Origin: Deltaproteobacteria bacterium | GTDB taxonomy: Bacteria; Desulfobacterota; Desulfobacteria; Desulfobacterales; UBA11574 | NCBI GenBank assembly: GCA_019308685.1 | Contig: JAFDHQ010000009.1 | Coordinates: forward strand, 1-43,773 | DNA: 43,773 bases | Direction: 5' to 3' | Shown here: positions 1 through 43,773 of the stretch, in pieces | Layout: each line of letters starts with the position of its first letter | Numbering within the stretch: position 1 is the stretch's first letter | Translations under genes and position numbers: made by a program | Notes under the pieces: generated by a model | Told to the model about the DNA's origin: nothing | What the model saw: only the letters and a program-made list of their open reading frames with translations | Databases searched by the model: none

Positions 1-1
1 A

Positions 2-91
2 CTGACACAAGGGACCAGTGATTATATCCTTATGGGGAAAGCCGGAGAAATAATGAAACGCTTAACCTCTGAAATCGACCGTTTACTTTAG
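2..91 (+). CDS. C-terminal end of an unidentified protein (partial)
   Basis: An open frame runs from the left edge of the window to a TAG stop at 89-91 and gives about 29 residues ending in SEIDRLL. It cannot be identified from this length. It ends 29 bases before the corrinoid-protein relic that follows on the same strand, so the two may once have been co-transcribed. The call rests only on the open frame and its position. Confidence 0.3.
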   Translation: MTQGTSDYILMGKAGEIMKRLTSEIDRLL

Positions 92-120
92 AACTTGCAT
101 AGGATAGAAAGGATAAAATA

Positions 121-649
121 ATGTTACGGGCAGACCTTTATGAAAAAAGCATTCCGATAAATACTTATATTTCTTCAAATGACTTTAAGGCTTGCGGGTT
201 TCACAGTCGAGAAGAATTTCTGAACAAACTCCGTTCCGGACAACTCAAACCCTCCCATTGCAAAATTGCAAAAAAGCGTTTTCTTTCATTACTTTGGGCG
301 GCAAAGCCGGATGAAGTTTTGCCCGAAATAGAGGTGTTACAGCTCCCGAATCCCGGCCCCACCGGGCTTTTTCCCATTAACCGGCCGGGAAAGGATTCAC
401 CGATCCTGTGGTCATACCGTGGACATGGCTATCGTCTATGAAGCTCTGACAGCCGAACGGGTTATGCAGATACTCACCAGAGAAAAAGCGGATCAAATTG
501 CACCGGAATCAACCCTTTTCCTTCCGGGCTTCGCAGCAATGATCCGTGACAATCTGGCTGAGCAAAGCGGTCGGTCTGTGAAAGTCGGCCCGGTATGTGC
601 GGCCGAACTTCCTATTTTTTTCGGGAACAAACACTGGAAATTAGCTTAA
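121..649 (+). pseudogene. Relic of a corrinoid iron-sulfur protein (AcsC/CdhE gamma-like)
   Basis: Two overlapping open frames together resemble one short corrinoid/Fe-S protein. The first (121-441) has a degraded Fe-S motif, NDFKACGF followed by a distant Cys, where a second cysteine would be expected at the Phe. It then has PGPTGLFPINRPGKDSPIL, typical of the linker before the corrinoid domain. The second frame (from about 400, ATG 419) carries GHTVDMAIVYEALTAERV and ends with LFLPGFAAMIRDNL and VGPVCAAELPIFFG, which resemble the C-terminal part of the acetyl-CoA decarbonylase/synthase gamma (CFeSP) family. The frame change after DSPIL, with about 25 residues apparently missing there, and the lost cysteine suggest a dead gene. 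The family call is from memory of motif patterns and is moderate. Confidence 0.5.
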
Positions 650-650
650 C

Positions 651-796
651 TAGTATCCATCCAGAAACGGCATCTTATGGCCCCCGGAGGCGTTCTCGCT
701 CGTTTTCAATCCTTGAAATAGCGCGCTATGTCTGCGGTTGAAAACTCGCTCGGGCCTTGCCGGAAACCAGAACCTACCATTTCTGGATGGACACTA
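651..796. repeat. MITE-like inverted-repeat element, copy A
   Basis: A 146-bp element starts with TAGTATCCATCCAGAAACGG (651-670). The complement of 777-796 reads TAGTGTCCATCCAGAAATGG, so 18 of 20 bases match. Internally it has a second inverted pair built on CTCGCTCGTTTTCAA and TTGAAAACTCGCTCG around a central GCGCGC. It has no coding capacity. A clearly related copy in the opposite orientation lies at about 17762-17903, and a solitary end lies at 6394-6413. Confidence 0.8.
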
Positions 797-804
797 ACCA
801 AAAA

Positions 805-1644
805 TTATTCTTTTATCTTTTTCTCCCGGACCTGAAGATAGACATCACGAAGCGCCGTGTATGGATCTATAGCCGATTTTTTGAGGGACTCATAATCCCC
901 GATGCGAAATGAGGTGTTATTGACCGTATCAAATGCCCTGATACCAATAGACGCTTCAGCCGGCGAAACATAGCTTACAGGATCCAAAAAAAAGTCCCCT
1001 GCCCTTCCGATTGAATCACGCAATGTGGACGGCCCCAGTATCGGCCAAACAAGGTAGAATCCGTTCCCAAGGCCATAGTTGCCAAAGGTTTGACCCAGGT
1101 CTTCTGCATCAGGAGAAGCAAGTTTGGGATATTTATCGGCCGGACTCCCAAACCCAAGAACACCGATGGTGGTGTTTACAACAAACCGTGAAAATTCAAC
1201 CGCAGCAGCATTCCCTTTTGCCTGAAGGATACAGTTCACCAGTCTTATCGGAGTTGTAATGTTGCGGAAAAAATTTTTTACACCGGTTCTGATAAAATTC
1301 GGAGTAATTGCCTTGTATCCTCTGGCCAGAGGTTTAAGCGCCCAGAAGTAAAGTTTGTCATTGAAATGGAACATGGCCCGGTTCCAGGGGGAAAGGGGGT
1401 CTGCCACCTTTATGGCTTCTTCTTCGAATTCATCTTCAAAAAAACCTTCATCATCATTATCTTCCATATCCGGGTCTGATGGAATCTGTTCTGCTTCGGC
1501 GGTTGTCATTTGCCGGTTCTGATCACGGTCCATATTCTCCGGCACTGCCTGGGAAGAAGCCGCCCGTCTATGGGCACACCCGGTGGACAAAAAAAACAAA
1601 AACAAGAAAAACAGCAATAAATAAGTCCATTGTCTTTTTCGCAT
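805..1644 (-). CDS. mlaA: MlaA/VacJ-family outer-membrane lipoprotein
   Basis: The 279-residue product begins MRKRQWTYLL, a basic start followed by a hydrophobic segment and the lipobox LSTGC with Cys23 as the lipidation site. An acidic low-complexity linker (EDNDDEGFFEDEFEEE) follows, then the MlaA core: DPLSPWNRAMFHFND, GYKAITPNFIRTGVKNFF, RFVVNTTIGVLGFGSPA and an LVWPILGPSTLRDSIG segment. MlaA removes phospholipids from the outer leaflet of the outer membrane and passes them to periplasmic MlaC. The ATG at 1644 was chosen because an upstream in-frame start would put a long extension before the signal peptide. The gene is last in a minus-strand series with the RND transporter and the MlaC-like gene, 328 bp after the transporter. 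Confidence 0.93.
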   Translation of the reverse strand: MRKRQWTYLLLFFLFLFFLSTGCAHRRAASSQAVPENMDRDQNRQMTTAEAEQIPSDPDMEDNDDEGFFEDEFEEEAIKVADPLSPWNRAMFHFNDKLYFWALKPLARGYKAITPNFIRTGVKNFFRNITTPIRLVNCILQAKGNAAAVEFSRFVVNTTIGVLGFGSPADKYPKLASPDAEDLGQTFGNYGLGNGFYLVWPILGPSTLRDSIGRAGDFFLDPVSYVSPAEASIGIRAFDTVNNTSFRIGDYESLKKSAIDPYTALRDVYLQVREKKIKE

Positions 1645-1690
1645 ATTATCAAATCCCTTTCGTAACCGTTCACGGATTTTTTGAAATCCC

Positions 1691-1926
1691 AAATTCCAAG
1701 CGCCAAAGATCAATTAAATCACAAATTCCAAGTACCAAATAACAAATAAATCCCAAATCGCAAGCATCAAATTCCAAACAAATCTCAAACTCCAAATTCC
1801 AAACCGGTTCTCTCCGGGCCGTAGGCCCTATGGGCCGGAGGCAAAGCGATTGTTTTTTTGTTTGTGATTTTGAATTTCGGTCATTGAAATTTATTTGTTA
1901 TTTGGAATTTGTTATTTGGAATTTCC
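1691..1926. repeat. Degenerate AAATTCCAA repeats forming a large inverted repeat
   Basis: The spacer between the RND transporter and mlaA is built of variants of CAAATTCCAAATAACAAAT on the left (1691-1800) and their complement TTATTTGTTATTTGGAATTT on the right (1890-1925). In the middle is a GC-rich hairpin, CTCCGGGCC...GGGCCGGAG (about 1814-1843). It is non-coding. Transcribed, it would fold into a long imperfect stem, so it may weaken or tune read-through into mlaA, but that is inference. Confidence 0.65.
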
Positions 1927-1972
1927 ACTAACTCAAATACTCCGAAAACTGATACCACCTTTCTAACCCGGG

Positions 1973-4489
1973 CTAACTCTCTTTTGCTTCATGCCCAAAC
2001 GGTTTAAACACTACTATCAGTTGCGGCAAAAGCGTCAGAGAGGCAATTAAGGCAATCAACATTGCCAATCCTGTTAGCAGACCGAAATAAATGCTGGGAA
2101 TAAAATTGGACAAAACCAGAATTGAAAAACCGATGATGATTGTCACCGATGTATAGAACATTGCATGGCCGATACTTCCATGACACCGATGCATGGTCAG
2201 AATATAATTCCGGTCGATTTGAAACTCTTGAGTGAATCTGTGTATATAGTGAATCGTGTCATCTACAGCAATTCCCACGCTAATTGACGCTATGGTAATG
2301 GTCATCATATCTAAGGGAAGATTGAACCAGCCCATAACGCCAAGGACGACTCCAATGGAAAGCAGATTGGGGAAAATGGCGATCAAAGCAACTTTTAACG
2401 ACCTGAAAAGGATCAAAAACATTACCATCAGCGCCAGTATGACAACCCCCAGCGTCAAGATCTGCGACTTGAAGAGGCTCTGCAGCATATTGTTGTATAA
2501 AACCAGCATTCCGGTTAAATGAACATGTTCTTTTTTTAACCCCAGTTTGTTGACCAAATCATGCCGAATCTTTTTAAGCAGCTCGTTTCGCCTTAATGAT
2601 TTTTCAGAATCTCTGACACGGATTGAAAAACGAACCTGATTATGTTCAACGGATACGTAGGGTGTCAGCACCATTTCTCTGAATTTTTCCGGCAGCTCAC
2701 TGTATAGCAAGGCCAGTTGAAAATTGTCCAAGGGCTTGCCGTTATTTAATTTTTCAGCTACCTTCATCATGGTTCCCAGAGACAGAACCTTCCCGGTTTC
2801 AGGCAAACCCTCAAGATAATCATGCACAGTAACAACCCGGGCCATTTTGGCGGAAGTAAACCAATATTTATTTTTGCTTTCCGCTTCATCAAATTCATCA
2901 AACTCGTCAAATTCATCACTATCTTCCGTTGTGGTCTCGAGTTTAGCGGCAGGTGCCGATGCTTCAACCTTTTCAAAATCGACAATCACATCCAGTGGCG
3001 TGGTGCCGCCCAGATTCTGGTCAATGACTTTCATACCCTGATAAATCTCGGTGGTATGTTTAAAATAATCGATAAAACTGTTTTCAACCTCCAGCCTTGA
3101 TATTCCAATTACGCTCAGTATAAATGCAATACCGCTTATGATGAGTATAAATGCACCATGTGCCTGGGTAAACCCGGCTAAAGACGATGTCAGTGAAAAG
3201 CGAGATTTTTTGCCGGGACGTAGAGGTTCTTTACTTGTCAGCATCAATACGGGCGGAAACAGGAGGAAGGTCATTACCAGGGATACACTAATCCCGGCGC
3301 TCATCATCCAGCCAAATGTTATCACCGGCAGGATATCGCAGAGCAACAGCGAACCGAACCCCGCGATGGTTGTCAGCGCCGCATACAGGCACGGCTTCAT
3401 CATCAAACGAACCGCATCGAGAATCAGTTGCCGATGTCCGGCCTCAGGATTTTTCAAACTAAGTTCGCGATATCGCACAATCAGGTGGATGGTTATGGCC
3501 ATAGTGATAATAAGCTGTAAAGATATAAAATTGGAAGATATGACGGTAACCTCCCAGTCAAACAATCCCAAAAGTCCCATCATGGAAATTGCGGAAAAGG
3601 CGCAGCAGAGTATGGGCAAAAGGATCCAGCGTATTTTTCTGAAAATAATACCTAACGTTAGGATTAGAAAAAACAGTACCCCAAGGCCGAACACTTTCAG
3701 GTCGTTTTTGATAAAGCTGATCAAATCGTCCGCGATCATGCTGACGCCCCCGAGAAAGAGTTGGGCATCCTGGCGATACTTGTCCATAATTGCGCGGATC
3801 TCAGCAATATCCTGATGCCGGATTTTCCTTATCTTGTCCCGGTGATTTCTAAATTGCTCGATGACTTTTCTGAATTCAGCAACTTCCGAAGCAGTAAGGG
3901 AGCTGTCAGCCTGTTTTTCCTGAAAATCATTGCGACGGGCAAGTAGGTCCCGGTAAATATCATCAATGGGTAAATATATAAGAAGTGCGGTGGTTTTTAG
4001 ATCCGGACTGACCAGAAGATTTTGATAAAGCGGGCTGTTTTTAAATTCGATTTTTGCCAGTTTTTTGTCAACCGTTTCAGATTCCAGTGTCTGAATTTTG
4101 GCGGCCAGTTCTTTGACCGGGACCGGCGGGCTTTCCAGCAAGGGAACGTCGAGTATGGATACCACTGAAGACACCCTTTCCATGCCCTTTAATTCATCAC
4201 GCAACCGGGTTAGGTTTGACAGCACGTTGTCTGATAACAGATCGCCTTCAGGGGCGTAGGTCATCACCAGATACTCTTGCAGACCATATCGTGAATCGAT
4301 AAGCCTCGAATAACGAAGATCTTCGTCATTTTGCAGAACCAGAGTTTCTGCTGATGCGTCAAGTGTAAAGTCTTTTGCTTTATAACCCAGGAAAGAGACC
4401 ACCGCCACAATGAAGAGAATAGCGAGAATGGGCCGCTTTAATATGACTTTATCGAAAAAACGCACGGTTAGAGAGTGAAGTGTTGTCAT
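1973..4489 (-). CDS. RND-superfamily transporter, MMPL/HpnN-like
   Basis: The 838-residue inner-membrane protein has the two-fold RND layout. An N-terminal membrane helix (about residues 20-40) is followed by a large periplasmic domain, a block of about five helices (about 260-420), a second periplasmic domain and a second helix block (about 680-830). The motif SISVGIAVDDTIHYIHRF in the second block carries the paired Asp typical of MMPL/HpnN-type proton-coupled transporters. An acidic run (EDSDEFDEFDEFDE) sits in the second periplasmic domain. The ATG at 4489 lies 37 bp after the MlaC-like gene. HpnN-type proteins move hopanoids or other lipids, and with MlaC- and MlaA-like neighbours a lipid substrate is likely. 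The exact substrate cannot be told. Confidence 0.88.
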   Translation of the reverse strand: MTTLHSLTVRFFDKVILKRPILAILFIVAVVSFLGYKAKDFTLDASAETLVLQNDEDLRYSRLIDSRYGLQEYLVMTYAPEGDLLSDNVLSNLTRLRDELKGMERVSSVVSILDVPLLESPPVPVKELAAKIQTLESETVDKKLAKIEFKNSPLYQNLLVSPDLKTTALLIYLPIDDIYRDLLARRNDFQEKQADSSLTASEVAEFRKVIEQFRNHRDKIRKIRHQDIAEIRAIMDKYRQDAQLFLGGVSMIADDLISFIKNDLKVFGLGVLFFLILTLGIIFRKIRWILLPILCCAFSAISMMGLLGLFDWEVTVISSNFISLQLIITMAITIHLIVRYRELSLKNPEAGHRQLILDAVRLMMKPCLYAALTTIAGFGSLLLCDILPVITFGWMMSAGISVSLVMTFLLFPPVLMLTSKEPLRPGKKSRFSLTSSLAGFTQAHGAFILIISGIAFILSVIGISRLEVENSFIDYFKHTTEIYQGMKVIDQNLGGTTPLDVIVDFEKVEASAPAAKLETTTEDSDEFDEFDEFDEAESKNKYWFTSAKMARVVTVHDYLEGLPETGKVLSLGTMMKVAEKLNNGKPLDNFQLALLYSELPEKFREMVLTPYVSVEHNQVRFSIRVRDSEKSLRRNELLKKIRHDLVNKLGLKKEHVHLTGMLVLYNNMLQSLFKSQILTLGVVILALMVMFLILFRSLKVALIAIFPNLLSIGVVLGVMGWFNLPLDMMTITIASISVGIAVDDTIHYIHRFTQEFQIDRNYILTMHRCHGSIGHAMFYTSVTIIIGFSILVLSNFIPSIYFGLLTGLAMLIALIASLTLLPQLIVVFKPFGHEAKES

Positions 4490-4526
4490 ATTGATCGCTT
4501 ACAGCAAGATAGAATTTCCGATACGT

Positions 4527-5117
4527 TTATTTATTTTTCGGTTGTTCCGGTTGTTCAAGTTTTATCAGAAGGTCGTCAATAGTGCCGTTACTCAGGATAT
4601 GGTCGAACTGAGACCGGTAGGTGGAAATAATACTGACACCCTGGACTTCTATATCATAAATCAACCAGCTGTTCGTTAATTCATGAAACTTGTAGAGCAT
4701 GGATATGGTGTTGTTTTTAGATATCAATTCGGTCGGAATTTTAATTTTTCTTTTTTCCTTAACAGAGGTTTTAAAAACCACCTTTTCATCGGTATAAAGC
4801 CTTAGCTTGTCGAGATACGACTCCTGCAATCGTCTGGTAAAAAGCTCGGTAAACCTTTGCCTCTCTTCTTGAGTCAGACCGGGCCAGTATTTTCTACCCA
4901 GAGAAAGTTTGGCCATGAGTTGAAAATCAAACAGCGGCGTTACAATTTCGATGATCTGTTTGTTCTTTTCCTGCTGATCAATATCTTCTTTCTGCAAAAC
5001 AGAAATTGCTGCCTCAACCTTGTTTCTTAATAATTGTTTTGTGACATCTGTCTCATCTGCTCCGACGGTTTGGGTCATTACCAGAAAAATAAAAACAGAA
5101 TACAAAAGCCTTTTCAT
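4527..5117 (-). CDS. mlaC: MlaC/Ttg2D-family periplasmic lipid-binding protein
   Basis: This is a 196-residue secreted protein with an N-terminal signal peptide (MKRLLYSVFIFLVMTQTVGA). The MlaC pattern follows: VTPLFDFQLMAKLSLGRKYW, then LTQEERQRFTELFTRRLQESY, then a C-terminal half with WLIYDIEVQGVSIISTYRSQF. MlaC carries phospholipid between the outer-membrane MlaA complex and the inner membrane. I chose the ATG at 5117 because AAGGA lies seven bases before it; the alternative TTG at 5123 would be too close to that site. It is the first gene of the minus-strand group. No mlaF, mlaE, mlaD or mlaB is visible here, so the RND protein may be its inner-membrane partner. Confidence 0.9.
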   Translation of the reverse strand: MKRLLYSVFIFLVMTQTVGADETDVTKQLLRNKVEAAISVLQKEDIDQQEKNKQIIEIVTPLFDFQLMAKLSLGRKYWPGLTQEERQRFTELFTRRLQESYLDKLRLYTDEKVVFKTSVKEKRKIKIPTELISKNNTISMLYKFHELTNSWLIYDIEVQGVSIISTYRSQFDHILSNGTIDDLLIKLEQPEQPKNK

Positions 5118-5610
5118 AATCAATTCCTTTTCGCTATTTTGTTTAGAAGTCTCAGCAGTTCTATGCGCCGAGGAATTAATTTATAATGGTAACTCTTATC
5201 AAATACCGGCTATCCGTGTCAAACTCTAAACAGCCCAAGGTATAAATCCATACTGATAGTTATTTTAACACCACGCAAGATGATTCGCCCGCCGATTTCA
5301 ATGGCACACAAGGACCTATTTACATAATTTTTTTTCGAAATCATAACATCTGTTCTCAACTAAAAATCTATTCTGCATTCACGAGTGAAGTCACAATACC
5401 ATAACGCGCCGATAGAATGCACGAACTGTGCCATGATGATCAAAAATAGACAATGTTCAATTTTCTTAATAATTCTATTTAATTGAGAAAATTCTGGATG
5501 GAAGAGACCGCATGAGTTTAAGGAAAAAATCTATAAATGTTAGAATATTGACAGACATGTTGGCCAGACCTTGACTCAGTACGTAGATATTTTCTTTCAA
5601 AGCCTGACTT
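5118..5610. other. Non-coding spacer, nothing recognised
   Basis: There are 493 bases between the MlaC-like start and the MITE at 5611. I see no convincing reading frame, tRNA-like fold or strong terminator. The region is AT-rich and presumably holds the promoter of the mlaC-led operon near its left end. Confidence 0.5.
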
Positions 5611-5778
5611 GAGACCTTTGCAAAACGCCCCTTTTTGCCCAATTTCTACGTCAGTCTCAAATTTTAACCCGCCACCGAACTTTGGCGGGTTAATCCTCGA
5701 AATACTCAATGTATTCCTGTGGTTTAAATTTCCGCCTTCCTTGAACTTGAACAAAAATGAACATTTTTCAAAGGTCTC
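5611..5778. repeat. MITE-like element with GAGACCTTTG ends
   Basis: The element begins GAGACCTTTGCAAAA (5611-5625). Its far end (5764-5778) is the near-exact complement, reading GAGACCTTTGAAAAA on the other strand. Inside it has CCCGCC...GGCGGG and AATACTCAATGTATT, then CCGCCTTCCTTGAACTTGAAC. The inner part aligns loosely with the element at 21919-22052, although the outer ends differ. It is non-coding. Confidence 0.7.
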
Positions 5779-5794
5779 GACTTTGGAAATGAAA

Positions 5795-6340
5795 TTACCG
5801 CCTGTATTTACCCATTACCTGTGCTTGGCCGATGATGTGATTTTCCATTGCTTTCAAAACTTGCTTTTTTGTGGCTCCGGGAGATAAATTCAGGGTTGTA
5901 TCAAGGACATATAATTTGAAATAATACCTGTGAGTGCCGCTGGGTGGGCAAGGGCCGCCATAGCCTATCCTACGAAAATCATTGATCCCCTGTGTGCCGC
6001 CCTGTGCCGGGTGCTCATCGGTTTCCACGTTTTCCGGCAGACCTTCCACTCCTGCCGGAATATCATAATAAACCCAGTGAACCCAAGTGCCCACCGGTGC
6101 ATCCGGATCATCACAAATCAGCACAAGACTTTTTGTTCCGTCGGGGAGCGCCCTCCAGTTCAGCGGTGGAGACACATCCACTCCGTCACAAGTATACTTG
6201 CCGGGGATCATCGCGCCGTCACTAAACGCCGAGCTTGTTAATTCCATGGTTCCTCCTTCCATTTCTGAAAAGGATAATGATGCAAAAATGATGGCAAAAA
6301 AAACGACCGAACAAATAGACAAATAAATCTTATTTTTCAT
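5795..6340 (-). CDS. YbhB/YbcL-family PEBP (Raf-kinase-inhibitor-like) protein, secreted
   Basis: The 181-residue protein has a hydrophobic N-terminus (residues 5-24) consistent with a signal peptide. The phosphatidylethanolamine-binding-protein fold signatures follow: PGKYTCDGVDVSPPLNW, then DDPDAPVGTWVHWVYYDIP, then GPCPPSGTHRYYFKLYVLD. Bacterial members are small ligand-binding proteins of unclear function. The ATG at 6340 is preferred because AGGGA lies eight bases upstream; two earlier in-frame ATGs lack a good site and would extend the N-terminus before the signal peptide. It is a single-gene unit. Confidence 0.9.
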   Translation of the reverse strand: MKNKIYLSICSVVFFAIIFASLSFSEMEGGTMELTSSAFSDGAMIPGKYTCDGVDVSPPLNWRALPDGTKSLVLICDDPDAPVGTWVHWVYYDIPAGVEGLPENVETDEHPAQGGTQGINDFRRIGYGGPCPPSGTHRYYFKLYVLDTTLNLSPGATKKQVLKAMENHIIGQAQVMGKYRR

Positions 6341-6790
6341 GGTGTTATTCCCTATCTTTTTCATGGAGGCTGTGCCGTTTGTTTTATATAGTGCCATTTC
6401 TGGATAGAAACTAACTGACTTATACTAATAGTAAATGTGACAAAAAATCAAGCATTACTATAGGGGACAAAATAAAAAATGAGGCAACCTCGACAATCGC
6501 TCAACTTATGGTCTCCTTTGGGAAAAAGTATTTTCTTTCTATAGAATTCTTTTAGTTGCATGATTGGCAAAAATTCCAGGTTTTGACAAGTCAGATTTTT
6601 TACGTTTTATCTCGAATAACTCACAGCAAATACAAGAGAAGAGATCAGAAATTGATATCTGAAAAACAATCAGGACTTGATATTAACCGTTCGAGTTTGA
6701 TATATGTCAATTTGGCAGATTTCACCTCATGCAAGTTGATCGGCGATACTATTATATGGTCTTTTTTATTTTCATTTGGAGAAATTTATA
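6341..6790. other. Intergenic region with no convincing gene
   Basis: The 450-base gap contains a solitary MITE end at 6394-6413 and otherwise AT-rich sequence. A 258-base frame at 6556-6813 has no recognisable motif and overlaps the sensor-kinase fragment in another frame, so I do not call it. Promoters for the flanking divergent genes probably lie here. Confidence 0.45.
6394..6413. repeat. Solitary end of the copy A/B MITE family
   Basis: CCATTTCTGGATAGAAACTA matches the right end of the element at 651-796 (CCATTTCTGGATGGACACTA) at 17 of 20 positions. No partner end was found nearby. It is probably a remnant of a deleted copy. Confidence 0.5.
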
Positions 6791-6928
6791 ATGGCCAGAA
6801 AACCGACCTATGAAGAATTAGAGCAAAGGAATAAGGATTTAGAGAAAGTAGCGGTTAATTGCAAACGGACAGAAGTAGCTTTGCAGGAGAACGAGAAGCG
6901 TTTTAAAAATGCCGCATCCGACATTTAA
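6791..6928 (+). pseudogene. 5' fragment of a PAS-type sensor histidine kinase, cut by an ISL3 element
   Basis: After GGAG and an ATG at 6791 the frame reads MARKPTYEELEQRNKDLEKV and continues to ENEKRFKN. This is the coiled-coil start typical of PAS-domain sensor kinases of this lineage (a charged coiled coil, then EKRFKN/ESEERFR at the start of PAS). The frame enters the insertion-sequence end at 6911 and stops at 6926-6928. The rest of the kinase is not found right of the element, so the insertion was accompanied by loss of the 3' part. Confidence 0.7.
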
Positions 6929-8387
6929 ATGGGTCTATACAAGATGTTGTGGTTGCAGTATATTAGCCGTTGACCCGGGATGATGAGTTGGGGGGATTTT
7001 AGGGGATCCCCCCAACTCACCACCCTGGCATCTGAGTTTGAAGCGACTATTCTCATTAACCCTTATTGTGAGCATTTTTACCATGGACGACAAACTTCTC
7101 TTTTCCAAGATTTTAGGAATACGGCTACCTTGGTTTATACAAAAGGTGGTTGTTAACGACTCTGAACAACGGATTGATATTTACGTGGATCACGAGCCTG
7201 GCATACGCGTCCGTTGCCCTGAGTGCAACGAGTTTTATGGACTTTACGATCATGCGCCGGAGCGTGTTTATCGTCATTTGAATACCTGCCAGATGGAAAC
7301 CTATATTCATGTGCGACCGCCGCGGGTGAACTGCCCGCGGCATGGAGTTAAACACATTGATTCGCAGTTTGGTGAAAACGGTTCTGAAATGACATTTGCC
7401 TTTGAGAGTTTTGTCATCCGGGTGGCTCAGGAATGCAACATTGAGGCAACGTCTCGGCTTTGCGGATTGAGCTGGGATCGGAGTTGGAATGCCTTGGAAC
7501 GCGCGGTTGGTCGGGGCCGGTCCAGAAAAGTCCATCGGGTGCCCGAACGCATCGGTGTAGACGAGAAGTCCATTGCCCGGGGCCACAAGTATGAGTCGTT
7601 GGTCTATGACATTGATGCCGGAACCGTGGAGTTTGTTTGCGATGACCGTGGCCAGAAGAGTCTTGAAGCTTATTACCGGCAATTTACTCGTGAGGAGCTT
7701 TCCGGAGTCAAGGCTGTGGCCATGGACATGTGGGATCCTTATATCGCGGCGACCAAGGCCTATGTGCCTGGGGCGAACAAGAAGATTGTCTTTGATCGTT
7801 TTCACGTGATGCGCCACGTGTTGGATGCAGTGGATAAGGTCCGAAAAAACGAGCACCGGCAGCTTTGCGAACTTGGAGAAGATACGCTTAAAGGAACCAA
7901 GTATTTGTGGCTCTGGAGCCAGGAGAATATTCCGGACTGGCGCCGGCCGGAGTTTGATTCGCTTAAAGCTAAAGACCTGAAAGTATGTCGTGCCTGGGCA
8001 ATTAAGGAGAACCTGCGGCACATGTGGATCTACTGTTACGAAGCGAACATGCGCAAATATTTTAAACGCTGGTATTTTTGGGCAACCCACTGCCGGCTTG
8101 AGCCGATAAAAAAAGCGGCTAAGACGCTCAAGACCCATCTTGACAACATTGTAACTTATGCACGTCATCGCATCACCAATGCTTTGGCAGAAGGCATCAA
8201 TACCAAAATCGAGAAGATCAAGCGGATGGCCTGCGGTTTTCGCAATCGCTCCCATTACCGAACAGCCATCTATTTTCATTGCGGCGGCTTGGATTTATTT
8301 CCCCGGCCGCCAATTCAACCAAGCCTAAAATTCAAAGGGGCTTGAACACAATATGTTGGGGGTACCCATTAAAATGTCGGATGCGGC
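6911..8387 (+). mobile_element. ISL3-family insertion sequence, complete
   Basis: The ends are a 24-bp inverted repeat with one mismatch. The left end (6911-6934) starts GCCGCATCCGACATTT, and the complement of the right end (8364-8387) starts the same way. The span is 1477 bp with one transposase gene. ISL3 members usually make an 8-bp target duplication, but none is evident here, which fits a later deletion or an old insertion. Confidence 0.85.
7083..8345 (+). CDS. ISL3-family transposase
   Basis: The transposase has 420 residues from the ATG at 7083. An N-terminal zinc-finger region (CPECNEFYGLYDH ... HLNTC ... NCPRHG) binds the element ends. The DDE catalytic domain follows, with IGVDEKSIARGHKY (first Asp), AVAMDMWDPYIAATK (second Asp) and ITNALAEGINTKIEKIKRMA (Glu). 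The frame is intact, so it may be active. An upstream TTG at 7038 would add 15 residues without family support. A 1.1-kb open frame on the opposite strand is only a shadow of this gene. Confidence 0.93.
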   Translation: MDDKLLFSKILGIRLPWFIQKVVVNDSEQRIDIYVDHEPGIRVRCPECNEFYGLYDHAPERVYRHLNTCQMETYIHVRPPRVNCPRHGVKHIDSQFGENGSEMTFAFESFVIRVAQECNIEATSRLCGLSWDRSWNALERAVGRGRSRKVHRVPERIGVDEKSIARGHKYESLVYDIDAGTVEFVCDDRGQKSLEAYYRQFTREELSGVKAVAMDMWDPYIAATKAYVPGANKKIVFDRFHVMRHVLDAVDKVRKNEHRQLCELGEDTLKGTKYLWLWSQENIPDWRRPEFDSLKAKDLKVCRAWAIKENLRHMWIYCYEANMRKYFKRWYFWATHCRLEPIKKAAKTLKTHLDNIVTYARHRITNALAEGINTKIEKIKRMACGFRNRSHYRTAIYFHCGGLDLFPRPPIQPSLKFKGA

Positions 8388-8557
8388 TTAATTTGTTAAT
8401 TATTACCCGTTGTTTATTAACTATTATTTCCTGAACCCTGAACCTCCTATCCATTGCATTTTTTTTGACCCTGTGATATCTTAAATTTTAAAAATAAAAA
8501 ATGGTAGGTATGCACTTTGTGCTATTCGCGCAAAAAACTTAATTTAGAGAAGATAGT

Positions 8558-8956
8558 ATGTCCTTTCATATTGATAAAACAATAAATTACTGGCTTGAAA
8601 GTGCTGAATATGATTTTGAAACGGGGAAGAGTTTATTAGAATCCAAGAAATTTCCCTATGCTCTGTTCTTTGCCCATCTTGCTATAGAAAAAATATTAAA
8701 AGCCATCGTTGTAAAGAAAACGGAAGAACATGCTCCCTACACGCACTCTTTGGTTTTGCTTGCTAAAAGTACGAATATTAACATTAAGGATCAAATGCTT
8801 GATCAGCTTGCTGAGTACATGGAATTTCATATCGAAGCCAGGTATCCGGATGAAAAGAAGGACTTTTACAAAAAATGTTCGGAAGAATTTACAATCGATA
8901 AAATTAATGAAATGTACGAGGTTTATCAATGGTTGAAAAAAAAATTAAACGAATAA
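8558..8956 (+). CDS. HEPN-domain protein (HEPN/MNT toxin-antitoxin pair 1)
   Basis: This is a 132-residue, all-helical protein with the HEPN layout: INYWLESAEYDFETGKSLLE at the start, YALFFAHLAIEKILKAIV in the middle and HIEARYPDEKKDFY near the end, as in the HI0074 subgroup. The RNase motif R-x4-6-H is not clearly present, which is usual for this subgroup. The gene overlaps the downstream nucleotidyltransferase by 28 bp, the tight coupling expected of HEPN/MNT modules. In such pairs HEPN is usually the RNase toxin and MNT the antitoxin that modifies or binds it; here I infer the role by analogy. Confidence 0.85.
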   Translation: MSFHIDKTINYWLESAEYDFETGKSLLESKKFPYALFFAHLAIEKILKAIVVKKTEEHAPYTHSLVLLAKSTNINIKDQMLDQLAEYMEFHIEARYPDEKKDFYKKCSEEFTIDKINEMYEVYQWLKKKLNE

Positions 8957-9252
8957 TTCAAAAATTCGTTGCTATCCTTTTAGATAAGGGTGTCCGAATC
9001 GAACAGGTCATTCTTTACGGATCATATGCTTCCGGTAATATTAACCCTTACAGCGATATTGACATTGCAATTATATCGCCTGATTTTGGCAACGACAAAT
9101 TTGAAGAAAGTAAATTATTATTACAAACAGCTTGGAGAGTAGACCCAAGACTTCAACCCGTTCCAATTTCGTCTGAATCATTTGCTAAAAATAGCTGGAT
9201 CCCTTTGTTTCACCAAATTAAAGAGTATGGAATTGAAATTAAAGCTGCATAA
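8929..9252 (+). CDS. MNT-domain nucleotidyltransferase (pair 1)
   Basis: The 107-residue minimal nucleotidyltransferase has the signature VILYGSYASGNINPYSDIDIAI, that is, GS followed ten residues later by D-x-D. These are the metal- and nucleotide-binding residues of the pol-beta fold. The start is an ATG inside the 3' end of the HEPN gene, so translation is coupled. It is probably the antitoxin of the pair. Confidence 0.88.
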   Translation: MVEKKIKRIIQKFVAILLDKGVRIEQVILYGSYASGNINPYSDIDIAIISPDFGNDKFEESKLLLQTAWRVDPRLQPVPISSESFAKNSWIPLFHQIKEYGIEIKAA

Positions 9253-9280
9253 AAACACCCTTAACCCTGCCTGTCGAAGT

Positions 9281-9327
9281 AAAGCGCAGATCCCGATATC
9301 GGGGTCCCGTCAGGAAGCTTGACGGGA
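9281..9327. repeat. Dispersed intergenic repeat with two hairpins
   Basis: AAAGCGCAGATCCCG followed by ATATCGGGG (9281-9304) recurs with one change at 12818-12841. It includes the palindrome CCCGATATCGGG (9292-9303). Directly after it comes a second hairpin, TCCCGTCA/TGACGGGA (9305-9312 and 9320-9327). Around it lie runs of GAACCCTGAACC-type words that also occur near 8430, 10380-10470 and 11330-11360. It is non-coding. Confidence 0.6.
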
Positions 9328-9487
9328 AACCCCTGAACCTTTGAATCCTGAACCCTGAGCCCTTGAACCCCTGAAACACACCTTACAATTTGCATTTTAT
9401 TTAAAAATGTTATACGTTTCTTTCTAAAAATTTAGGATTAGCTTTCTAATTTATGAGAATTGATAATTTCGGCTAAATTTTGTAATA

Positions 9488-9919
9488 ATGATTAATAACG
9501 ATATCAAACAGATTATAAATAATTTATTTAAAACCGCTCCCGACATCTTTTATAGTCGCCCTGTATTGTTTACTTACCTTTATGGGAGTTATGCAACCGG
9601 AAATGTACATCCCTTCAGCGATCTCGATATTGGTATATATATTGACGATGTATCGGATATAAAATATTTAGAACTCGAATTAACTTTATCTTTGGAAATC
9701 GATTCTAAAATTGGAAGTGATGTAAAAACAGAGGTAAGGATCATAAACAACCTGCCCCTTGTCATCACAGGAAACATTATTACAGAAGGCCGTTTAATCT
9801 ATTCAATAAATGAGAACGTTCGGGTTGATTTTGAGACTTCAGTTCGAAAAGCATATTTTGACTTTTTGCCTGTTATTATAAAATATCAAAATACATATAT
9901 AGATAGCATCGTCTATTGA
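9488..9919 (+). CDS. mntA: MntA-like nucleotidyltransferase antitoxin (pair 2)
   Basis: The 143-residue nucleotidyltransferase has FTYLYGSYATGNVHPFSDLDI: GSY, ten residues, then D-x-D. Length and C-terminal tail fit the MntA antitoxin of type VII systems, which inactivates HepT by adding AMP to its tyrosine. The partner hepT-like gene starts 22 bp downstream but carries a frameshift. If only the antitoxin is made, the pair is no longer a functional module. Confidence 0.85.
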   Translation: MINNDIKQIINNLFKTAPDIFYSRPVLFTYLYGSYATGNVHPFSDLDIGIYIDDVSDIKYLELELTLSLEIDSKIGSDVKTEVRIINNLPLVITGNIITEGRLIYSINENVRVDFETSVRKAYFDFLPVIIKYQNTYIDSIVY

Positions 9920-9941
9920 GGGAAATCTTCCGGGGAAAAAT

Positions 9942-10365
9942 ATGGTTTTTTTTGAAAAAGTTATATATAAATTCCAACGGTTAGATGAATATTTAGGCCT
10001 TCTAAAAATAATTTCCAGGACGCCTGAAGAACAGTTTTTGAAAGATAAAATATTAATAGGAAGTGCAAAATATTATCTTCAGGTCAGCATCGAGTGCTGC
10101 CTAGATGTCGCGAATCATATCATTGCGTCTGAAAAGTTTCGACCCCCCACCCAGGGATTATGCGGATTCGTTTATGGTTATTCAAGAACAGGGAATTATT
10201 TCTTCGGATCTTGGAGATCGATTACGCCAGATGGCAAAGTTTAGAAATCGACTGGTCCATCTCTACGGAGAAATAGATAATACATACGTTTATAAATATC
10301 TACAAGATGATATAAAAGATACAGAGGAATTTAAGTCGATAATAATTCTTCGATATAAAACTTAA
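9942..10365 (+). pseudogene. hepT: HepT-like RNase toxin with a frameshift in a C-rich run
   Basis: The first frame (from ATG 9942) gives the N-terminal half, ending in CCLDVANHIIASEKFRPP. The second frame continues with RDYADSFMVIQEQG and RLRQMAKFRNRLVHLYGEID, which holds the HEPN catalytic motif R-x4-H-x-Y (RNRLVHLY). The break lies at 10143-10152, where CCCCCC and ACCC occur; removing one C there restores a continuous product of about 140 residues. It may be a true inactivating mutation, a slippage-prone switch, or a base-calling error. Confidence 0.82.
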
Positions 10366-10397
10366 TCCTACCCACACAAACCCCAGAACCCTGCCTG

Positions 10398-10445
10398 CCC
10401 CGTGAAATTCTGCTACGCAGACCCCTCTGGGGGATTTCACCGGGG
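10398..10445. repeat. Long intergenic hairpin
   Basis: CCCCGTGAAAT (10398-10408) pairs with ATTTCACCGGGG (10434-10445) with one bulged base. An inner CCCCTCTGGGG lies inside. It sits between the HepT relic and Phd/VapC amid GAACCCTGCCTG words. It could end transcription weakly or be a mobile repeat, but has no clear U-tract. Confidence 0.5.
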
Positions 10446-10503
10446 AACCTCTAAACCTTGAACCCTCGACATATATAATTGCTCAAATTTTTCATATTAG
10501 GGC

Positions 10504-10549
10504 TTGATTATGGCTATAAGATTGGCTATACTTAGGATAGTTAATCTTA
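10504..10549 (+). promoter_or_regulatory. Promoter and probable operator of the phd-vapC pair
   Basis: A -35 box TTGATT (10504-10509), a 17-base spacer and a -10 box TATACT (10527-10532) lie 40 bases before the phd start. The inverted repeat TAAGATT (10517-10523) and AATCTTA (10543-10549) brackets the -10 box, the expected place for autorepression by a Phd-type antitoxin. Inferred from sequence pattern only. Confidence 0.5.
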
Positions 10550-10572
10550 TTTTTTAAAAAAAGGAGTATATA

Positions 10573-10854
10573 TTGGAAAATCGATATTCTATAGCCGAGG
10601 CAAAAAACAAACTTCCGTCTATTATACATTCAGTTGAGAAGGGCCCGTCTGTTAAGCTGACGCGGCACGGCAAGCCGGTTGCGGTTTTGTTGTCAATTCA
10701 AGAATATGAACGTTTAAGTCTGAAGAAACAAGGGTTTTGGCGTGCTTTAAAAACATTTCGCAAGCTCACCGAAAAGGAAGACATTGTAATTTCCAACGCA
10801 GATTTCAAGAGCCTAAGGGATTCTTCCACAGGCCGAGAAGTTGACTGGTCTTGA
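10573..10854 (+). CDS. Phd/YefM-family antitoxin
   Basis: The 93-residue protein has the classic Phd start YSIAEAKNKLPSIIHSVEKG followed by VKLTRHGKPVAVLLSIQEYERL, the DNA-binding half. The C-terminal tail wraps the toxin. The start is TTG at 10573, supported by AAGGAG six bases upstream. The stop overlaps the vapC start by one base (TGATG). It should neutralise the PIN toxin and repress its own promoter. Confidence 0.9.
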   Translation: MENRYSIAEAKNKLPSIIHSVEKGPSVKLTRHGKPVAVLLSIQEYERLSLKKQGFWRALKTFRKLTEKEDIVISNADFKSLRDSSTGREVDWS

Positions 10855-11273
10855 TGAAATACATCCTGGACACCAATGTTTTATCAGAAGCTGTAAAAAC
10901 CAAACCGAACCGGCATGTGATGGCCATGCTTGAAAAGCATCAAGCAGAGATTGCAACAGCTTCACCGGTTTGGCATGAGCTTCAATACGGCTGCCTGCGC
11001 CTTCCGGTTTCACGAAAGCGTGAGATCATTGAATCGTTTCTTGAAGATGTCATCCGACAAAATATAATCATTTTTCCCTATGACGAACGTTCAGCTAAGT
11101 GGCATGCCCAAGAACGAGCCAGATTGGCCGCAAAAGGACAGATGCCATCTTATGTTGACGGTCAAATTGCGGCCATTGCCAAAGTAAACGGATTGGCTTT
11201 GGTTACACGGAATACCGCTGATTTCAAAATTTTTACCGATCTGGAAGTCCAAAATTGGCATAAAGGTGTTTGA
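10854..11273 (+). CDS. vapC: VapC-like PIN-domain RNase toxin
   Basis: The 139-residue PIN-domain protein starts MKYILDTNVLSEAVK with the first catalytic Asp at residue 6. A mid-protein Glu in PVWHELQYG and the Asp in SYVDGQIAAIAKVNGLALVT complete the metal site, and the closing NTADF is a conserved PIN motif. VapC toxins cut tRNA or rRNA. The ATG at 10854 overlaps the antitoxin stop. All active-site acids seem present, so the pair is probably functional. Confidence 0.92.
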   Translation: MKYILDTNVLSEAVKTKPNRHVMAMLEKHQAEIATASPVWHELQYGCLRLPVSRKREIIESFLEDVIRQNIIIFPYDERSAKWHAQERARLAAKGQMPSYVDGQIAAIAKVNGLALVTRNTADFKIFTDLEVQNWHKGV

Positions 11274-11492
11274 ATTATAGTTTCACTCCAGTCAACTATT
11301 TCACAATTCAACCATTCAGACAATTAACCCTTGAACCTTTGAACCCTGAACCCTTACGCTCACCCCTTTGAAACAATTGCTTCAGAAGTTTAAGTATTTC
11401 AAATAGCTTCTGAAAAAACAACAATGTGTTTCCATTCCTCAAAAATTATTCTTGACAAAACTTTTTATTCCGGGCATTTTAATATAAACATA

Positions 11493-11512
11493 AAAAAACT
11501 CGCGAGTTTTTT
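11493..11512. promoter_or_regulatory. 20-bp perfect palindrome upstream of the AAA+ gene
   Basis: AAAAAACTCGCGAGTTTTTT is a perfect palindrome 15 bases before the ATG at 11528. It could be an operator over the ribosome-binding region, or in RNA a short hairpin followed by U residues that attenuates expression. A TTGACA lies upstream at 11452-11457 but lacks a well-spaced -10 box. Confidence 0.5.
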
Positions 11513-11527
11513 CAGGTATGGGTTAAA

Positions 11528-12667
11528 ATGTCATCTTACATTAACAGATATATAGAATCCGGAATAGAAAAAGATTTGAGCCGCAAGATGGTTTTTTTAG
11601 CCGGGCCTCGGCAGGCCGGAAAAACAACACTGGCAAAACAATTTTTAAAAGAAGCAGGAGAGTCAGTAAAAAAACGGTATTTGAATTGGGATGCAACCGT
11701 AGACCGGGAAAACATAATACGGGAGCGGTTTCCAATTGAGAAAGGCTTACTGATTCTGGATGAAATACATAAATATTCAAGATGGAGACAGGTTGTAAAA
11801 GGCCTTTATGATAAACGTGGCGATGAATTACAAATACTCGTTACCGGGAGCGCAAAGTTAGATCATTATAGGCATGGTGGAGATTCACTTCAGGGGAGAT
11901 ATCATTTTCATCGACTCCATCCACTGTCATTGGCCGAACTCACCTCTAGTTCAATGTCTGACTTGTTGGATCTTCTTAATTTCGGAGGCTTTCCGGAACC
12001 ATTTTTGATGGCATCAGAAAGAGATAGCAAAAGGTGGAGCAGAGAATATCGATCACGCCTAATAAGAGAAGATCTGCAAGATCTTGAAAAAGTGAAAGAC
12101 ATTGCATTGATCGAAAGTATGGTCCTGCGGCTACCCGATCTGGTCGGTTCACCCCTGTCTATAAACGCGCTTCGAGAGGATTTGCAGGTATCACACCAGT
12201 CTGTTGCCAGGTGGATAAAGATTCTCGAAAACCTATATATGATCTTCAGAATATACCCATTTGGTGCTCCCAAAATCAGAGCAGTAAAAAAAGAGGCCAA
12301 ACATTATCATATCGATTGGACGGTTGTAAAAGATCCTGCTGCCAGATTTGAAAATCTGGCAGCATGCCACCTTCTTAAGTGGTGTCATTATTTAGAGGAT
12401 ACCCAGAGTCGGGATGTTGAACTGCGCTATTTCAGGGATATTGATAAGAGAGAAGTCGACTTTGTAATTATAGAAGATGACAGACCTGTTCATTTTATCG
12501 AATGTAAAAAATCCTTCAGAGGAACAAATCAATCCTTAAGATATCTCAAAAAACGTTTTCCTGAAACCAAAGCAACACAAATATCCTTGGAAGAAAAAAA
12601 CGATTATACCAATAAAGACGGAATTTGCTTTCAGTCCGCTCCCTCTTTCTTGGCTTCATTTGTTTAA
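11528..12667 (+). CDS. AAA+ ATPase with DUF4143 domain
   Basis: The 379-residue protein has a Walker A motif GPRQAGKTT (residues 26-34) and a Walker B LLILDEIHK (74-82). A sensor-like LVTGSAKLD follows, then RYHFHRLHPLSLAEL, which marks this ATPase family. The C-terminal half is a DUF4143 region ending in a nuclease-like strand pattern (REVDFVIIEDD ... HFIECKKS). That D...E-x-K arrangement resembles PD-(D/E)XK folds, though activity is unproven. Such genes are common in genomic islands near toxin-antitoxin loci; their role is not known. It stands alone with its own palindrome upstream. Confidence 0.85.
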   Translation: MSSYINRYIESGIEKDLSRKMVFLAGPRQAGKTTLAKQFLKEAGESVKKRYLNWDATVDRENIIRERFPIEKGLLILDEIHKYSRWRQVVKGLYDKRGDELQILVTGSAKLDHYRHGGDSLQGRYHFHRLHPLSLAELTSSSMSDLLDLLNFGGFPEPFLMASERDSKRWSREYRSRLIREDLQDLEKVKDIALIESMVLRLPDLVGSPLSINALREDLQVSHQSVARWIKILENLYMIFRIYPFGAPKIRAVKKEAKHYHIDWTVVKDPAARFENLAACHLLKWCHYLEDTQSRDVELRYFRDIDKREVDFVIIEDDRPVHFIECKKSFRGTNQSLRYLKKRFPETKATQISLEEKNDYTNKDGICFQSAPSFLASFV

Positions 12668-13108
12668 CCCAAGAATTTTTCAAATTTGATCACTTGTTCA
12701 CTATCAACCAATTAGCGCACTCTGCCCTCTGCTGTCTGTCATCTGTCTTCTGCTTGCCCCGTAGCTCCGAGAGATGGTACTGGGGTCGTCTGTTTTCTGT
12801 CATCTGGCTGTCGGAGCAAAGCGCAGATCCCGCTATCGGGGACTGTGAAATCTAAGAAATATTCCACTGGGATCATCTGCCTGCCCCGCCTGCCCAACCT
12901 GCCCAATGGAATGCATTTGGGGTCATTATTCCATCGGGGTGGAATTTATTTTTCTGTTTATTCCATCGGGGTTAAATTTTTTGAACCATTTAACCAGGGT
13001 CTAATTTAAAAGTTGACATTATCAAGAAAATATAGCATTTTTTACAAGAGTAATTATGAAAAAAATATCAATACCAATTCCACATTTTAAAGTAATAAAG
13101 GATAACAA
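12668..13108. other. Intergenic region with short direct repeats
   Basis: The 441-base spacer holds CTGTCATCTG-type words, a second copy of the AAAGCGCAGATCCCG repeat (12818-12841) and two copies of ATTCCATCGGGGT between about 12928 and 12972. No gene is seen. A TTGACA at 13013-13018 could be the -35 of the hicBA pair but no good -10 box follows. Confidence 0.5.
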
Positions 13109-13333
13109 ATGCAATTTAATGCTATTATAGAGAAAGATGATTACGGGTATTTTGCCTTTGTACCCAGGCTCAAGGGATGCGTAAGCCAAGGCGATACTAT
13201 GGAAGAAGCACTTCGCAATATAAAAGAAGCGATAGAACTTTACATTGAAACATTAAATCAGGATGAAATAAACTCCTTGGCCAAACAGGATTATTTAATA
13301 GCACCTGTTGAGATTAATATAGCCCATGGCTGA
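13109..13333 (+). CDS. hicB: HicB-family antitoxin
   Basis: The 74-residue protein has the HicB partial RNase-H-like fold: FNAIIEKDDYGYFAFVPRL, then GCVSQGDTMEEALRNIKEAI, then ELYIETL. It lacks a C-terminal DNA-binding domain, as short HicB forms do. Its stop overlaps the start of hicA by 8 bp. In this order (hicB before hicA) it blocks the RNA-binding face of HicA. Confidence 0.9.
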   Translation: MQFNAIIEKDDYGYFAFVPRLKGCVSQGDTMEEALRNIKEAIELYIETLNQDEINSLAKQDYLIAPVEINIAHG

Positions 13334-13529
13334 AAAACTTCCGAGACTAACTGCCAAGGAGGCTGAAAAAATTCTATTAGATTCTGGCTTCACATTTCTC
13401 AGACAAAAAGGAAGCCATCGTATCTATGGGAAAGCTTCGAAACGGATGGTAATACCTTTCCATTCAGGAAAAATATTACACCCTAAAATTGTTAAAGAGC
13501 TTTTTGAAATTATTCAAGATGATGAATAA
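13326..13529 (+). CDS. hicA: HicA-family mRNA interferase toxin
   Basis: The 67-residue double-stranded-RNA-binding-like protein carries the HicA signature: LTAKEAEKILLDSGFTFLRQ, then KGSHRIYGK with the catalytic His, then the C-terminal HSGKILHPKIVKEL. HicA cleaves mRNA and tmRNA. It appears intact and is translationally coupled to hicB. Confidence 0.93.
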   Translation: MAEKLPRLTAKEAEKILLDSGFTFLRQKGSHRIYGKASKRMVIPFHSGKILHPKIVKELFEIIQDDE

Positions 13530-13689
13530 ACCCCAATGTTGCAAAAGTCGACGATGCCCCCCAAAACATGTAATCGTACCAAACTGAATAGTTCTTTCCG
13601 CCGAAGGCGGGTTATTCTTCATCACTTTCATCAGGAAAGTGATGAAAAAAGAAATCCAATCAATCCTGTAAATCCTGTCCAATAAAAAA

Positions 13690-13752
13690 ATGAAACACGA
13701 AGAGATTACCCACGAAATCATCGGCTGCGCCTATAAAGTATTCAATGAGCTA
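13690..13752 (+). pseudogene. 5' fragment of a GxxExxY-family gene
   Basis: From the ATG at 13690 the frame reads MKHEEITHEIIGCAYKVFNE plus Leu, the canonical start of GxxExxY proteins, and then runs into the IS630-like end at 13753. The sequence right of the element does not continue this family: joining the flanks gives a stop after two more codons. The gene was therefore already truncated before or during insertion. Confidence 0.75.
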
Positions 13753-13811
13753 GTATCGCGTCTCATAAATTCTGTCCCTAATAATGGCAAGATAAAAATA
13801 TAATTTTTCAA

Positions 13812-13840
13812 TTGACATTTAACCCACTATATGTTAGAAT
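13812..13840 (+). promoter_or_regulatory. Promoter inside the IS630-like element
   Basis: TTGACA (13812-13817), a 17-base spacer and TAGAAT (13835-13840) form a near-consensus sigma-70 promoter 67 bases before the first gene. TTGACAT (13812-13818) is repeated inverted as ATGTCAA (13839-13845), flanking the spacer, so an autoregulatory site is possible. Confidence 0.7.
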
Positions 13841-13906
13841 GTCAACATGTATGCTTTAATAACAAGCCTTTTTGACGAACAAATCTAACTTAGTGGGGTA
13901 AATCAA

Positions 13907-14701
13907 ATGAATAAAACACCATTGATAGATTGCCAAAACCTTATCTTTTCTTATCAACTTGCTGAAAACCGAATTAATCAAGCACAAAAAATATTCGGTA
14001 TTGTTGTTGTTCAACGTCTCCTCTGTTTTGCTTTGTATCTGCTTGGCCTCACTCGCAAGGCAATTGGGCAGTCGCTGGAGATTCCATCGGAAACGGCAAA
14101 ATCAATCATTAAGGCAATTAATAGAAACGGCCTTTCAGCTCTGGAGGATCGAAGGCGCCGCTTTTCCACCTTCCTGCCAAAAGCCCTGCCGGAACTACCG
14201 CCGATTACATTGCGAGAAAAAGGAGACAATATTATTGTCAGTTTTGGTATGGGCAACAGATATCTAAAGCTTTCCCGACATGATCCTTTACAACTAAAGA
14301 CTGTGTTACTTTCAATGTTAAACAACGGCCTTCTCTCCAAACGGGAAGTTGCTGAAGCAATAAAATTATCTCCATCCCATACCGTAACTCTTGCCCGACG
14401 GCTAAAAGAACAAGGAGCTCGTTCTTTAATAGACCGTCGTCAGGGTCAGAAGCAGGACTATCGGGTCACTGCTGAGGTGAAGGCCGAACTGATTCAGCAG
14501 TTTGCCGTCGATGTCATTACTTCCGGGAGGACCTCCAGCAAAACGATATCAGCAGTACTAAAAAAGCGGTGCGATATCGATTTGCCTGATCGTACAATAC
14601 GTCATCACGTAGCTCGGATGGGGTTGGGTAAAATCAAGCGATCCTTGCCGAAACTTGTCGATGCCGTAAAAAAAACTTCCAACGATTGTTCCAAAACATG
14701 A
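13907..14701 (+). CDS. Helix-turn-helix protein of the IS630-like element (transposase part 1)
   Basis: The 264-residue protein has two helix-turn-helix regions. The first, about residues 40-80, contains LTRKAIGQSLEIPSETAKSI. The second, about 145-185, contains KREVAEAIKLSPSHTVTLAR. A further winged region (DLPDRTIRHHVARMGLGKIK) ends the protein. It probably recognises the element ends. It overlaps the next frame by 16 bp. A separate large HTH gene is unusual for IS630, where HTH and DDE are normally in one protein. Confidence 0.7.
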   Translation: MNKTPLIDCQNLIFSYQLAENRINQAQKIFGIVVVQRLLCFALYLLGLTRKAIGQSLEIPSETAKSIIKAINRNGLSALEDRRRRFSTFLPKALPELPPITLREKGDNIIVSFGMGNRYLKLSRHDPLQLKTVLLSMLNNGLLSKREVAEAIKLSPSHTVTLARRLKEQGARSLIDRRQGQKQDYRVTAEVKAELIQQFAVDVITSGRTSSKTISAVLKKRCDIDLPDRTIRHHVARMGLGKIKRSLPKLVDAVKKTSNDCSKT

Positions 14702-15763
14702 AGCAGGACATGTTATCTATTCCAAAACGGTCATTGATAAAGGACAGGATTTATCAACGGGCCATAATTGCTGCCTTGGGCATTGAAGGCATTGAGGAAC
14801 AGAGTATTGCTATTTTCACCTCAGTCCATCCCAAAACAGTTCACAGGTGGATATGCCGGGTTGCGCTGTGGTCGACCGCGTCGTTTTTCCGAAGCTGCCC
14901 GGCTCATGACTATAGCTGTGTATTGCCAGCACACCCCTCCACTACCTGGAGTTTATCGATGGTCATTACGAGATGCTCAGAAATATTTCAAAGAACATTT
15001 TGAGGCAATTGGCAAACCGATTAGCCGTTCAACTATCCATAGGATTCTTTTAGAACATGCGCTCCGTCCACATCGCAGAAAATACTATTTACAGATTACC
15101 GATCCGGATTTCTTTCCAAAGATGGAGCATATCCTGGAATGTTATTCAAATCTATCACGGAATCTGTACTGTTTCGATGAGTGTACTTGCATCCAGGCAC
15201 TTAAGCGTCTCACACCAAATTTGCCCTCAGGGCCTCACCAGCCTCTTTTTGAAGACTTTGATTATCGGCGCAATGGCACGACCGATCTTTTGGCGTTTCT
15301 AAGTCCGGCCACAGGAAAAATCTACGGTCAGTGTACAGAGAACCATAATCGTCATACACTATGCCGGGTTTTTTCTTCTCATGTCCGAATGCATCCTTCG
15401 TATTCAATTATTCACTACATTATGGATAATCTCAGTTCACATTACCACAACGATTTCTGCCATACTGTAGCAGATACACCTCTCAAAACTGGGCCCGAAC
15501 GTCGGCAGTGGCTACAATCGCAACACAAGCGCATTGTCATTCATTTCGTGCCTTTTCATGCATCATGGTTGAATATGGTTGAGATATGGTTTGGCATCCT
15601 CAAAAGTAAATGTTTGAAATATGATCACTTTATTTCCGTCGAACAACTTCGTGAAGCAATCATGACTTTCATCGAAACGTGGAACGAATTTTACTCTGTC
15701 TTACACAGGAGAGGGTTTACACGCAAAGGCCGTTCGTCGTTTTTGCCGACTTCTCTCTCTTGA
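14686..15763 (+). pseudogene. IS630-type DDE transposase with an internal frame change
   Basis: The first part (ATG 14686) contains SVHPKTVHRWICR. The second part, in the +1 frame, continues with CGRPRRFSEAARLMTIAVYC and the catalytic domain: FDECTCIQAL (first Asp), IIHYIMDNLSSHYH (second Asp) and HASWLNMVEIWFGIL (Glu). The frames must be joined between about 14850 and 14872. It may be a disabling indel or frameshift expression, as some IS families use; no clear slippery heptamer was seen. All three acids are present. Confidence 0.75.
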
Positions 15764-15773
15764 AACCAGTCAA

Positions 15774-16019
15774 ATGGATGCTAAGTTCCTTACAAGTCAG
15801 CTTTTGCTTATGAGCAACTTAGCTGAGAATTACATAAGTCTCATACCGCCGTCTGATTGGCGTTATCTCATCGATCTTGCTGTCAAGAAGGATGACTACA
15901 TGACCAATATCATCGAGTTGGATGCCAGACCACGAGGGCAAAAAAAGGCCCGTGCAGCTTATAGCAATTTTGTAGAAACAGTGATCAACCACACAGAACC
16001 TTTAGCCAAGGCTGCTTAA
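15774..16019 (+). CDS. Small unknown gene carried by the IS630-like element
   Basis: An 81-residue frame starts 11 bases after the transposase stop and ends 65 bases before the right end. It is charged and helical (DAKFLTSQLLLMSNLAENYI ... RPRGQKKARAAYSNFVETV) without a motif I recognise. It may be a third element-encoded protein or the displaced tail of a longer transposase. Its in-element position and tight spacing support a real gene. Confidence 0.5.
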   Translation: MDAKFLTSQLLLMSNLAENYISLIPPSDWRYLIDLAVKKDDYMTNIIELDARPRGQKKARAAYSNFVETVINHTEPLAKAA

Positions 16020-17165
16020 ATGCATCTTCCGTGTTCCAATCTTAAATTGCCAAAAACCTGGACAGAATTTATGAGACGCGATACTAGTTTGTTAAAGACG
16101 ATTACATCATCTGATGTTGAAGAGCTTTGCATGAATATTACGGACTGTCTTGAGCAATATTATCATTTTGACGGAGTTGGATTTTTCCTCCTGGATACTG
16201 AATCAACCCGGACCTATTTCCACTCAGACGTCGTATCCAAAAAAATTATTCAGAGTTTGGAGGAAATCCTTCCCAGATTCATCCAGGAAAAAGAAACACC
16301 AAACAATATTTTATATTTTGCGAAAAAACAAGATGAACTGGTTGTTTTTAATCCACAAGAGCATCCCGAACCTATAGAACCCATGGGCATGGCTTTTCCC
16401 TTAAGCATCCAAGAAAACGTCATGGGAACTCTGGCTTTGGTTGCCCGGTCGGAAACCATCAAAGATTTGACACCCCAAACACCGGCGCTGCCCTCGTTTG
16501 TTCCCATAATATCCGGTTTGCTGGCCAATTCCCTTTCCCACGAAAATAAGGACAAAAAAATACATATGCTCAACCTGTACCAGACGGTAAGTTCCTCAAT
16601 CTCCTATATCCGCGATTTGCAGGAACTTCTAACCACTATTGCAAGCATTGTGACCTCAGAAATCCTTTGTGAAGAATGTTCGGTTCTCTTCTACGATTCT
16701 GAAAACAATGAGTTCGAATTTTTTACCGCCGTGGGTGAAACCGGAATGCATCTTTTAAAAGAACGGTTTCCGGCAGACAGAGGAATTGCCGGTCGTGCCC
16801 TGAAGAAAAAAGCAACCCAAGTGGTAAATGATGTTCAAAGCGACCCTGACTTTTACGGTAAAATCGACAAGGATCATGATTTTAAAACCAAGTCAATTCT
16901 TGCAGCTCCTCTGATCGCCGGAGAGGAGCCTGTGGGAATTCTAAATGCTATCAATAAAATCGAAACTAAATTTTTTGATCAAAATGATGACCAAATCTTC
17001 TCAGCCATTGCAGATGAAGTCGCTTTAGCCGTAAAAAATGCCAGGCTCTTTGATTATGTGGTTGATAGTTACTGCAAAATAAGACAAGGCAAAAATAGCT
17101 GTAAAGGCTGCAAACGACCCCTTAAATCGTGGACGCCCTGTGCAAAATACCTGGGCTTGTGTTAA
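16020..17165 (+). CDS. Tandem GAF-domain protein with a Cys-rich tail; N-terminus supplied by IS end
   Basis: The open frame codes for 381 residues. Residues 1-22 are encoded by the right end of the IS630-like element; host sequence begins at about SLLKTITSSDVEELC. The first GAF-like region spans about residues 35-175 and the second about 195-350 (LQELLTTIASIVTSEILCEE ... RGIAGRALKKKATQVVND ... SILAAPLIAGEEPVGILNAI). The tail CKIRQGKNSCKGCKRPLKSW then CAKYLGLC has five cysteines, suggesting a metal site. No kinase or output domain is present. The native start seems to have been lost to the insertion or an earlier deletion, so expression is uncertain. Confidence 0.75.
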   Translation: MHLPCSNLKLPKTWTEFMRRDTSLLKTITSSDVEELCMNITDCLEQYYHFDGVGFFLLDTESTRTYFHSDVVSKKIIQSLEEILPRFIQEKETPNNILYFAKKQDELVVFNPQEHPEPIEPMGMAFPLSIQENVMGTLALVARSETIKDLTPQTPALPSFVPIISGLLANSLSHENKDKKIHMLNLYQTVSSSISYIRDLQELLTTIASIVTSEILCEECSVLFYDSENNEFEFFTAVGETGMHLLKERFPADRGIAGRALKKKATQVVNDVQSDPDFYGKIDKDHDFKTKSILAAPLIAGEEPVGILNAINKIETKFFDQNDDQIFSAIADEVALAVKNARLFDYVVDSYCKIRQGKNSCKGCKRPLKSWTPCAKYLGLC

Positions 17166-17376
17166 ACCCTAAATGATCGCAAACTAAATGGGAAAATTAT
17201 TTTATGTGTTTGAATTGTTAAGCATTTTAGTGAATTCAGATTCATTTTATAGCTCTCCTATAAATGAGGTATAAATTTATTAAAAAATCCCACTTGTAAT
17301 TTTTTCACAATACATGGATATAGAAACAATGTAAATTTTCAGAATAGATTAACAGATAGAAGGAGATTATCGGATT

Positions 17377-17407
17377 AAATGGGCCTTTGTCGGAGGCCCA
17401 TTTTTAT
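17377..17407 (+). terminator. Rho-independent terminator
   Basis: AAATGGGCCT (17377-17386) pairs perfectly with AGGCCCATTT (17394-17403) around a 7-base loop and runs into a T-rich tail. It lies 212 bases after the GAF gene and just before the sigma-factor remnant, which is an odd place for an active sigma gene. Confidence 0.75.
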
Positions 17408-17417
17408 TTGACGAGAC

Positions 17418-17783
17418 ATGGCGGCGTTCGATCAATTGGTGATAAAACACAAAGACAAATTATTTAACATGGTCTACTGGTTTTTAGGGGACTACCAGGA
17501 GGCAAACGACTGCGCCCAGGAGATATTTATAAAGGTCTTCAAAGGGTTAAAAAAATTCCGTTTCAAATCGTCATTTTCCACATGGCTTTATCGAATCGCA
17601 ATGAATACATGCAAGAACAGGCTCAAGTTATCCGCGTACCGGTGGAAAGTAAGGACGGTTCCTCTCGAGAATCCGGACTGTTCAAGAGAGGGTAACCGTT
17701 CATATGAAATACAGAATGGATCCCCATCTCCCGCAAATGAACTTGAAAAAAAAGGAAGCCGGACGTCCAACACCGGTTTTTGA
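17418..17783 (+). pseudogene. ECF sigma-factor remnant (region 2 only)
   Basis: The frame begins MAAFDQLVIKHKDKLFNMVY and contains sigma region 2: GDYQEANDCAQEIFIKVFKG and FSTWLYRIAMNTCKNRL, which bind core polymerase and the -10 element. The frame then diverges and runs into the MITE-like copy B at about 17762, so region 4 (-35 recognition) is missing. The usual residues before the region-2 start are also absent, and a terminator lies directly upstream. It is very likely dead. Confidence 0.82.
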
Positions 17784-17903
17784 AGAAGCTCCGGCAAAGC
17801 CCGAGCGAGTTTTCAACCGCTGGCATAGCACGCTATTTCGAGGATTGAAAACGAGCGAGAACGCCGCCGGGGACCGAAAGATGCCGTTTATGGGCGGACA
17901 CTA
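17762..17903. repeat. MITE-like element, copy B (inverted relative to copy A)
   Basis: The core CCCGAGCGAGTTTTCAACCG at about 17800-17819, a CATAGC-CGCTATTTC centre, GGATTGAAAACGAGCGAGAA and AGATGCCGTTT match the complement of 651-796 almost base for base. The right end reads TAGTGTCCGCCCATAAACGG on the minus strand; the left end is more degraded. It interrupts the sigma-factor gene and stops two bases from the stop codon of the PEP-CTERM-like gene. Confidence 0.75.
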
Positions 17904-17904
17904 T

Positions 17905-18192
17905 CTAATTTTTGAATATTCTACGTCCAAAATTCGCAAGAACCATAAACCCGATGCCCAAAAGGAAGATCTTAAGAGGCTCTGGTAATGGAGTCGGAGT
18001 ATCTTGCTTTACGCTATAATAGCTCTCTTGTGATATATATTTTCCAGGCAAGAACCTGACGGATAAAATGTCTAAGGTATTTTCCACCGCATGTGCAATT
18101 CCCTTAACCTTATGGTTGAAAGAAAAGGATGATAAATTAGCCGTTATAAATGTTAGCCATATGATGGCAGTAATTAAGAACAACTTTTTCAT
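17905..18192 (-). CDS. Small secreted protein with PEP-CTERM-like tail
   Basis: The 95-residue protein has an N-terminal signal-like segment (MKKLFLITAIIWLTFITANL). Its C-terminal tail reads TPLPEPLKIFLLGIGFMVLA followed by NFGRRIFKN: a PEP motif, a hydrophobic helix and a basic end. That is the tripartite signal processed by exosortase. The middle is short and featureless. No exosortase gene is in the window. It may be a full small protein or a remnant of a larger exported one; the MITE lies directly beyond its stop. Confidence 0.6.
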   Translation of the reverse strand: MKKLFLITAIIWLTFITANLSSFSFNHKVKGIAHAVENTLDILSVRFLPGKYISQESYYSVKQDTPTPLPEPLKIFLLGIGFMVLANFGRRIFKN

Positions 18193-18474
18193 TTTGATCG
18201 ACTTTTAAATATTATAGAATGGTTGGAGTTAATTTTTTTGCGTTCCGCTTAGCTGAGCACTTTTGGCAAAAGACTCAAAAGTCACTCGATGGAAGGTTTA
18301 GAAATGGATTCTTAAATTTTTTTGTACCATCTCTTTTTCCAACAGAGGAGAAATCATTGTAAAAATCTTATAGAACAACCCAAGTTGTATGTCAAACGAA
18401 AAATGATACAATATATAGTAGGTATATGCGATGTTATTACTATCTCAATTAATTGCAGATTTGGGTTTATATGA

Positions 18475-19611
18475 TTATTTCAATCTTCTTAAAAGCGTAA
18501 TAATTTCCCGGCCAAATTCCTGTTTCTGCCAGTTTCTCATTTCTTTTATTCTATCCAGGGATCTTTTATCCACGGGATTCTGTATTGCAATAGAAGTAAT
18601 GAGCGCATTATTACAAATTATTCCGGGGTCTATTTCAAGGGCTCTGACCTTTGAAGTTCTCCAGGCTTTTAGGGCTTTTATTCGTTTCGGTATTTCATAC
18701 GGCAATACCTGCGCCTTTTTTTTCGGATACACCGGAAGTTTGCTATCAGGTATTTTCAAGGCCCCGGCCACCACTTCAATCAAATCATTGCCGTACATAT
18801 GGATCTGTTTTTCACTCAACGCATTTATTCCTTTTAAACGCCGTAACGTTACCGGTTTTGCCGTTGCGATTTTCATCATCGAATCGTTGCCGATAATTTT
18901 AAATAGCGGCTTATCTTTCTTTTCTGCAACACCCTTTCGAAACTGCAACAACGCTTCGAGCACGGCAAGACTTTTGGACTTAAGACGTCCAGCGCCTTTG
19001 AATTTCAAAAATAACGGCTCTCCATCCGATAAAACCGGTCTGACCTTGCTTAAACAATTGCATTCCTCAAGCACCCAGGCCAGACGACATTTTTTTTCAA
19101 GCTCTTTTTCACAAACTTGGGTAAGCGTAAGAAGATATTTAACATCAGCGGCAGCATAATCGATCATCTCTTTGGGCAACGGCCTTTGCGACCAGTCTTT
19201 TTTCTGGCATTTTTTGTCAAGAGTTATGTTTAAATATTTCTCTATTACAGCTTCCAGCCCCGTTTCTTTAATCCCGAGGAATCGGCATGCAAGCTCGGTG
19301 TCAAAAAGATTATTTATCTCAATGGAAAAATCACGGAAAAGGCTGCGCACATCATAATCAGCCCCGTGAAAAATCTTTTTAATATCAGGATTAGAAAAAA
19401 GCGGTTTTAGAGGGGATAAATTTTTAACCTGTAGTGGATCCACCACAATCGTCGATTTTTCCGTGGCCATCTGAACCAGACAAACTTTGACTTGAAAATG
19501 GTACATTGAGTCTGCTTCCATGTCAACGGCAACGGTTTTTGTGTTTTTAAGGATGCTTACCGCTTTTTCAAGTCCGGCTTCGGTATCTATGATCTTATAG
19601 TTGGATCCCAT
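18475..19611 (-). CDS. rnd: Ribonuclease D
   Basis: The 378-residue 3'-5' exoribonuclease carries the DEDDy set: VAVDMEADSM (Asp and Glu), IFHGADYDVRSLF (Asp), and DYAAADVKYLL with the Tyr three residues before the last Asp. An HRDC domain follows (AVLEALLQFRKGVAEKKDKP ... MMKIATAKPVTLRRLKGI), with a second HRDC-like segment towards the end. RNase D trims tRNA 3' ends. It is transcribed away from thrS, with 168 bases between the two start codons. A 729-base open frame on the other strand is a shadow. Confidence 0.95.
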   Translation of the reverse strand: MGSNYKIIDTEAGLEKAVSILKNTKTVAVDMEADSMYHFQVKVCLVQMATEKSTIVVDPLQVKNLSPLKPLFSNPDIKKIFHGADYDVRSLFRDFSIEINNLFDTELACRFLGIKETGLEAVIEKYLNITLDKKCQKKDWSQRPLPKEMIDYAAADVKYLLTLTQVCEKELEKKCRLAWVLEECNCLSKVRPVLSDGEPLFLKFKGAGRLKSKSLAVLEALLQFRKGVAEKKDKPLFKIIGNDSMMKIATAKPVTLRRLKGINALSEKQIHMYGNDLIEVVAGALKIPDSKLPVYPKKKAQVLPYEIPKRIKALKAWRTSKVRALEIDPGIICNNALITSIAIQNPVDKRSLDRIKEMRNWQKQEFGREIITLLRRLK

Positions 19612-19779
19612 TCAATTTTCACTTGACCTGCTGGATGATTTCACCTAATTTAGTTAATTTAATTTTTTATATAACAAACAATAATAAATAGATGATTTAT
19701 AACGTTGTGGCAAATATTTTTTTCTCCTGGCCCGTCCGCTCCACAAGATGGCGGCTTGTCCAGATTAGGTGACAATATA

Positions 19780-21690
19780 ATGATAGACATAACATTTCCC
19801 GACGGTAATATAAAGAGTTTTGAAGACAGTCCTACAGGTTTGGATGTAGCAAAAAGTATTTCGGAAGGTTTCGCACGAAACTGCATCGCCATGGAACTTA
19901 ATTCCGACCTTGTAGATTTAAATACAAAAATTGCCAAAGATTCCGAAATTAAGCTTATCACAACCAAAGATCCGGAAGCCATGAAAATCCTCCGGCACAG
20001 TGCCGCCCATGTAATGGCCCAGGCGATCTTGCATCTATACAAGGATGCCAAATTGACCATCGGACCGGCCGTTGAAGACGGCTTTTATTACGATATCGAT
20101 ATGGAACCGGTCTCGGAAGACGATTTTGAAAAAATCGAGGCTGAAATGAAAAAGGCCATCAAAGCCAAACTCCCGTTTAAGCGGGAAGTGGTCTCAAAAT
20201 CTCAAGCACTGGAGTTCTATAAGAACGAGCCGTATAAACTCGAAATGATTTCGGAACTGGAAGAAGGAACCATTTCATTTTACAAACATGGCGATTTTAC
20301 GGATTTATGCCGAGGCCCGCATCTTCCCCACACCGGTTTTATCAAAGCCGTTAAACTTATGAAAGTTTCAGGCGCATACTGGCGGGGTGATCAGACAAAG
20401 GCCCAGCTTCAAAGAATATACGGCACGGCCTTTTTCACAAAGAAGGAGCTTGATGAACACTTACATTTTCTTGAGGAGGCAAAAAAAAGAAATCACCGGA
20501 AAATCGGGTTAGCGCTTGATCTTTTCAGTTTTCACGATGAAGCACCGGGCATGCCGTTTTTTCATAACAAAGGTATGATTATCTGGAACGCTCTTTTGGA
20601 TTACTGGAAAGAAGAACACAGGACCGCAGGCTATGTAGAGACAAAAACACCGATGATGCTCAACCGCAGCCTGTGGGAAAAAAGCGGTCACTGGGAAAAC
20701 TACCGTGAGCATATGTACACATCACTGGTCGATGAGGATGAATATGCCATTAAACCCATGAATTGCCCCGGCGGAATGCTTCTGTTTGGCATGAAACCCC
20801 ACTCTTATAAGGATTTGCCGGTTCGGGCTGCAGAAATCGGTCTGGTTCACAGACATGAACTGAGCGGTGTGTTGTCCGGTCTTTTCAGGGTTAGAGCATT
20901 TCATCAGGATGATGCTCATATTTTTATGACGCCCGACCAGATAGAAGATGAAATTCTGGGCGTCCTTAACCTGGTAAAACGAATATACAGCACCTTTGGA
21001 CTCGGATTTCATCTGGAGCTTTCCACACGTCCCGAAAAGTCTATCGGAACCCGTGAGGAGTGGGAAACCACAACACAAGGTTTACGGTCTGCACTCAACA
21101 CCTACGGACTGGATTATAAGATTAACGAAGGAGACGGGGCATTTTACGGCCCCAAAATAGATGTGCATATAAAAGATGCGCTCGGCCGGACCTGGCAGTG
21201 CGGAACCATCCAGCTTGATATGTCTCTGCCTGAAAGATTCAACCTTTCATACATTGACAAAAACAATGAAAAACGTCGTCCCATCATGATCCACAGAGTT
21301 ATCTACGGATCCATAGAGCGATTCTTCGGTATTTTGATTGAACACTTTGCGGGAAATTTTCCGCTCTGGATGGCACCGGTACAAACGGTTATTCTTCCCA
21401 TAAATGATGACCTTGTAACCTATTCAAATAATATAAAAATAAAACTTGAAACAGCCGGACTCCGCACAGAAGTGGATCGCAGAACCGAAAGTCTGAACAA
21501 AAAAGTGCGAGATGCCCAGCTTAATAAAATTCCGCTGATCCTGACCATCGGTAACAAGGAAAAGGAATCCGGAAACCTTTCGGTCAGGACACTGGACGGC
21601 AACGTCAGGTTCGGGGTCACCCATGAAGAATTTTTAGCCAAGAGTCTTTCACACATCCGTGAAAGAAAGCTGGATCTTGAGATTTTCTGA
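19780..21690 (+). CDS. thrS: Threonyl-tRNA synthetase
   Basis: The 636-residue class II synthetase has an N-terminal TGS domain (MIDITFPDGNIKSFEDSPTG) and the second additional editing domain with HSAAHVMAQAILHLY. The catalytic core follows, with NCPGGMLLFG (zinc Cys), RAAEIGLVHRHELSGVLSGL, VRAFHQDDAHIF and GAFYGPKIDVHIKDALGR. A C-terminal anticodon-binding domain ends the protein. The ATG at 19780 with AGGTGA seven bases upstream gives the standard TGS start; an earlier in-frame ATG would add 25 unrelated residues. No T-box or attenuator was recognised upstream. Confidence 0.97.
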   Translation: MIDITFPDGNIKSFEDSPTGLDVAKSISEGFARNCIAMELNSDLVDLNTKIAKDSEIKLITTKDPEAMKILRHSAAHVMAQAILHLYKDAKLTIGPAVEDGFYYDIDMEPVSEDDFEKIEAEMKKAIKAKLPFKREVVSKSQALEFYKNEPYKLEMISELEEGTISFYKHGDFTDLCRGPHLPHTGFIKAVKLMKVSGAYWRGDQTKAQLQRIYGTAFFTKKELDEHLHFLEEAKKRNHRKIGLALDLFSFHDEAPGMPFFHNKGMIIWNALLDYWKEEHRTAGYVETKTPMMLNRSLWEKSGHWENYREHMYTSLVDEDEYAIKPMNCPGGMLLFGMKPHSYKDLPVRAAEIGLVHRHELSGVLSGLFRVRAFHQDDAHIFMTPDQIEDEILGVLNLVKRIYSTFGLGFHLELSTRPEKSIGTREEWETTTQGLRSALNTYGLDYKINEGDGAFYGPKIDVHIKDALGRTWQCGTIQLDMSLPERFNLSYIDKNNEKRRPIMIHRVIYGSIERFFGILIEHFAGNFPLWMAPVQTVILPINDDLVTYSNNIKIKLETAGLRTEVDRRTESLNKKVRDAQLNKIPLILTIGNKEKESGNLSVRTLDGNVRFGVTHEEFLAKSLSHIRERKLDLEIF

Positions 21691-21703
21691 AGCGTAATTT
21701 CTT

Positions 21704-21910
21704 ATGACAAAAAACGCCGGTATTACAACCCATAAAATCAAATGGTGCGATCTGCGCTGTGAGTATGCCGATTTTGCTAAGGTTGATGCTCTGGATGGAA
21801 GCTGCCGAACTTTTCTGTCACTCTGGTGTAATAAACTTAAAAAACATGTAACCAAAAATGCACCCTGTGAAATTTTGTTCGGTAAAAGACGACCCACAAC
21901 CGGATTTTAG
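21704..21910 (+). CDS. Small Cys-containing conserved-looking protein downstream of thrS
   Basis: A 68-residue protein starts 13 bases after thrS. It contains HKIKWCDLRCEYADFAKVDA, then GSCRTFLSLWCNKLKKHV, then APCEILFG: five cysteines, of which the C-x3-C pair and the two later ones could bind a metal. I do not recognise the family. Its close spacing on the same strand suggests co-transcription with thrS. It ends 8 bases before a MITE-like repeat. Confidence 0.6.
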   Translation: MTKNAGITTHKIKWCDLRCEYADFAKVDALDGSCRTFLSLWCNKLKKHVTKNAPCEILFGKRRPTTGF

Positions 21911-21918
21911 AATATAAA

Positions 21919-22052
21919 CTATCTCAAAATAATCTTTTGGCCCAACCTCGGCGTTGGGTCCTCGTTTTAAGTCCTCGACATACTTAAGTATGCCTGCGGG
22001 TTAAAACTCGGTCCCGCCTTGATCTTGAACCAAAATCTTTACTTTGAGATAG
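21919..22052. repeat. MITE-like element with CTATCTCAAA ends
   Basis: The left end CTATCTCAAAATAATC (21919-21934) matches the complement of the right end (CTATCTCAAAGTAAAG, 22037-22052). The centre is the palindrome CATACTTAAGTATG, followed by CCTGCGGGTTAAAACTCGGT and CCGCCTTGATCTTGAAC. The inner part resembles that of 5611-5778. It could act as a terminator for the thrS unit. Confidence 0.65.
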
Positions 22053-22115
22053 CTTATAAGGTTCAGGATTCAAGGTTCAGGTGTCAGATGCCGGGCTTAA
22101 GGTTTCAGGTGAAAG

Positions 22116-22499
22116 TTGAGCAGATTACACAAATTCTTTATTTACTGGTTTCCGATTATCATTTACTGTGTTTTAATTTTCATTCAGTCTTCGTACCCCT
22201 CCATTAAACATACCCCTGAACTCCCTTACTTTGATAAGGTGCTCCATTGTGTCGCCTATGCACTTCTCGGTGCCCTTTTTTTAAGGGCATTTAAAACATC
22301 GCAGATAAAAAATAATGTTAAACTCATGTGGATACTCAGCGTTATTTTATCGTCTCTTTACGGAATCAGTGACGAAATTCATCAGTATTTTGTTCCATAT
22401 AGATATGCTGAGCTTATGGATGTCCTGGCGGACACGCTTGGGAGTATCATGGGGGTTTATATCTATCAGGCAATTGCCGGGAAGATTTCCACCGGTTAA
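22116..22499 (+). CDS. VanZ-family membrane protein
   Basis: The 127-residue protein has four predicted membrane helices and VanZ signatures: LPYFDKVLHCVAYALLGALF, then LSSLYGISDEIHQYFVPYR and ELMDVLADTLGSIMGVYIY. VanZ-like proteins are of unclear function; one confers low teicoplanin resistance. The start is a TTG at 22116 with AGGTG just upstream; no ATG fits the length. It converges with a TldE/PmbA remnant, overlapping it by two bases. Confidence 0.88.
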   Translation: MSRLHKFFIYWFPIIIYCVLIFIQSSYPSIKHTPELPYFDKVLHCVAYALLGALFLRAFKTSQIKNNVKLMWILSVILSSLYGISDEIHQYFVPYRYAELMDVLADTLGSIMGVYIYQAIAGKISTG

Positions 22500-22683
22500 A
22501 GCGAAGATTTTTAACCGGATAGGCCAACTCCCCGTTCTGGACCATAAACAACCCGTCTCGGTTCATCCCTGTAATTACGCAGTCGCGGGGATGCACAAGC
22601 CGAGTGTACCAGAACCGGTTGATATAGAGACCGCGCCGGGTTGTACGGATCATCTCTTCGATGCTCGAAGATCCGGGAGCCAT
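22498..22683 (-). pseudogene. C-terminal fragment of a TldD/TldE (PmbA)-family protease
   Basis: About 62 residues on the minus strand read EEMIRTTRRGLYINRFWYTR, then HPRDCVITGMNRDGLFMVQN and GELAYPVKNLRFN. This is the C-terminal beta region of the TldD/PmbA family (TRRGL-x3-RFWY, TGM-x-RDG-x-F-x2-NG, PVKN-x-RF). The upstream part is not found. The frame continues past the family end into the VanZ gene region, where it has no meaning. Confidence 0.7.
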
Positions 22684-22699
22684 AAAAAGATTATATTTA

Positions 22700-23181
22700 T
22701 TTAAACCTTTTAAAATTTGTGTGCAGCTTTTAGGTTATAGATTATTCAATGCGTATTCGGGACAGGAAGAGGTCTCTCGCATCGGGGGTCGTGGCCTTGA
22801 CCCAGATGTCCATCACTTTCTCAAGTCTGTTCGGAATCTTATTAAGATGGGCACTAAAAAAAACCAAATTTTCGGTTTTAGTTGCTGCTGATGACTATAA
22901 CTTATTGACAAAATAGTAATTTTCGTTCAAAATAGGGCATACGGCTTGAAAAAAGATTGTTTATGAATGAAGCGCCTGAGGCAAAACATGGTAAAAAACC
23001 CGGAAATTTTACAAAAATTTTAAAATACCTTTTATAAAAGTGAAGGTCCTTTGCCGTTTCCCCATTCCTTGAAGATCTTCACCTCTATGTGGGTCCAAGG
23101 CATAAAACTGGGGATACTCCCCCCTAAAATTCCACTTGAAGGAATCGAGACAGACATCAAGATTGCCAATGTGCTGAATTC
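22700..23181. other. Decayed intergenic sequence
   Basis: The 482-base stretch has no convincing intact gene. A short open stretch at about 23061-23190 (reading KIFTSMWVQGIKLGILPPK) may be a gene remnant but was not recognised. The surroundings are all pseudogenes, so this looks like degraded coding DNA. Confidence 0.4.
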
Positions 23182-23395
23182 ATGTTTGAAAAACTCCTGT
23201 CAAAAATAGGCCAGTGCCTTGATAAACACAGCCTCCCTTACATGATTATCGGAGGGTAGGCCGTATTGCTTTACGGGGAACCCCGCGCCTGACCAGAGAT
23301 ATAGATATTACTCTGGAGGTGGTAATTTGACTGTCTGGATCGCCTGTTAAGCGCAGTGCGAGAACTTTCCCTCAAACCCCTGGAGAAAAAGATTA
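23182..23395 (+). pseudogene. Degraded nucleotidyltransferase (AbiEii-type)
   Basis: From the ATG at 23182 the frame reads MFEKLLSKIGQCLDKHSLPY and MIIGG, then a TAG, then AVLLYGEPR. Beyond that, frame changes and further stops occur before LDRLLSAVRELSLKPLEKKI. The intact family reads IGGQAVLLYGEPRLTRDIDI. It lies directly against the third MNT/HEPN pair, so an older nucleotidyltransferase was apparently replaced or invaded. Confidence 0.7.
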
Positions 23396-23686
23396 ATGAA
23401 AAGGAATGAAATCATACGGACCCTGCGCGGCTTTGTGAATAGCAACAGGGATAGATACGAAATCATACGAATCGGTGTTTTCGGCTCAGCGGCCAGAGAC
23501 AAAATGGATGAACAAAGTGATGTTGACATTGTTGTTGAGCTTGAGAAACCTGATCTGTTCTACCTTGTCGGTATCAAACAGGATCTTGAGGAAAAGTTTC
23601 ACAGGCCTGTGGATATTGTAAGATACAGGGATAGAATGAACGCATTCTTAAAGAAAAAAATAGATAAGGAAGCCGTGTATGTATGA
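23396..23686 (+). CDS. MNT-domain nucleotidyltransferase (pair 3)
   Basis: The 96-residue protein has IGVFGSAARDKMDEQSDVDI: GS followed ten residues later by D-x-D. It then has the conserved end of this family, LEEKFHRPVDIVRYRDRM. It overlaps the HEPN gene by 8 bp. It is probably the antitoxin that AMPylates or masks the DUF86/HepT partner. Confidence 0.9.
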   Translation: MKRNEIIRTLRGFVNSNRDRYEIIRIGVFGSAARDKMDEQSDVDIVVELEKPDLFYLVGIKQDLEEKFHRPVDIVRYRDRMNAFLKKKIDKEAVYV

Positions 23687-24047
23687 CAGGGAGCTTGTTT
23701 TAGAAATGCTTGGGAAGATTCATCAGGCAGCGCAAACATTTTTAAAACGTTTTGAGCCTATAAAAAAAGTAAGCGATTTTACAGACTCGCCGGCAGGCAC
23801 TGAAAAACTTGACAGTATATGCATGCTGCTGATCGCAATTGGTGAAGCTTTGAAAAATCTGGAAAAAACCACAAACAAATCCCTGTTAGGTCACTATCCC
23901 CAAATTGACTGGAAAAAAGCCAAAGGCATGCGGGATATCATAAGCCATCATTATTTCGAAACCGATGCGGAAGTAATATACGACGTCTGCAAAAATCATA
24001 TTCCCAAACTTGCACAAACCATAAATAAAATAATTGTAGAATTATAA
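23679..24047 (+). CDS. DUF86/HepT-type HEPN RNase (pair 3)
   Basis: The 122-residue helical protein has KLDSICMLLIAIGEALKNLE in the middle and the RNase motif RDIISHHYFETD, which is R-x4-H-x-Y, near residues 90-100. DUF86 proteins paired with MNT are toxins that cut tRNA or mRNA. The motif and length are complete, so this pair looks functional, unlike pairs 2 and 4. Confidence 0.9.
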   Translation: MYDRELVLEMLGKIHQAAQTFLKRFEPIKKVSDFTDSPAGTEKLDSICMLLIAIGEALKNLEKTTNKSLLGHYPQIDWKKAKGMRDIISHHYFETDAEVIYDVCKNHIPKLAQTINKIIVEL

Positions 24048-24056
24048 TAGCTTTGA

Positions 24057-24742
24057 TCCGGTTGTCAAAATTGCTATGCTGAAATAATGGCTCGCCGATT
24101 AAAGGCTATGGGCGTGAAGGGATACAAAAATGGATTTGCCCTTACGCTTCAGCCGGAACGGTTAAATGAACCTTTGCAGCGAAAAAACCTTCGATTTATT
24201 TTGTCAATTCCATGAGCGACCTGTTTCATGAAGAAATTCCGGAAAGCTATATCCGGCAGGTATTTGAAATAATTAAAAATGCACCTCAACATACTCTTCA
24301 GATATTGACCAAACGCGTTGAAAAAATGGAACAATTTTTTAAGTCATATGAAGCTCCAAAAATTTCATGGCTTGGTGTCAGCGTGGAAAATAAAAAGCAT
24401 GGGGGACCCGGGATTAACAACCTACGTCGGGTGAAGGCAACCATCCGTTTTCTATCCATAGAGCCTTTACTTGAGGATCTGGGAAATCTTGATTTGACAA
24501 ATATACATTGGATAATTGTCGGTGGAGAATCGGGTCCAAAGGCCCGCCCGATGAAATCCGCATGGGTTGAACGCATCAAACAACAGTGTGAAGATCAAAA
24601 TATATCCTTTTTTTTCAAGCAATGGGGCGGCTGGGGTGCTGATGGAATAAAGCGTTCTAAAAAAGCAAACGGAAGACTTCTGCTCGGACTAACCTGGGAT
24701 AGTATGCCGGATTTATTAAGACCGTCTTATGTTACATGTTAA
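24057..24742 (+). pseudogene. DUF5131 (phage Gp37/Gp68-like) radical-SAM-type gene, 5'-truncated and frameshifted
   Basis: The first part, starting abruptly after an in-frame TGA at 24054-24056, reads SGCQNCYAEIMARRLKAMGV and GYKNGFALTLQPERLNEPLQ. After a run of six As (24182-24187) the frame changes and continues KKPSIYFVNSMSDLFHEEIP. Downstream are HTLQILTKRVEKM, SWLGVSVEN, IRFLSIEPLLEDL, IIVGGESGPKARPM and FFFKQWGGW, all DUF5131 hallmarks. The missing start would hold WNPxTGC. The CxxC pair remains, but the gene cannot give a full product. Confidence 0.82.
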
Positions 24743-24809
24743 CTGAAATTATTCCAGAATTGGGACAAACAAAAAATTTACGGCAAAAAGGCGAAAAAGA
24801 AAACTCGTA

Positions 24810-24880
24810 TTGCATTACGTTAATTGTTAGACTATAATAGCAATGCATTACGATTAATATCTGCTTATTATAGTATAGCA
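24810..24880 (+). promoter_or_regulatory. Promoter with direct and inverted repeats upstream of the second AAA+ gene
   Basis: A -10 box TATAAT (24833-24838) lies 17 bases after TTGCAT (24810-24815). The direct repeat TGCATTACG followed by TTAAT occurs at 24811 and again near 24845. ACTATAATAGCA (24831-24842) is inverted as TGCTTATTATAGT (24862-24874), a stem covering the -10 region. This looks like a regulated promoter, but the regulator is unknown. Confidence 0.5.
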
Positions 24881-24912
24881 ATCCTATTGAAGAAAATTGC
24901 GGGGGCCGCCAA

Positions 24913-26148
24913 ATGTTAGATGATATTTTTAAACTCAGCAGCGACTTTTTAAAAACCTTTAACAAACCATACCGACGATACTTTCTTGATAAGTACCCGC
25001 TTACAAGCAGATTTTCCATTATCATCGGCCAGCGAGGTGTCGGCAAAACCACAGCAATGATCCAAAAAATATTATCAATGAACAACGATGACATTTTTAC
25101 TAAAAATGCACTTTACGTTCCTGTTGATCATTTTGTTGTGGGCGGCCAGAGCATATATGAGATTGCCGAAGCGTTTTATAACCTTGGCGGTGAAATGATA
25201 TGCTTTGATGAAATTCATAAATATACAGGCTGGTCAGGAGAATTAAAAAGCATTTATGACAGCTTTCGGAAACTGACTATTCTTGCTTCAGGCAGTTCTG
25301 CCATGGAAATTCAAAAGGGCAGCCATGATTTGAGCAGAAGGGCTGTCGTCTATCCAATGACAGGACTTTCTTTCAGAGAATATATAGACTTGGCCGCAGA
25401 AATTAAAACGGAATCTTTCGTTCTAAAAAACCTATTAGAAGCGCACGAAAAACTTTCACACGATATTATTACAGCCACAGAAAGCAAAAAGAAGAAAATT
25501 TTAGCGCTTTTCAAAGATTATCTTCAGTTTGGCTATTTCCCCTATTTTACGGAATTTGATGATATTTCGATGTATTATATAACTCTGGAACAGGGCATCC
25601 GTACGACAATAGAAAGCGATCTTTTATCTATCTATCCCACATTAAATGGTAGCAGCATAAAGAAAATTAAAAAACTCCTTACTGTTATTGCAGAATCCGC
25701 TCCATTTACACCTGATTTGAAACGGCTCAAAAGAATTGTCGAAATCGGAGATGAACGCACGCTTAAAAATTACCTTAAATATCTTGAAGATGGAGGTGTA
25801 ATTACATCTCTCACAAAAAGTGGAAGCAGGCTTGGATCGCTGGAAAAACCGGAAAAAATTTACCTCAATAACACGAATCAAATATATGCAATAAGCAGCA
25901 AAGGTAAAGAAAACATAGGAAACATACGCGAAACATTTTTTATAAACATGCTCTCAGCGATGCATGAAGTATTATCACCCAAAAAGGGAGATTTTCTTAT
26001 TGATAATAAATATACTTTTGAAATCGGAGGCAAAAACAAAAGCTTTAAGCAGATAAAAGACATCAGCAACTCCTTTCTTGCGGTTGACGATATAGAAACA
26101 GGCATCGGCAATAAAATCCCACTGTGGTTGTTCGGGTTTTTATATTAA
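24913..26148 (+). CDS. AAA+ ATPase (DUF4143-related)
   Basis: The 411-residue protein has Walker A GQRGVGKTT (residues 39-47) and Walker B MICFDEIHK (95-103). ILASGSSAMEIQKGSHDLSR follows, then YPMTGLSFREYIDL, features of the same ATPase family as the gene at 11528. A C-terminal winged-helix-like segment (RLKRIVEIGDERTLKNYLKY) follows, and the end resembles the nuclease-like tail of that family. Two diverged members within 14 kb, both beside toxin-antitoxin genes, suggest a role in island biology, but this is not proven. Confidence 0.85.
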   Translation: MLDDIFKLSSDFLKTFNKPYRRYFLDKYPLTSRFSIIIGQRGVGKTTAMIQKILSMNNDDIFTKNALYVPVDHFVVGGQSIYEIAEAFYNLGGEMICFDEIHKYTGWSGELKSIYDSFRKLTILASGSSAMEIQKGSHDLSRRAVVYPMTGLSFREYIDLAAEIKTESFVLKNLLEAHEKLSHDIITATESKKKKILALFKDYLQFGYFPYFTEFDDISMYYITLEQGIRTTIESDLLSIYPTLNGSSIKKIKKLLTVIAESAPFTPDLKRLKRIVEIGDERTLKNYLKYLEDGGVITSLTKSGSRLGSLEKPEKIYLNNTNQIYAISSKGKENIGNIRETFFINMLSAMHEVLSPKKGDFLIDNKYTFEIGGKNKSFKQIKDISNSFLAVDDIETGIGNKIPLWLFGFLY

Positions 26149-26250
26149 ACCTAAGGGGAATCAGTTCTAAAAGAGTCAAGAGCGGCCCCCTTTTTGAGAC
26201 AAGAATAAATCCTTTGCATAATGTTTCGAATGAGCTTACAACCATAAACA

Positions 26251-26783
26251 ATGAGCAAAACGAATAGCATACCAAAAAAAGATAAAAAGCCGGCCAGCAT
26301 ATTAAAGTACTCACTGCTCCGGCAGATCGGGTATGTTCATCGTCTTTCCCGGGAACACGGTCTTTTTCTGAATGACCGTGAACTGCTGAGCTTTGATACC
26401 TGCGGGCTTCTGGAATATGTGGATATTAAAGGCCGATTGATTACATACTAAACTGAGCGTTTCAAATCTTAAAAGGAGATAATATATCTTTTAATCTTAG
26501 TGAATTATATTGATTTATATTTTTAAAATTTGAAACCCTACGGGATTGACGATCTTTATCCGCCTTAGGCGGATTACCGCATCTACTGTGTCAGATACCG
26601 TCCCGCATAGTTGACTATAGCGAAACGATATCTCCCTTGTATCTGCGGCAACCTTGTCAATCGCTCAATCCAGGTACATATAAATCCGGTGAAGCTGTCT
26701 TTGATTCAGGAATGAGGTTTGAAAAGGGTGAAGAAAACACCTATGTATGCCCTGTATGTGGTGCACCTGCCCGTGAAGGATAA
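26251..26783 (+). pseudogene. Small zinc-ribbon-like gene split by a hairpin element
   Basis: The first piece (26251-26451) gives SLLRQIGYVHRLSREHGLFL and SFDTCGLLEYVDIKGRLITY, then stops. The second piece (about 26675-26783) gives TYKSGEAVFDSGMRFEKGEE and YVCPVCGAPAREG, then stops. One cysteine remains in TCG and a CxxC in CPVCG, which could be the two halves of one zinc ribbon. A 78-bp inverted repeat (26459-26536) and about 140 further bases lie between. That both pieces belong to one gene is my inference. Confidence 0.4.
26459..26536. repeat. 78-bp inverted-repeat element
   Basis: GTTTCAAATCTTAAAA (26459-26474) is the complement of TTTTAAAATTTGAAAC (26521-26536) with one mismatch in 16. 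It is AT-rich, non-coding, and sits right after the stop of the zinc-ribbon fragment. A further short hairpin, ATCCGCC-TTA-GGCGGAT, lies at about 26558-26574. Confidence 0.6.
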
Positions 26784-26806
26784 AGATTGTTTAAAGGTTA
26801 TCTCTT

Positions 26807-26894
26807 ATGTCGATTAAACAATATTATGCCCATAGCAAAGGCGGCTGCTTGCCGGAGAATTAGCAGCCTTTGGAAGAACATCTGAGAGGTTATC
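26807..26894 (+). pseudogene. Relic of a second cas3 5' end
   Basis: The frame reads MSIKQYYAHSKGGCLPEN, a TAG stop, then QPLEEHLRGYH. Compare the start of the intact cas3 directly after it: MCEKYYAHSLPGKPKEEWQP and LQEHLENVA. The two share YYAHS, the PE-x-QPL-x-EHL spacing and the metal-binding His residues. This is a decayed N-terminus of another Cas3 HD domain, left when the present cas operon arrived or recombined. Confidence 0.7.
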
Positions 26895-31435
<4,541 letters not shown>

Positions 31436-31436
<1 letters not shown>

Positions 31437-32473
31437 TGAGCGAAACTATGAAAAACCGTTACGAGTTCGTATTGCTGTTTGATGTAAAAAATGGAAATCC
31501 AAACGGTGATCCTGATGCAGGGAATCTTCCCCGCATCGATCCTGAAACCGGGCATGGCATAGTGACCGATGTCTGTTTGAAGCGCAAAATTAGGAATTAC
31601 GTTGATTTAATTAAGGAAAATGCGGCACCTTATGAAATTCACGTGCGAGAGAGAGAATTTCTATCTGAACACCACAAACGGGCACATTTAGCTTTAGACA
31701 ATGAACGGTTATTTGTCCATGTTCCAAAAGACTTACGAAATGAGCTTGGAAATTACCAAAATTATCCTGAAGGAATGGGTTTTGAAAATGAAGGGATTTA
31801 TCTGAAGCTTAGTGTCGATTTAAATAGCAATAAAAAAGCTACTGGTAAACTCAAAGATCTTTCTGATGCTGCATTGGCAAAATTGAAAGAGTTGTTTGTT
31901 GATAGCAAGGAAGAGGTAGCCAAGAAATGGATGTGTAAAAATTTTTTTGATGTCCGAACTTTTGGCTCCGTAATGTCAACAGGAGACAAAACATGTGGTC
32001 AGGTAAGAGGTCCTGTACAACTTAGTTTTTCAAGAAGTATAGAACCGATTTTAGGGTTGGATATTGCTATGTTCCGTACTGCAGCGGTAAGGGTTGATGA
32101 GCCAACCGATAAAGGATTAGGCGCCAGAAAGTCGATTGTTCCCTATGGCCTTTACCGTGCACACGGCTTTATCTCGGCACCGCTTGCAAAACAAACCGGA
32201 TTTTCAGAGGAAGATCTGGAGTTGTTTTGGGATGCGCTGAAGAACATGTTCGATCATGACCGTTCCGCAGCCCGAGGTGAAATGGCTGCCCAAAAATTGA
32301 CTGTTTTTAAGCACGACAGTGAATTGGGAAATGCACCGGCGCACAAGCTTTTCGATCTGGTAAGAGTCGATAAAAAGGACAAATCTAAACCATGTAGAGC
32401 ATTTTCAGACTATGATGTGATCGTGGATAAAAGCGCTGTACCCCAAGGTGTTGAACTCTTGGAGCTGCTCTAA
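31436..32473 (+). CDS. cas7c: Cas7c/Csd2 backbone subunit
   Basis: The 345-residue RAMP protein begins with NRYEFVLLFDVKNGNPNGDP and DAGNLPRIDPETGHGIVTDV, the Csd2 signature. It continues with CLKRKIRNYV, FFDVRTFGSVMSTGDKTCGQ and RGPVQLSFSRSIEPI. Multiple copies coat the crRNA spacer. The start codon overlaps the cas8c stop (TAATG), with AGAGGGG upstream. After it the operon is broken by 416 bases with a higA relic. Confidence 0.96.
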
Positions 32474-32496
32474 GTCAACCGCTCCAGCGCCTTAAC

Positions 32497-32815
32497 CTAT
32501 TTTTCAAGCCGTTCGCCCAGATCCATTTTGACACGTTCGGTATCGTAATGGGTTTGGATGATAGTCCAGAATTCGACAGCAGTTCAGAAATAGCAGGCCA
32601 ATCGCAAAGCGGTGTCGGCGCTGATTCCGCTTCGGCCGTTACAAATTTTGTTGATGCGCATGGCCGGAACGCTGATATCCTTGGCCATCTGGTATTGGCT
32701 AATGACCATCGGTTTTTGAAATTCTTCGAGCAGAATTTTGCTGGGCTGAATGCTCTTCTGCGAACGGCAGTGCGCCCTGATCCATGCCTGAGCATTTATG
32801 GGTCGAAAACCTCTA
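32497..32815 (-). pseudogene. higA: HigA-family antitoxin relic (XRE) inside the cas operon
   Basis: On the minus strand the frame reads SIQPSKILLEEFQKPMVISQ, then YQMAKDISVPAMRINKICNG and RSGISADTALRLACYF. A TGA follows, then TAVEFWTIIQTHYDTERVKM. Intact HigA antitoxins have FG where the stop now lies (GGA to TGA), so this is a nonsense mutation. The RINKI segment and EFW are typical of the family. No HigB toxin gene was found. It lies in antisense between cas7c and the four-helix-bundle gene. Confidence 0.8.
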
Positions 32816-32889
32816 TACTATGAAAAGCGGAATAATGTACGAATAAATTTTGAAAAATATTAAGAACAAACAAGACGAAACAACTCAAA

Positions 32890-33468
32890 ATGACTGACAA
32901 AGAAGATTTCCCACAACTCATCCCACCTCACGGCGGGTTTCGTGAATTGCAATCCTATCAGATGGCTGAGATTGTTTACGATGCGACGGTAATGTTTTGC
33001 AACCGTTTCATTAACCGGCGCTCCCGCACCCATGATCAGATGGTGCAGGCAGCGCGGAGTGGAAAACAAAACATTGCCGAAGGCAGTATGGCCTCAGGCA
33101 CCTCCAAAAAATTCGAACTTAAGCTCATTGGGGTGGCACGGGCGAGTCTTGAAGAGCTTCTGCTTGATTTTCAGGATTATCTGCGCCAGAAGGGGTTGGC
33201 CCTTTGGGGCAAGGATCACCCGAAAGCGCGACAAGTTCGAGCACTTTGCTATCGAAAGAATAGGTCCTATTTGACCTATAAGCCCTATATCAAAGACTCT
33301 CCTCCTGAGATTGCTGCTAATACCATGGTCTGTCTGATTCACCAGACTAACTATTTGCTTGATCAACAACTAAGGGTTTTAGAAAAGGCGTTTCTGAAAG
33401 AGGGTGGCTTCACAGAAAAACTTTATCATACCCGATTACAAATGCGTAATCGGAGAAGAAAGAAATGA
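32890..33468 (+). CDS. Four-helix-bundle (suffix-domain) protein embedded in the cas operon
   Basis: The 192-residue protein belongs to the four-helix-bundle group with a suffix domain (S23-like). It has LQSYQMAEIVYDATVMFCNR, then RSRTHDQMVQAARSGKQNIA and EGSMASGTSKKFELKLIGVA, then RASLEELLLDFQDYLRQKGL. The C-terminus is basic (MRNRRRKK). Its stop overlaps the cas4 start by 4 bp (ATGA), so it is translated with the adaptation genes. Relatives include intron-associated S23 proteins and the Avd accessory protein of diversity-generating retroelements, which bind nucleic acid or partner proteins. It is not a normal type I-C gene; a role in adaptation is only a hypothesis. Confidence 0.85.
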   Translation: MTDKEDFPQLIPPHGGFRELQSYQMAEIVYDATVMFCNRFINRRSRTHDQMVQAARSGKQNIAEGSMASGTSKKFELKLIGVARASLEELLLDFQDYLRQKGLALWGKDHPKARQVRALCYRKNRSYLTYKPYIKDSPPEIAANTMVCLIHQTNYLLDQQLRVLEKAFLKEGGFTEKLYHTRLQMRNRRRKK

Positions 33469-34127
33469 ACTACACCGAAGACGAACTTATACCACTGTCA
33501 GCCTTGCAGCACCTCCTTTTTTGCGAGCGTCAATGTGCTTTGATTCATGTTGAGCAGGTTTGGGTCGAAAACCTGTTTACGGCCGAAGGCAGAATCATGC
33601 ACGAACGGGTTGATATGGGGAACAGGGAATCCAGAGGCAATATCCGCATTGAGTATGGCATGCCGTTGCGGTCTTTACGCCTGGGCTTAACCGGCAAGGC
33701 CGATGTTGTCGAATTTCACCTGTTAAATGAAGAATCATCATCTGGGAGTAAATCCAAGGGGAAGTGGAAACCGTTTCCGGTTGAGTATAAACGTGGCAGA
33801 CCCAAAAAGGATAATTGCGACAAAGTTCAGCTTTGTGCTCAGGCTCTGTGCCTGGAAGAAATGCTGAATACTGAGATTTCAGAGGGGGCGTTTTTTTACG
33901 GGAAAACCCGCCGAAGGCAGGACGTAGCATTTGACAGGGCGCTGAGGCTGGAAACAGAAAAAGCGGCAAAACGAGCACATGAACTTATTAAAGCGGGGGA
34001 AACCCCGAAACCGGTGTATTCAAAAAAATGCGATAGCTGTTCTTTTGTGGGTTTGTGCCTGCCAAAAACCATAGAAAAAAGCCGTTCTGTAAACCGTTAT
34101 CTTAAAAACGCTATACAAAAATTATGA
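33465..34127 (+). CDS. cas4: Cas4 exonuclease
   Basis: The 220-residue RecB-like nuclease has a cysteine pair near the start (LLFCERQCALIHVEQ) and a C-terminal set CDSCSFVGLC for the 4Fe-4S cluster. The nuclease residues lie in GLTGKADVVEFH (Asp) and FPVEYKRGRPKK (Glu-x-Lys), with a downstream QLCAQALCLEEM (Gln). Cas4 helps choose PAM-containing prespacers and sets their orientation. It overlaps both neighbours by 4 bp. Confidence 0.95.
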   Translation: MNYTEDELIPLSALQHLLFCERQCALIHVEQVWVENLFTAEGRIMHERVDMGNRESRGNIRIEYGMPLRSLRLGLTGKADVVEFHLLNEESSSGSKSKGKWKPFPVEYKRGRPKKDNCDKVQLCAQALCLEEMLNTEISEGAFFYGKTRRRQDVAFDRALRLETEKAAKRAHELIKAGETPKPVYSKKCDSCSFVGLCLPKTIEKSRSVNRYLKNAIQKL

Positions 34128-35155
34128 AAAAACATCTCAATACTCTTTTCGTGACCACGCAAGGAGCCTATTTGGCCAAAGAAGGCGAAACCGTTGTTGT
34201 TAAAGTGGAACGAGAAGTTCGCCTGCGTTTGCCGATACACACATTAGGAGGAATCATCTGTTTTGGGAACATAATGTGCAGCCCATTCCTAATGGGATTT
34301 TGCGCCGAGCGTGATGTGGCTATCAGCTTTTTGTCAGAGTATGGACGCTTTCTTGCAAGAGTGCAGGGGCCTGTATCAGGAAATGTGCTATTGCGGCGCG
34401 AGCAATATCGACGCGCTGATGATATGGATGTTTCTGCAAATGTTGCAAAAGCTTTAGTAATAGGCAAACTTGCGAATTGCCGAACTGTTCTGCAACGTGC
34501 CCTGAGAGATCATCCCGATAAAATAAATAAAAGGGAAGTTCAGCGGGCATCACAGCAACTCAACAGCTTATTAATAGAGTTACAATCGGATTTGCCGTTG
34601 AATGTTGTTCGGGGAATAGAAGGAAAAGCAGCACATACTTATTTTTCCGTATTTGACCATCTTATTACTTCTCAGAAAAAAGATTTTTATTTTCACGGCC
34701 GAAATCGCCGGCCCCCATTGGACAATGTTAATTGTCTGTTGTCGTTTCTGTACACGGTTTTAATGCACGATATTCGTTCAGCACTTGAATGCGTGGGTCT
34801 TGACTCAGCTGTGGGGTTTTTGCATAGGGATCGTCCAGGCCGACCGGGTCTTGCTCTTGATCTAATGGAAGAATTCCGACCGTTTTTGGCGGATCGTTTA
34901 ACGTTATCATTAATAAATCTTGGCCAGGCAAAAAATAAAGGCTTCCAAAAAAAAGAATCCGGCGCTGTCTTAATGGATGATGAAATGAGAAAAATTCTTT
35001 TGGTTACTTATCAAAAACGCAAACAAGATGAAATATTCCATCCTTTTCTTGAAGAGAAAGTTTCAATCGGTATGTTATTTCATATCCAGGCCTTATTGCT
35101 GGCCCGATATTTGCGTGGCGATATAGACGGATATCCGCCTTTTATTTGGAGATAG
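34124..35155 (+). CDS. cas1: Cas1 integrase
   Basis: The 343-residue protein has the N-terminal beta domain (MKKHLNTLFVTTQGAYLAKE) and the helical catalytic domain with VVRGIEGKAAHTYFSVFDHL (Glu), VGFLHRDRPGRPGLALDLME (His and acidic residues) and EFRPFLADR. These are the metal-binding residues for spacer integration and all are present. The ATG at 34124 overlaps the cas4 stop. It is followed by cas2 after 9 bases. Confidence 0.97.
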   Translation: MKKHLNTLFVTTQGAYLAKEGETVVVKVEREVRLRLPIHTLGGIICFGNIMCSPFLMGFCAERDVAISFLSEYGRFLARVQGPVSGNVLLRREQYRRADDMDVSANVAKALVIGKLANCRTVLQRALRDHPDKINKREVQRASQQLNSLLIELQSDLPLNVVRGIEGKAAHTYFSVFDHLITSQKKDFYFHGRNRRPPLDNVNCLLSFLYTVLMHDIRSALECVGLDSAVGFLHRDRPGRPGLALDLMEEFRPFLADRLTLSLINLGQAKNKGFQKKESGAVLMDDEMRKILLVTYQKRKQDEIFHPFLEEKVSIGMLFHIQALLLARYLRGDIDGYPPFIWR

Positions 35156-35164
35156 GATAAGATT

Positions 35165-35455
35165 ATGCTTGTGTTGGTCAGTTATGATGTTTCTACAGTT
35201 GACAAGAAAGGTCAGCGCCGATTGAGGAGGGTGGCAAAAGTTTGTCAAAATTATGGGCAACGGGTTCAGTATTCGGTTTTCGAGTGTATTGTTGACCCTG
35301 CCCAATGGACAATTATGCGTCAAAGATTGATTGATGAAATAAAGCCTGAAAAGGATAGTTTGAGATTTTATTTTCTGGGTTCAAATTGGAAGCGACGCAT
35401 AGAACATGAAGGTGCAAAGCAAACGTTCGATCAGCAAGGCCCCTTGATTATTTAA
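35165..35455 (+). CDS. cas2: Cas2 adaptation protein
   Basis: The 96-residue ferredoxin-like protein begins MLVLVSYDVSTVDKKGQRRL, with the conserved Asp at residue 8. It continues with VQYSVFECIVDPAQW and LRFYFLGSNWKRRIEHEG. Cas2 dimers bridge two Cas1 dimers in the integration complex. AGGATAAG precedes the ATG. It is the last cas gene before the leader. Confidence 0.96.
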   Translation: MLVLVSYDVSTVDKKGQRRLRRVAKVCQNYGQRVQYSVFECIVDPAQWTIMRQRLIDEIKPEKDSLRFYFLGSNWKRRIEHEGAKQTFDQQGPLII

Positions 35456-35638
35456 AATCGCTTGCGAACCTCAAGTAAACATGTTTTGCCCGGAGGGTTC
35501 GCAATAAGAGGATGCTCTGTAAAATGAGACTATTAATAATGTGCTCTTTGAAAATCGGACAAGTAAAACCTATAAAGATTATAGTCTCGCAAAAACAATC
35601 AAATAAAAGTTAATTATACAATAAGTTATAACGAAACA
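35456..35638 (+). promoter_or_regulatory. CRISPR leader
   Basis: The 183 bases between cas2 and the only repeat are AT-rich near the repeat and non-coding, as expected for a leader carrying the array promoter and integration signals. A hairpin, GCGAACC/GGTTCGC inverted repeat, lies at about 35464-35502, just after cas2. The exact promoter could not be fixed. Confidence 0.65.
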
Positions 35639-35671
35639 GTCGCTCCCCGTGCGGGAGCGTGGATTGAAAAC
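35639..35671 (+). CRISPR. Single type I-C CRISPR repeat (array reduced to one unit)
   Basis: The 33-base unit reads GTCGCTCCCCGTGCGGGAGC followed by GTGGATTGAAAAC. Type I-C repeats are 32 bases with a GCTCCC/GGGAGC stem and end in GATTGAAAC; here one extra A lies in the tail. No second copy is in the window. The next 35 bases, up to the stop of the minus-strand gene at 35707, have the length of one spacer. Confidence 0.8.
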
Positions 35672-35706
35672 AGCCATCCCATTCATTTAACAAGTAAAAT
35701 AGATAC

Positions 35707-36813
35707 TTACGTATTATTTTCGACTTCTTCCCAATAAATATCAAATCTGTCTTGAGCATGGTTTTTTAATCGATTTATCTTTTCAATATCCTTGGCCTTT
35801 TGAATCGTTTTGGATATCATCCTTAGAGAATAAAGATATTTGTTTCGCAAATCCGGTCCTGCTTTATGCTTTTTAAGATGACTTTTCATTTTTTCAATCA
35901 TATGGTCAAGCATTGTTAACACTTCAATACGATATTGCTCTGTCTTATTTTTAACAATAATATCATTATGGATTTTAATTTTTTTGTATAATTCCCATGC
36001 TTCTTCCACCATGTCATAAGGTTGAGATGTTGATAAAATTTGCTTTAGTCTGTCAAAGTCCGTTATTACATCCGGTCTGTTTTTTAATTCAGGAAGATTT
36101 TTTGTAAATTGCTCAATGGATTCGGTCAAAGTTACCCAAAAATCCAGATGCCGGGTATAAAATTCTGATAACGTCTTTACGTCATCTACCAATTTAAGAA
36201 TTGGATCACGATTAATATAAAAAGCATTTATCAAGGAAAACGAGTCGAGTTTGGCAGATATCGTGTGAATCAAAGACAGTCCACGATCTATTTGTTCTTT
36301 GCCGGGAAAATATGGCCTTTTTGCATAAGATTTAAACGTGTTAATACAACTTTCCCAATGCTTTATTTCTTCTGCTAAAAGCCGGGAAAATTCGTACTGA
36401 TCATCATAATTGTCAATAATATTCTTTCCGGACAATTTTTGATAAAAACGCTTGGCAAACTGAAAAACGAAGTCATCCACGGATTTGTTTGCTGCTATTT
36501 CAACGTGTTGATCCGGATTTTCAAGTAAAATCTTTTTGACGTTATATGGATCGAGACTTTGTTTATTTATTTTAAAATGAATTTTCAATCCTTGCGCCAG
36601 CCAAAAAATATTTTGCAAAATCAAAAATTCAGGCCATTCATGCCGTTCTTTCACATATTGAATAAATTCATCTAAAACAACCTGTCCATGTGTTTCGATC
36701 TGCCGTTTAATATAATACAACAATCGATCTTGCTGTTTTGAATGATTATTTTCAAAACCAAATGTAAGCTGGCGGGGCCCTAATTCTATATCTTTAATGT
36801 CTTGCTTTCTCAT
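35707..36813 (-). CDS. Unrecognised helical protein, possibly related to BREX BrxC C-terminus
   Basis: The 368-residue protein is almost entirely alpha-helical and charged. It has no Walker motif, catalytic triad or membrane segment that I can see. Its layout (LPYFPGKEQ-type loop, SEFYTRHLDFWVTLTESIEQ, repeated long helices, KNKTEQYRIEVLTMLDHMIE) is faintly like the C-terminal third of BrxC/PglY ATPases of BREX systems, but I cannot establish this. It reads toward the CRISPR repeat and ends 35 bases from it. No ribosome site is obvious at the ATG, so it could be the tail of a truncated larger gene. Confidence 0.45.
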   Translation of the reverse strand: MRKQDIKDIELGPRQLTFGFENNHSKQQDRLLYYIKRQIETHGQVVLDEFIQYVKERHEWPEFLILQNIFWLAQGLKIHFKINKQSLDPYNVKKILLENPDQHVEIAANKSVDDFVFQFAKRFYQKLSGKNIIDNYDDQYEFSRLLAEEIKHWESCINTFKSYAKRPYFPGKEQIDRGLSLIHTISAKLDSFSLINAFYINRDPILKLVDDVKTLSEFYTRHLDFWVTLTESIEQFTKNLPELKNRPDVITDFDRLKQILSTSQPYDMVEEAWELYKKIKIHNDIIVKNKTEQYRIEVLTMLDHMIEKMKSHLKKHKAGPDLRNKYLYSLRMISKTIQKAKDIEKINRLKNHAQDRFDIYWEEVENNT

Positions 36814-37055
36814 TAATATTAGTATCGAGAACTATTTTCGTGTAACATCTCAAGAAATTATGGAGCCGGCTCAATATCACCATATAATATATCAGAACTT
36901 ATTGAGAACTTACACAAAATAAAAGGATGAAATCCAGATTAAATTTCGTAAAAAGTCAATGCAGATTTTAGGTTGCATTATTATCGTCAAAATGAATATA
37001 GATACTCATTAATCTTTTTAAGCTATATAAAATAAACGCGGGGAAAGAAAATCTG

Positions 37056-37373
37056 ATGAATCGTAAGGACTATCTTATTGCAAAAAAACTTAAGGAAAAG
37101 CTGTCTGAAGCGGCTTTAGTTGACAACTTAACTGTTTTTGGTTCAAGAGCTAAAGGCAAGGCCGACGAATATTCTGATTTGGATGTTTCTATAGTGGTTG
37201 CTTCACTTAATAAGGAACTTAAAGAAAAAATATTAGATATTGTCTGGGAGGTCGGTTTTGACAATTTAGTAGTTATTTCAGCCATTATTTTCACTATAGA
37301 TGAAATTGAAAATTCACCTTTGCGGTCAGCTCCTATAGTAAAAAATATTCTTGAAGAAGGAGTAAGAATATGA
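37056..37373 (+). CDS. MNT-domain nucleotidyltransferase (pair 4)
   Basis: The 105-residue protein has LTVFGSRAKGKADEYSDLDV, that is GS and D-x-D with the usual ten-residue spacing, and ends with APIVKNILEEGVRI, common in this family. GGGGAAAG lies upstream of the ATG. The stop overlaps the next start (ATGA), as in HEPN/MNT operons. Its partner is truncated. Confidence 0.88.
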   Translation: MNRKDYLIAKKLKEKLSEAALVDNLTVFGSRAKGKADEYSDLDVSIVVASLNKELKEKILDIVWEVGFDNLVVISAIIFTIDEIENSPLRSAPIVKNILEEGVRI

Positions 37374-37534
37374 CGGACCGGGAAACTCTTTTCATATATC
37401 GCATAAAACAGGCAGAAGAAACTCTTTTTGATATTGAAAGTTGGCTAAAAATAAATCTTGACCATCTGCGTTACTCTGTGTCCCAAAATTATGAAAAAAA
37501 TGTCGAAAAGTTTGAACATGAAATGGGGTCGTAA
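37370..37534 (+). pseudogene. Truncated HEPN partner (pair 4)
   Basis: The 54-residue frame begins MTDRETLFIYRIKQAEETLF, the first HEPN helix (compare YR-x-x-QAEETL starts of these proteins). It loses the family pattern after about residue 30, where the conserved AYYAMF helix should be, and stops at 37532-37534. The RNase-like half is missing. Confidence 0.7.
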
Positions 37535-37586
37535 TCATATAAATCCGTATGAGGTGCATACTTGCATGTCCAAACTCACGCCATAA

Positions 37587-37621
37587 AAAAAACCCGGCCT
37601 GGATAACAGACCGGGTTTTTT
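37587..37621. terminator. Bidirectional rho-independent terminator
   Basis: AAAAAACCCGG (37587-37597) pairs with CCGGGTTTTTT (37611-37621) around a 13-base loop, with A- and T-tracts on either side. It lies between the convergent MNT/HEPN pair and the Hdr operon and can serve both. Confidence 0.85.
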
Positions 37622-37642
37622 GTTTTTTCATTTTACACCTTG

Positions 37643-38965
37643 TTAATACAACGAGCTCTCCGGATGAAAAACATTAACTTCCTTGAGCTCATCTCCCAGG
37701 TATTCTCTTTCGTTCGGCCCGAGAATCCCCAAGGAAAGACATATCAACGTCCACAGGTGTACCGTACCCCATGCATGATCGTGCTGATCTGATAAATCAT
37801 GAATCTGGGCATGGCAGTTGTGGCACGGCGCAATACAGTAATCCGCTTTGGTAGCCAAAATCTGGTCCGCTTTGAGCTTGCCGTACGCACGACGTTCATC
37901 TGGATATCCTGATTGGAGAAAACCGCCGCCGCCGCCGCAGCAATAGTTATTTGACATGTTCGGAGTCATATCAATGAAATTTTCTTCACCCACCACGGAT
38001 TTGACCACAAACCGAAGATCTTTTGCGATGGGATCGCCATAGCTTTTGCGCACAATCTGGCACGGATCCTGAACCGTAAACTTGATTTTCAAATCTTTGT
38101 TCCAGTCGGAACTCACTTTCAGTTTTCCTTCACGGATCCATTTTGCATAATATTCATAAATATTCTTAACTACAAAATTATGTTTGATATTGAATTTTTT
38201 CAGTCCTGCCAGGACTGAGAAGGTTACGTGCCCTCATTCGGTATTGAGAAAAATTTTACACCCAAGGTCATCCGCCTGTTTGGCGGAGGTCCGGGTAACT
38301 TTTTCCCAGGAATCGTTGTCCGCCAGAAACATACAATAGTTTTCCCCGGCCCAGCCTTTACTCCCATAGGTCCAGTCAGCCCCTACCAGGTGGAGAATCT
38401 TCCAGAGGGGCGGCATTTCGTCCGGCTCGGTCACCGGTTCTCTGGAATTTTGGTTCAAGAAAAACTCGGCCCCCTGTTTATCAATCGGCGCTTGCATATC
38501 CTTGAATTCGGGCTGTGCTTCCCGATACTCTTCAAGAACGTCTTCGACAACGAACTGAAAGTCATCCGGAGACGTGCCCATGGCGCTGCAACTGTCATTT
38601 CTCAAGGCCATATCGCATGATCCGAGAATCCCCTTAGGCCGTTCTTCCCTGGGCCAGGTTGCCCGGGCTTCATAAACCAACTGGGGAATATCTATTTTCA
38701 TGGGGCAGACATAAATGCACCGCTGACAACCGGTGCACATCCAGACCCAGGGGCTTTTCGTAACCTCTTCGTCCATGCCCAGGGCGGCCATGCGTAAAAA
38801 TTTTCTGGGATCCATATCTTCCAGACCCGTCGCAGGACACCCTGAAGAACATGCACCGCATGTCAGACAAAGGTTAAGATTCCCCCCATCCGGGAGAAGC
38901 TCCTTTACCTTGTCCAGAAAAATACTTTTCCTTTTACCTCCAAGTTTGATTGCTTCTTCAGCCAT
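37643..38965 (-). CDS. HdrC-HdrB-type iron-sulfur protein with selenocysteine (in-frame TGA)
   Basis: The reading frame is open over 440 codons if the TGA at 38234-38236 (codon 244) is read as selenocysteine. The N-terminus has two 4Fe-4S motifs (Cys33/36/39/43 and Cys77/80/83/87), the HdrC part. The first CCG-like region reads DDLGCKIFLNTE, Sec244, GHVTFSVLAGL, where homologues have Cys (TECGH). The second CCG domain is complete: Cys302, Cys342-Cys343-Gly, Cys377/381/384. The coding frame resumes without loss after the TGA, and a strong hairpin follows it. HdrB-type CCG domains bind noncubane clusters that reduce disulfide-like acceptors. It is the last gene of the metV-metF-hdr operon, 24 bp after its neighbour. 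Ordinary gene calling would report 38234-38965 and 37643-38116 separately. Confidence 0.85.
38200..38236 (-). promoter_or_regulatory. Sec codon and candidate bacterial SECIS hairpin
   Basis: On the minus strand the TGA is followed, after an unpaired stretch, by TCAGTCCT-GGC-AGGACTGA (38200-38218). It is an 8-bp perfect stem with a three-base loop starting GG. The loop begins 23 bases after the TGA, within the 16-37 base range reported for bacterial SECIS elements, and has G in the first loop positions. The hairpin lies inside the coding frame, as bacterial SECIS elements do. Confidence 0.75.
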
Positions 38966-38989
38966 ATCGGATAATCCTCCATATCCTAT

Positions 38990-40651
38990 TTATTTTAAAG
39001 GACTTAAACCTAATTCATTTATTCTTTTTTCCATATTGACAACAATAGAAGAAAAGCCGCTTCCCATATTTGAAGCCGTGCCCACAAAGCAAAGCCTGTC
39101 CTTTTCAAGCCCTGCCTCTTCCAGCATCCGGTATGCGTCATTAACCCGCCACTGCGCAAATGTGTTTCCTTTATCGGACTTACAATTTCCCGGATGACAG
39201 GCCATGACCATAACACCATCCGCCCCTGCAACAAAGGCATTTAATATATAATCGAGATCTATCTTTCCTGCACAGGGAACCTTTATCATTCGAAGGCCTT
39301 CGGGGAGTTGCATTTTAAATATATCGGCCATCTCTCCGGCCTCAAAGGCCGAGTTCTGACAACAAAATGCAAGGATACGGGGCGTTCCGTTACCGGATGC
39401 AACACCGCTTTTGACTTCTTCAGTCATATCCTCATCCCTAAATCCGCCGATCTGGATGGCATCCATGGGACATTCGCTGGCACATATACCGCATCCCTGG
39501 CAGGCCAGAGGGGATATAATGGCCTTCTTATCGCCCCAGTAAATAGCTCCGTGAGGACAGCACCGATAGCATGTCAGGCATATGACGCACTTATCTTCAT
39601 CAACAACCGCTTTGTTCTTTGCAACGCTTTTCTTACCATCGCCAAGAAGATCCCTGACCTCAACGGCTATATTTTCAACATCGGTCCACGCTGACGGCAA
39701 TCCTGAAATTTCCCGAGTTGAACCGGCCACAAAGATTCCCTCTCTATTGGATCGAACCGGAAAAAAATGGACATTGTCTTTTTGAAGAAATCCCAAGGGA
39801 CCGACATTGATTCTAAGAATTTCGGCAAGTTCTTCATTCAAATCATCAGCACGCATTTCCTCTTCAACCACAATGAGATCCGGTGAAATTTCGATGTCGC
39901 GTCTGGCAACCGGATCAAAAAAAGAAATGGTCTTGCCATTATCGGCGATTTCAGGTTTTTCGGTGAGCTTAAAATAAACGGCTCCTTTTTCCCGGCTTTC
40001 CTTATACATGCGTTCAAGTCCATTGGAAGCCACCTTTAAATCACCGGTATAAATGTAAACATCACACCCGTCTATTTCCTGAAGGGCAAGAACGCTTCTT
40101 AGAACCCGTTCCAAAACCAGGGGATTTCCCTCCTGGCCAAGGCCGACAAGGAAAGCTATGGTCTTGTTTGCAAGTTTTTGTTTATCTGCTTCAGAGGCCA
40201 GTAATTCGTCCATTCGGCTTTGCGTCAGCACATTATCTGCCGGGGAAAGTCCATATTTTTCGTTTAAAGCCGCGGCGGCAAAGTCGGTGGCAACCACAAT
40301 GGCCCCGACATTATGTTCAATGACTTCTTCCCCTTTTGACAGTCTGGCGGTGAAGTCTCCCGTAACTCCTGCCGCACTGACAAGACTGGCGTGAGTTAAA
40401 ATTTGAACATTACTATCCGTCTTTATCTTATCCTCGAGATCTTGCAGTCCCTTATACTCTTCTTCTAAACCGATTAAAGATTCCGGTCCTTTCTGACTTC
40501 CCAATTCAGCGTCTTTTTCAACCAGGATTACTTTATACCCTGAACCGGCAATTTCAGAAGCAGCCTTTATACCCGTTAATCCTCCACCTAAAACCAGCAC
40601 ATCGGTGGCGATATTTATTTCTTCCATATCTGTATGTTTCATATCTGTCAT
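38990..40651 (-). CDS. QmoB/HdrA-like flavoprotein with ferredoxin clusters and MvhD domain
   Basis: The 553-residue protein begins with a Rossmann FAD motif, VLVLGGGLTGIKAASEIAGS (about residues 18-37). A second flavoprotein half follows, then two 4Fe-4S motifs: CVICLTCYRCCPHGAIYWG and CQGCGICASECPMDAI (about 365-415). The C-terminal MvhD-like [2Fe-2S] domain has ILAFCCQNSAFEAG, VPCAGKIDLDYIL and VMACHPGNCKSDKG. MvhD normally passes electrons to HdrA. The ATG overlaps the hdrA stop by one base (TAATG). It lies in the QmoB position, although shorter than QmoB, and is probably the electron-input or bifurcation-side subunit of the complex. Confidence 0.9.
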   Translation of the reverse strand: MTDMKHTDMEEINIATDVLVLGGGLTGIKAASEIAGSGYKVILVEKDAELGSQKGPESLIGLEEEYKGLQDLEDKIKTDSNVQILTHASLVSAAGVTGDFTARLSKGEEVIEHNVGAIVVATDFAAAALNEKYGLSPADNVLTQSRMDELLASEADKQKLANKTIAFLVGLGQEGNPLVLERVLRSVLALQEIDGCDVYIYTGDLKVASNGLERMYKESREKGAVYFKLTEKPEIADNGKTISFFDPVARRDIEISPDLIVVEEEMRADDLNEELAEILRINVGPLGFLQKDNVHFFPVRSNREGIFVAGSTREISGLPSAWTDVENIAVEVRDLLGDGKKSVAKNKAVVDEDKCVICLTCYRCCPHGAIYWGDKKAIISPLACQGCGICASECPMDAIQIGGFRDEDMTEEVKSGVASGNGTPRILAFCCQNSAFEAGEMADIFKMQLPEGLRMIKVPCAGKIDLDYILNAFVAGADGVMVMACHPGNCKSDKGNTFAQWRVNDAYRMLEEAGLEKDRLCFVGTASNMGSGFSSIVVNMEKRINELGLSPLK

Positions 40652-41838
40652 TAGCTCACCCCCAAATGTTTAATAACCTCACTGGCTGCCTGGCCTGCAT
40701 GGGCCATAGAGGCCGCTATGTTCTTGGGGCCCGCAACGGTTCCGGCAAGAAAAACGCCGTCCTTTAAGGTTGAAGAACTGTTTAACTTGTCAACGCCGGC
40801 AAAAAACCCATCTTCATTCAGGCCGACATCAAAAATGTCTGACAGGTTGCTATTGTCGGGACCGGGCATTATTCCAACAGACAGGACAACCAGATCAAAC
40901 TCCTCGTTAATGCAAAGGCCATCCTCTTCGTTCATGTAGCGCATCGAAAGCGAGTCATTTTCCATGGGAAAGACATCCACCGGGATATTTCTGACAAAAC
41001 GAAAATCCATCTTGCATTTTTCATAAAATCCGGCATAGTCTTTGCCGACATTCTGGATATCCATATAAAACACGCTTATTTCCGCATCCGCATTTTTATG
41101 TTTGATTATTTCAGCCATCCTCAATGCATAGGGGCAACAAACCTGTGAGCACCACAGATTTCCGAGACGTTCATCCCTGCTTCCCACACATTGAATAAAT
41201 GCGATCTTTTGAGCAGTCTTGCCGTCAGACGGTCTTACAACAGTGACATTTTCTCTGATAATGCGTTCCAAGTCCATACCGGTGACAACATTTGGGAATT
41301 TTTTATAGCCATAGGTTCCCTTTTGTTCAGCATCAAAGGGCTGAAAGCCGCTTGCGAGAATAACAGCATCAACATCGAGCTTACCCGAAAAACCCATGGC
41401 ATCAAGTTCAACTGCACCTTCGGGGATTGCATCCGGATTCTCCTCACATTTTTTCTTATCAACAATCACGTGAAGGGGAGTATTATTTTTCGAATATCCT
41501 CTGACGATCCCTTCCGTGGCCAAATCCGGTTGATAAGAGCTCTTTTTTAAATTAACCGAAATCCTTCCGTTATTATTAATTTTTTCCACCTCTGTTGCAA
41601 GGTGAACCTTGATTTTAGGTTCATCAACCACGTTTTTAAGCATGGCTTCCACCGTGCAGGCCCCACATTGCCGGCATTCATCTGTGGCCTTGCAGCAGTA
41701 CCGGATTGCATATCCGCCTAAAAATGGTGTTTTTTCAATAAGTTCTACATTGATATTAAATCGTGAAAGCTCCCAGGCGGCTGTGAGACCGGCAATACCT
41801 CCTCCTACGACCATGACTTTTTTGTTTTTTGTACTCAA
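40651..41838 (-). CDS. hdrA: HdrA/QmoA-like FAD protein
   Basis: The 395-residue protein begins with an FAD motif, VMVVGGGIAGLTAAWELSRF, and a Cys-rich insertion YCCKATDECRQCGACTVEAM. It contains the HdrA hallmark IQCVGSRDERLGNLWCSQVC and the C-terminal FAD-binding FLAGTVAGPKNIAASMAHAG. Length fits QmoA rather than full HdrA (about 650 residues with ferredoxin domains). The start is TTG at 41838, with AAGGAG seven bases upstream. It is 60 bp after metF and overlaps the next gene, so the subunits are made together. Confidence 0.9.
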   Translation of the reverse strand: MSTKNKKVMVVGGGIAGLTAAWELSRFNINVELIEKTPFLGGYAIRYCCKATDECRQCGACTVEAMLKNVVDEPKIKVHLATEVEKINNNGRISVNLKKSSYQPDLATEGIVRGYSKNNTPLHVIVDKKKCEENPDAIPEGAVELDAMGFSGKLDVDAVILASGFQPFDAEQKGTYGYKKFPNVVTGMDLERIIRENVTVVRPSDGKTAQKIAFIQCVGSRDERLGNLWCSQVCCPYALRMAEIIKHKNADAEISVFYMDIQNVGKDYAGFYEKCKMDFRFVRNIPVDVFPMENDSLSMRYMNEEDGLCINEEFDLVVLSVGIMPGPDNSNLSDIFDVGLNEDGFFAGVDKLNSSSTLKDGVFLAGTVAGPKNIAASMAHAGQAASEVIKHLGVS

Positions 41839-41898
41839 TTGGAAACTCCTTTGATTAGTGATTTTTGTCTATTTCTTCCAATCGAAAATTTCAACGGT

Positions 41899-42822
41899 CT
41901 AGACCTTAGGTCTTGGCAACACTTTTGCCCGTTCTGCGATCTCCGGTACTTTGTGTTCCCATTCAATGGCCATCATATGCACCCCATGAACCCCTTTCAT
42001 TTCCTTGAATTCCTCCACCTGTTCGCAGGCGATTTTGATGCCCTCATCCGCCACTTTTTTCTTTTCAACCCCCTTGAGACGATCGATAAGCTTTTCCGGA
42101 ACTTCTATGCCAGGCACTTTCTTTTGCATATACCTGGCCATACCCACATTCTTCATCGGCGTCACGCCGGCTAAAATATAAGCCTTTTCCGTCAAACCCA
42201 TGTCATTGGCTTGTTTTACCCATTTTCGAAACCGGTCCATGTTATAGATACACTGGGTCTGGATAAAGTCGACTCCGGCGTTAATTTTTTTAGCCAGACG
42301 GTGTACGCGCCATTCATAGGGTTCGGCAAACGGGTTGGCGGCCGCACCGATAAAGATTTTAGGCGGGTCCTCTATGTCCGCTCCGGACTGAAACTTGCCT
42401 TCATCCCGCATATTCTTAACCATGTTGATCAGTTGCATAGAATCGATATCAAAAACTCCCATGGCATCGGGGTGGTCGCCGAACATACAATGGTCGCCGG
42501 TAAGACACAGCATGTTTCTTATGCCATGGGTATAGGCTCCCAAAATGTCGGCTTGCATGGCCAGACGGTTTCGATCCCTGCACACCATCTGAAAATTCGG
42601 CTCCAGCCCTTCCTGAATTAACAGCAAACATGCCGCCCAGCTCGACATACGGACCACAGCGGTTTGGTTGTCTGTAATATTGACCGCATCAACCATTCCC
42701 TTTAGGTGTTGGGCCTTTTCCGTAACTTCTTTGGCGGTGGTGCCCCGGGGAGGCCCCAACTCACCTGTAAATGCAAAATGGCCGGCCTCTAAAACTTTTT
42801 CCAAGTTACTTCCTGATTTCAT
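41899..42822 (-). CDS. metF: Methylene-tetrahydrofolate reductase MetF
   Basis: The 307-residue TIM-barrel protein has FAFTGELGPPRGTTAKEVTE at the start, then VDAVNITDNQTAVVRMSSWA, GIRNMLCLTGDH, GVDFIQTQCIYNMDRFRKWV and AYILAGVTPMKNVGMARYMQ. These are MetF family marks, including the folate- and FAD-binding positions. It reduces methylene-THF to methyl-THF, a step of the methyl branch of the Wood-Ljungdahl pathway (or the reverse). The ATG at 42822 follows AGAGGGA by six bases; an ATG at 42852 is possible but has a weaker site. It is paired with metV. Confidence 0.95.
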   Translation of the reverse strand: MKSGSNLEKVLEAGHFAFTGELGPPRGTTAKEVTEKAQHLKGMVDAVNITDNQTAVVRMSSWAACLLLIQEGLEPNFQMVCRDRNRLAMQADILGAYTHGIRNMLCLTGDHCMFGDHPDAMGVFDIDSMQLINMVKNMRDEGKFQSGADIEDPPKIFIGAAANPFAEPYEWRVHRLAKKINAGVDFIQTQCIYNMDRFRKWVKQANDMGLTEKAYILAGVTPMKNVGMARYMQKKVPGIEVPEKLIDRLKGVEKKKVADEGIKIACEQVEEFKEMKGVHGVHMMAIEWEHKVPEIAERAKVLPRPKV

Positions 42823-42929
42823 TGGCTTTCCCTCTATTGTTTCAGAATTCATTCTTCAGTTATGGGTTCAATCGTAAATATTAACGATATACGATCGTCC
42901 CACCATTTAACCTTTCAACGGCTCAAATA

Positions 42930-43604
42930 TTACCCGGCTTCCTTCTTTTGCTCGTAACCCGGCTGTACCAACGTCCGAGGTTTCTGGTTTTGCCACGAGG
43001 TTATGGGCTGAAACTCCATGATTAAATCCAAACGGCCCTGTGCGGCCAAACGCTCGTATATCATGAACCAAGCGCAGGGCTGATCCTGGTGAATTTCGCA
43101 TTTGCCGTTGTCGGTTCCACCGCAGGGCCCGTTATACAGGCCCTTGGCACACATGGTTACCGGGCAGATGCCGCCTGTCCAGCCCAGTACACAGTTTCCG
43201 CAGGACCGGCATTTTTCCTCGTACCATCCCACATCCCTGTTTGCCCCGATAAAGGTCGTATTTACGGCAGGCAGTACCGGTTTGTTGGGATATCTTTCCG
43301 CCAAAAACTGGATACCCGCGCCACAGGCCATAGATAGCAACGCTTCATACTCATCAACCACGTTTTCAATTTCATCCAAAAATTCCATGTCACATTGTCG
43401 CTCCAAAGTGGTAGCCCCGAGCTCAATAGGATTACCATCAATTTTTCGTGCCATGCTCAGCTCGGCATTGAGGATTCCCACCTCTTTTTCGCCGCCGGCA
43501 AGGCAGACAGCGACACACGTACCACAGCCTACAGTAAGTACCTTTTTGTAGTCCTTTAACATGGTCTTGATTTCTTCAAAGGGCTTTCTCTCAGCTACAA
43601 TCAT
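42930..43604 (-). CDS. metV: MetV-like Fe-S subunit of methylene-THF reductase
   Basis: The 224-residue protein starts MIVAERKPFEEIKTMLKDYK with VGCGTCVAVCLAGGEKEVGI, then LSMACGAGIQFLAERYPN. A C-terminal Cys cluster follows: EEKCRSCGNCVLGWTGGICP, TMCAKGLYNGPCGG and GKCEIH. It matches the MTHFR C-terminal domain/MetV family that pairs with MetF and carries iron-sulfur or zinc sites. GGAGGAC precedes the ATG. It begins the operon in the window, so an upstream promoter should lie at about 43605-43740. Confidence 0.93.
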   Translation of the reverse strand: MIVAERKPFEEIKTMLKDYKKVLTVGCGTCVAVCLAGGEKEVGILNAELSMARKIDGNPIELGATTLERQCDMEFLDEIENVVDEYEALLSMACGAGIQFLAERYPNKPVLPAVNTTFIGANRDVGWYEEKCRSCGNCVLGWTGGICPVTMCAKGLYNGPCGGTDNGKCEIHQDQPCAWFMIYERLAAQGRLDLIMEFQPITSWQNQKPRTLVQPGYEQKKEAG

Positions 43605-43741
43605 GTGTCCTCCCTTCTGTTTTTGTTTATAGTAATGTAGAAAAGTTTAATGTAATAATTCCGAATTATAAAAAAGCTTTCTTCCATACGGGCCAATTAA
43701 AGCTACGGCTTGCCTTAGTGGATTCATTTTTTTCAATCCAT

Positions 43742-43773
43742 GACGGTCTCGTAAAAAGTCCAACTTCTGCGTT
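43742..43773. repeat. Edge of an intergenic repeat (truncated by the window)
   Basis: The last 32 bases, starting GACGGTCTCGTAAAAAGTCC, look like the end of an intergenic inverted-repeat element, a type often seen in genomes of this group. The partner end is outside the window, so the call rests on resemblance only. Confidence 0.3.

Follow-up and report, generated by a model that had tools for sequence, protein, structure and literature searches.

The locus analyzed here raises the question of what happened to the array of a CRISPR-Cas system in which a full complement of cas genes and a leader are followed by only one repeat. The window, that is, the entire stretch of 43,773 nucleotides from a Deltaproteobacteria bacterium (contig JAFDHQ010000009.1), was examined for the state of the cas genes, for further copies of the repeat, and for the organization of the same locus in congeneric genomes.

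The cas operon

Searches with curated profiles identified a complete type I-C operon, cas3-cas5-cas8c-cas7 and cas4-cas1-cas2, all encoded on the plus strand. The cas3 gene (26895-29066) encodes a 723 aa HD nuclease-helicase that scored above the cut-offs of TIGR01587 and TIGR01596, and alignment with relatives showed that the HD, Walker A, DExQ, and QAAGR motifs are all present. The other effector genes are cas5c (Cas5d; about 29080-29712; TIGR01876, 1.9e-54), which putatively starts at M84 of a longer open reading frame; cas8c/csd1 (29709-31436), matching the full TIGR01863 profile (positions 2-588 of 588); and cas7/csd2 (31436-32473; TIGR02589, 1.5e-102). The adaptation genes are cas4 (33465-34127; TIGR00372, 4.6e-40), cas1 (34124-35155; TIGR03640, 4e-157, full length), and cas2 (35165-35455; TIGR01573, 5.4e-20). 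Profile coverage and the Cas3 motifs thus bear out the first-pass annotation, which considered the cas genes intact. Pseudogenization was ruled out on the same grounds together with the dN/dS values of 0.06-0.16 for cas4, cas1, and cas2 in comparison with the closest congener, Desulfobacteraceae bacterium Eth-SRB2, values that cover the whole time since the split of the two lineages, not the time since any loss of the array.

Directly 5' of cas4, the plus strand also encodes a predicted four-helix-bundle protein (32890-33468; TIGR04258, 6.8e-23). An ORF with 78-84% identity likewise precedes cas4 in about a dozen further type I-C loci from Desulfobacterota and Nitrospirota (L039, L040, L046, L055, L056, L058, L060, L062, L066, L073, L076, and L110), and remnants were found in five further loci. 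With a dN/dS of about 0.05-0.13, the ORF has the hallmarks of a putative accessory gene linked to CRISPR.

The leader and the single repeat

The 183-base leader (35456-35638, plus strand) shares 72% identity with its counterpart at the 130-repeat array of Eth-SRB2 and contains the conserved elements TCGCAAAA and AGTTATAA..GAAACA, the leader-end elements being intact. It is followed by the only repeat of the window (35639-35670, plus strand), which reads GTCGCTCCCCGTGCGGGAGCGTGGATTGAAA plus a terminal A and lies 3' of cas2 and the leader. Positions 1-31 are identical to those of the Eth-SRB2 array repeat, so that 31 of the 32 positions match, and the CGCTCCC/GGGAGCG stem-loop is intact. This is a genuine repeat rather than a chance match, because it is identical over these positions to the array repeat of a relative and is preceded by a leader with a conserved tail. 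What had been described as an extra A in the 3' tail is compatible with an insertion (GAAAAC); the simpler reading is a C-to-A change at position 32 followed by a trailer that starts with C.

No second copy of the repeat was found in the window, and none with up to three mismatches in the source genome (283 contigs, 94.7% complete). The same genome contained no array of ATTGAAAC-ended repeat units, and a looser TTGAAAS pattern yielded no more matches than the control, that is, background only. The description of exactly one repeat after the leader therefore stands, and the suggestion that the system now works on another array finds no support in this 94.7% complete genome.

Two other cas loci were detected in the source genome. 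One (L143, contig C215, 1697-4635) consists of a CRISPR-associated primase-polymerase gene (NF040561) with cas1 and cas2, lacking effector genes and without an array on its 12-kb contig. The other (L144, contig C60, 2748-14838) is a type I-B operon, also without an array on the contig, in which cas3 is followed by an apparently frame-broken copy of cas4 and then by a second cas4-like ORF, near the contig end.

The same locus in related genomes

The closest genome of the same genus is that of Eth-SRB2 (G002, locus L038), with a Cas1 that is 95% identical to the one encoded in the window. In this genome, the same 31-base core repeat occurs 129-130 times at the same position relative to the leader. 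The array is followed on its 3' side by a 1.1-kb trailer, which carries a gene for a PIN-domain toxin and an AbrB-like gene, then by a minus-strand gene 82% identical to the gene at 35707-36813 of the window, and then by the same downstream operon, with 92% nucleotide identity to the window. In a second congener (G003), at least four near-identical repeats are located at a contig end, followed by a trailer of about 0.5 kb and the same minus-strand gene (73% identity). Neither trailer is related to the other or to the sequence of the window. The proposal that the array of the window was deleted is supported because these close relatives hold larger arrays, of 130 and at least four repeats, at the syntenic place.

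In the second congener, the type I-C array trailer, between the array and the minus-strand gene, also contains two type I-E-like 29-nt repeats (GTGTTCCCCACAGGCGCGGGGATGAACCG) separated by one spacer-sized stretch (L140, contig C123).

The minus-strand gene of the window (35707-36813, stop codon at 35707-35709) encodes, as a stand-alone gene, a protein resembling the C-terminal third of BREX BrxC (NF033441 positions 768-1115 of 1173; PF25792). The first-pass annotation allowed that the array might have been overwritten by this neighboring segment. In both congeners, the gene already is the trailer-side neighbor of the array, which rules out an invading segment. Given this gene order in two congeneric species, the gene is the ancestral, ordinary trailer-side neighbor, and the missing part is the array, together with any trailer that used to follow it.

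Assignment of this gene to a BREX system was considered and rejected, the match being confined to the above portion of the profile and a full-length BrxC with the N-terminal P-loop ATPase being absent. The stand-alone protein, of about 355-370 aa and without the ATPase, is conserved in at least G002, G003, G006, and G015, in the latter two next to other genes (nucleotidyltransferase, type I restriction), and evolves with a dN/dS of 0.27-0.29. Directly upstream of the gene, positions 36814-36840 may be what is left of the initial codons of a gene for a PIN-domain toxin (KIVLDTN); they resemble the PIN gene that is intact in the Eth-SRB2 trailer. Positions 36842-36900 belong to a dispersed intergenic repeat of about 58 bases that occurs in numerous places across several congeneric genomes, with 80-91% identity.

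The repeat end and the adjacent 35 bases

To the related type I-C loci that could be parsed, in a survey that misses some array variants, the altered last base can be compared copy by copy. Repeat position 32 departs from the majority base of its own array in 4 of 28 terminal copies versus 1 of 1009 internal copies (Fisher p = 2e-6), with the normal base kept in most terminal repeats (24 of 28). The last repeat of the second congener is also deviant at this position (T). The C-to-A change in the window falls in the class that is enriched in terminal repeats, a comparison made with the arrays of other loci. Because of this skew, the A can be taken to mark a terminal-type repeat: the window repeat most resembles a trailer-end repeat, an identity that is statistical.

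The 35 bases that separate the repeat from the minus-strand gene had been called spacer-sized. The segment does end at the stop codon of that gene, as noted in the first-pass annotation; it is not a demonstrable spacer, given that at least approximately its last 10 bases are native flank. The flank (35696-35706) aligns with that of the gene in the second congener from 35696 and in Eth-SRB2 from 35702. Because these last 5-11 or so bases of the segment align to the gene flank in the congeners, its length is a coincidence of spacing, and the segment does not represent a complete spacer enclosed by repeats. The proposed search of the segment against phages and plasmids gave no convincing match (best E-value 0.2), and no exact 25-base match was found among viral contigs. 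The remaining stretch (35671-35695, at most about 25 bases), which has no homology in the congeners and matched neither phages and plasmids nor viral contigs, may be a spacer stub at the junction or a short trailer native to the locus.

Origin of the single-repeat state

Taken together, these observations make it probable that this is a type I-C locus in which collapse has reduced the array to one repeat. All spacers would have been lost through recombination (or replication slippage) between the repeat next to the leader and the one at the trailer end. What remained would be the leader and one repeat whose 3' variant is that of the former last repeat, with the former trailer and neighbor gene behind it; what is seen in the window is exactly one full-length repeat. 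Production of the Cas proteins is expected to continue. With no spacers left, there would be no guide, so that interference is expected to be silent at present. We infer that the leader, the repeat, and Cas4-Cas1-Cas2 would, in principle, remain able to take up new spacers by naive adaptation.

The main alternative, which we consider possible but less probable, is an assembly collapse: the organism would carry a normal, strain-variable array, the low-coverage spacer edges of which were pruned during assembly, such that the leader, a repeat, and the trailer were joined in one contig. The source assembly is a draft of 283 contigs in which none of the three cas1 loci was found to have an array nearby, and the sequence expected of such an artefact is the sequence observed. 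The terminal-type A does not discriminate between a real collapse and an artefact because an artefactual join would show the same base. However, the usual failure of assembly at such loci is breakage. Of the 80 related Cas1 loci compared, most of which come from metagenome drafts, 31 lie on contigs that terminate about 105 bases or less from the last repeat detected, whereas in only two (L043 and L074) does the sequence continue past a single repeat, as in the window. Moreover, each of the two other cas loci of the source genome has its own reason for lacking an array: the primase-polymerase-cas1-cas2 locus has no effectors, and the type I-B locus has a broken cas4 near the contig end.

A non-homologous deletion with one end inside the first spacer and the other in the flanking sequence of the BrxC-like gene is unlikely. 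Under this scenario, the A would be a chance mutation and the up to approximately 25 bases at 35671-35695 a spacer remnant, compatible with the lack of homology of this stretch to either congener. The altered last base then needs a separate explanation, given that only 1 of 1009 internal repeats is altered, and the stretch matches no phage, plasmid, or viral contig. Even less credible is the possibility that the emptied leader-repeat is a maintained state, either as a permanently naive recorder or as the source of a leader-driven single-repeat RNA that serves as a non-defensive Cascade guide. Finally, a CreA-like regulatory guide, in which the repeat handle and the following 35 or so bases of a leader-driven RNA would direct Cascade to a chromosomal target, has a precedent in the one-repeat guide RNAs of CreTA (PMC9458426) and would fit the intact leader and repeat stem-loop, but is highly improbable: in a crude test, the best 12-base seed matches to TTC-flanked sites in the window were no better than those of shuffled guides, the end of the presumed guide is simply the flank of a gene, and no creT-like small gene was identified.

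If the collapse of the array to one repeat is real, the locus captures, in nature, the emptied phase of the proposed collapse-and-refill cycle of CRISPR arrays, with intact cas genes, with close relatives that have full arrays, and as one of three single-repeat cases among the compared type I-C loci. The terminal-repeat variant would then be readable as the scar of the collapse. Otherwise, the locus calls for caution in the interpretation of CRISPR arrays in draft metagenome assemblies.

Comparison with known systems

Collapse of this kind is already described in other bacteria. In Legionella, recombination between the first and the last repeat, denoted 'catastrophic collapse', leaves a single repeat of the last type, and when the type I-C array of L. 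pneumophila is lost altogether, the repeat that remains has, in the overwhelming majority of cases, the sequence of the last one (Deecker and Ensminger 2020, PMC7056967); in that article, Rao et al. 2017 is the work cited for type I-C collapse in L. pneumophila. Array collapse, as well as naive adaptation into solitary leader-adjacent repeats in the laboratory, is covered in a review (PMC8047081).

The two other loci that run on from one repeat, those of Meg22_24_Bin_96 (L043) and UBA2174 (L074), resemble the window in that a single repeat after the cas2 leader is followed by unrelated genes. They differ in the identity of the neighbor genes and in the repeat itself, which ends normally in the former and is 3'-degenerate in the latter. 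Both come from draft assemblies as well, and they could be real collapses or artefacts. A further type I-C-like repeat that stands alone, flanked by ordinary genes, in a genome from the same family (L145, G022 contig C368, 6045-6075), was examined as a parallel case and set aside, as no type I-C cas genes were detected on its 16-kb contig.

The Eth-SRB2 locus shares with the window the repeat, a homologous leader, cas4-cas1-cas2 genes that are 90-95% identical, the trailer-side gene, and the downstream operon. It differs in having about 130 repeats and another effector module, with Cas3, Cas5, and Cas7 only about 30% identical to those of the window; the border of this apparent module swap is sharp and coincides with the start of cas4 (33471 in the window).

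The collapsed arrays of L. pneumophila likewise consist of a single repeat left by first-last recombination, with the last-repeat variant, and in the second case (Rao et al. 2017) are also of type I-C. Those collapses were generated in the laboratory or deduced after repopulation of the array, whereas here the genome sequence of an uncultured member of the Desulfobacterota shows the emptied state itself.
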